In this document: positions 1 through 64,000 of the stretch, piece by piece
Layout: each line of letters begins with the position of its first letter
Position numbering within the stretch: the stretch's first letter is position 1
Assembly: GCA_003999685.1 (NCBI GenBank)
Contig: CP021224.1
Coordinates: forward strand, 1,426,001-1,490,000
Direction of reading: 5' to 3'
Length of the DNA: 64,000 bases
Source: Taiwanofungus camphoratus
Taxonomy: Eukaryota > Basidiomycota > Agaricomycetes > Polyporales > Taiwanofungaceae
Translations under genes and position numbers: made by a program
Notes under the pieces: generated by a model
The model's input: only the letters and a program-made list of their open reading frames with translations
Told to the model about the DNA's origin: nothing
Database searches by the model: none

Positions 1-3000
1 ACCGAACAAGGTCGTCGTGTTTGCCCGCGCGACTTGCGATCTCAATAACCTCCACATAGTTCGACGGATCCCCTGCCTTGATATACGAGTCTGTAAAAGT
101 TGGATGTAAATCCGCAGGTCACGATAAGAATGATCCAACCGACTAACCAATGGCATCTTTGATTCTCAGACCGTCAAGCTGTGCCTTAGCCAATCTGCTC
201 CAAACCTCTGGCCTGTTGACCTTGACAGCGTATTCCACACCACGGTCTAACGAGACGATGTGTTCAACAAGGACATTGATGGCCATCGCATGTTGCTCAT
301 ACTTCTTGTAGATCAGGAACGCTTCTTCATAGAGACCATGATCAGTAGCGATCTTGGCAATTTCCGCAACGTCATAGTTCTTGAGCTTGTCAATGTATCC
401 CACGACTTTGCCCTTGTCGGCACGAATAGCCGTCAACATTAGCAAATTCTGGAGATTACGGTTGTCACTGAATGGCGATGGTTCGAGAATCAGTTTCTCT
501 AGGAGCTCAATTAACTCAATCGGGAGGTCAGCAGATAGGAAGGCTTTGACGGTGATCGAGACGTCATCAGGATCAGTAGACTCTGGAAGCGCAGTTGCAA
601 TGACCTAGATATCGACATAATAAGTACAGGTGCGTGGACGCTTCTCGCGGTCATACCTGGTCAATGAGCTGACGCCGGTGCATGTTGTCAGGTACAAGGA
701 CCTGTGCCCAAAGCTCCGGCTGACGACGCTTCACGAGATAGCGTGCCTGCTGCTTGAACATCGAGTTGTCATTAGTGATGGCGATGAGCTCGTCGTCGCA
801 TAATCCCTTCGCATACGCAATGTATGCCAAGTAAGGATCCCTCTTCTCACAGAATTTACCCACTACCAAAGGCTCGTAAAGCTGTACACCAAGTTATGAG
901 CACATGTGCTAACAGCGAGAAAGACATGACATACATTGTTTTCCTTCAGGAAGGCCTCAGGATTGTTATTTGAGTCGATGTAGATCTTCGCCAAGGCATT
1001 ATAGACTGCAGAATCTTGACTTCCTTGCTGGACACGGGCCTCGAGCCACGGAAGGATCAATTTTAACCTATTCCGGGCTTCCACCTCGTGAACAAGTTCA
1101 TCAATGGGGAAATTACCCGGGACAGAAGCCAGCAGTGACTTGATTGTCGTCTCGTCGCAATCAACATCGAGTAGACCACCAATGACCTGAGGAGTCCTGA
1201 CAGAGTTGACACGTTGAACATACACTTCGATGAAGTTTGTCAAGCCATTCTGATACAGATAGAGTACAAGGTCGTGTACGAAGTCGAAACGGTCGCAGAC
1301 GATGATGAGGGGTAACTGATCGGCAAGTTTCGCTTCCTTGAGGAAGTTCTTGACTTTCTCTGGATTGTAGAAATTGCTTTCTCGGCAAATGCGCTCGACC
1401 TCGCGGATTTGACCAGTCCGTGTTGCAGCCTGAATGTACTTGAAATGAACCTCAGGATCTTGGCTGAGATTAACAATAGAACCCAAGTAGTAATAGAGAC
1501 CTGAAAAGAATATCAGGACTTGATACATACTCGAAACATTGCGGCACTCACCCTCGAAGCTCTTGAACGACTCGAACATCTCGATCAATTTGACGGGGCC
1601 AAGAATATCTGAGTACTTCGTAGCAATTTGTATAACGACCTGTAGATTCTGCCTAATGTTGACTCGTAGCATCTCTTCCATGCATGCCATGGATTGCTCC
1701 GTTGTGAGGCGGCTGAAGTAGTTGACGAGCCACTATAAGATACTTAATCAGCAAAAAAAGTACAGAAAAAACAGATGCAACCATTTACATCTGCTGGGAA
1801 CGCGTTCGCGTGGACGATAACTCGTTTGATGTCCGCAATATCATCGTAGTGCTCAAGAGCCTGAACAAAAGCGGTTTCCTCAGGGACAGTAAATTACTTC
1901 AAGCATGATCACATACTCTCTGCAGCAAACCAGCCTTCTCGCAAAGATTAGCGATCCTTGGACGATCATAGTGGGTGAACATCTCGTTTCCGAGAATGGC
2001 ATCTGCGACTTGAGGGGCGTGAACGAGGTTCATCTCCAGAAGACGCGTCTGAAGGTGGCCCTGCTCCGGTTTATTGTCTTTAAGAGCATCGAGGAGAAAT
2101 GACGTTGCGGGCTGTATCATGTTCTGAGACATGAAAATATCTACCACCTTGAAGTGGATGTTATTCGCACGTATAGGAAGGAAATGACTATAGGATGCAT
2201 ACCCGCTCAACGTCGACAAGAGGCCCAGACTCGTCGTTAGCCAGCTGTGATGCGAACTCTGCACCCTTCTCAGGATTCGTTCGCATGATGTGCTGCAAGA
2301 GCCCAACGAAGTCCGGTTTGTAGCCGACCTTTTTAGCGTAGAGCACGATTTTGTCCGTCTGCCCTGTCTCTGCGAAACAAGCAATGACCTTGCTTGGTAC
2401 GTTCGCTCGGAGATACACACTGAGCGCGAGGGTCATGTCGTATAGCCTGACAATATCTCCAAGTTCCTCACTGCAAGTGAGCTGTATGCGACAAATTAAG
2501 TGACACAATTGAAGCACTATGAGTGATCTTGGACATACTTTGTTCTCTTTCAACCACTTCTCAAGCAACTGCTTTCTGCCCTGTTGTAATACAGGACGAG
2601 CAAGCTCGAGTGACTCGAAATGGTTTAATTCACCCTTCTCAAGCAAAATGCCAAAGTACTGAAGAATTGGTGAAAGACCGCCTGGCGGAGCTGGTGCAGA
2701 CTTGAACGATTCGATGACCTGCGCAGTACGAAGGATGCCCTGTGTTACGAAATGATATTAGCAAAAGCATTCAAAGACAGAGACAATAAATTTTGGTGTA
2801 CCCTTGGCGAGTTAGCAGCAATCTTAGCGGCCTCGCCAAACTGACCGCTCTGGAACAATTGCTGGTACTGCTTGATATACAAGTCATCCGCACCAGGAAG
2901 GTTCGCCCGACTAGCCAGCTTGAACGCGAGCCCGGTATTATTTAGGGTCGTCAAAATGTATGGAATGATTGTCTGTTCATCGACGTTCACACTCAGAACC

Positions 3001-4161
3001 TGACCCTTCTTGTTGACACCGATGATGCCATTCGTCGCCTCATGCTCGGCAGTGACGAACATGGTCTCACCAGAAATACGGTTCATGTATATGCATGCAC
3101 CAGACTCGAGGTCATACAAGTGGATAAAACCGTACTTCGTGACAAGGTACACGATGCCGTGCTTCTTCGACACCTGCATGGCAACAGGGAAATCATTGGT
3201 GGCCTCAGGTGGGAAATACACATCGACCGCTTTCTTTGTGAATGGGGGATCCGGCGCCTGGTGATCAATCTCGATTACATGAAGCTGAGCAAAAGTATAT
3301 GAGAATGTGTTCATGCCTGACTAGAGTCGGCACTTGCATACCTTAGCACCAGTCGCTGTGCGGACGGAGAAGGTGAACAGCTTGGTCGGCTTGTGATGTC
3401 CGTCCATCTTGAGCTCGCAGAAGGCAGCTGCGTGTCCCTCAATAGGCTGACTGACTCCCCGCTCCTTACTGAAAAGCTGAATGGAGCCCTTCACCTTGAA
3501 GGCAGATGGATTCGTTGTATTCCCCGAGATGCCAACCAAGACCAGCCATTTCTCGTCAGCTGAGGCACGGTAATTAATGATTTGGGCACCCATAAGTGTA
3601 GGGTGGCGGTCAAAGATCTTCTGCGGTGGTGATGTCGCGTCCGAAATTGTCCAGTGGTATACACCCGTGTCAGTGACCATACCCAGCGTTGTGTCCGAAA
3701 TCCATTTCCAGAAGACAACGTCCTCGTTGTTCACATGTGACTTGACCTTCTGCTTTATCTCAATGTTGAATATCTGTAATGTTCGGCCAGCTATGATCAA
3801 GGAGATGCGCATTCATGACTAGCAGCCCGACTTAATACTCGGATGCTCACCCTTCAACGCTAATATCTTCTGGTGGGGATGCATAACAGCGGAGTCCGCA
3901 GTAATTGGTCTACGTAGCACATTGTTGGCATCCGCAAGGTCAACAATAACGACTTGATTCTGTTCGCCAGTTTTCTCTCGTACACAAATAAAGTGATCGG
4001 ATTCGAGCGTCAAGGTCTGCGCGTCACAATATATCATGAGTACTCAGCAACTGTGCCAGTGAACTGCCTCAAAGTACCTGAAATGAGATGGAAGCGGGCT
4101 GTACTCCAATACTAGAGAGCTGAAGATGTTCACAGAAGGCGATAGGTTTTGAGATATCCAT
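1..4161 (-). CDS. CHC1: clathrin heavy chain (3' end outside window)
   Basis: Heavy chain of the clathrin triskelion, the coat of vesicles budding from the trans-Golgi, endosomes and plasma membrane. The start ATG at 4161 opens a short first exon beginning [15 protein letters not shown], followed by the seven-bladed beta-propeller (exons between about 4040 and 2745, with motifs such as VVFWKWISD and [11 protein letters not shown]) that binds adaptor peptides. The alpha-solenoid of clathrin heavy-chain repeats then fills 2750 to 1 (for example [23 protein letters not shown]-like text near 1400 and [20 protein letters not shown] near 190). At least ten short introns interrupt it. The family is about 1,680 residues long and I estimate that roughly the last 450-500 residues, the proximal leg and trimerisation region, lie beyond the left edge. 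No damage is seen. The identification is secure; individual exon edges are approximate. Confidence 0.96.
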
Positions 4162-4486
4162 CGTAACAGAAGATTTTGAGGACACGTCGAACCCGTCGAG
4201 AGCTCCGTCCTATAGCGGACGTGGTTGTGCGTAGTAAGTAAGGGAAATTCGGTTTACGTGTGTTTGCTACGACCAAGTCCCCTTTCGGCAACAACGTAAT
4301 AGAAATTGGTTATACCTCTCTAACTTCTCACAAGCTGCTACTCATGTTTGTCGCACCCGTTTTCATTCCTGTTACCCTTCGCCCATTACATCGCCAGAGC
4401 TGCTTATCATATAATATACATGCGGTGAGGCGGAGATCCCTGCAACACCAGGACATGAAACGCCGTAGACCATCAGACCCTCAATC
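4162..4486. promoter_or_regulatory. clathrin promoter / Any1 3' end spacer
   Basis: This 325-bp spacer lies between two genes read leftwards, so it must hold the end of the Any1-like transcript and the promoter of the clathrin gene. I see no clear TATA box or other distinct motif. The assignment is by position only. Confidence 0.35.
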
Positions 4487-5604
4487 TACTCCTCAGCCAA
4501 TGCCAAAGCTTGCTCGAGATCATCCTCTTCTACTAATGCAGCGGTAGGGATAGCGTTGCCGAAGTATAGGCGTTGAAAGACTATCGCTGGTATGAAATGA
4601 CATCGCTAAGCAGCCGACACGAGCGGTCAAAGGAGCGTGGCGTACCGCAGTCGATCGACAATTGGAATATTGAGCAGATTTTAAACTGCAAGGGAGAACC
4701 CTGGATAAAGAAATATACGGACCTGGTACTAACGCTTTAGGGATGAACTTTGATCAACAAATGGACTCACTTAAAAGCATCTCCACCGAACCATCCGAGG
4801 AGAGTTGACATCCTGAAACCATATAGCGAGCGCTGTTTGTGATTACTACATTGAAAATGCTTAAGTGAATACGTATTCAGACAACTGATTGCAAACCTGA
4901 TGAGCTGAGGTATTGGTAGTGTGCTCTCCAGACCCAAGGCGACAAATCCGAGTATTGACACAAAAATGGTTGAGCGTCCAAAAATCAAGAACAAGATCGC
5001 TTGGCAGATTCTGTGGTTGTATGAGAATCAATGCAAGCGTTATATTGACACTGTACGCCTACATGAATCCTGCGAGAAATTCGATGTACTGGGTGTAGTT
5101 CGGCCATTGCCAGAATGCTAAGGGTCGCGTTGAGGCGCCTATGTTCTCAGGGCTCGTATGTGGACGGTAACGTATACAGATATACAGCAGAGCTAGCTGA
5201 GAATCACAAAAGCCTCAACACGACGCTGCACGGGAAGAGGAGCATCCTCACCTGAGCTAAGATCATAAATAAGGACTGAAACAGAAGCGCAAACTCGAAT
5301 CGGTCCCCCAGCCAGAAGAAACAACGAGTTATGTTCGCCAACAGCCTAGAGATCAGCCAATCAGAATTCAACCAATGGGGTTAAGTAGAGGTTCGCACAG
5401 TATAGCGCATACATCACGCGAAAATCCTGTTGAGTCTCTTAAAGTAATGGGAGACTGTCGCGTGAGTGCACATTACAAGCCCTATTGAAACTCAAGTTGA
5501 ACATACTGTTTACGAACGATGGAATAAGCTTGATCGGCGTAGACAAGCGGAGGGCCCACCGCCATGCCTACGGAGGCCAGCGTCGAGAGCCAGGCTGGAA
5601 TCAT
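4487..5604 (-). CDS. ANY1: PQ-loop membrane protein, Any1/SLC66A2-like
   Basis: Small PQ-loop transporter-fold protein of the SLC66A2 (PQLC1) group; yeast Any1/Cfs1, its counterpart, acts in endosomes and Golgi and offsets loss of phospholipid flippases. The start MIPAWLSTLASVGM at 5604 is followed by about six short exons. Spliced pieces match the family in order: a first PQ-loop ending GFSRDVCAILLLANITRCFF, then FEFALLFQSLFMILAQ, a loop with PLAFWQWPNYTQYIEFLAG, and the second PQ-loop LESTLPIPQLI followed by SLYGFRMSTLLGWFGGDAFK. The last exon ends EDDLEQALALAEE with the stop at 4487. About 260 residues, normal for the family, with several hydrophobic spans and no signal peptide needed. Exon joins were inferred from GT/AG signals and conserved text; the join after the first exon (acceptor near 5433) is the least certain. 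Confidence 0.85.
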
Positions 5605-5777
5605 GGTGGCAACCCGGCAGTAAACGGTGGAAATCGAATGGGATGCGTCACTGGCACAGCTTGCCGCTCGGACTCCGTACGATCAGACAAGGCGCTACGC
5701 ATCTACTTATTGCCGTTTGCAGTATTTAGCACGCGCGGCGCATTCTGCTCTTGACAGTCAGGAGAGATGTGTACGTA

Positions 5778-6008
5778 GAGACCGGAACACCCTACATAGG
5801 GGGTGATCCTTGAAGCCCTGGATGAGGGCTATTGAGCACCATAGTGGTATGTGGTGATTTTGTTGACACTTTTTGGGCCTTCCCCTGTAGGCAAAAAAAA
5901 CTGTCTAGAGACAAGGATGTACTTTATAAAATGATCTATTATATCGTAGGGGTGGGTTTGCATGTCAGAGGCTTCAAAAATCACCCCTATGTAGGGTGTT
6001 CCAGTCTC
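5778..6008. mobile_element. MITE-like inverted-repeat element
   Basis: A non-coding element of about 230 bp has two inverted arms of roughly 38 bp. The left arm (5778-5815) contains GGAACACCCTACATAGGG and the right arm (5971-6008) contains its reverse complement, with few mismatches. The core (5830-5960) has no open frame of interest and is AT-rich. Arms this similar around a short core are typical of a miniature inverted-repeat transposable element. I could not settle a target-site duplication, so the exact ends and the superfamily are open. Confidence 0.7.
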
Positions 6009-6178
6009 GACAGGTATATCCGCCCATCATAACATCACATAGAAACTAATGTAACTCCTCTCTAAACAGAACAGAACCATGATCATCTACTCAAAGACAG
6101 ACAGTGAGGTCCATGTGGAAAGAAAAAACAGTGGCTGCTCGTGGAATGCTGCCCATATCTCATAAGTCTGGCGTACAC

Positions 6179-9100
6179 TCAGCAAGCGGGTACCGTCAAG
6201 GGGATCTTGACAGTTTTCTGAATTTAACAGGCGAAATAAAAATCAACATCGAGGTCAGACCAGACAGAAGAGAGACCGTCGGCGCATAACTCACCGCGAG
6301 GCCCTAAACACCAACAGCAGCATGTTAGCTGCACATGCATCAAAGAATTGGACCCAGGCTCACCGAAAGACTCGTCTCCTTGTATTTTACACTCATGTCT
6401 ACTGCAGTCAAGCGCATGGCCTCTATCGCCTCATCTAACGAGACGCTATACACGTTTTGACTCGCCATTGACAGTTGCGCCGCTGTCACAGCTTTCACAG
6501 CTACAAAAGGACATACTTGTGAGACGGGAAGCTGACGACTACGTCCGCTTTAATTCTTACCTCCCAAACTGTTGCGTTCCTAAAGAGGCGATCGTCAGCT
6601 CGTGAACCTAGCATAAGTCACGAGGAAAGCCGTACTATACAAGGGACTTGCACAAGACCATCGATAGGATCGCATGTCAAACCCAGGTTGTGTTCTGATT
6701 CCGGTAAACAACTTCAGCTGACCTAGGACAATAGCTCAACAAGATATAATACCAATGCCAATTTCAGCTGCCTGAGAATGATGTCAGCACGGTTTATGGT
6801 AGGAAACTCGTGTCAAAAAAAGACTTCCCTGGAGCACAGTCTCTGGATCGGCTAACCGTGCTAGATTAGTGATACGTCAACGTTGCGGAAATTATGGGCT
6901 TACCACCCATACAAGCCGCAAAGCCTGCGCTCGCCATGGAGCATGCAACTGCCGCACAAGATGTCTTCCTTGAGTAACCTGACCATGAACGGAATCTTGC
7001 ACCCATACCTCCCACTTCGGCCTGACACCCTCCCTCCGCTGCAGAGATAGTGCTTCCCCGTTTGAAGAGCATTCCAATTGCCTTTCCACGCCGCGTGAGT
7101 CATGATGATCGACCTGAAGGAACCCGCGCCCGTAACTCACAGCGGCAGTCAACAGAAATGTGGTGACAGATTTTTCTGGATCGTCGCTTACAAACTAACC
7201 CAGCATTCAGTACGAGTATCAGATCGTTCATGCAAAATCATCATATTGGCATACCTCTACGATATACTTCAGTACGGCAGGAATGACGCCTGCCGCACCG
7301 TTCGTCGGAGACGTGACGATGCGGCCGCCGCTTGCATTAACTTCATTCACCGCAATAGCATAACAAGACAAGAAGTCCATCGCAGGTATCATCGTTTTTC
7401 GCTGTACGTCAGCGTCAGCCCAGTGGGGCAAAAGAAAATTGGAATATGAACCTACAGGAGGTACAGGTAAAATCGGGTGCTCAAGGGACCCGACCACCCG
7501 CGTAGCACGCGCCGCTGATGGTTTCCCTCCTTTATGGTTGTCCGAGTAAGAAGCATTATCAAATTCGGCAGATTCCTGCATGGCGGGCATCCTGCCTCCA
7601 GGCGCATTGATACTCCCGGCGGACACAGATCCCGCGCCAATCGCAGGAAGAGTAGGGGAGACAAGTCCTGGGTAGAAGCTGGACGCAAATCAATTGCTTG
7701 ATATTGAGGTGCGAGCGAAGTTACCCTCTCATCAAACGACGATATAGCATGGGAGCACGTCGCCGAAGACCCAACCGTCCTGGGAGCTTCTCCTCAGCTG
7801 AGGAGACACCCATTCGAATACAATCGTCCATGACGCCCCATATTCGCATCAACTGCATGGGCTCATCAATATCAGTTTCCCTTAATTTGGTGGTGACACG
7901 TGAGAACCAACCTTTTGATCAATCTCTTCATGTGAGTAACCAAAGTGTAGCTCATTGTCATAAACAATTTGAGCAATGGTCATCTATAGTATAGCGTAAG
8001 TGGTCCCCAAGAATGACAGGAACGAGGTAGATGTGCACACATTATGCTTTTTTGTGAGGGCCAATAGGCTGTCTCCAGACTATTGCGACTATGCATGAGT
8101 CTTACAATTACTCAGGTTCGTGGACCAGACGTACAGCGAATGGATATGGTGGTTGACAAGGATCCAGAGCTTGAGGCTGTTCTCCTACAGCAGGCTCGGA
8201 GTGGTGCGTCTGGTGTAGCCGTGCGCCGTGTACTGCACTCTTGTCCACGCCTTTGTAAAATAAGTTCTCGTCCGCTAATCACAAGGTAATTCAGTAGTTC
8301 AATGATACGCAACTTCAGAAACCTGCCTTTTGTCTTATCGTTGACTACGAAACCACCCCCAACGCTACAGAGCGCTCTCATGAAAATGATTACCCGCCTT
8401 CTGGGGCTCGACCTACCTGAAGTACTCATTCGTAGCAAGCAAATCGCCGTCATGTCCGAAAACGGAGAAGCGCATCCCATTCGGATGTGTCTTGAGTACC
8501 TGGTCCCAGCGCCACAACATGTCGCGGTCCATGTCATATGTAATGCGGTGCTTCCCACCAAGCATGAGCGTTTTGTTTTCGAGAATTGAGGCATACCTTG
8601 AGGGAATGGTGCCAGTATCGATTGTCTCGGGGTCAGAGCCTATATGGAGCGCGAAATGCTATGTCAGCAGCCATGTTCATACTATGAGTAGGAAGCATGG
8701 GACCTTCTAGCCCGAGAAGAATAGCTTGCGGCGTATGATGGCTGTGAAAAACTAATCACTTCAGCACGTTTGGAAAAGGGGGGCATGCAAACCCTTTGCC
8801 TGTGACAGTTGACTAAGCGTTAAAAACCAATGTATTCTGTTGACAATGACAAATAAAATGACCTGTTGCAGCTAACGATCCATAACTATCATGTCCTTGT
8901 AAGTGATGCGAGATAGAAATGTGGCCATATGGAGTAAGGGACTCACAGAGTGATTTTGACAGTCTTGATCTAGACCGCATTGAGTCAATGAAGACCAGAA
9001 GAATGGAGCCTACAAAAGCAAGTCCCACCTTCTCTAACAGGCCCAACTCAACAAGATCGGTGATGAAAATTTTACCTGCTCGCATGGGTCCCACTGTATG

Positions 9101-9527
9101 CGAGGAGCTTGGTCCAACTACATGTCACGTCAATCAGACCCTTAGTTGCATACTCTCTGCACCCACGAGCCATCTCCTCGTGGATCCCCTTATCCCAAAT
9201 GTCGCCACAGAAACAATTTAACGTACCTCCAATACTAAACAAATCGAATGCCGAAATTACAGCATGCTCGCTCTGCTGCTCATGGAGCCCCACAGAGTTA
9301 GACTCATGTGAAGGCAACGCATCTAGGTCGGCCTCGTCCTCTTTCGCTTGCCGCGCGACTGTATTGGTAGGATTCTTACGACACCTCGAGGTCGAGAATA
9401 AGCGAACACTCGGGTTGCCCCGAAGACGGTGTGAGGTCGTACGCGGGGCGGACGAAGACTTGGAAGGCGGAGCCACGGAAGAACGTAAGTGCGTTCTGGT
9501 ACTGGTGCGACGTACGGCGGCAAGCAT
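6179..9527 (-). CDS. L-serine dehydratase, iron-sulfur (bacterial-type) single chain
   Basis: Converts L-serine to pyruvate and ammonia using a [4Fe-4S] cluster, unlike the PLP-dependent eukaryotic enzymes. The beta-type domain is first: FDLFSIG joined to [15 protein letters not shown], the family signature, across the intron near 9110-9232, then [12 protein letters not shown] near 8720. The alpha-type domain follows with [20 protein letters not shown] (about 7300-7350), [25 protein letters not shown] (about 6910-7060) with cluster cysteines, and [20 protein letters not shown] (about 6650-6700). The first about 50 residues are rich in Arg, Ser and Thr and poor in acids, so a mitochondrial leader is likely. 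The C-terminus is built from an exon ending KYKETSL, a 9-nt microexon (6295-6303) and a last exon ending PLTVPAC, stop at 6179. Many introns. The enzyme call is strong and the exon count approximate. Confidence 0.9.
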
Positions 9528-9872
9528 GCCTATGAGGTTTCCGATGACAAGCTTTCAGGAAAAGTCCCTGTTCTCTAGTAAGTCTACGACTTCACAGAAC
9601 AACGAAAGCAAGAGAGCCTGGTGCGGAAGTTTTTATCTCGGAGGCGGTAAATGAAACGGACATACGTAACCCTATAATCGGTTCATAACACGTGATCGCG
9701 ATCTTGTTTCCGCTCATTTCATTGGCTGGGCACGCCGCTGTGCGATGGAAAAAATCCTGTCCCGCTTCTGCCCCGCGCTCACTGCAAGTTACATTCTTGA
9801 CTTCCGTCATCATTGCAGAACATATGTCTTCAGAGACAATACGAAAGATTGTTCTACACGTATTCTCCAACT
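9528..9872. promoter_or_regulatory. divergent promoter region
   Basis: About 345 bp separate the start of the serine dehydratase (minus) from the likely start of the SET gene (plus), so both promoters must share it. An in-frame upstream ATG for the SET gene at 9813 would shorten it. No clear TATA box is seen. Confidence 0.35.
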
Positions 9873-11338
9873 ATGAACATTTTGAGCTCATCCCGACCGC
9901 ACCTTAGTAACGTTAGCCCTCCACTCCGCGTCGAAACCGACCCCCATGCGGGACGCACGTACCACGCCACTCGTTCCATTCTAGCAGGAAGTAACGTCCT
10001 TGAGGCCTCCACACCATATGCATACACGATCTGGAAGCAATTCAGGAACGAGGTCTGTGCAGAATGTTGGCGGTATGAGGGCGGTCGGCGGGGTTTCCTG
10101 ACCCTCCGAGATGACGAAGGGCTTAATCTCAAAGGTGACCCATCTGAGACCTTCGTTGGAGACAATCAAAGGCAGGTGAAAAGGCAGGTGAAAACAGGTG
10201 CAGGGCTTTGGTTTTGCGGAGAGTGCTGTCGGTCGGCTTGGATTGCGCGAGAGGGCATTGACACGCTAGGCCTCTTCAGATCTCTTGAGGAAGCGCGTCG
10301 CAAGAAAGGCAAAGCTAAAGAAGGTGTTGCGGCCGACCCAGACGTGAAATCAAAAGTGACTGAAGAAGTGATCGAGCGCGCGTGGGGCGCCATACGAGAA
10401 AAGGAGAGCATACCAAAGCAGGTAAAGAAATGGAAAGAGATCCATCTAGACGACTTCGAGACAGATATGGCCAGATACGTCCTGCTTGCGCTCGTCCACC
10501 TTTACAGGGAGCGACAAAGGCAGACAAGAATGGATTCGCTGTCTCATGCAGCCCCTGTATTTGAAACGTACAACACAGACGGAATACTTGGACATAATAG
10601 AGATAAACTAGAGTTTGGGGGCGCAACATGGAACTGCTTCGCGTCACTGCAGTCGAATGAACTTCATCATATCAGGACATATCCCGAACTCCTCGAAAAC
10701 CAGATCAGGATCTATCAGGTGTTGAAGGGGCGCTTCACAGTGGGAGCTGCAAGTGACCAAGGCAGGTTCGGTCCGAATACTAGATACGGCCAATCAGGAA
10801 TAGTGCAGAGGGATGCCGGAGGCAAGCATCAGGACAGAAGCGTGCAGATAGGTCAAGAAGGTGCGGGAGAAGCATGCGAAGCGTTTCGGGGTTTAGAAAG
10901 CGTCATCACCATCGCCAACGTCCGCATCGCATTGAGCGTCGACCCAGGGAATTCGTTCGGGATATGGGAGGTACCTCTGACAGATGAAAGCGAGTGTCTT
11001 GGGTTTGCCGTATATCCGATACTCTCTTTCTTCAATCACCGTGAGTGCCAGGACCCACCTGTGTTGCGCGATGATTGGCAATTCGACGAACGTGCCTCCT
11101 TCGAGCGCGGATTGACTACCTTTCAAATGCAGATTGCTCTCCGAATGTGGGCAAGGCTCGTGATGGACGTGGTTTGCGGTTCGCGGTCAACCAACCAGTG
11201 AAGGCAGGCGAAGAGCTCTGTATCAGCTACGGGCACGTCGAGACGATGGAATGGAAGGCACGTAGGAAAGAATTGCTTGAAGGATGGTTTTTCGAATGTC
11301 GGTGCAGCCGATGCATAGCGGACACGACATCAGGCTGA
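9873..11338 (+). CDS. SMYD-type SET domain protein
   Basis: Probable protein lysine methyltransferase of the SMYD layout, in which a zinc-binding insert splits the SET domain. The N-terminal SET part (RSILAGSNVLEASTPYAYT, about 9980-10030) leads into cysteines CAEC and FCGECC (about 10060-10240), a MYND-like insert. The C-terminal SET part has YPILSFFNH joined over a 92-bp intron (11041-11132) to HCSPNVGKARDGRGLRF, the NHxCxPN cofactor motif, then EELCISYGH and post-SET cysteines FECRCSRC. Stop at 11336-11338, about 460 residues. A tandem 12-bp repeat at 10170-10193 adds RQVK twice between the zinc cysteines. The start is chosen at MNILSSSRPHL (9873); MQNICLQ at 9813 is an alternative. The substrate cannot be told from sequence, so it may act on histones or on other proteins. 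Confidence 0.8.
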
Positions 11339-12224
11339 GGGGGGGGCAGGATTGGTGGAAAACGGAATACAGCACAGGCGAGTTAATATAGCACAAAGAA
11401 GTAGATGTTGTTGCCATGTCAGGCTCCCATCCAGCCTGGTGATCTTCCCATATTCATCCTGGGCGTTCTGTAGCTGTGGCAACTGAGCTGGTAGTCCGGT
11501 CTTGTGACAAGTTTGTCTTCTCCTGCGTGAAAGCATTACACCCGAAACGAGGTGGTCTTCGCAAAGGCCATCAGAACCATATAGAACGCACCATGGCCAC
11601 CGAAAGGGTGTTAATGTGGAACAGGTAGACCACGCAGCGTTCGCGACAAGGCACTTGTCGGACCCGCTGCGAGCATATGTATGTTCTCGAGGATCCAAAA
11701 CGGAACAAGCTAGAGAGAAAGGTAGTTTGACCGTTGAAAGAATGAAAGTAACATTTAACAGCGAATGCTCATAAATGCCCTCTGTAAACGCCGTCTAAGA
11801 ACTCAACATCCCGCAGTCTTATTGAGAAATCATTACAAGATAAGTGATGCAGAGAAGGCAATAGTGCTAGTGACGGCGGACTTAGCGGCGTTGCAACTTG
11901 CTGCAGATGGACGACGGGGAGACGTGAATTTGGCGGGGATTTGGCGGGGGGCCATACGGTGGCTCGCGAAGTCGAAGCCCTCTTTGATTGTACTCTGCTC
12001 TGCCCAAGCTATACCACTTCTCCATTTCTTTGTCCTTCATCTAGTCCTACGCATATTTTCAACGAAATAGATTCACAGGCAAGGACCGGTGCAAAAATTC
12101 TCGAAAAGGTATCATTGGAATTCTCCGGCTGCAGATTTGGCGGTTTGTCGAACCAGCCGAACCGCTGTGCTAGCTCAATATCGACCTCTATAGGACTTTG
12201 ACGCACAGCTGCTCGCCATCCCTC
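11339..12224. other. intergenic stretch, no gene seen
   Basis: This 886-bp stretch between two plus-strand genes holds only short unrelated open frames. It should contain the 3' end of the SET gene and the promoter of the Bem3-like gene. A G-run (11339-11346) and GGCGGGG-type tracts near 11930-11950 are the only compositional oddities. Confidence 0.5.
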
Positions 12225-15200
12225 ATGACGACGACCAGTGCTACTGACACCATGTCTACCTCGCTTCCCAATGGCACAGCCCCCCGCGAGCGGTACCAGA
12301 GCAATCGTTCAGAGCTCACATCGTCCCATTCTTCCTCACCTGCAACACTGCGAACAGCCGCCTCGTTCTCAATCAATACTCAGTCGACTTCGAGCTCGCA
12401 AGCTCTTACAGTCGACGCGCTTCTCACTGCGCACTCTGCGGCTAAGAATCCTGCTCTTGCCTCACTCGACACAGCGGTCGCTGACCGTAACACCTTGTCA
12501 ACACAGAACGCTCAACTGTGGAAGCTTATCGAAAAGCAACGTTCTGGTTATGGACAGCTCATGAAAGAGCTCGAGCGCGTGCGCGGCGAACGCGATGTAT
12601 ACCGTAGCAAGCTGCAGTCCATTGGTGAGAACACTGACGCGATCCTGCGCACTCACAGGGAGAAGGAAAAGAGGGACGGCAGAGATGGGACGCTCCGCAC
12701 GGCAGCGTCACATACGCATCTGAGGAGTATTGAGAGCGGTGGATCGAATGCGAGCCATACTGTTCTGGACCCGAAAGGTCCTCTTGTGAGGACTCATTCA
12801 GATGACACAGGTGAATACGTACTACAATGTCATTTAGAGTCTGAATGGCTAACGTGTTCTTAATTTCTATTCTTATCAGCCTCTCGAAGCCTACAGCAGC
12901 AGCTTTCTCAATCTCGCTCGCACGATCATGTACCGCGATCGCAACCTTCTCCTCGTGGCCAGCACGGATCCCAAACGAGCCTTACCATTCCCCAGACAGG
13001 CTCCACCGTATCGTCGGCCTCTCCCTCCCCTCTATCAACACATCCTCCACCATCAAGCTCTACCTCGGCCAACCACTCACCATCTCCGTATGAGGGAGGT
13101 AATGAAGCGCGAAAGCATTCCATTTCCACCTTCACCCCGACCAGAGAAGCCTTCCCTGATTCCTCAAGCCCTGACTCCCTCTTAGCTTCTGTGTCTTCGA
13201 CGAATACTCAGCCACCTCCAACAACCGATGCAACTAGTTCCGTCCCCAACAGCAATAACACTGCAGACCCTGTGCTTGGACCTTGGCATCCAGGCGTGTG
13301 GCCACGGGACTCGTCGCGTCCGTCTCTTGATATACCACAACCGTCAGGCCAAGTAGTCTTTATTCCAGCAACTCCAACACCATCACCAGCTAGCACACAG
13401 CAAGCAGCACAGCCGTCTGCGCCTCGGGTCAGCAACGACGGACAACCATTCCACAGTAACGCTCTACCTACCGCAGTCGGCAGCACCTTGAAGGCGAGTG
13501 CCCCATCGCCTGAATCTTCCCAGACTCGCCCTTCGCTCTCCCAGAGCCGCTCCTCTCTCGACAAACAACCTTCAAACAGCCTCAGTCCCCTGGTTGGTGC
13601 AGATCCCGTACGGCCGCACGCGCTTTCGCGCGAGTCGCGCATCTCACTACCAGAGGAAGCCAAACGATACTACGCGAACATGACCGATTCACCTGTGCCT
13701 AGTCCGAGTTTGAATGGCTTCACTTTTCCTTCCGGTTCTGGATTGAACTCGCCAGTCAAGGCTCAGATGCCGCCGATCACCGAGACATCAGAGTCTGTGC
13801 GCATTCAGTCTGCGGGAAGTGCGGCTGGTACGGTACGGCCCAAAACGATCGGTGCAGCTTCTGAAGAAGGCGCTCCATTCCTCGATATGGAAGACGAGGA
13901 TAGCGTTTACGGCAGCGTTTCTGGGGCTGACGGGACTGGGCGTTTATCGAATGTCGAAGACGGGGACGGAGACGACAGCGCGTACGACGGCATGGACGAG
14001 GGTCCAGACAGTCGACGCAACGGTAGATTCAAGCGCGCAGTAGTAGAAGACTTTCCACTTCCGCCATCGTCGATGCCCGGTTATGGGCAGGCTCAGGAAA
14101 CAACTGGCGCCATGAATCCTAACTCATCGCAATTGTCTGCTCAACCAGCTCAGCCCGGCACCCCGACCTCGCCATTCCCCATCCCGACTACCCAGCCACA
14201 CATGACTTTTCGCGCTCTGCCGCTCCTCGCGAGCGACCTCCCTCACACGCAGATCCAGGTTGTGAATTCGTCTAACCGGCCGAACGATCGCGGCAAGGAA
14301 GTGCTGTCCTTCATCATTCTGGTCGAACCGGGGAAGGGAAAGGAGCCATGGAGGGTTGAGAAGCTGTATAGTGATGTGCTAGGACTGGATGCACGGGTGC
14401 GCTCGAGTGTGGGGAAGAGTGTTATCAAGAAGATGGTTTTACTCCCAGAGGGGCGGTTATGGCGGGACCACGCGCCCGCGAAAGCAGATCAGAGGAAGGT
14501 AAGTTCATTTGTTCCCTCACCGTGAGCGTCACACTGCGTTTGTTTGTGTTTTTTTACATTTCATTTTCTTGATGACCATGTGTATAGTGTTGACCGACGT
14601 TCTTGAGGACCGTGTCCTCACTTCTCCCACATGTTCTCTCATTCCACTTGGACGTTCTCTATTCGTCTACCCAACCCTTTTCTTTTGATCAGAGTTCTCA
14701 ACTTCCCTGTCTTATCATGACTCCTCGAGGCTTCCTTTCTATCCGTGTTACCATTTCCTCGGGCATGATACGGAAGCTTCTGCTGGCTGACATCTTTTCT
14801 TGCTATCTTTTCCAGACTGCACTGGAGTCGTATCTCAGGTCATTGATCGCCCTTCCTGTCAAGAACAAGGACGAAATCATTGCGTTCTTCACCTCCGACA
14901 TCGTCCGCGAAGCACAAAAACCAGTCTCACAGGCGGGCTACAAAGAAGGCTACCTAACAAAGAGGGGGAAAAACTTTGGTGGCTGGAAGTCTCGCTACTT
15001 CGTGCTCCAGGGCCCATCTCTGGAATACTATGAGAGCGTGAGTACCTGCTTCCATCTTGTGCCTTTCTATCACCTCTAGTAGCACACATGTGCAAATCGT
15101 GTTCTATTCTTCAGCGAAGGTCCTTGCTGACACTCGAGCTTCTTTGTGACGTAGCGTGGCGGCGCCCACTTGGGTTCCATCACGATCACCGGTGCCCAAA

Positions 15201-17492
15201 TAGGCCGTCAGCAACGGACACTAGATAGGCGGGAATCGGACGAGGACAATGAGTATCGCCATGCGTTCCTCATAATTGAAGCCAGGAGAGGCCCGGGCGG
15301 CTCCAGCTCACGACACGTTCTCTGCGCCGAGAGCGATTCCGAGCGCGATAGCTGGGTGGAAGAGCTTGTACGGTATGTTACGGGCGCCTACAACGAGGAC
15401 CAAGTAGCTGTCATACACAACGGTCCCAATCCTGTCCCTATCAGCTCTGGGGTGCAGAACGCCTCTGCACAGCCTCGTACGAGTTCGAGCTCAGCTAGCG
15501 ACGTGGCTACCACGCCGACCAGACGGACATGTGAAGCTGGGAAGGGCACTACAACCCCTCTCTCAAAACTTACCACCGATGTTGGTAACCCGAAGCTGTT
15601 CCCCGTCGCTTCTGGGCATGCGGACGAGGTCTCTAAGAGTAGCCCAGTGAAGTCCGTCCTTTCTCCTGTTGATCCTATGTCCCCAGAAGGACCCATGTCG
15701 AGCTCATTGCCTACGACTTCACTACTTCTGGGCGAAGATATGGACGTCACTACGTCCGTACGGGCGAACTCTGAGATGGGCCATTATTCCGATCTGGTTG
15801 ACCAAAGAGCAGCTAATGGTCGGCTGGGACACATCTCACCTGATCAATCCCGCAAGAAGACACGGCGTATGTCAGTCAACCCTCTCAAAGGTCCAATCCC
15901 AGAGCGCACACCGTCTCCCGATAAGGAGGCCGCTCTGCCTACTCCACGCGTAGACGCACACGGGAAGGTCAAAATTTCTGGTCCTATGAATGGCATACCT
16001 ATACCTGCTGGCTACAAGTTTGGCGGGAAGGACGCACCATCAGACCCTTCTGTATCTGCGAACGATCGAAGAGAGAAGGCTAAGTCACGGACGTTTTGGC
16101 CGCCCTTCGGCCGGCATGGTAATTTAACATTTCCGTTGCGTCACAGCCCTTGACTCACCATTCCACACCATTCCAGACAAGGCTAACATGCCGGTTGCTG
16201 TGGCCCCTCGTGCCGTCTTTGGTGTCAGCCTGGACGAGTCGCTCGATGTTGCTCAGATTGCGAGTCTGCCAGCTATTGTTTTTCGATGCATCCAATATCT
16301 GGAGGCGAAGAAAGCGGAACAAGAAGAAGGCATTTATCGGCTGAGCGGAAGCTCTGCTGTAATCAAGGCCTTAAAAGATAGATTTAACACAGGTAAGTTG
16401 GGAAATCAGGTTTATCTACCATTTCCGGTATTTATGTGAGCGTTGCAGAGGGCGACGTTGATCTGCTAGACTCTGACGAGTACTGGGATCCGCATGCCAT
16501 AGCTGGCCTCTTGAAGACGTTCTTTCGTGAACTGCCTGCGAGTATTTTGACCCGTGATCTTCATCTTCGGTTCCTTTCAGTAATCGGTACGTCATGAGCC
16601 TTTCCCCGCTCCGGCTGCTAACTTGTCCTGTGTAGACTTCGTCGATCCGCAGGAACGGATAAAAGAACTTACCCTCCTAATAGCCTCACTGCCGATCGCA
16701 AACTATAGCCTCCTGCGTGCGCTCACGGCGCACCTGATTTTGATCGTGCAGAATGCCAACGTGAACAAGATGACAATGCGGAACGTTGGGATCGTTTTCA
16801 GCCCGACGCTCGGGATTCCGGCCGGAGTCTTTAGTCTTATGTTGGGGGAATTCAAACGTGTGTTCAATGTGGATGGGGAACTGGAAGAGAGCGGTGAGCC
16901 GTCTACTGAGGACTCCGGGGGAGAGACCGCCCTCGATCGTCGAAATAGCAGGCGTTACACGGACGCTGCTGCAGATCAACTACTGGGGCTATCGGGAAGA
17001 ACACTTCCAAGTCTGTCTTCTACTTCTCTAACGTCTTAGATGTTCTGTAGACTGACATCATGCGCATCGTCGCTTTTCTGGTTAATAGCAGCAGACGAAG
17101 GCCAATCAGACGAGGGCGAGGAAGCTTCTGTCATCGAAGAGAGCGCGGACGGGACGACTGAGAATGACTCCGACATCGCGGAATCCTCGGCAACATCGAG
17201 CTCTGCGCATCTCCCACAAGGAGCAAACCACTTGGTCGGGCTCCTTCCTCCTGGACACGCCCGTGGCGGGATGTCGCCGCTGTCTCCAACACCGAAATCA
17301 CGGGCGTCGCATCTTGCAGCGACGCGGGGCCTGAATATCGCGGTGACCGACAAAGCAAGTCGCAGACACAGTCGAATAGTTGGGCTTCCGCCTTCCCCTA
17401 GACCCTCTCCCAGACCAAGCCCACGCACACCTCAGGTCAACGGAGCTCCTTCACCCGTGGTGCCGCCTTCTCCTCTGCACACACCGAAGTAG
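12225..17492 (+). CDS. BEM3: Bem3-like Rho/Cdc42 GTPase-activating protein (PX-PH-RhoGAP)
   Basis: Stimulates GTP hydrolysis by Rho-family GTPases, by analogy to yeast Bem3 at sites of polarised growth. Order of parts: an N-terminal low-complexity Ser/Pro-rich region with a short coiled-coil-like stretch (AQLWKLIEKQRSGYGQLMKE, about 12510-12570); a PX domain (IQVVNSSNRPNDRGKEVLSF onwards, about 14250-14890); a PH domain (KEGYLTKRGKNFGGWKSRYF, about 14940-15380); a long Ser/Pro-rich linker; and the RhoGAP domain (16200-16880) with EEGIYRLSGSS carrying the catalytic arginine, WDPHAIAGLLKTFFRELP and MTMRNVGIVFSPTLG. The tail is acidic, then Pro/Ser-rich (PSPRPSPRPSPR), stop at 17490-17492. The acceptor at 17088 joins the tail to the GAP exon in frame. 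The start at 12225 (MTTTSATDTMS) is the first ATG of the open frame. Roughly 1,400 residues. Confidence 0.93.
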
Positions 17493-17952
17493 AGAGAAGG
17501 TCGACTCTCATGCACTATGAGCGTAGGCCAATGGCATGAGCGGGCAACTATACCTCAGTTGCATCTTTAGGGGCCTGATGTAGGATGGGAAGTGTGCAAC
17601 ATGTGTTGTCAGCGTTGATAGAGATCTTAGCCAGACGGTGGGATGCGTTATTTCATGTGCATTTAGTATGTATGGCTACCTTAGTAAAGTATATATTATG
17701 TGAAGTTGCAGTATTCATATATACCCGTGTCCTGGTGCATTTTTCCTTGTAGTTCATGATTCACAATGTATATGGGTCGGACCCCGTTGGCCTGTAGTGG
17801 CTGGCGTCAACTGTTAAGTTTCATGCAGGATGTGGATGTGGGTGCCTGGCCTTGGCTTAGGGTTCTCCAAATACGTGATAACACGAGCCTGCTGTTCTCG
17901 CGCTCGTGCATCCTTGCAACCTCAGTCTATCCGTGAGCTTGAACCTGAGATT
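17493..17952. other. intergenic spacer Bem3 to Shr3
   Basis: This 460-bp AT-richer spacer lies between two genes on the same strand. It includes ATATATTATG-like text near 17690 that could serve 3' end formation and the Shr3 promoter. I see no further feature. Confidence 0.4.
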
Positions 17953-18868
17953 ATGGGGTACAGACAAGCCGCTGTGCTGGCCTCCGTATCTTTCTTTCTC
18001 GGTGAGCAGGCTTACGGCGCTGCACGATATTCGCTGACTCATTGTCCCATTGTCGTCCCCGACGCGTCGTACGACTTGGACGCCTTGTATTATTCCAGGG
18101 GTGCTATTTATCTGCCTAAACGTCGACTATCGGATACTCTTCACACCGCTGACGGAGGACGTGGTTCGCGATGGATTGGAGTTCTATACGACGTTCTACA
18201 ACTCGCCTACAGCCATCAAGGTACGTCTGGCCAGACTTGCAAACGTTTCTCATGGGGAGGTTGCTGAATCATTGTGCCGCCCCCTTCTGGTTGAACATTT
18301 CTCGCGGGCTCCCTTGTGATGCGTAGTCGTTGCTACATGCGATAATGGGGGTTGGGATCATTGGCCTCGTAGGCAAGCTGCACAAGTGGGACGAGAGCGC
18401 CATCTTCTTCGACGGGTCGTCCTTGGGTATGCGGTCTCGCCCCTTCTTATTTCCCACTGGACTTACGTGACTTGGTCGCCTGGCTCCCAGCTGCGTACGT
18501 GCTCAGCATCTCCGTGTACCTTTCTGTAGGCGTGCCTGCATCGCGAACCATAGCCAGTCCGCTCCCCGAAGACACGCATGAAGACCGGGTCGAGGCCATG
18601 CGGGTGCTCTCGGCTGGCAACACCATCATGATTGTCCTCTTGGGCCTGGTGCTGGTCTTGCAGGTGAGTCCGAGCACCGTTTCCCGCGAGGGCGCAAGCG
18701 ACGCCAAGGTTGCTGATGTCCACGCTCCCGCGAACGCGTGTCCCGCAGGCCGGCGAGGAGTACGCGAGACGTGTCGAGGCCAAGGGCGCCGCGTCGGCGA
18801 AGCCGCTGGACCCCAAAGCAGGTGCATCCGCTGGAGCGGGCGAGACTGAGAGCGCAAAAGATAAGTAA
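17953..18868 (+). CDS. SHR3: Shr3-family amino acid permease chaperone
   Basis: ER membrane chaperone that keeps amino acid permeases from aggregating and lets them enter COPII vesicles. The first exon MGYRQAAVLASVSFFLG (17953-18001) is joined to VLFICLNVDYRILFTPLTED (from 18099), then FYTTFYNSPTAIK up to 18220. Later exons give LLHAIMGVGIIGLVGKLHKW, AYVLSISVYLSVGVP and NTIMIVLLGLVLVLQ, which with the first segment make the usual four membrane spans. The last exon is AGEEYARRVEAKG followed by a hydrophilic Ala/Lys tail ending ESAKDK, stop at 18866-18868. About 210 residues, normal size, four to five introns. Family match is very clear across all exons. Confidence 0.93.
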
Positions 18869-21615
18869 ATGAAAAGTCGGGAAGGATCTGTGCCGTAGCA
18901 TGATGTAGTATCGCGGGACCATTTTCCTATCTCTAGTGTTCCCACCTCTTCCCACCTTGCCCGCGCAGCGGACTTGGTGTTGCATGCCTCGCTAGGAGTT
19001 GCGAATGATGCTTCTGATGATGACCAGGATGCAGAAGATTGCGACAGAAGCCGGGAGAACAGAACAATTGTTACAACGGCTCTTCTACTGAATGCGACGC
19101 CACTGTTCGTTATGCTCAACGTCTTCTCAGTCTCGGTGTTGCCGTTCTCCTGTGGTGAAGTCAGTCACAAGTGTCGTCTACGGTCCCGACAGTTGCATTG
19201 AACACGTCAGCCGGTAAATGAGATGTGGACGGCGTGTCCAGTTGTAAGCCACATATCGATGAGCAGCGTACTTGCTGGGGCGCTGATACTCGGAATAGAT
19301 GGAAATGCAAGTAAAAATAAAAGGGAACTTTCACGCATGTCGCTTCGATGTCCATGAGTTATTTTTCCTTTCTGGTTATTTCTGTGGGCACTTGAGTTGT
19401 GTCCAGCGTGGTCGTGTAATTTATCGAATGACCGGTTCGCTGGCGACGCTGCCTGATCAGAATTTTCAATTTCTTGCTCTGGCTTGCCGACGGTAACGTT
19501 GAGCGGAAGCAAATCACACATGTTGCGCGCTTCACACGAAGCTGGGGTGCTTCCTATTTGGGACATTGGTCATCATGTGTCTGCCGGCAGCTGCGTTGGG
19601 TGTGTTGCGCGCTGACCTGAATCTGGATATCTGCAAATTTCACGGCCCAGAAAAAAATGTTGATGACGTTACGAATGTGGGGTATGAGCTCTCCACGCGG
19701 GAACGAGGCCCCGATATTGTACGTGTAACGAGGTCAACAACACCGTTATGACTGGATAACTGGAAGTGAAACCACATCCCTATGACTCGTAGGTGTCACG
19801 TCGAAAACTGATGCGTGAGACACAGTCTCACAATTTCACATGCGCTCTTCAAGGCTCGGACAGCTCGCCAGATACAACAAAGGCAAAGACCGTGCAATCT
19901 CCGGGGGCGATGGTTTTAGAACATCACCACATTCGACAACGCCATTTGGCACGCCTAGACCGCGTCCATTTATCATGATGCGGTAGACCATTTTATTTCT
20001 TAACAAAGCAAGTTTGGTGATCTCCAAACAAATTAATGAAATTGCAGTACATCTCTCGCCGATGGCCGGACACATGTCTGCCATCCTCTGCTCTGAACAT
20101 GAGGAATTCCCAGATCAGCAGCAGCCCATTGCCAATACGCCGAGCCCCGACGGACAGAGCCGCGAAATTCAATGCGGAGACGCGCCGGGGGACGATCGAA
20201 TGTACCTACCAGTTTTACCACAGATGAGGATTTTGATGTGTATGGACCATCTCCACCACCCTGATATGATTGGGGACCACCGCGTTGACAGCCGGTGGTT
20301 GATCGTTCCCAAAGCAGGTGCTGCAGGCTCCCATCGCCCAATCTTGGCGAGCAGCAGTGAGTGCAGGGTATCAAGTTTCGCACGGCGAGCTACTTTGGCT
20401 GCAACCGCCCATTCGCTTCCGTACATAGAACAGCAACGATGTGAGATTACGGGATGTCAGCCAAGTGAGTAACGACGCCGTTGCTCCAGTCTCGACTAGA
20501 CGAGCACAGTGGTCGTACCTGACCTGGCCTGTGCCTAGGCCGCCATGGCTGATGCGTTCTCGACAGCTCTGGGGACAGTCTGGAGGCGCGTATCTGACGG
20601 GAGAACTAGAGATACAGTGACTGGTGTGGTTCGAGCGGAGGAGAACAGCGGTCAAGATGCTTCTCCATGTAGCCCAATGGCAGGCAGCGGTGTGCGAGCG
20701 GTGCGCATCAGCGCAGCTAAAAACAAAGCTTAATTACAACGGTCGCACAATGCAGATCGGGATTTGTAATGGGCATTGTTGACAGCAGACACGGACCCGC
20801 AGATTGACCAGTTATTGTACTTTCGAAGCCGCTCGAGGTGCGGTGCGAGTGTGACAAGGTTCGAGTGGCGAACGACGCCTCGGTAAGCCGCAGACGATGC
20901 ATCAAAGGGGATCTGAGCATATCCATGCCTTGCGCAGACTGAAGCGGAACCTTCGGCGGCACACCAATAGAGTTCCGAGTTGTGGCGGGCGTGAGCAGAG
21001 AAGGTAAAGGAGGGGTTCTTCACATTTACCGGGGAGGACTGTTTGCGCATGTGCATGCGTATCTGGTGGCCTGAGAGCGCGTCGCTGCCGGGCGTGTTCT
21101 CCTCTCTCCTTCTCTCCACAGTGGGCCCACTGATACGCAGCGGGCAGCACATGGCGCACAGCCATGGAGCCCGCATACGACGTCAGACCCGCGGGAGGAC
21201 GCGGGTGGGGAAAGCAGCTTGAATGGGCCCAGAAGGAAGGAGACGCAGCTGGCCGTGCGCTGGCTGGACCACGACAGGCAGGATCAGAGATCAGAGAGAG
21301 CTCTCGGCTGCGGCTCGGCACGCGGAAGTAAACCAGGGCATTCGAACCCTCCATATAAGGAAGCGTGACGATATGTGATCTGGTGTGACTCAGCCTCCGT
21401 AAACGGTATAGCCCCGAAATTTGTTATCAAAACTAAATTAACAGATGCGGTAGCACAGATCTGTATCGGGTCCTCTGCACAGGGTCCCGTCCATTCCATC
21501 CTTGTATAAATGACTGCCGCCTGCCAGCCTGCGCTTTGCCCCTACCTCTATCCCGACCGCAACATCGTTGCCCCTTCTTCATTCCTCCAAATCTTTCATC
21601 TTCCGCGAACTCGTG
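18869..21615. other. long gene-poor stretch
   Basis: About 2.7 kb without a gene I can support. Many short open frames occur on both strands, but none shows a family motif, steady codon pattern or plausible splice structure. The base composition is not unusual and CpG is plentiful, so this does not look like decayed transposon DNA. A long leader or promoter of the Ecl1-like gene, or a non-coding RNA, could lie here. Confidence 0.5.
21505..21510 (+). promoter_or_regulatory. TATA box candidate for the Ecl1-like gene
   Basis: TATAAA lies 106 bases before the chosen start codon at 21616. Spacing and strand fit a core promoter, but the motif is short and could be chance. Confidence 0.4.
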
Positions 21616-22608
21616 ATGGACGCAATAGATGTCAACTGGTGCTTGACATGCAGCAGGCATATCGATACAGTGAGTCTCCACCCCTTGTGCGCCTGGCTTC
21701 CCCCCTCACCCGCAGTGTCCCTCCAGGACGGGACTGCACCGTACTGTTCACGCGAATGCTTCGCTTCGGACAAGCCGTCCACGTCGGCCTTCTTTGCCTA
21801 CCCTCGCCCGGTCGACTACGATATCATCGCCGAGTCGATTTCTGAACTCGATGACTTCACCGACGAGTGCTCGCCATCCCTCTACGATAACGCCGTACCA
21901 ACGACGGAGCGGAGCAGGTGGATCGGTCGGGGAGACGCAGGGATCCACGCGTGGGCAAGAGACGTTCCTCCAGGGCCGCCCAGTGAGCCTGAGAGCACCC
22001 TGTCCACGGCGCACCTGCGCCCGCCAAAGCTCCTCCTCCCGCACCGCCGCCCAGTTCCTCCCACCCTCTGCATGTCGAAGACAACAACGGCACCCGCCCA
22101 GCCGTCTCGTCCGATCCTCACCCCCCAGCAGTCTCTCCCGTCCCTCCTCAGCCACTCGACCGACGCCTCTTATACGACACCCTCCTCATCCATCTCCGTC
22201 GCAACGCCCGTCTCCGAGGAGAGCCTCATCCCCCCCTCCGTCCACCCGCCAAAATCTGGCCTCATGGGTGCGCTCACCGCGCACTTTCGTTCGTGGGCTG
22301 CTTCGTCTGCTTCGAAGGATTCGCCGCGCTCTAAGACGGTGACGCGCGAGCCCTCCGCCACCTCCTCCGAGCCCCTCCGCCAGTTGTCACCGCTGTCGCA
22401 AGAGGACTATTCGTCATTTTCGGACGGGAAGTCGGGCTGGGGTGCGGAGGCAGATGCTGCCTCCTGGGCTCCGGGAACGTTTGGCCCTACCGAGAAAGTG
22501 GAGCTGACCCCCAGCTCTCCTGATTACGACGGCTGGCGAACAGCGTTGGCTGAAGACCACCCTGCCTTCCGCTACCGCGGGCGCAGGACGGCGCGCGTCA
22601 TGCAATGA
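21616..22608 (+). CDS. Ecl1-family (life-span regulatory factor) zinc-binding protein
   Basis: Resembles the Ecl1 family, small fungal proteins linked in fission yeast to chronological life span and stress response. What shows it: a paired cysteine motif near the N-terminus, VNWCLTCSRHID in exon 1 joined to GTAPYCSRECFASD in exon 2 across a 57-bp intron (21670-21726), which is the C-x2-C ... YCS-x2-C pattern of the family. After it come an acidic stretch (ISELDDFTDECSPS) and about 240 residues rich in Ser and Pro with no further domain. About 310 residues, longer than the yeast members, which is usual for basidiomycete homologues. The start MDAIDVNW (21616) is chosen because it sits just before the motif; an upstream ATG at 21568 is in frame. 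Nuclear action is presumed from the family, not seen here. Confidence 0.7.
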   Translation: MDAIDVNWCLTCSRHIDTVSLHPLCAWLPPSPAVSLQDGTAPYCSRECFASDKPSTSAFFAYPRPVDYDIIAESISELDDFTDECSPSLYDNAVPTTERSRWIGRGDAGIHAWARDVPPGPPSEPESTLSTAHLRPPKLLLPHRRPVPPTLCMSKTTTAPAQPSRPILTPQQSLPSLLSHSTDASYTTPSSSISVATPVSEESLIPPSVHPPKSGLMGALTAHFRSWAASSASKDSPRSKTVTREPSATSSEPLRQLSPLSQEDYSSFSDGKSGWGAEADAASWAPGTFGPTEKVELTPSSPDYDGWRTALAEDHPAFRYRGRRTARVMQ

Positions 22609-25600
22609 ATTTTGTTTTTTTCACACTTCATAGAGGACTTCGTTTAGGTCGATTCGACCCGTGTATTCTACCGCCCATTCTTCTCCCCTCCCTGGACCAG
22701 CCTCGCCGCTCAATCCGGCTTCAACCTGATCTATGCTCTCCCCCGGTCCGCTCTTGAAAAAGACGCGCTTTTGCTGTCTCTCCCCCCTCACTCATTGCAC
22801 ACGGACTTTCACATACAATGCATTTTCCCCTTACCTACGTACGTACAATCCCCCACTCGCTGCCCTGATCTCGATCCGTGCCTTCATTCCTCGCGCTCCA
22901 TTCCACCCATCCGCATCGCCTCCCACGCATTTTGGTATACCTCTGTACAAGAACCCCCCTCCCTCCTTCGTCGACGAAAAAATCCCCGCGTCCCGGCATG
23001 TTGCCGTGAGCATTCTCACCCCTGCCTTCGCCATTCGCCTTCTGCATCTGTGCATCTGCTTCTCGGCCTTGGCCATTCGTCGCATACCTGCTGCTCCTTC
23101 CGGCCCATCCCCTGATCGCACGCCTGCCTTGGTTGGATCGTTGGGTTCCGTGCTGTTCCATACATTCCATATACACCCCAGTGCACGCATAGCGGATGTA
23201 CGTTATTTGTACTATCGTATTGGCCGGAGCCTAGCTACTACATAGAGATGTCTGCTTGCCCACATAGAGACCCATCAATTGAATTGAATTGAATCGAATG
23301 GAGGTGCGAGGGGGTGATACGATACGGAGCGATAGGACGCGTTCTGATGTGCCGTGCTGAGAGTTGAGGACGGTGGGTTGCTGCGGGACAGCGATGTGCC
23401 GTGCTTCGGTCGCAGGATCGCAGTCAGCTGCTGGGGAGTGGTCGCCCTCGGCCGGGGCCCAGCAGTCCTAATGGGTGCATAGCGCGCTGAGTTGGCCCCT
23501 GGATTTCAAACGCAGCCCTCGCCTGCTTCTCTTCGAATTCTCTGCCCAGTGTTCTGCGAGTGTCTCCAGCACCCTTCTCGAAGCCGCGGCGAGCTCCGGC
23601 TCCTCCCCAAGCACGCCATCGCTCGCCGCGCCCGGAATGGCAGCCGTGCGCACCGCACATCATCCTCACGCACGGGCGGCTGCCGGTGCATGCACTTATT
23701 TTCGTGCCATTCAGTTACCTTGTATCCTGTAGCCAATCCCAACCTTAAGTCCAGGCGCGGCCGCAAGCGTCCGGTATCTGCTCGTGCTCGTCTTGCAATC
23801 GCGCCAGGCCTTTGTGTGTGGTCCCCAGTCGCCCGTTCCACCGCGGCGCGCGACGCGCGAGAGAGTCATGTTTGTAATCTCCGCGCGAGTCGTAGAACGA
23901 ATCTGATGTATCGCGTAGTAAGTAAATGCCGACGGCGGCCTTGGGCTGCACCAGAGATCGCTTAGGCTCGTGTAGCACGGTAGCAGGATCCGCCCGCCCT
24001 TCTTCCCCCCCGGAATTCGCTTCTTTCGGCCTTGCGCTGCTTACCAGGAACGGCGCCCGCGACGAAGCCCGAGTGCGTCCAGCAGACATATGGATCCGTG
24101 AGGGGAGGGGGATAGGGTGTCCTGTGTCGCGACGAGATGGACACATGGCAGGCACATGGATGCGTTCTTAGTCTTTAGCCAAATATGGAAGTACACCCCC
24201 GCGAACGTGACTCGCTGCGCACGGAGCCAAATCAAGCCTGCGTGGGAACCCGCCCCCGCCGCTCGTCTGGGTAGACGGCGGACTCGATATGAGTTGCTCT
24301 CGGGCATCTAAACAGTAATGTCCAACCCGATTCGGCCTTACGTTGATTCGTAATATGAGAGGTCGTCCGTGGTGGTGTGATCAGTCTTGTCACCCTGCAC
24401 CAGTCGAGGCCATCAGTCTACTCAAAGTGTAGGCTGCTCCCCCCATCCCAGGACAGGCTTCACTTGCTCGGTCCAAGACGCTGGTAACCACGTTCTCGCG
24501 AACCGCATGCTGTGCATCAGGTGGCGCATTGGATGACGGGGACTCCAGCTGGATTGCCCTTCTTCCCTGCAGCTGGTTCCAATGATCAGCGTCGCACGAC
24601 AAGATCAACGCCAGGCCACCGACTAGAAGGGCGTCATTGCGTGCCTCGGCGCTGGGCGTGCGTCTCCCACCCCTTCTCGCCGGATGCAGCGGTCTGCTCG
24701 CCGCAACTCGACGCGCTCCCTGGGATCCCATGGCGAAGCATCCGCCATCTATTGCTTTTTGCACTCCATCTCGCACCGCGTCACGCACCGTCACGGAGGC
24801 GGAGGCTAGCTGCAATAGGCGCGAGAGTCTTTCATTTATCAATCTCTGCTTGCGCCGCAAGATCTGCCGCCCATACAAGGTGCGATGCGCCTGTGATGGC
24901 ACGCACTCGAGTGAAGCCCGCTGCGAATAAGGCTAGCGCGGTGGCGTCCGCGTCCCTCTGCGCGCTCACTTGACTGGCTCAGTTTAAAGGGGCGACACCG
25001 CGATCCGCGCCACCACCAATAGATGCACCCGTGATGCTCGCCCGTGCCCGTCAACAGCACGACTCCGCACCTGGCACCGTACTTATCTCTGCACCGTCAA
25101 CAGTTGCCATCCGTTTCCCAGGCAAGGACAACACGCAGGCCACCTCGCCCACCTGCTGACGTCGTGGGGGCGACTCTTATCGCTTCGCCATTCAGTCCCC
25201 TACACGTCCCGCAGGCGATATCGGCTTTTGCGGCTCTTCGGGTCGAACTGCACTTATATGGCGCCAGGTTAGCGCCACGATAGGCAGTTGCGGTGCCGTC
25301 TGCGGACGACGGTCAGGGGTCGTGCGGATGCGCCGACGCGTTTCAGCCCTCTGCCACCGAGTTTAGAAGGCTGGCGACACCAGCTGATCAGTGCCTGCTA
25401 CCTCGTCACCCGAGACTGAATACAACGACGTGGTGGCACTTTATGTCATTCATTTTGTACCCTCCCGGATCTCGCACAAGCGACGGGCATTTTATCGTTC
25501 ACGTAACTCTGTAAATTCAATGGGTGCTCACGCACTCGCGCCTGCAGGCGTCGTAGGATCCGAGGTGTTAGTATAGACCGTATACTGCCTACTCGGATGT

Positions 25601-26093
25601 GTCGTGAGTCGTGACACAGGGGACGAGGCCATCAGTTCGTTTAGCATCACCACCGGTGAAACATGGGATCTTTGAGCTTTCATTGCCCTGAGTTGCCCTT
25701 GGCACTAAATGGACGGACTTGATTTTTCAGACATCATAGGCACAGATCGTATCACAAGCAGGAGTATCTTCGGAATCGCAATCAGTAGACGCGTTCATCG
25801 ACGTCAAGCTAAATGGACTGATAGGGACCAAGGTCGACAGCTTCGCTATTGAGACATCACGAGTGCAGCTACCCCACAACGTCCGTGCAGACACCGCGTC
25901 GCTTAAAATTATATACAAACCTTATCCCCGCAGCGTTAGAACACATTTCGGATATCTTCTCGAAGCCAGCATCACCATACACACACCGTACACGCCCTGG
26001 CGACAGCGCCTTGGCAGATCTCGTCATGGTCGTCAGCGATGAGAAATGATGACAATGAGGAGCAAACAAAATACACGGCCTTGGCTTTTGCGC
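22609..26093. other. 3.5-kb GC-rich gene-poor stretch
   Basis: No gene can be supported here. Open frames at 22733-23245, 23424-23965 and 24390-24973 overlap on both strands, as expected of GC-rich DNA, and none carries a recognisable motif. The first few hundred bases are pyrimidine-rich and probably belong to the Ecl1-like 3' untranslated region or to a promoter. A short GAATT-unit repeat lies at 23277-23300. Confidence 0.5.
23277..23300. repeat. short GAATT microsatellite
   Basis: Three GAATT units followed by an imperfect fourth (GAATC) form a tiny tandem repeat. It is outside any gene. Confidence 0.6.
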
Positions 26094-26867
26094 CTATTGC
26101 GGCGGGGGCTGGAAGCTGATAACGGGCTGTCAGCCGGGTCTCAAGACACGTCGTGATTCACGCGAGGACTCACCCAGGAGGGGGTCCGCCAAAGCCTGGA
26201 GGGGGAGCAAATGGCATGCCTGGGGGACCTGCGGGGAACCCTGGCGGCCTGAACCCGGGCGGTGGCGGCATACCTGGCGGGCCAAACGGCATGGGCGGTC
26301 GCTGCAACGCGGGTGCACCCACTGTGCGCATGTCGCCGTCAGCACTCGATCTCCGGACAGACGTAATCCACAACGCACTCGGGGGCATCATGCCCATACC
26401 GCGCCCCGCCGGCATTCCTCGCCCAGGACCAATGGGAAGCTGTGCATCACGGCATGAATTAGCTACCGCAGCCAGATTCGCACATTCGCACGTCTCGACG
26501 CACCGCATTCTTCTTGTCGTCATCGACGACCGGCGGCGGGCCCTCGACGGACAGGCTCACCACCGTCTCGCCGCGCAGGATCACGAGCCCGAGCGTGCGC
26601 TTCATCTCCTGCACTGGCCCCGCTTCTGTCTCGCCGGGCTTCTTTTTTGGGCGTATCCGCCTGAACTCCTCGCACTCCGCCAGGACGAGGTTCATGTGCC
26701 GGTCGAACGCGAGCATTTGCCCGACGAACGCGCGGCCGTCGTTGATGGTCACTTTGAGCCTCCAGTTGATCAGGCTGAGCATCTTGCCGCCCTTTGACTT
26801 TGGAGGAGGCTGAAAAACATCATAGGGTCAGTCCTAGAGATGCGTGAGCGGTCTCCTTACTCACCAT
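26094..26867 (-). CDS. SMB1: spliceosomal snRNP core protein SmB/B'
   Basis: Core Sm protein of the U1, U2, U4 and U5 snRNPs. The first coding exon is the ATG alone (26865-26867), directly followed by the donor GTGAGT; the 55-bp intron (26810-26864) leads into PPPKSKGGKMLSLINWRLKV. The Sm domain follows with NDGRAFVGQMLAFDRHMNLV (Sm1) and LGLVILRGETVVSLSVEGPP (Sm2). An intron of about 80 bp then leads to LPIGPGRGMPAGRGMG and a Pro/Gly/Met-rich tail typical of SmB, which binds proline-reading partners in the family. A last intron (from 26173) joins GGPPPG to the short end FQPPPQ, stop at 26094. Reading straight on at 26173 would also give a stop at once, so that intron is likely but not certain. 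About 195 residues. Confidence 0.93.
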
Positions 26868-27379
26868 GGCGGGCAACTAAATTTTGGAGGTCACTGCGAC
26901 TCGCAATGAGGACAGTGCAAGGCCAAGTCAGATTTGGCGCCAAACAAGGACAAACAAGGGAGGTGGCGTGCGCCGGGCTATCAGTGTACGACTCGATCGA
27001 TGCGGAATCAATATTGTGTGCGCACTGCGCGACCATCCTGGAACCTAGCTTGACACCTAACTGATCCTGATTCTTCGTCCGTTGGCCATCTTGCTTGGCT
27101 CAGATGTGACCCACGCGGTCCATGGTGTCCGAGGAACACTGTTGACCTCACGATGTCTTCGAGAGCTGCTAGAGACTGCCGTGCTTCATTTCTTGATCGT
27201 GATCAATTCGTGTGCGCTTTCCCACTACGATTCGTCGCCCAGAGCCTATTTCAGATACTTCAACTCCGATAATAGATGAATTTTGCTGCCTTGATGACAC
27301 ACACGTAAGGGATGAACTAGAGGACGCCGTCTAATTCACTAAATTTTATCGTAGCACAGACACATGAAGTGACGGTGTC

Positions 27380-28937
27380 TGTTGCTGCACTGGGGAGCCT
27401 TCCTCCCTCTCACGCCTCGATACCATCCCGAAGCTGCCCTTAGCGACTGACATTATCTTTGATCAATTTCAACGGCCCTTGAGCCCCCTTGCCTCATATT
27501 GGCTAGGAGCTGTCTCCGAATTTCTACAGTCAGAGGACGCACCTTAACTGTTCTCATCTGCCAGCATAAACCTGTCATCGTCACGGCGAATCTACGATAT
27601 CGCGCATAAAAACTAGTCCGGCCGGTCACCTGGGCAGACTTATCTGTTTGTGGTAGGCCTCTACGCCTTCATCAAATCCGGATAGGGTATCTGAGTTGCT
27701 GTTTCCGCCCCCATGCGAGCCATGCAGTCTACTGAACGCTGATGTGCCACCATCAGTTCCCATCGCATTTGATTCCGGGCCTCGGACACCTGCACCTCAT
27801 CCGCGGAGGTCTATTGAGAGTCGGCCGTGACGGCAACAGGTAGAACAGTTATGGTGTACAAGTCCTGCGGCGGTCTAATCTGAGATTCGTGTGTACAGGA
27901 GGCTATGAGCCTGCGGAGAAGCCACGAAGGGCAGTCTTGTCTATATCGACTACATTTTTTTTTCTGATGGTCACTCCGGACGATTTTCGTATAAACACGG
28001 GTTCTTAATGCAGGAGGTTAGAAGAGCCGCAAAACTCCTGCACAGTGCACTTGGTAGCAATGTGCAGACAGGCAGGTTCTCTGACCGGAAACACGAGCTT
28101 GCGCCCATTGATCTTGAATTTGAAAGGTATGACTAGTGCCGTAAAGCTAAAAATTTCGTACGAGCAGCGCCTCACGAAGGGTCTCGGTGCGTTTTAGCTC
28201 GGAGTGATCTCCGGATAAGCTCGCCTTCTATATCTGCCACTTCCTACCAAAGCTTGAAGCCATCGAGTCAGCTGCTAGGTCAGGATAGCACTCAAGTCCC
28301 CGAATTTTTACTGTTCATTTACGCTCTTTCGCCGCATCACGTCCACTTCTGTTAACCGGAGAAAATCATCGACGTGACGAGGGCACTGCTGGATAGTCCT
28401 CGTGACACCATGACTCCACTGGATGTCTGCGATCTCTACGCCTATGCTCAGAAGTGCGTCCAGCTTCTTGTGACTCCGGCTCCACGGTATCTTTGTTCAT
28501 CGTACCAGAGCTAAACTTGGATAGTCGACGGCGTTGTGGCAACATTCTGCAGATGAAAATGCGGCACTTGTGAAGCTTGCATCAATGTTTAGGACGTATA
28601 GAAAATTTTCGCAAGGAGTAAGTACTGATGATGCTCATCGCACGCCGCCCTGGTCAGGGAAAGGCGTGTTTCTCAAGGGCGACATCAGAGGCTCATCTGG
28701 TCTGAATTGTATTTCGATCACGCTGGTCGATCGACCGAATTCTGATTGTGTTGTATCCCACTAGGTTATCGGCAGGAAATACAGCCAGCAGTGATGTGGT
28801 ATTCTGGACCGTCCATGCGCCTTCACATATCTGTGCGCAACAAGTCGAAGTGCGGCTGCAAGATCACGGTGATCATGACACTACTCGCTCCATGTCAACT
28901 TCTGCGGGTGTCACACGACTATATCTTGCGATGATGT
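27380..28937 (+). CDS. unrecognised gene or gene relic
   Basis: I do not recognise this. Several plus-strand segments look like exons: one around 27380-27555 reading LPLATDIIFDQFQRPLSPLA; one after the acceptor at 28014 reading RRAAKLLHSALGS to the donor at 28126; one around 28365-28480 reading MTPLDVCDLYAYAQKCVQLL with a possible 67-bp intron to 28530; one reading ADENAALVKLASMFRTYRKF (28545-28620); and a last one reading VVFWTVHAPSHICAQQVEVR up to a stop at 28935-28937. Each is short and bounded by plausible GT or AG signals, yet I could not make one continuous frame through all of them. It may be a hypothetical gene whose exons I have misjudged, or a decayed one. The span is approximate. 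Confidence 0.3.
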
Positions 28938-29628
28938 AGGCGTCACTTCTCAGGTTCCCCTCCTTGCTGGGGTATTTGAGTTTGGTCCACGTCCAATCGT
29001 ATCCAGGTGCTTTCTCATGTTCGATCATGTTACGAGAAGACCGGACTCGAGCAGCATGCTGCAATACTTGCGTGTTTCTAAATGGCATACTAATCCGTAA
29101 GCTGTCCTCGATGAACCCTGTATGAACTCCCAAAGCGAATGTACCGTTGTTTCTCTCACGGTCTAAACGCCAAGATAAGCGGCGTGACCATGGAGGGGCA
29201 TGGCTGCTCCGCGTTATCCTCAGCGAGAAACTTTTACGTTTACCGTACTTAATTGTGAGGAAGATCCGTACACCGTGAGGCAGAATGGACCGCTGCTCCG
29301 TCCATGATATTCATGAATCGCATTTGCTCTTAGTTCGGTGGATGTTATTCCTGATCAACGGCGAACTCCATTCAAATTGACCAATATGTCACGAACTATT
29401 GGTGTTGAGGCCTAATAACCATGCTTCTGAGGCGAATTTGCGGTAACTGAGAAATCGATTGGGTCATCATACTGTGACCGAGCTGGACATTTTTACTAGG
29501 CGAGGGTCATAATTCAAATTAGAGTAACATTCATTGCATTGATAACAACAATTGAGCTTCTATTTTTACTCGTACAAGAAGAATTGGCCAGCAAATCACG
29601 ATATTGTAGCTTGTAACGACCAGCAGAA
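28938..29628. other. intergenic stretch, no gene seen
   Basis: About 690 bp between the unrecognised segments and the end of pyruvate carboxylase. It becomes AT-richer towards 29500-29600, which suits a 3' untranslated region. Nothing else is seen. Confidence 0.4.
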
Positions 29629-32600
29629 TCAGTGCATAATCTCTACAACCAGGTCGCCTTGGTTAATCGAGTCCCCTTTGAAGTGATCCATTTGTATCAG
29701 CTGACGATCACTGAGAGGGCGTAAGGACTTACCTTCATGAACAACGACACGCTTGACGTGACCTGAGACAGGCGCCGTCACGGCAGATTCCATCTGGGTA
29801 TGCAGTAATCAGCAACTGTACTACTAATAAATGACGAACACGAGAGACGTGCCTTCATAGCGCTCATTACTGTAGCGTCATGCTCGTCAGCGAATTTGTA
29901 TCTAATATTATGCAGAGCGTCACTTACCGCAAACAGGGTCACCTTTCTTTATCTCCGCACCCTCCTTTACTCTGACCTCGACGACAACACCTGACATGGG
30001 CGCACCGACAGATCCGGGGTCCGACGTTGCCTTTTCTCGCGATACTGTCTCGACCGCAGAATTCTTGTCCTCCACGGACACCGCTCGGACCTTGAGGATT
30101 GCGAGAAGCGAGTTGAGTCTAGAGCATTGCTAATCAAATTGCCAAGTAGACTCACCTCTCCATTGACTTCGAACCACACATCACGTTGAGCGCGCCCTTC
30201 CACAACAGGACCAACAGCCATCAGGCGAACGATGAGTGTCTTCCCCTTCTCGATAGAGATGTGCATCTCTTCACCAATGTCTGGCCGGCCGAGGAAGTAA
30301 CGCGTCGGTATTACACTGCCCGAAGGTTCAAGTAAGCGAATGATACTCTATTTATCGCTGTGCGTTACCTCAGATCACCATACTTAGCAACGAATCCCTG
30401 ATACTCCTCGAAGACCTGATCATACGCTTTGAGAAGTAATTCTATCTGGATAAGTCATCCTACGTACCTTCGGATACATGACATATGACGTGACATCAGC
30501 GTCTGTAATGTGCTTGCCAAATTTGCTCCGGAGTTCTGCTTTGGTCTTTTTGAAATCCACAGGAGGCATGTCCGCACCAGGTCTACCATCAATCCTGGGC
30601 TTGTTCCGGATTATTTTGGTGCGAAGCGGTTCAGGGAAACCCCCGACAGGTTGTCCAAGATAACCTTGGAAAAACTCAACAACAGACGATGGGAGATCCA
30701 GCTGGTCAGCACGCGCAAGAACGTCCTCTTTCGAGAAGTTGTTGGAGACCATCCATTGTGCGAAATCACCGACTACCTTAGACGACGGCGTAACCTGATT
30801 CGATGTGGGCGTCATCATCTTCCTTCTGATGGGAACATGCACACACCTTGATGATGTTTCCGCACTGCGTATGGATACACCAGTCAGTCTGAGGTATTGG
30901 AATGCTATGCTAATTACCCACGAGCTCATTCGCTTCAATATACTTCTTTTTGATTTCTAAAAGGGGTGATTGAGAATTCACCTCGTTGAGTGAGCATTTG
31001 TAATGAACTCACCGGTCCACTGAGTGCCCAGACCCAGCTGAGCAGCTTGGAACTACGCCGAAAAGGTAATTATGTCAACATAATCGATCGTTAATGATGT
31101 CTTGCCTACCATCAGGTTAGTATATTGACCCCCCGGCATTTCATGGTCGAAAACACTAGAATCCGAAGCGCGGACATTGGCCTCGAAACAGCCATATAGC
31201 ATGCGCACTTGACTCCAATACAAATTCAAGGCTTGGATGTCTGCATAGCGGATTCCTGTTCCTAAGCTGCTCTGCTCAAGGGCAGCACATACAGCGCCCA
31301 TTGGCGGTTGAGACGTTAGGCCTGACATGCCTGATGAAGGTGTCATTCGTAGTTTCCTATGCAGTGGCCATTGGAGGACTCACTGTCGATAGCAACATCG
31401 ACTACGTCAGCGCCTGCCGCTGCCGCCGCCAACATGCTGGCAGTCGAGATTCCAGCCGTGTCATGGGAGTGGACATGAATGGCCAGATCAGGGTACCTCT
31501 TTCTGATCGTACCGACGAGCCTGAGAGAGTGATTTGTATCAATCTTTCGGAGCTAAACCATAGACACTGCTGAAATCGTACAGCTTTGCTGCCTCAGGCT
31601 TCAATAAGCCGGCCATGTCTTTGATACCCAGTACGTGTATACCCTCTGAGACGAGCTGATCGACGAAGTCGAGGTAGTATTGGAGCGTGTACTTGGTGTT
31701 CTTGGGGCTAGCTACGTCACCGCTGTAGCATACGACAGCTTCAACGACGCCCCCAGCCTTCTTAGCAGCATCGATGCCAAGTTTCATCTGTAAACAAAGT
31801 CAGCCTCCGCGTACCACAATTCGAAGCCTCAGGAAAAATCACGGACGTTCTCTAAAAGCAGGGTCAGTAATACTGCCACACAAAACGTGGAGCACACGGA
31901 CCAATGTAATTGAGCGAGTCGAACACCCTAAATATGTCGAGACCATTTTCTACGGCCTTCTTGGAGAAATCATAGATGGCGTTATCACTAGACCCAGCAG
32001 GATGAAAACGAAAGCTCGAGAGCAAAGAACAAAAACCTTACGGGTAACTAGTATATCCAACACCATTGGCGCCACGGACAAGAGCCTGGAGGGGAATATT
32101 CGGCACAAGCTTTCGCAGTGTACGCTATATACAAGCCACTCAGTCCAACGCAAAACAGAAAGCCTGAACCTGACGGCCTACCAGACGCTCCCAAGGATCC
32201 TCGTACAAGAAGCGCATCGCGACGTCGAACGTCGCTCCGCCCCAGCACTCCAAGCTGTACGCGTTAGCGAGCGCATAGCTCGTCTCCTTCGCAATGTTCG
32301 CCATGTCGATTGTGCGCAGCCTCGTCGCGAGCAAACTCTGGTGTGCGTCACGCCACGTCGTGTCCATGATCAGCACGCCCGGATACTCACGCACGGCCTT
32401 CGCGAAAGCCTCAGGACCCTTTTCGACGATGATGTTGCGCCATCCGAGCTCGCATGGGAGTGACGCATCGAGGGGCGGCCCGTTAGAGTCTTCACGGTTC
32501 TGGAAGGACGGGATGACGATCTCATCTTTGAGCCCGGGCTCGCCTTGCTGGCCTTTGATGGAGCTGCCGTTGACGGCAAGATCTCCGAGGTATGCAAGAA

Positions 32601-34661
32601 GCTTCTGAGCACGGTTCTGGCTCTGCACGAGCTTGAAAAGCTCTCGAGTGTCGTCGATGAACTGGTGGGCAGTGTTAATCAGGCCAAGTGATAACAAGAA
32701 AACGGGGAGAATAACTCACTGTGGTCCAAGTCTTTCCGCCAATAAAGACATCGTGTGTCAAGAGACGGAAGAGGAAGGGGATGTTCGTCTTACAGATACC
32801 AAGTTAGCCAGAGAAGGACTACTTGTCAGGAAATGTGTCATATTTACCTTGACACCACGAATGCGGAATTCAACGAGTGCGCGAAGCATCTTCCTACGAG
32901 CAACTTCGTATGTCGTTCCACTGACTGTCACCTTGACAAGCAAGCTGTCATAATGAGGCTATGAAGGCCAATCAGTCTTCTCCATGGTGGATAAAGTGTC
33001 AGACTTTCATACCGTGATTTGTGCGCCGGCAAACCCGGAACTGGCATCGAGACGGACACCATTTCCTCCGGCACTGCGGTAAACTTCGATCTTACCAGTA
33101 TCAGGTTGGAAGTTCTGAGACGCGTCCTCAGTGGTAACACGGCACTGAATAGCGAATCCGCGCTTGGTGATAGCCTCCTGAGTAAGACCAAGCTGAGGAA
33201 GAGTTGCTCCCGCCGCGATCTGGATTTGGGCCGCGACAATGTCGATACCAGTGATTTCCTCTGGACATCAAAAATTAAGCCCTCGAGCTCCCCCACGTCT
33301 ATAGCAGTGATAGGACCTCACCAGTAATAGTATGCTCGACCTGGATGCGGGGATTAATTTCAATGAAGTAATGCCTTCCCATCTGGTCCACGAGGAACTC
33401 GGCGGTGCCCGCATTCCTATAGCCCACACTCTTGGCGAGCTTGATTGCATCGGCCCAAATAGCACGGCGCACTTCTTCGGGGAGGTGTGTCGCGGGGGCA
33501 ACCTCGACGACTTTCTGGTGGCGGCGCTGCACGGAACAGTCGCGCTCGAAGAGGTGGATGGTGTTGCCCTGCGCGTCCGCGAGAAGCTGCACTTCGATGT
33601 GACGGGGACGCTCGAGGAAGCGCTCGATGAAGACCGTGCCGTCACCAAACGCGGACTTGGCCTCGCTTACCGCGCGCTCGAACGAGGCTTCGAAGTCGGA
33701 CTGCTCACGCACGACACGCATGCCACGCCCCCCGCCGCCCATTGCGGCCTTGATGATGACTACATATACGTGGAAAACCGGATTGAGAACAGGTTCTAAA
33801 CCACGAACGGGCAAGGCTCACCGGGGAAGCCATATTCCTTGATGAACGCATCTGCTTCGGTGTAGGACCCGACGGGACCTGGGGTTCCGGGAACGACTGG
33901 AACGCCGCATTTTATAGCTACATGCATAACGGTGCATAAAGACGTGTATTTGAAACAACAAGAGAGTATGCAACTGACCAATGGTACGCGCTTTGGTCTT
34001 GTCGCCAAGCGAGTCGATGACCTCGGGCGAGGGGCCTACAAATGCGAGCCCGGCCATCTCTACTTTGCGCGCAAACTCGGCGTTCTCAGACAAGAACCCG
34101 TACCTGGCCACCGGTGCGGGAACATTCGATATCAGCATGGACATAGGGGAGAGGGGCATCTCACCCTGGGTGGATCATGTCCACACCATGCTCAATGGCG
34201 ATACGGATGATATCGTCCTGCGCAAGATATGCCCCGACCGGAGTTAGGCCCTTGCCGACCTGGTAGGCTTCATCCGCCTAATAAGAGATGGTCGATTAGA
34301 TCAAGAAACATCGGCGGTAGTATGGGGGCAGCTTTCCTTTTGACGATGGGCAGAAAGACGGTCTTCAAAGGAATAGATCGCGACGGTGTGCATCGCGAGC
34401 TCATGCGCGGTACGAAACACACGGATGGCGATTTCCTACCATGATCAGCACACCATCAGCACCCTCCTCCACACGTTGTAAAGGAATGATACGCACACCG
34501 CGGTTCGCGACGAGGATCTTGGTGAGGGGTCCAGAGTGTCCTGCCGCCTTTCGACGCATGGTCTGAATAGAGTGCACCGGCGTACCAGGCGCGCTGGGCG
34601 AGCCCGCGAACATAGCCGCGAGCCTCGGTGGGTGAAGGGTGCCGGTCGAGGAGTACGCCAT
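29629..34661 (-). CDS. PYC: pyruvate carboxylase
   Basis: Biotin enzyme that carboxylates pyruvate to oxaloacetate with ATP and bicarbonate, feeding the TCA cycle and gluconeogenesis; cytosolic in most fungi. Domains in order: biotin carboxylase from [10 protein letters not shown] (about 34510) through [19 protein letters not shown] (about 34090) and the ATP-binding glycine loop [10 protein letters not shown] (about 33735); the carboxyltransferase barrel with [20 protein letters not shown] (about 32340) and [16 protein letters not shown] (about 32200); the conserved carboxylase region (about 30940-30480); and the C-terminal biotinyl domain. The biotin site AMKM is split by an intron: the Lys codon ends at 29853 and [12 protein letters not shown] resumes at 29793, with a GC rather than GT donor. 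Stop at 29629 after GDLVVEIMH. The start is [12 protein letters not shown] at 34661. Over ten introns; about 1,190 residues expected. Confidence 0.96.
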
Positions 34662-35212
34662 GGATGCGACGAACGGTGGTCAGACGGTATTCCGGGTTAT
34701 GATAGACGTTGAAAGTAGAGTATAGAATGGAGCGATGCGCGCAACGAAGTATCGGCCGAGCGGGCTGTTGGTGTTGGGGAGAGGACTCAACTGGAGTCAA
34801 ACGCGTCTGGCTCACGAGTCGAATCAAGTGACCTCTTCGCGCACAGATGGTCGCTTGCCTTTATCTCTCTCGCTCCGGCGTTAGCGCGGCTTACCGCTCC
34901 ATTTCCGCATGCATGCGCCCGCATTCTTGATGGACGAGCGGACGGTTTAACAGATTCAACTGGCCAATCCACATTCAAATTTCATGCACGAAGACGTCTA
35001 TCTGCCTCGCGATGTGGGCATCTATCACGCTGAGTGTTACAGACGCCTCGGAACATCGTGCTATTGATACACCCCAGATCGGACGTTGGTCAATTCTCAG
35101 TAGTGCTAACCTGCGGCAAATTGCTCCATCCCTACAAGCGGACAAGCGCAAAGGCGTCTCTGAGCCTATAAACCGATGTCGACAATCAAGCAAACCCCAT
35201 CAAGACGATCCG
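34662..35212. promoter_or_regulatory. pyruvate carboxylase upstream region
   Basis: This 550-bp stretch lies between the start of pyruvate carboxylase and the end of the transporter gene, both on the minus strand. It must hold the promoter of the former and the 3' end of the latter. No clear motif is seen. Confidence 0.35.
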
Positions 35213-36944
35213 TCATGTCTTCCGGCTTGCCATCGGGATGATCCCCTGTTGTACAGCGCTCTCAGCCTTCTTCTGGTTGTTTTTTGCTACCGCGTACACA
35301 AGACCTGCAAAAAATCCCACCCCCACGGCTGACACAGAACCAAAGGTCACTGGATCTCCAAAAAATATCATCCCAGACGCCGCTACAGGTAGCTTGTTCA
35401 GTGCGCCCACCATGCTGTCAAGGAAGCAATACAAAGTAAGTTAGGAAGACGCGATTTTGGGCGTGACCGGTATAATCCGCCCATAGGTGTGCCAGGTACT
35501 GACCTATAAGTTGTACTACTTGTCACTCTCACACACCATGCAGTTGTGTACGAGATGCCAACGGCGGCAGCGCCCGAGAATGCGATTGCAAATAGAAGGA
35601 ATTTCCGCGTCTCCTCCGGGCTTCAGTTCCCAATGCCAGAGTGAGATGAACTCAGACGCTGCACGAGAAGTAGCGGAAATGCACCCACAAGTTGTGGTTC
35701 AAGTTCTCTGAACCCCAGTTTTCAAATAGGACAGAGAATATGGCAAGCACGGGAATTGACAACAAATTGTTATAGAACATGGTATCCCAGTCTGAGAAGC
35801 CCGTCGCTTTTATCCTGCTGCGCATCGATAACACCTATTAACACCATCAGCATCTCTAGTACGCGTCAGTCGCGAACGGCGAGGAATTGCGCCCCACGGA
35901 TGTTCGAAGGAACAAGACGTGAACTCACATAGGCCGCACTCGTCGCACAATTGACGAGCATCCAGAAGTAGCCAACATTCATATTCGATACAACGCCCTT
36001 CACAGTAGCTAAGGCACCCAAGCCTTCCGCTACCACGGGATCCCCCGCAGTCAGAGCCTCACTTATGTCCGCCCATGCGGCAATCACGGAAGAAAGCACC
36101 TACAGCACGGAGCATGAGTGGAACTCCTATCAAAAGCGGTCAGAGAAGGATCTCACCATGAAGATAAATGAGACGAGGGTCAGGCCAGTAACACGTCCGC
36201 CAAACCAAATGACTTCTCCGTAGGCCTGAATAGTGAATGGATGTGTTAGAATATAATTTTACCTTGCGAAACGGGATGCACTTACAATAAGAATGATCGT
36301 CAAATTTTTGAAGATAGTGTACACCGGTATGCTCAAATATTGCTACACCAATCCCACTCATTAGCGTTATTTCCTACCGCACACCAAGTCTCTATGGCGT
36401 TGCACACAATGGAGCCGACCTACCAAACTCTTCGAGCCGGTGTATATTACACTGACGAGCAAGAAACTGATCGGGAACCACAGCTTTGCGTCTTTTGTTT
36501 CGAAGTCGCGGAACGAGATGACCCCGAACCGCTTCACGAGTGCAACGCACGCAACGCAGACGGAAGACTGGATGCACAGCAGAAGAAAGTTCATGTTGAA
36601 CTGCCGGCCTGAGACGACGAACTGCAGGAGAGAGGGTCGTTGTTCTACTGAGTGTATAAGGATGAGTGGCAGACATACCTTGTTCACGACGGTCATAAGG
36701 ATCGACGCGATGCAATAGCATACGATAGGCGGCACTACATGTGTCGTAGCACATAATCACATATGACGGTAGTCAATATGTCAGCCAAGGAGTACTTCGC
36801 TTGATGGCTATGAATGGTAGACTTATGGCACGTACCCGCAGAGATTGTATTCGAGTTGTCCTTCCCCGTCGCCATTGCCTTCTTCATCTCCACAACGTCA
36901 TCCTCCTCCTCCTTCATGATAGGTAAACTACTCCCGGATGCCAT
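35213..36944 (-). CDS. VRG4: Golgi GDP-mannose transporter
   Basis: Antiporter that brings GDP-mannose into the Golgi lumen for protein and sphingolipid mannosylation. The decisive sign is the GALNK nucleotide-sugar motif in [19 protein letters not shown] (about 35370-35420), with the partner motif [14 protein letters not shown] (about 35730-35780). Other exons give the typical hydrophobic spans: [76 protein letters not shown] and [17 protein letters not shown], about ten in all. A hydrophilic cytoplasmic N-terminus ([16 protein letters not shown]) precedes them, and the tail [12 protein letters not shown] ends at 35213. An AG just before the first exon (near 36964) allows an upstream exon, so the start at 36944 is the likeliest but not certain. 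At least eight introns. Confidence 0.93.
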
Positions 36945-37323
36945 AGCATCTGTCCAAGTTGGCTGAAAAATATTTAGTAATCTATGTGTGCTATGATCGT
37001 CCCGCAGCGAGCACAGTTTGATCGAGGTTGAGGTGATGTGTTGTATTTATCTTCCTGAGGCCGAACAATGCAGACGAGGTATTAATGATGCAACAGCTGT
37101 AGGAGGTATATGGACAGGCTGAAATAGATAAATGAATGGCAGATAGACCGACGTTATGGGGAAGAGCGGGACCAGGTCGCTGCCGACTTCGTGCTGGCAG
37201 ATTTAGATGTGGAATCCGAATGATTGTAATGACACTTGCTTATCAGCCGTGTTCAGACCTCCGCCACGTGGGTATCCCACGGGAAGCAGGGTTAGGGTTA
37301 TATTCTATTGGCTGGTGCAACGC
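36945..37323. other. intergenic stretch upstream of VRG4
   Basis: This holds the presumed promoter and perhaps a 5' leader intron of the GDP-mannose transporter, up to the edge of the inverted-repeat element. An AGGGTTAGGGTTA run (about 37288-37300) resembles a telomere unit pair but is far too short to mean anything on its own. Confidence 0.4.
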
Positions 37324-37331
37324 GACACCGT

Positions 37332-37809
37332 AGGACCACCGCCAATCCCTATAAGAGCTTTGATCCCGAACATAACCTTTTTCGGTGGTCCGAGGATGGA
37401 CAATTTCGGTGATTTTACACATAACACCGACCAAAAATGGTCATTTTCGGTTAAAAATGAGATCGAACCTCCAAAAAAGCTCGCAGCCTGATTTGCCTGC
37501 CATTTTTGCCCCTCAAAATGGATTCCACGGTGTTGGAGCACCACCCTATTTTTCACCGAAAAAAATCTTTTTTTAGATGGGCACTTGACCGGAAGCATGA
37601 CTGTAATGGTTGTCTCCATGTCCGGAAACCCCCCATTTCGGTGGTTAGGCACCGGACCTCCCGTTTATCGGTCCATTTTCGGTGATTTTTGGCAACAATG
37701 CGCCCCGGCGGGCCAGAAATTCGGTTATTTGCATCGAACATTTCGGCTCCCAGGCCCCCATTTTCGGTGATTTGGGATCAAAGCTCGTATAGGGATTGGC
37801 GGTGGTCCT
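37332..37809. mobile_element. hAT-like MITE with 8-bp target duplication
   Basis: A 478-bp non-coding element is bounded by inverted repeats of about 40 bp. The left end starts AGGACCACCGCCAATCCC (37332) and the right end (37809) is its reverse complement, with two or three mismatches over the arm including GAGCTTTGATCCC. It is flanked by GACACCGT (37324-37331) and GACGCCGT (37810-37817), an 8-bp duplication with one mismatch, as hAT and P-type transposases make. The inside is rich in TTTTCGGTG and its complement, repeated several times, and has no transposase frame. It is therefore a non-autonomous miniature element. The superfamily is inferred from the duplication length alone. Confidence 0.75.
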
Positions 37810-37817
37810 GACGCCGT

Positions 37818-38196
37818 GTTCAAGACAAGGATCCTTCATGAAGTATTTAAATTTCTGTTGCAGGAAGTCGCAAACTCGACTATTACGTTGATAGAACAAT
37901 TGACATGCTATACAGAATAACTTACGTCTAGGATACACTTTCTTTCTAGTCCATCATGTGCCAGCCATACTATTCACCCCACCATTCAATGACGGTCGGG
38001 CTCTCCAGACCGACACCTCAGTAGAGTTGAGGAGGGAAAAGCACTAGCCCGTGCTCAGCGCTTCAGAAAACTGTGTGCGGGAAAATTGTTTGTCAACAAT
38101 CACATTACATAGATCTTGCAATACTGCCATGAATCGGCGTGAAAGATTCCAATACAAAGATGCCCACCTGTTCTGCCAATTGGGGCATATCGCAGT
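37818..38196. other. intergenic stretch, no gene seen
   Basis: About 380 bp between the miniature element and the end of HSK3. It should hold the HSK3 3' untranslated region. Nothing else is visible. Confidence 0.4.
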
Positions 38197-38529
38197 CTAC
38201 GCAGTTGCATCCTCAGCTTCTGGATCGGGATTGAGTTCCGACGCGACAGTCATGAACCTGCATGTTTCCCGTCAGCATCGGGTCACCTCTTGTGTGTCAG
38301 GAGAAGTAGCCCATCGGAAGTAAAACTATGATTAGCAGTATCGTGAGACGAACACTTACTGCGCGGCGTGAGAGGCAGCCAACGTGCGCATCGCGTCTAA
38401 GTTGACTTTGAGCAGCTCGCACAGGTCAGCTGTATGGCCCACTGCGTGTGATAACCTGGCCAAGCTGTGTGATAATTGCATATAATGTCTGTCCTTGGCC
38501 TGCGTAGCGTTTGTAGGTTGGGATTGCAT
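38197..38529 (-). CDS. HSK3: DASH/Dam1 complex subunit Hsk3
   Basis: Very small subunit of the DASH (Dam1) ring that couples kinetochores to spindle microtubules in fungi. Exon 1 starts MQSQPTNATQAKDRHY (38529) and carries the family core MQLSHSLARLSHAVGHTADL and MRTLAASHAAQ. A single intron (from about 38359) joins it to FMTVASELNPDPE, where FM followed by an acidic end is also family-typical, with the stop at 38197. Total 76 residues, as expected. The frame also allows an upstream start (MLRRSPWADF, 38592), but the shorter start fits the family length. It is divergent from SUR2, 190-230 bp away. Its size and its intron make it easy to miss in automatic annotation. Confidence 0.85.
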
Positions 38530-38759
38530 GGTGAGCGGCGGTGACAAGCATGCCTTAGGCAAGAAATCCGCCCATGGAGATCTGCGCAGCACGTGATATA
38601 TTCGAGTCCTACTTACAACACCAAACGGAAAATTGTCGTTCTCATCGCGGCTATTCTAGTTTCCTCCCTCAGCTGGCTAAGGCATTGCAGCCCAGTCATT
38701 GAGACGCTAGCACATAAATTATGGGCATTTACAGCGTGCTTCTAACTAAGACTTCCGCC
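38530..38759. promoter_or_regulatory. HSK3/SUR2 divergent promoter
   Basis: This spacer of about 230 bp (190 bp if SUR2 starts at 38721) must serve two genes read away from each other. No distinct binding motif is recognised. Confidence 0.4.
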
Positions 38760-39853
38760 ATGAACTACACGGCCCCGTCTTTCAGCCCTAGCGCATCCCA
38801 ACTACATTACCTTTCGACGACTCACCCCTTCTATTACAGTCCGCGTCCTCATCTCGTCTCCTGGTTCCCAGACCAGTACCTCGCGCTTGCCGCTCCCGTC
38901 GCTGCCTACTGGATCTCATCATTCTTCTTCCACTGCCTCGACATTTCAGGCTGGAAGTGGCTTGACAAATACCGCATCCATGAATCCGAGGAGGTTACCA
39001 AGCGCAATCTCGTCACACGCATGCAGGTGGTGCGCGCCGTACTGCTGCAACAAGTTGTGCAGACCATCATCGGTTTGTTTTGGATGGAGGACACTGTATC
39101 TGGTGCCGGCGTCGATCATGTTGGTGCAATGCTCCGTATGGCCCCGACCTTTACCAGCGCGCTGCTGGTGCTAGGCGATAAGGAGGGTGGGCGTATGATG
39201 GAGACTAATGGTGCTGTGCTGTTGTATACCCTCTACTGGTGGGCAATACCCATTGCCAAGTTCGTCCTTGGCATGTACGTATCCTTATGTTCCATTTTAC
39301 CGGGCAGTCGCACTCACCATCGATCGATGCATTAGGTTCATTATCGACAGTTGGCAATATTTCCTGCACCGTAGTATGCACATGAACACTTATCTCTACA
39401 AGAAGTTCCATTCCGTGCATCACCGGCTATACGTCCCGTACGCTTTTGGAGCCCTATACAACCACCCTCTTGAAGGGCTACTTCTCGATACCTTGAGTGC
39501 AGGCATCGCGGAAGCAATTGCAGGGATGACCACGCGCGAGGCGATGCTCCTGTTTTCTATATCGACATTGAAGACCGTGGACGACCACTGTGGATACAAC
39601 CTCCCCTGGGACCCGCTGCAGTTCATGAGCGGTAACAACGCCGACTACCACGACATTCATCACCAGGTGTGTGAATTGTATGCAGACTGTCACCTTCAAG
39701 GAGGTGCTTATGATCCCTTGTCTTCAGGTGATTGGGATCAAATCGAATTTCGCACAACCATTCTTCATTCATTGGGACGTCCTCCTGCGTACACGGATGA
39801 CTCGACGAGACATTGAGGAACGTCGCAAGAAGCAGCAGCAGAAAACACAGTAG
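38760..39853 (+). CDS. SUR2: sphinganine C4-hydroxylase (Sur2-like)
   Basis: ER di-iron enzyme of the fatty acid hydroxylase/sterol desaturase superfamily that makes phytosphingosine from dihydrosphingosine. The three histidine boxes are present: HRSMH (about 39369), HSVHH (about 39414) and HDIHH (about 39651), with the wider text LYKKFHSVHHRLYVPYAFGA typical of Sur2. Hydrophobic spans lie at YLALAAPVAAYWISSFFFH, LYWWAIPIAKFVLGM and around AIAGMTTREAMLLFS. Two introns are seen, at 39275-39333 (ending CATTAG) and about 39667-39727, after which VIGIKSNFAQPFFIHWDVLL completes the domain. A basic tail, RRDIEERRKKQQQKTQ, may help ER retention. The start at MNYTAPSFSPS (38760) is preferred; MGIYSVLL at 38721 is in frame and possible. 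About 330 residues. Confidence 0.92.
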
Positions 39854-40105
39854 TGTATATTATGCTCAGGCACTATTTTCGAGGGTTTGCTTTGGATTTT
39901 ATTAATGTTAATGCACTTGTATTGTAGGATAGCCTATAGCTAATCACCCCTCATGCAACAGGATACTCGGAACTTACTGCTTATACTTGCATGTCAATAT
40001 TTGCGTGCCAGAGCACCTTGAAAAAGACTGACAGTATAGATGATGTGTAAGACTTTTAGACAGGCAAAGACCGCAATATGACACGAATGATGATATTTTC
40101 TGAGA
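39854..40105. terminator. convergent 3' ends of SUR2 and MAK16
   Basis: This 252-bp AT-rich spacer lies between two genes read towards each other and should hold both polyadenylation regions. TATTTTCGAGGG and TTTTATTAATG text near 39880-39905 is AT-rich, but no exact signal can be fixed. Confidence 0.35.
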
Positions 40106-41434
40106 CTACCAGCTCGCAAGTACCTCCTTTGTGAGAGGTATGCTCTCCATCTCGTGCTCGTATTCTACCTCGACTCTCGGTCCACCTGCCAGTAGAAATC
40201 AACAATGTACAATAAAACGCGGAATAGGTTAAGGAGATGAAGAGACTTACGTCGCGCCTTCTTCTCCGGTTTCTTCCTGGGTGGTTTTTGTGGTGGAGCC
40301 TTCCGCTTTCCCAGCGTCATAATTCCCGCTCTATCTTCCTCTCGGTCCTCATCATCTTCTTCGCCTTCACTCTCGTCACTCTCGGATCCCTCTTCATCGA
40401 GGTCGTCCAGGTCGCTCAGCCCATCCTCCTCGCCACTGAGGTCACTCACAAACTCTCGCTCGCCCCAACCGTCTTCCTCTTCGAGCTCTTCCTCTTCCTC
40501 ATCAGTCTCATCGTCCACCATATCCAGCTCCAAGCTTGCTTTCTCCTTCTCCTTCCCCTTCTCCTTGTCGAGCACGGCGCGCCAGACCTCCTCGTTCACA
40601 TTCAGTGGTGCGTCACCATAAGCTTTACTCTTGAGTCGTTCAATGAGTTCCGCCTCGATGGCCCGCTCTAGACGAGCAGCAGAGAGCGCTTTGCGCTCGC
40701 GCACGGCTTCTCGCCGATCTAGTTTCTTCTTTATACCTATTAGTTTTGGTCTGTAGTGATATTGAGAAATTTTAATCGCGGGTCAAGATACGACAAGTGA
40801 AAGAAACGTACTGCTGGCGCAGGCGCAGACGGCGCATCTTGATCAAGTACTGCGTGATCTTTGTCACACGCTGCTTGCATTTGTGGATCGTGAAGTTGGG
40901 CCAGTGTATGAGTTCGGCATCAATCTGCACATTAAGTAAGTGGATGCAGAAGTATATGCGTGAATGAAAGTCGCAGGCAATGATGAGTAGCTTTCATGAA
41001 AAAGTGATAAAGAACACTCGCCTGCTCGAGGGCTTTTGTATAATTACTAGAGAGCTTAATGCGCTCCCACATGTGCGCTGGCGAATGTGCGCGCTCAATA
41101 GTTTTCACGTAAAGGTATAGCACGCCTGCAAAATGTATTTCGCATGAGTATAGTGTATGTAGAACAGTGCTGGACTATTTGGGAGAGAAACAGCATGAAC
41201 ATACCCTCTTTTTCCCTCACGGTTGCGTATCTCGAGTTTGCTAATGGGCAACTCTGCCTGTTGCAAAACCCTGTGACATTGTATTCATTTCGACAGAAGT
41301 TTTGTGTTGCCGTTCTATGCTCAACATACTTTAGTACTCAGTTCACAAGCGCTGCTCTACGAAAGTACTGACTTGACTTTATAAGAGCAAAATTGGGTTG
41401 TAATGACCGACCAAATAACGTCGTCACTCTGCAT
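40106..41434 (-). CDS. MAK16: Mak16 ribosome biogenesis factor
   Basis: Nucleolar protein needed to assemble the large (60S) ribosomal subunit. The start [20 protein letters not shown] (41434) is followed by [20 protein letters not shown] (about 41230-41300), the conserved cysteine stretch of the family. Next come [20 protein letters not shown], then [20 protein letters not shown] (about 40870-40920) and [20 protein letters not shown] (about 40640-40700). The second half is highly acidic ([20 protein letters not shown] and runs of D/E to about 40330), then Lys-rich, as in all Mak16 proteins. The last exon ends [12 protein letters not shown], stop at 40106. At least six introns, about 350 residues. 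Identification is secure. Confidence 0.95.
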
Positions 41435-41709
41435 TGTGTCAATACGGCGGAATGTTAAGAGGAGAAAAGTGAGGCAGCGGACATAGAGTCACTGAACCCC
41501 GCAGAATGCATGAAAATCTGGTATTGCTCGTTCTGATTGGCTGGTCCAAATAAGGTATGTCATTTCCACGCTTTACAATCTCGTCTCACGTGCCGCAATA
41601 CGCTACGTCTCGCCATCTAAGGGCTCATTCCTTCAACGTTCCGAGCCTCGTGTCTACTGAAGTAACAAATAACTCCCACTTACCACTTTCTCTTCCTACA
41701 CCGATTCCC
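41435..41709. promoter_or_regulatory. MAK16/FMP32 divergent promoter
   Basis: This spacer holds both promoters. If the plus-strand gene begins at the upstream ATG (41557), only about 120 bp would separate the two coding regions. A CCAAT-box-like ATTGGCTGG lies at about 41536. Confidence 0.4.
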
Positions 41710-42612
41710 ATGTTTCGCTCTTCTGCATATCGACTCACAGTTCCTTCACCAAGTCCCTCACAGTCCTTGATCAGGCGCAGAGCGCCCCAATCTCTTCCTC
41801 CACCCACAATATCTCGTCCCTTGGAGTTTAGGCTAGCCCGTGCCTTCCAAGCTACACGCCGATGCTCGGACTTCCACTTTGACACCCATCACTTCGTGCA
41901 GCGGCTGGAGCGCGAAGGCCTCAATCGCGCGCAGGCAGAGGGCATCATGTCCGCGATGGCGGAGGTCATCGACGAGAGCATACGGAATATGACCAGCAAT
42001 ATGGTGACCAAGGCAGACCAAGAGAAGGCACGCATAACATCTCACCCGACCCGTTTGCTTCCGTTTCTCCTTGATGGCACTCCGTTCTCTTTTCCCACTG
42101 TCTGACTATTATCGAATGCAGCATCACTACACGCAGCAAGTTGACTTCGCACAACTCAAGTCCGAGTTGCAGCTTATGGAGAAGAACGAGCTCGCAATGG
42201 TCAAGGCAGAAAACGACCGCCTGATGACGGATATCGAGAAGCTGAAGCAGCGTCTACGCGAGGAGATCACGCGTACGCAGGCGGGCGTACGACTCGATTT
42301 AAACCTTGAGAAAGGTCGCTTGCGGGAGGAGAGCAGCAAGCAGGAGCTCAAAATCAAGGAGGTCGATACACGGATAGAGCAGGAGATCTCTTCACTTAGG
42401 ACGGCGATACAGGCGTCGAAAGTAGGCGTATGTCACAAGGCGTATACTCAGAGCTGACCGTACTTGTCCTTCAGGCAACAACACTGCAGTACCTTGTTGG
42501 TTTTGGTAAGCGATCGAGTTTTGTCATGCTCTTGTGGCAAAATCTCAAGGCCTCCTCAATAGTCACCGGATGCTCAGCGCTGCTGATGGCGTATCTGCGC
42601 TTCCGTGTCTAG
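41710..42612 (+). CDS. FMP32: mitochondrial coiled-coil protein, Fmp32/MCUR1 (DUF1640) family
   Basis: Inner-membrane coiled-coil protein of the family containing yeast Fmp32 (linked to cytochrome c oxidase) and animal MCUR1/CCDC90. A basic N-terminus, MFRSSAYRLTVPSPSPSQSL followed by IRRRAPQS, looks like a mitochondrial leader. The conserved core starts FDTHHFVQRLEREGLNRAQA (about 41880) and GIMSAMAEVIDESIRNMTSN. An intron (about 42027-42119) joins it to a long coiled coil, HYTQQVDFAQLKSELQLMEK through EVDTRIEQEISSLRTAIQAS. Then TTLQYLVGF and, after an intron (about 42506-42561), the C-terminal membrane span ALLMAYLRFRV, stop at 42610-42612. The start could instead be 41557 (MSFPRFTISSH). 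About 235-290 residues. Confidence 0.85.
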
Positions 42613-42854
42613 TCTTGAATTGCCTTCTTTTCAACGTTCATTTTAGATTACTCCGTTGCATAGTGTCTGAGGACCATCTTTTCGGGGTCACATTGATACC
42701 ACCATATACAGGATAATTGGTAAGAAGCACATTATCCATTGATTATTGTAAGGCTCACTGGATTTCTGCAGAAATCTAATGTATTTTGTAGTCTATGTAT
42801 TGTATGATCGAAGGTGTTGACGTCGATCTATAGACATCTATCAACGTGGAAAAG
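42613..42854. terminator. convergent 3' ends of FMP32 and GUK1
   Basis: This 242-bp AT-rich spacer lies between two convergent genes. It includes ATGTATTTTGTAGTCTATG-like text (about 42779-42797) suited to 3' end formation. No exact site can be fixed. Confidence 0.35.
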
Positions 42855-43589
42855 TCAATCATCTAGGGGCGGGAGTAAATCGCTGGTGATTTCCTCCCCG
42901 AGCGCAACACGCCTAAACAGCTCGTACGCCCTGTCGATATCATCGTTGACGATCACACAGTCGTGTACGCCTTCCTTAGCATAGTCTATCTCCCTAAGTG
43001 CCATCGCGAGACGCTTGGCAACGGATGTCTCTGTCTCCGTGCCTCGCTTGCGAAGACGCTCACGCAGGATAGTTAATGATGGTGGTGATATGAAGAGGTA
43101 GACTGGATTTAGGTCGGTCGCCTTTATTTGGCGGACTCCCTAGAGTACGATACACCGATTTCGACATCCGAAAACAGAGACTCGAGAACGCGGCGGGCGG
43201 ACACACCTGCGCCTCGATATCCAGCAAACATCGTCGTCCTGTCTGGGACACCTCCCGCACTGTCATGAAACTTGTCCCGTAAAAATTGCCCGAGAACTCT
43301 GCATGCTCAATGAATGCACCCTCATCAAGCAGTTTCCTGAACTGCTCGCGTGTAACGAAATGGTACTGCTTGCCATCAGTCTCCCCTGGCCGAGGCGGTC
43401 TTGTGGTGTCTGCCAAAATACAGCATTCAATGAAGCCACCACCGTTGCCGTCGGAAAATGCTCACGGGAAACGCTAAAGCCGAAATGGTCTGGATAGTCT
43501 GCAAACAGACGTTGCAAAAGGGTGCTCTTGCCCACCCCTGAGGGCCCTGAGATGACAAGAGGATGGAGCATATGTAACAGGGGTGACAT
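42855..43589 (-). CDS. GUK1: guanylate kinase
   Basis: Phosphorylates GMP to GDP with ATP, in the cytosol. The P-loop [15 protein letters not shown] lies at about 43500-43550. The GMP-binding part, [20 protein letters not shown] with [10 protein letters not shown], is at about 43260-43410; LLDIEAQ leads over an intron to [20 protein letters not shown], the lid and C-terminal half. The end [13 protein letters not shown] stops at 42855. Usual length, about 195-200 residues, with three introns. The start may be 43589 ([10 protein letters not shown]) or 43571 ([10 protein letters not shown]); the shorter one better fits the family. It is divergent from the STK32-like kinase. Confidence 0.95.
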
Positions 43590-43966
43590 TGAGGAAACAG
43601 CGGACAGGTTGCGGGACCAAAAATGTCTGAAGTATGGAACTCAGCGGGAAACTAAAAAATGATCGCTAAATAAGGATTACCATGGGCTTTCAAGCCCAAA
43701 AATAGCACATCGGGTGACCGGGTTCCTTTGGGAAAGAATTACATAATATTTGGTGAATAACCGGCGTTTATTTTGTGACAAGCGCATGTCTCACTCGCTA
43801 GTCGATCGGCCGTCGCAGTGTCGCTTTCCTCCCACACCAACCTGCCTTGGCCCCCTTGCCCACAAGTGACCTCTACAGTCCTGGCTTCGTTCGCCCCTTC
43901 CCACTCTACCCTCTTTTAATTTTTGTTCCTTCCCCATAGGCTCCCTCATCCGGCTTCGCGACTGAC
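43590..43966. promoter_or_regulatory. GUK1/STK32-like divergent promoter
   Basis: This 377-bp region lies between two genes read apart. The part before the kinase start (about 43800-43950) is strongly pyrimidine-rich (CCTTGGCCCCCTTGCCC, CCCTTCCCACTCTACCC), a common leader feature in basidiomycetes. Confidence 0.4.
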
Positions 43967-45818
<1,852 letters not shown>

Positions 45819-46535
45819 CGTGTGTATGGGCACGCGTGGTACTAGGCCTACAGCTAGCATGCGTGCCCGTGGATCAGGGTGGTCCGTTCTGTGCAGCGGT
45901 CACCACCGTCTAGAGAGCGTCGACAGTCTAGCAAAGCAGGCCTGCCGAAATGTTACGTCTAGTCGCGGGCTGTCGGTCGGTCAAGCGCCTCATCTAATAT
46001 CCTCACGACCATATACTTTGCATTCCTTGTCACTAGCTGTCGCTCCATGTCTTTGCATGCCTCTTTACGTCCCACGATTACCCTGCCTTATGCCCCCTTC
46101 ACGTTGTCTGCCACTGCCGTTCGGTCATCGTCCTCCTGCCGTTCTTACATCTTACTATTCACGCAGTTCCCCTTGACGATTCAGATTTCATGGTCGGCTC
46201 GTGCTGATCTGCACATTAGCTGTTCACTAGATCGCTCGCGTTACCTCGTTACCCTCTTCGCATGTCTCGTGGGCTTCTCCATCCTGTTCTCCCCTTTATC
46301 ACTGATCGGCCAGGGACTAGTTAGTTACATCATTCTATTCCTTCATCTACGTTGGGTGTCCCTGTTTCTGCTATCTCGTGCCCTTGATTTATGTTATACA
46401 GCCCCATATAGCTCGCTCCTTAGTAGTTAATAGTTTGACCTGTGGATAGGTTGGGGATGTGTAGCCCTGATACAATGGCCATGCGTTCATGCAGGTACTT
46501 CCTCGTGTCCGATTCGCCCACTTCGATGGATGCCT
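45819..46535. other. convergent spacer, no gene seen
   Basis: About 720 bp between two convergent genes. Open frames at 45796-46176 and 46047-46430 overlap each other and lack motifs; they look like pyrimidine-rich 3' untranslated sequence of the kinase gene. Confidence 0.45.
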
Positions 46536-48130
46536 TCATTCTTCTTTCTTCCGAAGGGAGCTAGACAATTGCTGAGCATCGGAGGGCTTATTTGAGCCGG
46601 AACTGACCAGCGTGTACAGCAGCGACCCGAGAAACACCATCCCTGCACCAATACCGAGCTGAGTGTTCCAACCATTTCCAAACCACCACACGCTGAAGCA
46701 CAGGCTGATCGCCTTGCGGGTGGTCAGCACAATGTTTGTCGATACTGATGAGACGCGCTGAAGGTAAGTGCAGAAATCAATGGTCAGGAACGGGTTCGTC
46801 AAAAGAGATAGACGCCAGTTGATCTTTATCTCTGGATGGACAACGTTAAAATGAAACGACGTACCGAAGTCAATTGATTAACGCCAGATACACATATTAG
46901 CTGTGTGATCAGGTTGGCCAAAAGGACAATGTATGGAATGATAGGCGATGCGAAAAGCGGCACGGAGTTATTCACAGACACAGGCGACGGCGTAGCTTCT
47001 GTGGACAGGCTCCGAAAACCATGCTTGATCTCAGGAGTGAGAAATAAAAATATTGGCAGAGATAAGAAATGCTTGAAGCACGATCAGTGAATAGTTCTGA
47101 GCACATAGCAAGGCTGGAGGTTACCGTGTAGAACACGCCCTCCTTCCAGCAAGGGCCATATCTGCTGTAAGTACGCTCCTGCAACATACCGAGAGCCCCG
47201 GTAAGAAGGAGTGAAAAAGTGAGCATGAGCACTCCCAGAGAATACTCGCTCAGCGCAGTAACATCGGTAGCGGTGGCGGAGGCTGACGTAGATGTCGCTG
47301 ATGGACGAGACAGTGTAGCGATGATAACGCCGACAGATACCACAGCTACAGAGCACTACACGAGATATAATGGAAGAGTAAAAAAATTAAGTCGGATGTG
47401 AGATAGGAACAGCCTTACAATTTGAAGTAGAGTATAACGTTTGTGGAGAAAAAGATGCCCAAATACCATCGAAACAGCCAAGCCTAGTGTAACACAAAGA
47501 AGTCGAAGTATGCATAATTTCAACGAGTGGAGGCGCACACACCAGCCGAGCGAAAGACGATCTGAACCGTGAGCGGGACGTGGAACGCAAAAGCCCAATT
47601 ATTAAGGAGAGTGCCGAACGTAAGGACAAGTACTTGTACCGCCCACTGGCGTAACGGAACACTCCTCTGCTTGAGACGTGGGTAGAATGTCTGAGGAGCC
47701 CACTCCAGGAAGGAGGGCAATGAGTGCAGAGTGATGAAACACATCTGGGAGAATGTAAGGGCGGTCCCTTTCGATATCGCATCGGCTATCTGCTGTAATG
47801 ACTACGATGACCAGGAGCATACCCAAATGGGAGTCCATCTTGAGAATGCGCTCGTATGACCATACGTTCCTGCCCCGGCAAGTCAGTGGCCACTTCGAAG
47901 ACTTGGGAGAACAGTACAAACGTGCAACACCCTCCGAAGACCAAACTCAGGATAAAGGAGTAGTCTAACAAGGAGCGTGCGACGGCTTTTGAGACGGCAA
48001 TGTTGGTTTTGGTTCCCTCAGCCTTTGGTGCATGGCTGTCTGTGACGAATGCATTAGAGCAACTAAAGTTGATCACTTGGCTCTGGCTCCGCGTAGCCTT
48101 TGATTTTATTTCCTTTGCATTGGACTTCAT
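46536..48130 (-). CDS. YEA4: Golgi/ER UDP-GlcNAc transporter (Yea4/SLC35B4-like)
   Basis: Nucleotide-sugar antiporter of the UAA family, by homology carrying UDP-N-acetylglucosamine into the ER or Golgi lumen for chitin and glycan synthesis. The signature LDYSFILSLVFGGCCT (about 47920-47975) is joined over an intron to NVWSYERILKMDSHLG, then KGTALTFSQMCFITLHS (about 47700-47760). Further spans are QVLVLTFGTLLNNWAFAF, VSVGVIIATLSRPSA, LGVLMLTFSLLLTGALGMLQ ERTYSRYG, YIVLLANLITQLICVSG and GAGMVFLGSLLYTLVSSG. The tail SSLRKKEE, with lysines near the end (stop 46536), resembles an ER-retrieval signal. The N-terminal 45 residues before the first span are hydrophilic and not conserved, so the start (48130, MKSNAKEI) is a guess; 48184 is also possible. 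At least seven introns. Confidence 0.88.
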
Positions 48131-48612
48131 TCGTACGCAAGAAAGACAAAATGATAAGGCAGTGGAAAGGATGATAGTATGCACTTGCGGTAGACAGGAT
48201 CAGATGGTTGCACAAACAGCTGAAAGCGCGCAACCCAAGCTCGATCACGATGTATTATTAGTTTCTACAGACTATTTGCTCGCTTTCATGTGATAAAGAC
48301 GTTGGTCAAGTTGTATGCCGCATCGAGTCGCTTGATTCCCAAGTATACAATAGTTGACCGGAGTCTGCGCTACGTGTATATAAAGGTGAGAATGCATACT
48401 TCCCCGGCTGCCAATGAATGTAGCAACTCATTGATTCCCGGCCCTCAGAGTAATACTTCTCGAGTCTGGCGCCGCCAATATTAATCCATTTCCTCATCTA
48501 TGCCACCAATACCAACAATTATCAGGAAGACTAGTGAGATGTAAAATTCCGGAGAGGTATAAGAAAACAGCCCCATATGTCTGCCCAACACACACCGAAG
48601 ATACTTGTACAA
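48131..48612. promoter_or_regulatory. YEA4 upstream / SDS3 downstream spacer
   Basis: About 480 bp between two minus-strand genes, holding the transporter promoter and the 3' region of the Sds3-like gene. Text GTGTATATAAAGG near 48375 contains TATATAAA, but it points to the plus strand as written, so its role is unclear. Confidence 0.35.
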
Positions 48613-49788
48613 CTAACCTTTGCCAACGAGTGAAGTCGCTGCCACCCGCCTTCTCTTGTTCCCCCTTCTGATTTCTATGAGATCGTGCTCAATCTCTTGC
48701 TCCTTGCAGCTGGATATAAACACTAGGCTCTTCCCCAGGCCCCCTACGGCCTGTGTCTCCCTCCCTCCCCCCTTTGCTCGTCGTCTGCTGTTACTGCCGG
48801 CCCCACCCCCGCCATTGTAGCCATAATTGGATGTGTGAGTTAGGTGCGTGGAAGTGAGTGGGAGAGGGAAGGGCGAAGGGAGTTCGTCGACAGAGAGCGA
48901 GTGAGGATTGGGTAACGGGCCAGATGTGACGGGCCCTGAGGTAATGGACGTCATGACTCTGTTCGTCGGTGCATTTGCTGAGAGAGGAGTTGGCGGCGGC
49001 GACGTGCCACCTAGTTTATTGCGCAACTTGCGGGTGTTGTGCGTGCGAGACTGAGAATCCAATCCTGCATCTGATTATATGGGAATGACACTATAAGCCA
49101 AAAGATTCTTCAGGCTGAGAAACGTGCACACTCGCCTATAACAGTTCCCTCTCCGTCTTTCTCTTCCCGCGCTCTCCTTCTCCGCTCCTCGATCCCTTCT
49201 AGTAGCCGTTCCCTGATTCTGTCCCTACCTCGCTTCCACTCTTCTTCGACTTTCTCACGTTCTTCGTCGTATGCTATCTGTACGCATTCTAGATCGAGTT
49301 TCTCCTGCAGCGCCAAAGAGGCAAGGAGCGCAGAACGCTCCAGTGAGATAGAGTATAGGCGGAGATTGTAGGCAGGCAGCGTTTCCGGGCGTGTTGAAAG
49401 CTGTATTGATGTACTGTGTAAATCTGATATGATTTCTGTGTAATGCCTTCCAACGCTGCAGGGTTGCCACTCATAATTGGTTACGCTCCCGTCATGAGGA
49501 ATGTATACGCACTCGTCGCGCCTTTCGATCATCTCTTTTCCAAGCTTCCCAACAACTTCTCGTTTTCTCTTGTCCTTCTTGGGTTCGTCGATTGATGCAC
49601 CTGTACTTACCGGCTTCAGAATCACAAAAGGGTCATAATTTGAGTACATTCATACCAGGTGTTCGAGAACTGGGGCCTGCAGCAGGATGAAATAGCGTGG
49701 CAATATCAACCATCTCTGTAATGTTTGCTGTCCGTGCCTTGTGTGCAGGTGCATAGGGAAATGTAAAAACACCAGGCTGAGGTGGCAT
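48613..49788 (-). CDS. SDS3: Sds3-like subunit of the Rpd3L/Sin3 histone deacetylase complex
   Basis: Scaffold subunit that holds the class I deacetylase in Sin3/Rpd3 large complexes. Exon 1 is MPPQPGVFTFPYAPAHKART to SSRTPG (49788-49655). The second exon carries KRKREVVGKLGKEMIERRDE and the family core: ERSALLASLALQEKLDLECV, AYDEEREKVEEEWKRGRDRI and RERLLEGIEERRRRAREE, a long helix for dimerisation. A GC-AG intron (49071-49135) joins GTVI to DAGLDSQSRTHNTRKLRNKL, and the Ser/Pro-rich stretch that follows ends with HDLIEIRRGNKRRR and VGKG, stop at 48613. A possible donor at the very end means a further short exon cannot be excluded. About 370 residues. The family call is good, though the fungal Sds3 and Dep1 groups are hard to tell apart by eye. 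Confidence 0.8.
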
Positions 49789-50042
49789 GCTGCAGCGTAT
49801 TGCCTCTCTGGTTCTATATTGCGGGGTTCCAAAGGTACAGAGTTAACAAAGATACGACTGAGAGATATCGCTCGATGGAACAAGGAGCTTGCACTCACTT
49901 GCGAGGGGTATTGAAGAGACAATACAGTATATGCAACGCTCGTGGGGCAGTCCACTATTGCGATCAATTGTCACGTGATAGCAATTCGATTCGCCTCAAC
50001 CTAAGCGCTCAGACACTGTCACAGTGTCTCGAACTCGACTGA
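49789..50042. promoter_or_regulatory. SDS3 promoter, left border of kinase array
   Basis: This 254-bp segment is the last unique sequence before the FunK1 array. It holds the presumed Sds3 promoter. Homology to the sister kinase copy begins abruptly at about 50043. Confidence 0.4.
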
Positions 50043-51901
50043 ATATGGCCATCTAACTATTGACTGTCTATGTTCAAACTCATCGTACTTAACTTCCTGC
50101 ATACATAATATGAAAGATACTTGGAGGGATGACAGGCGCGATCTCGCAGACGAACTGTACACGCAAATTGGCAAATGTGAAGGTATGGCGAAAGTGCACG
50201 CATATTGTGCAGTCATGGTAGACGAGCAGCTCGATATGACGCGGAACCTAATTCGGCACGACTTGGCACCAGAAGGAAATCCTATCGTTATAGATGCAAG
50301 GCAGAGACGAGCGCCTCGCCATCCCATCCACTCTCCTGGTGGAGAGTGGCAAAGTGTCACGTATCACATTGACCAGGATTACGTGCCAAGGGGACCGCTA
50401 CCCGCAGGGAAACAACTTAAGGATATACAATTTCGAGGAAAAACTCACTCCAGGCTGGTGATGAAAACATATGGTTGGCCAATCAAGTTCGCAAAGTCAC
50501 TGCTTGAGATGGTAGGGGCATTCAAGGATGCTATTGTCGGTGAGTCACCTCTGGCTATACTAACCTCTCGACGCAACTATGCTAGCGATTGCATCTTGCA
50601 GGCCACCGTAGCTCCTTCCAGAAAAACATGCTGCATCGAGATATCAGCATAGGAAATATATTAATCATTTTCGAACCTAAGCATGGTTATCGAGGTGTTT
50701 TGATTGACTACGATAACGCGATTGCACTCAAACCTGATCGTGGACCGCTTCTCGATGATCCCATATCGGTAGATCATTCATGACACTGTCAATCATATGT
50801 TTAATGACTTTGAATTTTACACAGGGCACACGTCCATTCATCTTCCCCGAAATATCAGGAAGGAGGCCAATTTGGGTCAGTCGAAAACGTCCTAGGACAA
50901 CGCTGCGAATACACCCGAAGCACGACTTCATTCATGACCTAGAGAGTTTCTTCTGGGTTCTGGTCTGGCTTTGCATGTCTCGGAGCGGCCCAGCAAAGCG
51001 CCGGGAACAGCTCATAACCCCAAACTTCAGGGACGATGAGTTTTGCAAAACATTCAAGCAACTCTTTGAAGGGAGTGACGACATCTTGGTTTTGATGAAA
51101 TGGAAGGTACTCAGACACGACGAAGAATTTGATTCGGCGGTCTTAGACCATGTTACGGAGTGGTGTCGCCCCCTGATACCCCTTTTGAAGAACTTCTATG
51201 ATATCTTGACTGCAGCGTACGCGGATGAGAGCCGTAATTTCGACATCAACATCTACGAAGCCGTCATAAATGCATTCCAGATGATGGAGGACAAGTTGGA
51301 AAAGAGACCTGCAGATGCTGAAAAAGGATACGCGGAATTGAGCGAGCATGAGGAGGCACGACGACATCGGGACTTGCAAGGACATTGGGATCTGTCTTCA
51401 CCTAAGATGCAGAAGACGGCCGCTGGGACACACTGTGTAGCTCACAGCAGCTTAATTTCACCTGGCACACCATCCAGAGACTGTGTGAACACAACCCATT
51501 TGTGGGGGAGATTTCACTATTATCAAGTTAATCCTCCCTGTCCTCCAGGTGATCATAAATAAGGTATTTTCACTCGAAAAGTGATGCATTTCACCTACAG
51601 ATGGGTATATCTCAACCGCCGCATGAGTAAGCTCGTGCAGGTGAAAATTCCTATAACTTTCACCCATCATGAGATTCACTCAGTGCACCAGTGAAAGTGA
51701 CTTTTCACTCGACGCGAGAGGGAAAGTCCACCGTGCGCACCTCCACGGTGACAGAAGATGGCCGCTGAGACACAGAAGCCGCCAACCCTCCCGCCAACAT
51801 TGCCCGCCTACCTTGAAGAACCTGGATCACCTACTCCCCAATTGAAGCGAGCTAAAACCGGGGAGATGCTCGACATCAGAGATTTTTCTCTCAATCACTG
51901 A
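50043..51901 (+). pseudogene. FunK1 kinase copy A, lacking its N-terminal half
   Basis: C-terminal half of a FunK1 (fungal-type) protein kinase. Homology to copy D starts inside the intron that in D follows the N-terminal half (57873), so the N-half was cut off, not mutated. An ATG at 50110 replaces the GTG of D and opens DTWRDDRRDLADELYTQIG. Kinase landmarks remain: MLHRDISIGNIL (HRD), LIDYDNAI in the DFG place, and KHDFIHDLESFFWVLVWLCM. The substrate-loop motif reads GTRPFIFPEISG where D has PFISPEILG. A 342-bp insertion at 51433 replaces the original tail; the original end (SKRAKTGEMLDIR, stop 51899-51901) survives downstream of it. The open frame itself stops at 51562. Whether the truncated gene is transcribed cannot be seen. 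Confidence 0.75.
51433..51774. mobile_element. 342-bp insertion with 23-bp flanking repeats
   Basis: Compared with copy D, copy A carries 342 extra bases here. The 23 bases before it (51410-51432, CAGAAGACGGCCGC...) recur with two changes at its end (51752-51774). The insert has no coding frame of interest, but has small hairpins, for example CACCGTG/CACGGTG at 51730-51751 and TTTTCACTCG/GTGAAAAG-type repeats at 51570-51710. It could be a short non-autonomous element with a long target duplication, or a local tandem duplication plus filler DNA. Confidence 0.55.
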
Positions 51902-52220
51902 TCGTATGGGCACATATCAGGGTCTAGTATGCAAATGGTGTGAGACTAAAATGAAGCGGCGTGGCAAATTATTGGGAAGTGAGGATGTTGGTGATGGATT
52001 GCGATCCTTTGCTTTGTATGCATGATTCAATATGCACTGCTTTCGTGTTATATATGTGCTCCGTAAATATTACTTTGATGAGTTGTCATAAAAGACAGTT
52101 GTCATTTACTTGGTAGCCTTCGGACGGCAATGTGGCATCGCCGTTCGAAAATTCAATCGAAGCTCTTTGTTCCAAGTCTGCCGCATTGGTACATTTTCCT
52201 GGCCACCTTGTCGCTATAAA

Positions 52221-54764
52221 ATGAAATGCACTTTCAACGAGGTGAGCCAAATCACCAACAGCTCAAGGTATGTCGTCAGTGCAAACCATAACTAATACAT
52301 CAAATCATGACGACAGCAAAGTTACTGCCAATCAACTTGACTTTGAGAATCCCCAAACACAAGTCGCTCAAGTTGAACGAGAGCTTCGCGGTGAGTTGGT
52401 GTATTCCGTCTTCTCTGATACACCGGAGTTCTTGGACACGCTATTCAACATCCCATCTCGTGTCGTCGAGACGATCTATGAAAGAGCATGTTCTGTAAAG
52501 CCCTGTCGCTACTCCCGCAGGGGCAGACATTGGACCGACATCCTCAGGACCACTGACCACGAGGCTTTGTTGTATGAACCATTCGTCAACATTGCCAATT
52601 TCATTACGGATTGCTGTCGTGAACCGAAGCTTCCCATTCGTTGGGTCTCTAATCCAACTCGCTCTCCGACGTTTCTTGATTCAAAAGCCACCAATACGAG
52701 ACCTGATATCATGGCCACTGTGAACTTCCCGGAGACCACGAGCAGTCTGAACTTTCGCAGTCGGAAGAGAAGAAAAGCCGGTCCACGGCCTCCTTGGAAT
52801 CGGATCCACGTTCCGATGGATGTGAAGAAATCATCCACTCATGGACCAGCGCTCTTACAACTTCTCCAACATCAACGTCAAGTGTTTCATGAGTCTGTCG
52901 ACCGATGCTTCGTGTTTGGTCTAGCCCTGTCCCAGAAGAACTTGTATGTATATATTGCAGATCGTTCGGGTGTCTTAGGGGCAGAGGTGTTTGACATCCA
53001 CCAAGTAATGTTCCCTCACACGTCCTCGCTATTATGATCTGACACTGGTCATCTGTTTTGTTAGGAGCCAAAGAAACTAATACGTGTTATTGCCGGTATC
53101 TGCATGCTTCCACCATCGAGCCTAGGATGGGACACTTCGCTGCGCGCTCTGAAAAAGCGCGGTGTCTTTGCCTCACCTGGACTGCTTCGGTCTGAAGCGA
53201 AGTTGTCATACGAGTTCACACATGCAGAGTCGCCGACTCCACGCTATTGGACAATCGAGATGCCGAAACCGCGAACCATGCAAAATGCGTTCAAACGTAT
53301 TCGAGACGTTTGTGTTGTGGAAGCCTAACAGCGTTGCATGTAGGGAAATTATTCGTGGTCGAGCAACGCGAATATGGAAAGCATGGCACGAGAAAGACAT
53401 GCATCTGCCAGAGGAAGATCGAGAAGTGACTAGCTTAGTTTTTTATGTCGACATTGGCGTAATGACATTTTTATTGCAAATTTAGGTTTACATCGTCAAA
53501 GACACTTGGCGCGACAACAGGCGGGACCTTGAGGGTGCATCATACACACAAATCGGACACTGTGAAGGTGTAGCCGAGATGTATTCATACTGTGTGGTGA
53601 CTGTGGACGGAGAGCAGGACACAACAGAGACCCTCATTCGCCAAAATTTACATACCAAAGGCAAGCCTCGAGTCATAGATGCCAAGCAAAATGTCGCCCA
53701 GAAGGAGCCGGAAACCCTCAGAAGCTCTCCCGGCGGAGAGCGCTATGGTATCACCCGGTATACAGCGTTTCTAGATTATTTGCCAGAAGAGCTTCCTCCT
53801 GGAATCACGCTTCAGGATGTGCTACCTCGCGGAAGAACACATTCCAGACTTGTAATGAAAACCTATGGGTGGCCTGTGATATTTGCAAAGGCTGTTTTGG
53901 AGACTGTCGAAGTGTTTCGAGATGCCATCATAGGTGCGGATTTTACACGGTCTGCGAGCGTATGAAATGACTAAGATGTCAATGTATCATCAATACAGGA
54001 CACCGAAATTCGGTACAAAAGGGTGTACTTCATCGCGATATCAGTGTAGGGAATATTCTGATAACTGGCAAAAGCGAGCGTCGTCGCCGAGGCGTCTTGA
54101 TCGACTATGAGATTGCCATCCGGGAAGGACATATGCCACTTGCTGACGATGCTGCCACGGTAAGTCTACGCTGGTGTTCATTACGGTAGCTGATGCTGAT
54201 GTTCATCTTGCCTAGGGAACACATCCATTCATGTCCCCCGAGATTTTGGGAGGAGAGCCAACGCTCTACTTCCAAGGGCCTGAAGTGCCAAAGCATTGCT
54301 TTCTTCATGACTTGGAAAGTTTCTTCTGGTGCCTTGTTTGGCTCTGCATGAGTAAGGATGGAGCAAGACGTCGAATCGAACTCATTCCTGGAGACAACCA
54401 GCCCAAGAACAAAGCCCTTCGTGTTTTCTTCGCAAAGTTCCTTGAGGGTCCGGATGAGCTGTTGGTAGTAACGAAACTCGGCATTTTTCAGTATCAGCCG
54501 AGTTTTACCTCAAGGGTCTTAAACAACGTGACCGACTATTATCGACCTCTGGTACCTCTTCTTTCGAGTTTCTACCAAATCCTACTTGACGCGTATACCG
54601 ACGAGAGGCAGAAACTCGACATTGGTATATACAACAAGGTCATCGCTGCGTTTGAAAGTACCGAGGAGCGGCTGAATGATCAGCCCGTCGATGTCACCAA
54701 CAAATACCGCCGTCTTCGCGAGAAAGAAGAAGAACGACGTCGACAAGACTGTGACGGACACTAG
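52221..54764 (+). pseudogene. FunK1 kinase copy B, damaged
   Basis: Nearly full-length FunK1 kinase. A short first exon MKCTFNEVSQITNSS (52221) is joined over a 49-52 bp intron to KVTANQLDFENPQTQVAQVE. The N-terminal FunK1 domain follows, with DHEALLYEPFVNIANFI and NRIHVPMDVKKSSTHGPALL, then an intron at 53009-53065. Around 53265-53285 the copy is 8 bases shorter than copy E, which shifts the frame before FETFVLWKPNSVACREIIRG. The C-half (from 53488) has THSRLVMKTYGWP, GVLHRDISVGNIL, LIDYEIAI, GTHPFMSPEILGG and CFLHDLESFFWCLVWLCMSK. A TAG at 54762-54764 stands where D has Trp; beyond it the same frame runs on into an Arg/Gly-rich tail (RGSSTGRGRRRPRGRA, about 54925-54975), common in FunK1 proteins. 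With two lesions it is probably dead, unless unusual splicing bypasses them. Confidence 0.7.
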
Positions 54765-55552
54765 TATTACCATTCACCAAAGGTAGGCGAAAGCGCACAA
54801 GATCCAGCTAGCTCTTCTCAAGACGTGCTGGCAAGTTCGCCAATACCTGCTAGGAAACGCGCTAGACTCGAGGCTCCTCCTGATCACGACCAGCATTCTG
54901 ATCGAGACGACCAGCCCTCTAATCGTGGCTCGTCCACCGGCCGCGGTCGACGTCGACCTCGTGGTCGTGCTTCTACCTGCGGTCAAGGATGAGCTTCCAA
55001 TCGTGATCAGACTTCCAATCGCCGTCAACCAGCGACTGATGGTCAATCGTCTCATTCCGGTCAGCCCCCTCAAGGTACTCAGCCTTCTAGTCGCGGTGGA
55101 TCGCGGTCGGGAAAGCGTGGCCGGAGGTGCAGATAATTGAACATCGTGATGATTTGGTGTCCGAGGGTGGCTTCATCATTGAGTATAGCATTGATCTCGC
55201 TACATATTTTCTGTATAGTTGTTCCTTCCACATGTATTTGCACTGTTGTTTAGACGTCATGTGAAAACAATTAGCCTGTATTAAATGCTATGTATTAAGA
55301 CGACATGTAATGCCATTGTATACACACTTACAATACAATGATGACGAGAGCATACAGTGATTGAGATCCCCAGCCCACCACTTAGGTTGTTTCATAGACG
55401 GCAGTGTTGAATAGCCATAGCACCATTTTCCTATCCCCATGTTCCTTCCATCTGCCCTGCTCTCGGAACAAGTACTTAGTACACCCAGTGCAACATAGCG
55501 ACTGGAAATGAGTCTAGTACTCTGCCTGGCTCGATGACTCACAAGGCTTGCC
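54765..55552. other. copy B tail and spacer
   Basis: 54765-54990 still encodes the low-complexity tail of copy B in frame. 54990-55552 holds the presumed 3' region and AT-rich spacer with no gene seen. Confidence 0.45.
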
Positions 55553-55714
55553 ATGTGGCAAAGATGTACCTGTGGAAGCATGTCAAATTCCTGTTTGAGA
55601 ACTGCACAATATGGCGGAAGTTTAGCACTGCCGCTACTGTCGTTCTTGACTCACCCTGTGAAACCAATGCCAGACTTACTCAATTGGGCTGTGACTAGGA
55701 AGCCACTGATCGGA

Positions 55715-56115
55715 AATTGCCACACCTCATCACTTCATCCATGACTTGGAAAGCATGTAGGGATGGTCCAGCAAGACACCGCATTGAACTCGTTGACAGT
55801 AGTCAAGACACTCATAAGCCTTTTCGTGACGTCTTTGGAAGGCTCCTGGAAAAAGACACCGACGTTTTGATTTTGACAAAACAACGAGTCTTCCAGTCTT
55901 CGCCAAGTTACTCCAGGCTCATCAAGCATAACCCTACTCACTGTTGCGAGCCACTATTGGCACCGCTACTTCGCCAATTTTATGGTATCTTATGTGAAGC
56001 ATACGTGAAACGCGAATTCGACTGTTCGATATATGCATGTGTTATTCAGGTGTTTGACAGGATGGAGGAGAAGAAGGGACCAATCGATGCTATCGAGAAG
56101 TATCATGGGCTATGA
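55715..56115 (+). pseudogene. FunK1 fragment C
   Basis: Remnant of the C-lobe of another FunK1 kinase. CATCACTTCATCCATGAC (55728-55745) is the HHFIHDLES motif, but the frame changes straight after it. DGPARHRIELVDSSQDTHKP then runs to RMEEKKGPIDAIEKYHGL (about 55757-56112), parallel to the last third of copies B and D. Everything before the motif is missing. It is more diverged from A, B and D than they are from one another, so it is an older loss. Confidence 0.7.
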
Positions 56116-56222
56116 CTGAAGGAAGAACATCGACTTCGAGGCATGCATGGACATTGGGATCCGTCTTTTTCAGGAGCACCAGGCCCCAATCCTCATACAT
56201 TGCCCAAGCAGGATTTGTAGGC

Positions 56223-56278
56223 TGGAACGTGGACAACACCTTGCATAGTCTGCATACTCCGATGTTGTCCACGTTCCA
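56223..56278. repeat. perfect 16-bp inverted repeat (hairpin)
   Basis: TGGAACGTGGACAACA (56223-56238) is followed after 24 bases by its exact reverse complement (56263-56278). The loop has TGCATAGTCTGCATA, itself nearly symmetric. It lies in the spacer between fragment C and copy D. Confidence 0.85.
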
Positions 56279-56648
56279 ATCTAGAGTCATTTCGGGCCAG
56301 AATGACTCATCTTGGTGGATGCCATATGCAGGAGGCAGTATCACGCACCGTGTATTGTACCTAGTGGGTTTTCAGTTCGAGAGGCTCAAGTGTGTCGAGA
56401 GTTTAGTAAATGGGATGCATAAAAGTGCTAGGCAGGACTCGAAGTATATACGTACGCACAAAAGAGACGTCTAGCGGACCTGCTCAATACAGTTGCAGTC
56501 ATCGATGTAAAAGGCAACTGTTGTGACGGGGACCGTTCCGTGAGATACGAACATGCAACGCGGCTAGAGCGTTTGCTCTGACCTGCGGTCCGTTCATGCT
56601 CCTTTGGTCAAGATATCGTTGTGGCACTGCGGCTGTCCGTAGCTTAAC

Positions 56649-59406
56649 ATGAAGCGTTCTTTCGATGAGCTAACTGAAACCTCCCCTGGTTCCGGGTATG
56701 TCGTCGGCTCCTGACATCAAGCGTCTTCCCCGTCTGATTTGGCAAAATACACCTTTGGGCAAAAACAGAAGTGAGACCACTCATTCTCAGCAGGCCGAGT
56801 ATAAGACCCTTGCTCATCAAGTCAATGCTGAACTTCGCGATGAGCTCCGATATTCTGTCTTCTCGAGCACCCCGCACTTTCTCGACACATTCTTTCCTGT
56901 CTGCCCCTCGCTTGTTGAGGAAATCTACAGGAAGGCTTGCTCCATGAACCCTCCGGTGTATAGTGTCAAGGAGACCCTCTGGAATGGGTTTCCTAGAGAG
57001 AAGACAATACGTCAGGAGGCTTTACTCTATGAGCCATTCGTAAATGTTGCCAATTTCATCACACAGTCTTGCACCACATCCAGCAAACTCCCAGTCCGGT
57101 GGCTCTCCGACCCTAACCGTTCTCCTGCCCTCTCAGATACAAAGGCTGCGGACCTGAAGCCTGACATAGTCGCTGTTCTGAACTTTCCTGAGCCAGGACC
57201 AGAGGTAGAGGCGAAGAAGTCGCCTCCAAAGGCACCGTGGTCTCGCATTCACGTTCCAATGGAAGTGAAGAAAGCTCAGTCTGAAGCACCAGCTCTTCTT
57301 CAACTTCTGGGATACCAACGACAAGTTTTCTACGAATCCCATGATCGACGCTTTGTTTACGGGTTGGTCCTAGCTGCGAGAAATCTTTATGTCTATTTGG
57401 CGGACCGTTCTGGAGTCCTTGGCTCGGAGATGTTTGATATGCACACGGTAGGTCAATTATATGTATTGTCGACCTCGACACTGACGGCTTCACCTGCAGG
57501 AGCCTCACAAGCTCATACGTGTCATTGCTGCAATAGCAACCCTTCCAGCATCCCAACTCGGATGGGACACTACCATGCGCGCTATACCGAAGCAAGCACT
57601 CGAGCGTCCATCGGTATTCTCGGCTTCCGCTTCGAAGCCCTCATACGAACATGACTACTCGGAGGGGAACCCGGTTGAATGTTATTGGGTGGTTCAAATG
57701 CCAATGCAGAAGGAAGGCAACCCAGTGGAGATGCAGGCAGACGTCATGGAGACGTTTATTTTGTGGAAGTCTATTAGCCTTTCGCGAGCAGAGGTGATCC
57801 GCGGGCGAGCCACTCGTGTTTGGAAAGCTTGGCATGAGAAAGATATGGGCTTGCCTGAAAGTGAACGTGAGGTACGGCCATCTAACTGTTGATTATCCAT
57901 GTTCGAACTCATCGTACTTTTACTTGATAGATATATATCGTGAAAGATACTTGGAGGGATGACAGGCGCGATCTCGAGGGCAAACTGTACGCGGAAATTG
58001 GCGACTGTGAAGGTGTTGCGAAATTGCATTCATATTGTGCAGTCATGGTAGACGAGCAGCTCGATACGACTCGGAACCTAATTCGACGCGACTTGGCACC
58101 AGAAGGAACTCCTATTGCCATAGATGCAAGGCAGAAGCAAGTGCCTCGGTACCCCATCCACTCTCCTGGTGAAGAGTGGCACAGTGTCACGTATTACATT
58201 GACCAGGATTACGTGCCAAGGGAATCCTTACCCGAAGGGATACAACTAAAGGATGTACAACCTCGTGGGAAAACACACTCTAGGCTGGTGATGAAAACGT
58301 ATGGTTGGCCAATCAAGTTCGCGAAGTCACTTCTCGAGATGGTAGGGGCATTTAAGGATGCTATTGTCGGTGAGTCACCTTTGGCTATACCGAAGTGTTG
58401 ACACAAGCATGCTAGCGATTTCATTTTTCAGGCCACCGTAACTCCTTCCAGAGGAACGTGCTGCATCGAGATATCAGCATAGGGAATATATTAATCGCCT
58501 CCAAACCTATACCTGGCTATCGAGGAATTTTGATTGACTACGAAAATGCGATTATACTCAATTCTGGTCGTGAACCGCTCCTCGATGATCCCCTATCGGT
58601 ATGTCAATCACGACACCGTCAATCATATGTTTAATGACTTTATTTTTATACAGGGCACACGTCCATTCATATCCCCCGAAATACTGGGAAAAAGTCCTCT
58701 TTGGGCCTACAGCAAACGAGAGGGCAACCTAAAACGTCCTAAGACAATGCCGCAATTACAGCCGAAACACGACTTCATTCATGACCTAGAGAGTTTCTTC
58801 TGGGTTCTGGTCTGGCTTTGCATGTCTCGGAGCGGCCCAGCAAGGCGCCGGGAAGAGCTCATAACCCCAAACTCCACGGACGATGGGTTTTGCGAAACAT
58901 TCAAGGGACTGTTTGAAGGGACTGACCGTGAGCTGGTTTTGATGAAATGGAAGGTACTCAGACACGACGAAGAATTCGGTTCGGTGGTCATAAACCATGT
59001 TACGGATTGGTGTGAACCCCTTTTACCCCTTTTGGAGAAGTTCTATGATATCTTGGCCAAAGCGTACGCCGATGAGAAACGCAATTTCGACGTCGAAATC
59101 TACGAGGCCGTCATAAATGCATTCCAGACGATGGAGGACGAGTTGGAAAAGAGACCTGCAGATGCTGAAAAAGAGTACGCGGAATTGAGGGAACATGAGG
59201 AGGCACGACGACATCGGGACTTGCAAGGACATTGGGATCTGTCTTCGCCTAAGACACAGAAGACGGCCGTTGAGACACAGGATCCGCCAACTCCCCCGCG
59301 AACATTGCTCACCTACCTTGAAGAACCTGGATCACCTACTCCGCAGTCGAAGCGAGCTAAAACCGGGGAGATGCTCGACATCAGGAATTTTCCTCTCAAT
59401 CGCTGA
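56649..59406 (+). CDS. FunK1 fungal-type protein kinase, copy D (intact)
   Basis: The one FunK1 copy here with a continuous coding path. Exon 1 MKRSFDELTETSPGSG (56649-56695) is joined over an intron (to about 56770) to SETTHSQQAEYKTLAHQVNA. N-terminal FunK1 domain: EALLYEPFVNVANFI and WSRIHVPMEVKKAQSEAPAL, a PD-D/ExK-like text seen in the family, and NLYVYLADRSGVLG. Introns follow at about 57447-57499 and 57873-57931, the second leading to IYIVKDTWRDDRRDL. The kinase C-half has RLVMKTYGWP, LHRDISIGNIL (catalytic Asp), LIDYENAI in place of DFG, GTRPFISPEILG, and HDFIHDLESFFWVLVWLCMS. The end SKRAKTGEMLDIRNFPLNR stops at 59404-59406. About 760 residues. Role unknown; FunK1 kinases are tied by others to multicellular growth in mushrooms. 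Confidence 0.8.
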
Positions 59407-59710
59407 TCGTATGGGCACACATCTGATACGCAGTGGTGGAAAACCAATACGAAGAGGCGTGGCAGACCATTGAGAGGTGAGGATGTGGATAATGAATTGC
59501 GATCCTTTGCTTTGTATGCATGATTCCACATGTGCTGCTTTCGTATAATATGAGTACTCAGTAAACATTGCTTTGATGAGCTGTCGTAGTCATCGTCCTG
59601 ACTCTAAAAGGCAGTTGTCATTGATTTTGGTAGGACGGCAATGTGGCCTGAAGTTGAACATCGCCGTCTGCCGCAATTGTACATTTTTGTGGCCATCCGA
59701 CTCATCACTA

Positions 59711-62663
59711 TGAAGTGGGATGCACTTTCAACGAGATGAGTCAAATCACCAACAACTCAGGGTATGTCGTCGGTGCGAGCCATAGCTAATACATCAAATC
59801 ATGACAACAGCAAAGTTACTGCCAATCAACTTGACTTTGAGAATCCCAAAGCACAAATCGCTCAAGTTGAACGAGAGCTTCACGGTGAGTTGGCGCATTC
59901 CGTCTTCTCTGATACACCGGAGTTCTTGGACACGCTATTCAACATCCTATCTCGTGTCGTTAACACGATCTATGAAAGAGCATGTTCTGTAAAGCCTTGT
60001 CGCCACTCCCGCAGGGGCAAGCATTGGACCGACATCCTCAAGACCGCTGACCACGAGGCTTTGTTGTATGAACCATTCGTCAACATTGCCAATTTCGTCA
60101 TGGATTGCTGTCGTGAACCAAAGCTTCCCATTGGTTTCTAATCCAACTCGCTCTCCGACGTTTCTTGATTCCAAAGCCACCGACACGAGACCTGATATCA
60201 TGGCCACTGTGAACTTCCCGAAGACCACGAGCAGTCTGAACTTTCGCAGTCGGAAGAGAAGAAAAGTAAACGATCCACGGCCTCCCTGGAATCGGATTCA
60301 CGTTCCGATGGATGTGAAACAGTCATCCACTCATGGACCAGTGCTCTTACAACTTCTCCAACATCAACGTCAAGTGCTTCATGAGTCAGTTGACCGACAC
60401 TTCATCTTTGGTCTAGCCCTGGCCCAGAAGAACTTGTACGTATACATTGCAGATCGGTCGGGTGTCTTAGGTGCTGAAGTGTTTGACATCCACCAAGTAA
60501 TGTTCCCTCACACATCCTCACTATTATGATCTGACACTGGTCATTTGATTCATTAGGAGCCAAAGAAACTAATACGTGTCATTGCCAGGATCTGCCTGCT
60601 CTCACCATCAAGACTAGGGTGGGACACTTCGCTGCGGGCTCTAGAAAAGTGCAATGTCTTTGCCTCACCTGAATTGCTTCAGTCTGAAGCAAAGTTGTCA
60701 TACAAGTTGATGTATGCAGAGTCACCAGCTCCATGCTATTGGACAATTGACACACCTAAACTGTGGGCTGACAATTCATGCAAAATGCATTCGAACATAT
60801 TTCAGAGGTTTGTGTTATGGAAGCCTATGAGTGTTGCATGTAGAGAAGTTATTTGTGGTCAAGCAACATGGATATAGAAAGCATGGCACGAGAAAGACAT
60901 GCATCTGTCAGAGGAAAATTGAGAAGTGACTAGCTTATTTTTTTATGTCGACATTGGAGTAATGATGTTTTTATTGTGAATTTAGGTTTACATCGTGAAG
61001 GACACTTGGCATTGATATGCTCTATAACACTTCAACCCCTACTGGGTATGATCTAGAGCAGCTGAAAGGCTATAGAACTAGTTGGTATGCAAGGAAAGTC
61101 AGCAGTAAAGAGTTTTCGATCTCAAATTGGTCGAGAGATGTCTTCTCAGGTCTTCGATGACCTACAATGTGTGTCATGGCTATTCGATGTAGCTTTGATG
61201 CGCTACAGTGATGTGCTTATACTAGGGAGAGGCTTAGACATGAGGACTTAGCTGAACGCAACCCTTTGACAGATGTCGAAGACAGACTTAAATGTAACCT
61301 TTTAAAATACTGTAGAAGGCGGATACTAAACGCAACTCTTTGAATGTAATCGCAGACAGAAGGACACGGTAGAACGCAGTAGAAGACAGACTAGAAGGTG
61401 CTCTTTTTGAGCTCTGCAAAATGGGGGAAAACTTCTCTGTTGTTTTGAGACTTCATACGTCACATTTATACTACTTTACTATAATGTAAGGCACATCAGG
61501 AGTGGCATAGTACGGGTGGCATTTTAACTACTTGTGTACTATGAACTACGGAGTAGCTCGTAGAGAGAGTGGCTACTGTACTGATGTCACTAGGAAGGCT
61601 GAGATAACGGAACGTATATAGACTAAGACGACATCTGTGGCCGTAGCATTATCGAGTGCATCGAGTGGTGCGTCAAAGCTGATCAAGTGATATTAGGGTG
61701 GCGTGACTGGTCACGTGCAAGGGCCTTTGAGTGGTGACTGTGTGTGGTGTATTGTGTGTAGAGAGAACAGTGTGCCAGAATGTCAGACCGGACTTGACAG
61801 AGTGGCTGTGATGTGATTTGAAGCTATCGAAGAGTCTCATGGTGGCTTTTTAGGCTGTATCGGACGCGTCAAGTGGTGTTAAAGTCATGACTAAGATCCT
61901 AGGGTTGAGTGAGGGCGCTCTGTGGGGCCTAGAAGGGCCTGGCGCCTATCAGCATGATGACAGGCATGACCTTGATGGTGCATTATACATGCAGATCAGA
62001 TATTGTGAAGGCATAGCCGAAATGTATTCTTATTGTGTGGTGATGGTGGACGGAGAGCAGGACACAACAGAGACCCTCATCCACTGCAAATTGCATACCA
62101 AGGGCAAGCCTCGAGTCATAGATGCCAAGCAAGGTGTCACCCAGAAGAAACCGGAAACCCCCAGAAAATCTCCCAGTGGAGAATGCTATGGTGTCACCCG
62201 GTATACAATGTTTCTAGATTATTTGCCTAAAGAGCTTCCTCCTGGAATCATGCTTCAGGATGTGCTACCTCACAGAAGAACACATTCCAGACTTGTAATG
62301 AAAACCTATGGGTGGCCTGTGAGATTTGCAAAGTCCGTTTTGGAGACTGTCAAAGTGTTTCGAGATGTCATCATAGGTGCAGATTTTACATGGTCTGCGA
62401 GTGTATGAAATGACTGAGATGTCAATGTATTATCAATACAGGACATCACAATTTGGTATAAAAGGGTGTACTTCATTGCGATATCAGTGTAGGGAATATT
62501 TTGATAACTGGTAGAAGCAAGTGTGGTCGCTGAGGCATCTTGATTGACTACAAGATTGCCATCCGGGAAGGACATATGCCACTTGCTGATGATGCTGTCA
62601 CAGTAAGTCTACTTCATGTTTATTATGGTAGTTGATCCTGATGTTCATTTTGCCTAGAGAACA
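59711..62663 (+). pseudogene. FunK1 kinase copy E, interrupted and cut short
   Basis: Sister of copy B. The N-half (59764-60530) is nearly identical to B, but is 5 bases shorter at about 60130 (PIGF where B has PIRWVSN), which shifts the frame, and the ATG equivalent to the B start is out of frame with it. The part from 60545 to 60900 keeps DTPKLWADNSCKMHSN, which B has lost. At 61013 a solo LTR interrupts the gene just after the coding text for KDTWH. The C-half resumes at 61956 and ends at about 62663 within the segment that follows the HRD region (there LHCDISVGNI, with Cys for Arg). The rest of the kinase is missing. From about 60600 on it is full of CpG to TpG/CpA changes. A dead gene. 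Confidence 0.85.
61013..61951. mobile_element. solo LTR of an LTR retrotransposon (fossil)
   Basis: A 939-bp insertion in copy E begins TGATA and ends TATCA, the TG...CA inverted ends of long terminal repeats. It is flanked on both sides by GCAT (61009-61012 and 61952-61955), a 4-bp target duplication that occurs once at the empty site implied by copy B. No internal coding part follows, so it is a lone LTR left after recombination. The superfamily (Ty3 or Ty1 type) cannot be told from the LTR alone. It is younger than the duplication, since copy B lacks it. Confidence 0.7.
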
Positions 62664-64000
62664 CACATTGGGAAAAACCTCCTGGCCTGATTAGCATTAA
62701 GTAGAGCCTATTGTACTCTATTGGTTCACTACTGCACTATATGCTGGCTACTACAAGACTACTTTGGGCCTCACAATGCTAATCCCCCTATGAGGCTGCT
62801 ATTTTGCACTGAGCTTGAGTATACACAACTATTTCAATGTACCTACTAGTCTATTATATATAAAATGTGGTTCAGTGTGGAAAATAAGGACCTTTGGATA
62901 TTATGCATCCAAAATATTGCTGTTCAAACTAGAATAGGGTCATACATGCCTGTCAGTCTGTAAAGGGATTGAGGCAGAATAAAGGGCTCTTATCATTACT
63001 ACTTAATCAATTTTGTGGTGCAATGGGACTGAAGTTTGGGTACAAATGGCAGCTCCACTTTATGATCTGGATATCAATAATACTTGCGAGATGAACACTG
63101 TTGCAAATGCAGCGCAATACCTTATAGAGCCCATGTATTCAGTCATAACCTGTAAACACAGTAAACCACTTGATACAGATAAGGTGTGCTGGACATGACT
63201 GATTAGGAAATGTCTTGGACATGCTTCCGAGGGAACAAGAAGACATGTCGAACTTGACCAACATGATAACTGGGTGTTTTGCAGAATAGTATTAGCTATG
63301 ATTACATAGGAGTTACAATCAGAAACATACCTGCAACACCTACAGAGCTGGCACCACCCTTATTGACATGCACAGTGTCAAAGTGCCCAGAGACATCATG
63401 CTTCTGCTTATCCTTGCGTTGAGAGACTCATAGTGAGTTGGTGACAAGAGATGGAAACTGGGAGATGGTCAAAGCCGAGCCATATCAACTTTGATTGGAT
63501 CTGAAACCATTATTAGCCAATGAGGAGCAATAGAGGCACATGGCTCACTTATGTAAGTGGCTAGCACAGCAGCATTATACCAAGCATGTCTCTTTTCTGT
63601 CTTACCCTTGCTTGCATCTCCTCTTACATTCTGCCCATCATTCTCTTTTATTTCTTTTGAGTGCCGATAGCATCCAGTACATGGGAAGACACTAACCATG
63701 CTGACACACTGACCATCTGTGGGGTTGCATCATATAAGGTATGCATAATTGACTTGAATATGCATGTAGCCAGCTCACTGTGTGTACAATTTCTGTGGTG
63801 AGATCAAGAAGAGTCAACACTCGGCATGCTAGAAGGAAATCAATTGACTGCTGTAAGACTGCTACATTTAACCCATGTAACCTCCTGGTGCGTCACCACT
63901 GATTGACAGTGTTCCACCTATCCACAGCTTTTACAGTAGTCTGTCCAAACTCTGACATGGTTTGAATATCTAGGTTCTCTGTCTCAGATTGATAAGTTCA
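62664..64000. other. CpG-poor repeat-like DNA of unknown origin
   Basis: The last 1.3 kb is AT-rich and has only about nine CpG pairs, far below expectation. It is unrelated to the kinases. Short coding-like fragments occur mostly on the minus strand, for example around 63470-63700 and 63740-63950, in different frames, as in a much decayed mobile element running off the right edge. I cannot name the family. Confidence 0.4.

Follow-up and report, generated by a model that had tools for sequence, protein, structure and literature searches.

FunK1 kinases (PF17667) are described, in two reports, as fungal-specific, known from Coprinopsis cinerea and duplicated in a lineage-specific manner in dimorphic fungi (PMC3203195, PMC5852033); the family is expanded in some fungi, and its role is given as unknown (PMC3203195). 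For the hnwd/NLR genes of Podospora anserina, which act in non-self recognition, inter-locus exchange with short conversion tracts is reported, including one case of 88 nt (PMC2873952). For PKR, positive selection on helix G against a viral substrate mimic is reported (PMC11556786).

We compared with these systems a kinase array in the window, the 64,000-nt stretch of Taiwanofungus camphoratus DNA analysed here, in which one gene, kinase I, carries a hypervariable patch. Antigenic variation in which silent copies are the source of gene conversion combines intact genes with truncated copies bearing the variable segment. The kinase I family likewise has intact genes alongside truncated carriers of its variable segment, but there are only three such carriers (window unit 1 and one each on contigs C12 and C7), their use as donors is putative and there is no expression site. 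With the FunK1 kinases described so far, kinase I shares the family, assigned by profile, and lineage-specific expansion; whereas the text available on FunK1 concerns expansions and active-site differences (PMC3203195, PMC5852033), we find in addition a patch behind helix F that is hypervariable and exchanged. Judged by title or abstract start, searches of open-licence PMC papers on FunK1/PF17667 and on hypervariable kinases in fungi listed none that describes such a patch. Like hnwd, kinase I forms a family with inter-locus exchange and short tracts; in hnwd the variation sits on an interaction surface and the variable part is a WD40 repeat array in STAND proteins (PMC2873952), whereas in kinase I it is a single non-repeat patch in the kinase C-lobe. 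A STAND/NACHT core with WD40, ANK or TPR repeats is absent from kinase I, for which the Pfam scan gives PF17667 and, as its sole repeat-type match, PF24760 at E 0.4, under the cut-off; a variable segment exchanged between loci is found in kinase I too, as a likeness in working only. The parallel with PKR lies in variation of the helix G region, known as a site of partner docking, whose placement in kinase I is predicted, but PKR is a single gene compared across vertebrates (PMC11556786), whereas kinase I is a set of copies in one genome with exchanged blocks.

A trimmed two-unit array

An earlier note on this DNA had proposed a tandem pair of ~7.8-kb units that carry the same ordered pieces and whose outer ends were both lost inside kinase genes. 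The features from 49110 to 64000 are as follows.

49110-49649, minus strand: Sds3-like frame flanking the array (Pfam PF08598, E 3.2e-8)
50044-51432, plus strand: unit 1 kinase I, C-half alone, truncated at the start of intron 2 (85.7% to 57873-59279)
51433-51750, plus strand: dispersed element of ~320 bp, in unit 1 and block X, not in unit 2
52270-54764, plus strand: unit 1 kinase II, five exons by exon mapping, frameshifted by an 8-bp deletion in exon 2
54765-56562, plus strand: unit tail, from 55446 onward 96.9% to block U
56563, no strand: duplication breakpoint; upstream sequence common to the window and block U
56698-59406, plus strand: unit 2 kinase I, intact, 826 aa (translation, splice sites)
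56698-57447, 57500-57871, 57931-58369, 58432-58598 and 58654-59406, plus strand: kinase I exons
58866-58999, plus strand: hypervariable patch behind kinase helix F, codons ~649-690, core 58940-58999
59764-61003, plus strand: unit 2 kinase II, N-part, broken (open frames, sequence)
61005-61951, plus strand: dispersed repeat of ~940 bp within unit 2 kinase II (tens of genome-wide matches)
61956-62665, plus strand: unit 2 kinase II, part of the C-half, with strong CpG-type transition decay
62431-64000, plus strand: right end and beyond, 100% to C5:1535229-1536797 (minus strand), on the far side of block Z

The shared order was borne out by a BLAST search of the whole window against itself, in which three collinear direct alignments at 85-88% join the two units: 50044-51432 with 57873-59279 (85.7% over 1409 columns), 51751-53510 with 59256-61010 (85.0% over 1794 columns) and 53517-54223 with 61960-62665 (88.0% over 707 columns). 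The four remaining listed pairs are short and inverted (39 and 43 bp) or weaker matches between kinase I and kinase II (65-68%). The offset between matching starts is 7829-7847 for the left alignment, 7489-7505 for the middle one and 8443 for the right one, unequal because of two inserts, ~320 bp (51433-51750) in copy 1 only and ~940 bp (61005-61951) in copy 2 only, both of which are dispersed repeats of the same genome; with these set aside the repeat period is constant. Copies of the ~320-bp element lie on C1, C2, C4, C6, C7, C9, C10, C11, C12 and C14.

The left loss had been placed in an intron and next to the Sds3 promoter. The left homology limit, 50044, lies 395 bp from the end of the frame with the Sds3 match and pairs with 57873, which is base two of intron 2 in intact kinase I. 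When 49600-54800 was used as a genome-wide query, only the window itself, among 64 matches, started left of 50044. The right limit, 62665, falls ~8 bp beyond the last intron/exon junction of kinase II.

The kinase at 56698-59406 is the only intact one in the array, and each kinase II copy is broken. Relatives of unit 1 kinase II exist without the 8-bp deletion, and PF17667 matches its exons 1 and 5. Unit 2 kinase II is interrupted by a short deletion near 60131 (the same frame break is present in block Y) and a stop near 60877, and in 61956-62665 C>T or G>A accounts for 41 of 58 copy-specific changes, 20 of these 41 at CpG. The unit 1 C-half has a version of its own of this gene's variable patch (patch match C5:1477013-1477183), and the unit tail contains an isolated kinase C-lobe fragment (55756-56112).

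Related blocks on four contigs

Pieces of the unit occur in 13 further blocks, giving 14 assembled on C5, C9, C12 and C7, of which six lie on the minus strand; the 13 other blocks rule out a private local duplication. A complete unit, made up of kinase I, kinase II and tail, is present in block X. Block U, ~0.4 Mb away, repeats the order of the window, kinase II, tail, kinase I, kinase II. The window is therefore a trimmed two-unit array, as the note had supposed, and the tandem units and discordant pieces that it described hold; a reading of the FunK1 array as an isolated local event does not, since related blocks lie on four contigs. The window instead takes in the margin of a family of FunK1 kinase blocks dispersed in the genome, with the two-unit array present at two places.

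The blocks differ in their ends and inserts, and the related copies at other sites are segmental duplicates in which deletions, repeat insertions and CpG-type decay have done damage. At the breakpoint, blocks X, Y, Z and V have another upstream sequence in common (at least 1.5 kb, 99%); in X, Y and Z the 1.5 kb upstream of kinase I is nearly identical (one substitution) and the block starts are shared. Type-1 kinase II is joined to type-2 kinase I in block X, and kinase II of block V is an in-frame chimera; different units have thus been joined by exchange or deletion, and hybrids of the kind that unequal exchange had been expected to make are present. Reverse-transcriptase matches do not mark the cluster, at least 150 among the matches listed being scattered over many contigs.

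A hypervariable patch behind helix F

By profile, kinase I belongs to FunK1, its 826-aa translation matching PF17667 (Pkinase_fungal) over residues 172-632 with 259.8 bits (cut-off 24.1, E 4.5e-77); PF00069 matched weakly at 526-591 (E 0.0014, under its cut-off). The translation contains HRDIS, IDYE and HDLESFFWVLVW, which we take to be the HRD-like, DFG-like and helix F motifs, respectively. A solved-structure search with kinase I returned weak catalytic-loop matches only (best E 0.097), and an AlphaFold2 model of its last exon, made with four window rows, was poor (mean pLDDT 46.6) and gave no usable placement.

Kinase I is open in 10 of 11 full copies, which within groups are near-identical apart from ~130 bp at 58866-58999. 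At the level of sequence, this patch differs strongly between near-identical copies and is mosaic across contigs. The six C5 copies vary at 47 of 134 patch sites against 13 of 2303 upstream, and the four C9 copies at 31 of 134 against 4 of 2303; synonymous divergence among the C5 copies rises ~80-fold, from 0.0021 to 0.16, in the patch alone. No difference separates X, Y and Z at any of the 2303 upstream sites, but their cores are unlike one another at 13-20 of 60 sites, and the same cores occur on copies of another contig with flanks ~6% different (pairs X-9d and Z-9a). The patches preserve the reading frame in the full copies. Changes at the targets of diversity-generating retroelements are confined to adenines of the template copy; adenine-directed mutagenesis of this kind was rejected here, as A, C, G and T are all involved in the patch changes, over many sites.

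With the window patch DNA as query, the genome gave 14 places, by coordinates the 11 full copies and three kinase fragments; this search, with that one patch version, found no orphan short donor cassette outside kinase copies. Truncated-copy cores match intact ones closely (W1-9c 57/60; C12-X and C12-9d 55/60; C7-Z and C7-9a 55/59).

The earlier note had looked to neighbouring kinase halves for exchange, whereas the strongest exchange signal is this short patch in one exon. Comparable jumps occur in other FunK1 groups, with those behind helix F on C11 and C8 belonging to separate subfamilies, though not in all: none was seen in the near-identical L004-L006 (349-aa group), in the pairs L059/L060 and L063/L065, or between kinase II of W1 and X (118/121), and in C8 copies p, q and r divergence peaks in the C-terminal tail instead. 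Differences also lie elsewhere, 26 of 46 differing sites between Y and Z falling in kinase II (block positions 5601-5970), 18 of 43 between V and U outside the patch bin, and 63 of 998 sites differing between U1 and V in kinase II, within its middle exons. A run of 42 sites that S shares with W2, V and U (58226-58695), the longest of all, is outside the patch, so conversion is not confined to it.

Probable short-tract exchange and its alternatives

We consider it probable that short-tract exchange between paralogs rewrites the patch and that selection on a docking surface retains the result. Gene conversion of tracts of tens of bp would supply new versions, from donors that perhaps include kinase fragments without an N-half, and selection would retain the new versions because substrates or partners would dock on the patch, in the helix G region of a kinase that would serve recognition. 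Exchange between paralogs is well supported, selection on the patch and its docking function we infer, and of all the steps we are least sure of the role in recognition. All copy comparisons are within one genome. Over the whole patch pN/pS is 0.96 in the six C5 copies and 0.65 in the four C9 copies, in the 18-codon core 1.52 and 1.00, respectively, and in other subfamilies 0.70 (C11) and 0.46 (C8 trio); it is nowhere clearly above 1 in these sets, and positive selection is not demonstrated. An AU test failed to reject a C9 group within the patch (p 0.108).

Concerted evolution, with long tracts homogenising the backbone while old patch differences survive because divergence blocks pairing, is possible, though we think it unlikely. 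High synonymous divergence in the patch (pS 0.16-0.20; 0.62 in the C8 trio) indicates that patch sequences are old and agrees with such a history, as does the longer shared tract outside the patch. However, the near-identical 1.5 kb upstream and common block starts of X, Y and Z resemble recent segmental copying rather than repeated homogenisation, and that one core should sit on two backbones (X-9d, Z-9a) requires transfer into the patch itself or parallel survival in both groups.

Ordinary local tandem duplication and decay, with the patch a relaxed, dispensable loop that needs no special account, would suit the several broken copies and a core pN/pS near 1, which is compatible with weak constraint. 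Relaxation, however, yields point changes, not multi-site mosaics shared across contigs, it would not lift synonymous divergence ~80-fold in the patch alone, and 10 of 11 full copies retain their frame; we regard it as highly improbable. Least probable of all is an assembly artefact in which mixed reads were stitched into false mosaics, since, although copies near-identical over kilobases are a known assembly difficulty, the blocks have distinct ends and inserts, frame is preserved through the patches in full copies and the jump is seen again in the separate C11 and C8 subfamilies.

Short-tract exchange under selection could extend to a system of cassettes, a doubtful proposal in which many dispersed intact FunK1 kinases on one backbone would have a docking segment of ~20-40 residues rewritten by targeted short-tract conversion, with paralogs and N-less fragments such as window unit 1 as sources; one genome would then be equipped with a range of kinase specificities by which to recognise non-self or parasites. 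Should the exchange reading itself be correct, a variable segment fixed behind helix F in several subfamilies would make the role of FunK1 testable through the partner that this segment binds, and a repeat-free kinase would join those fungal genes whose diversification resembles that of recognition genes. Blocks X, Y and Z provide natural near-isogenic copies, their kinase I genes differing mainly in the patch segment.

Tandem array and its dispersed relatives

An earlier note had read the FunK1 array as two tandem units of about 7.8 kb that had lost their outer ends inside kinase genes, and self-comparison of the window bore out its parallel blocks (50044–54223 against 57873–62665), which are 85–88% identical. 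The repeat period shifts along the window from ∼7.83 kb to 7.50 kb and then 8.44 kb owing to inserts of ∼320 bp in the left copy (unit 1) and ∼940 bp in the right copy (unit 2), both of which are dispersed repeats of the genome. Each unit carries two types of FunK1 (PF17667) gene, kinase I and kinase II. The features discussed here are:

51433–51750, ∼320-bp element
55756–56112, isolated C-lobe fragment of a kinase, lying between the units
56698–59406, kinase I of unit 2, an intact FunK1 kinase of 826 residues in five exons
58866–58999, patch of kinase I behind kinase helix F (core, 58940–58999; 60 sites, 18 codons)
61005–61951, abundant ∼940-bp repeat, found in either orientation and often in pieces
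61956–62665, remnant of kinase II

In this single genome (33.19 Mb, 15 contigs; counts from searches are lower bounds), the window spans C5:1426001–1490000, and related loci merged into 13 blocks besides it: X, Y, Z, V, U, R and S on the same contig (C5), 9a–9d on C9, and one each on C12 and C7. The two-unit order probably predates the parting of the window and block U, since block U, ∼0.4 Mb off, has the order of the window and 96.9% sequence identity to it over 4955 columns from 55446 onward. A complete unit is present in block X. Blocks X, Y, Z and V have at least 1.5 kb in common upstream of kinase I that is absent from the window and U, which places a breakpoint at 56563. Within the DNA examined, the C9 blocks and S hold kinase I but lack kinase II. 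Block Z and its far side (C5:1543584–1551052 and C5:1535229–1536797), ∼45–67 kb away, resemble an inverted copy of window 56563–64000 (97.5% over 5.2 kb, 100% over 1.6 kb). Stretches matching 61005–61951 stand ∼7.6 kb apart in block Z, so that its kinase II copy corresponding to that of unit 2 seems to have a longer insert there.

State of the kinase genes

Only the C-half of kinase I remains in unit 1, truncated at the 5′ end of intron 2. Neither window unit has an unbroken kinase II: unit 1 carries a frameshifting deletion, and unit 2 a short deletion, a stop, an inserted repeat and loss of the gene's end. Kinase II is broken in Y and R as well. Over the aligned exons it is stop-free in block X (754 codons), the first unit of block U (767 codons, lacking a start codon at the aligned position) and block V (666 codons). 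Against X, Y and unit 1, C>T or G>A account for 41 of the 58 copy-specific changes in the remnant at 61956–62665, with 20 of these at CpG; this CpG-type decay is reminiscent of repeat-directed mutation or of decay through methylation, and to its right G+C drops to ∼42%. Use of the kinases is suggested by open frames in 10 of 11 full copies of kinase I, together with an N-half dN/dS of ∼0.25 between unit 2 and the copies of S or C9; the C-half gives 0.58–0.82 in the same comparisons.

A hypervariable patch in kinase I

Variable sites among the six C5 copies number 13 of 2303 at 56563–58865 versus 47 of 134 in the patch (Fisher P=3 × 10−51), and among the four C9 copies 4 of 2303 versus 31 of 134 (P=1 × 10−36); for all eleven copies, S included, the counts are 136 and 54. 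Blocks X, Y and Z are without a difference at the 2303 upstream sites and have one substitution among them across the 1.5 kb that precedes kinase I, while 13 to 20 of the 60 core sites differ. The pattern is alike for V and U and for 9b, 9c and 9d, although between V and U just 4 of 60 core sites differ, the remaining patch differences lying in its first part. At the protein level, the 14 carriers show 13 distinct versions of the patch. Changes also cluster elsewhere: 26 of 46 Y–Z substitutions lie in kinase II, adjoining the inserted repeat of Z.

At odds with the backbone, the core matches across contigs at 59/60 sites for X and 9d, 58/60 for Z and 9a and 55/60 for unit 2 and 9c, the upstream flanks of these pairs at 394/419, 394/419 and 393/419. 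Runs of concordant sites reached 26, 23 and 19 among 219 ungapped polymorphic sites (permutation maximum 14, n=2000). The longest run, 42 sites shared by S with unit 2, V and U at 58226–58695, is outside the patch, and longer conversions therefore also occur. The six C5 copies stay together in trees built from the N-half (100/100) and from the part of the C-half that precedes the patch (85/98). The patch rejects this grouping (AU P=0.015) but not a C9 group (P=0.108). Exchange of segments, or conversion, between paralogs is well supported. The fragment at 55756–56112 has similar counterparts in U and close to X; at ∼40% protein identity to kinase I, it is an unlikely donor for the kinase I patch.

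The pN/pS ratio is 0.96 (six C5 copies) and 0.65 (four C9 copies) in the patch, and 1.52 and 1.00, respectively, in its core. Both kinds of change are raised, as would be expected if divergent tracts were imported, and the ratios are no proof of positive selection.

Hybrid blocks

The earlier note expected unequal exchange to yield chimeric kinases, and a product of this type was found as the hybrid kinase II frame of block V, which is 101 codons shorter than that of the first unit of U. Up to and including the N-part of kinase II, block V follows the second unit of U at 98.9% identity; its identity to the first unit is 80.4% before the join and 95.2% from there onward. Blocks X and Y share 99.4% identity through kinase I, after which X has the ∼320-bp element and a unit-1-type kinase II (84.6% to Y; 734/735 to unit 1 in the first exon, 957/995 in the middle). 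That element, which recurs on ten contigs with many copies at 90–93%, occupies the same place near the kinase I 3′ end in unit 1 and block X, and in block X marks the point where type-2 kinase I gives way to type-1 kinase II.

The same place in other FunK1 kinases

We take the patch to be the helix G docking region, a prediction based on general kinase anatomy and on the location of the patch behind helix F; the structural model was too poor to place it at helix G. For PKR, selection against a viral mimic is described at sites within helix G and close to it (PMC11556786), and the account of fungal hnwd genes describes exchange between loci and variation on a binding surface (PMC2873952). Given these two cases, it is a reasonable guess, by analogy, that these kinases act in recognition. 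Published accounts of FunK1 describe lineage-specific expansions and name no known function (PMC3203195, PMC5852033).

For kinase II, the first unit of U and V agree at 107/121 patch sites, versus 211/220 just before, 232/234 after and 935/998 in the middle exons; unit 1 and X showed no patch rise (118/121). Among five copies on C11, pN is 0.028 before helix F and climbs to 0.149 at 20–100 residues after its start. Of seven pairs profiled in the group at C5 2.1–2.75 Mb, three rise strongly behind helix F (one, L061/L062, peaking before it as well), one has a small peak, one a slight rise and two none. Within the 349-residue group, L004–L006 have no rise behind helix F, and copies p, q and r on C8 peak in the C-terminal tail instead. 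In the last exon of the C8 trio s, t and u, both pN (0.006 to 0.288) and pS (0.056 to 0.621) rise at 44 residues behind the helix F start. The three kinases at the C8 loci L081–L083 are near-identical up to 44 residues past the helix F start; beyond that point they diverge strongly as far as the stop codon (synonymous divergence 0.62); here the entire C-terminal module seems to have been swapped or retained.
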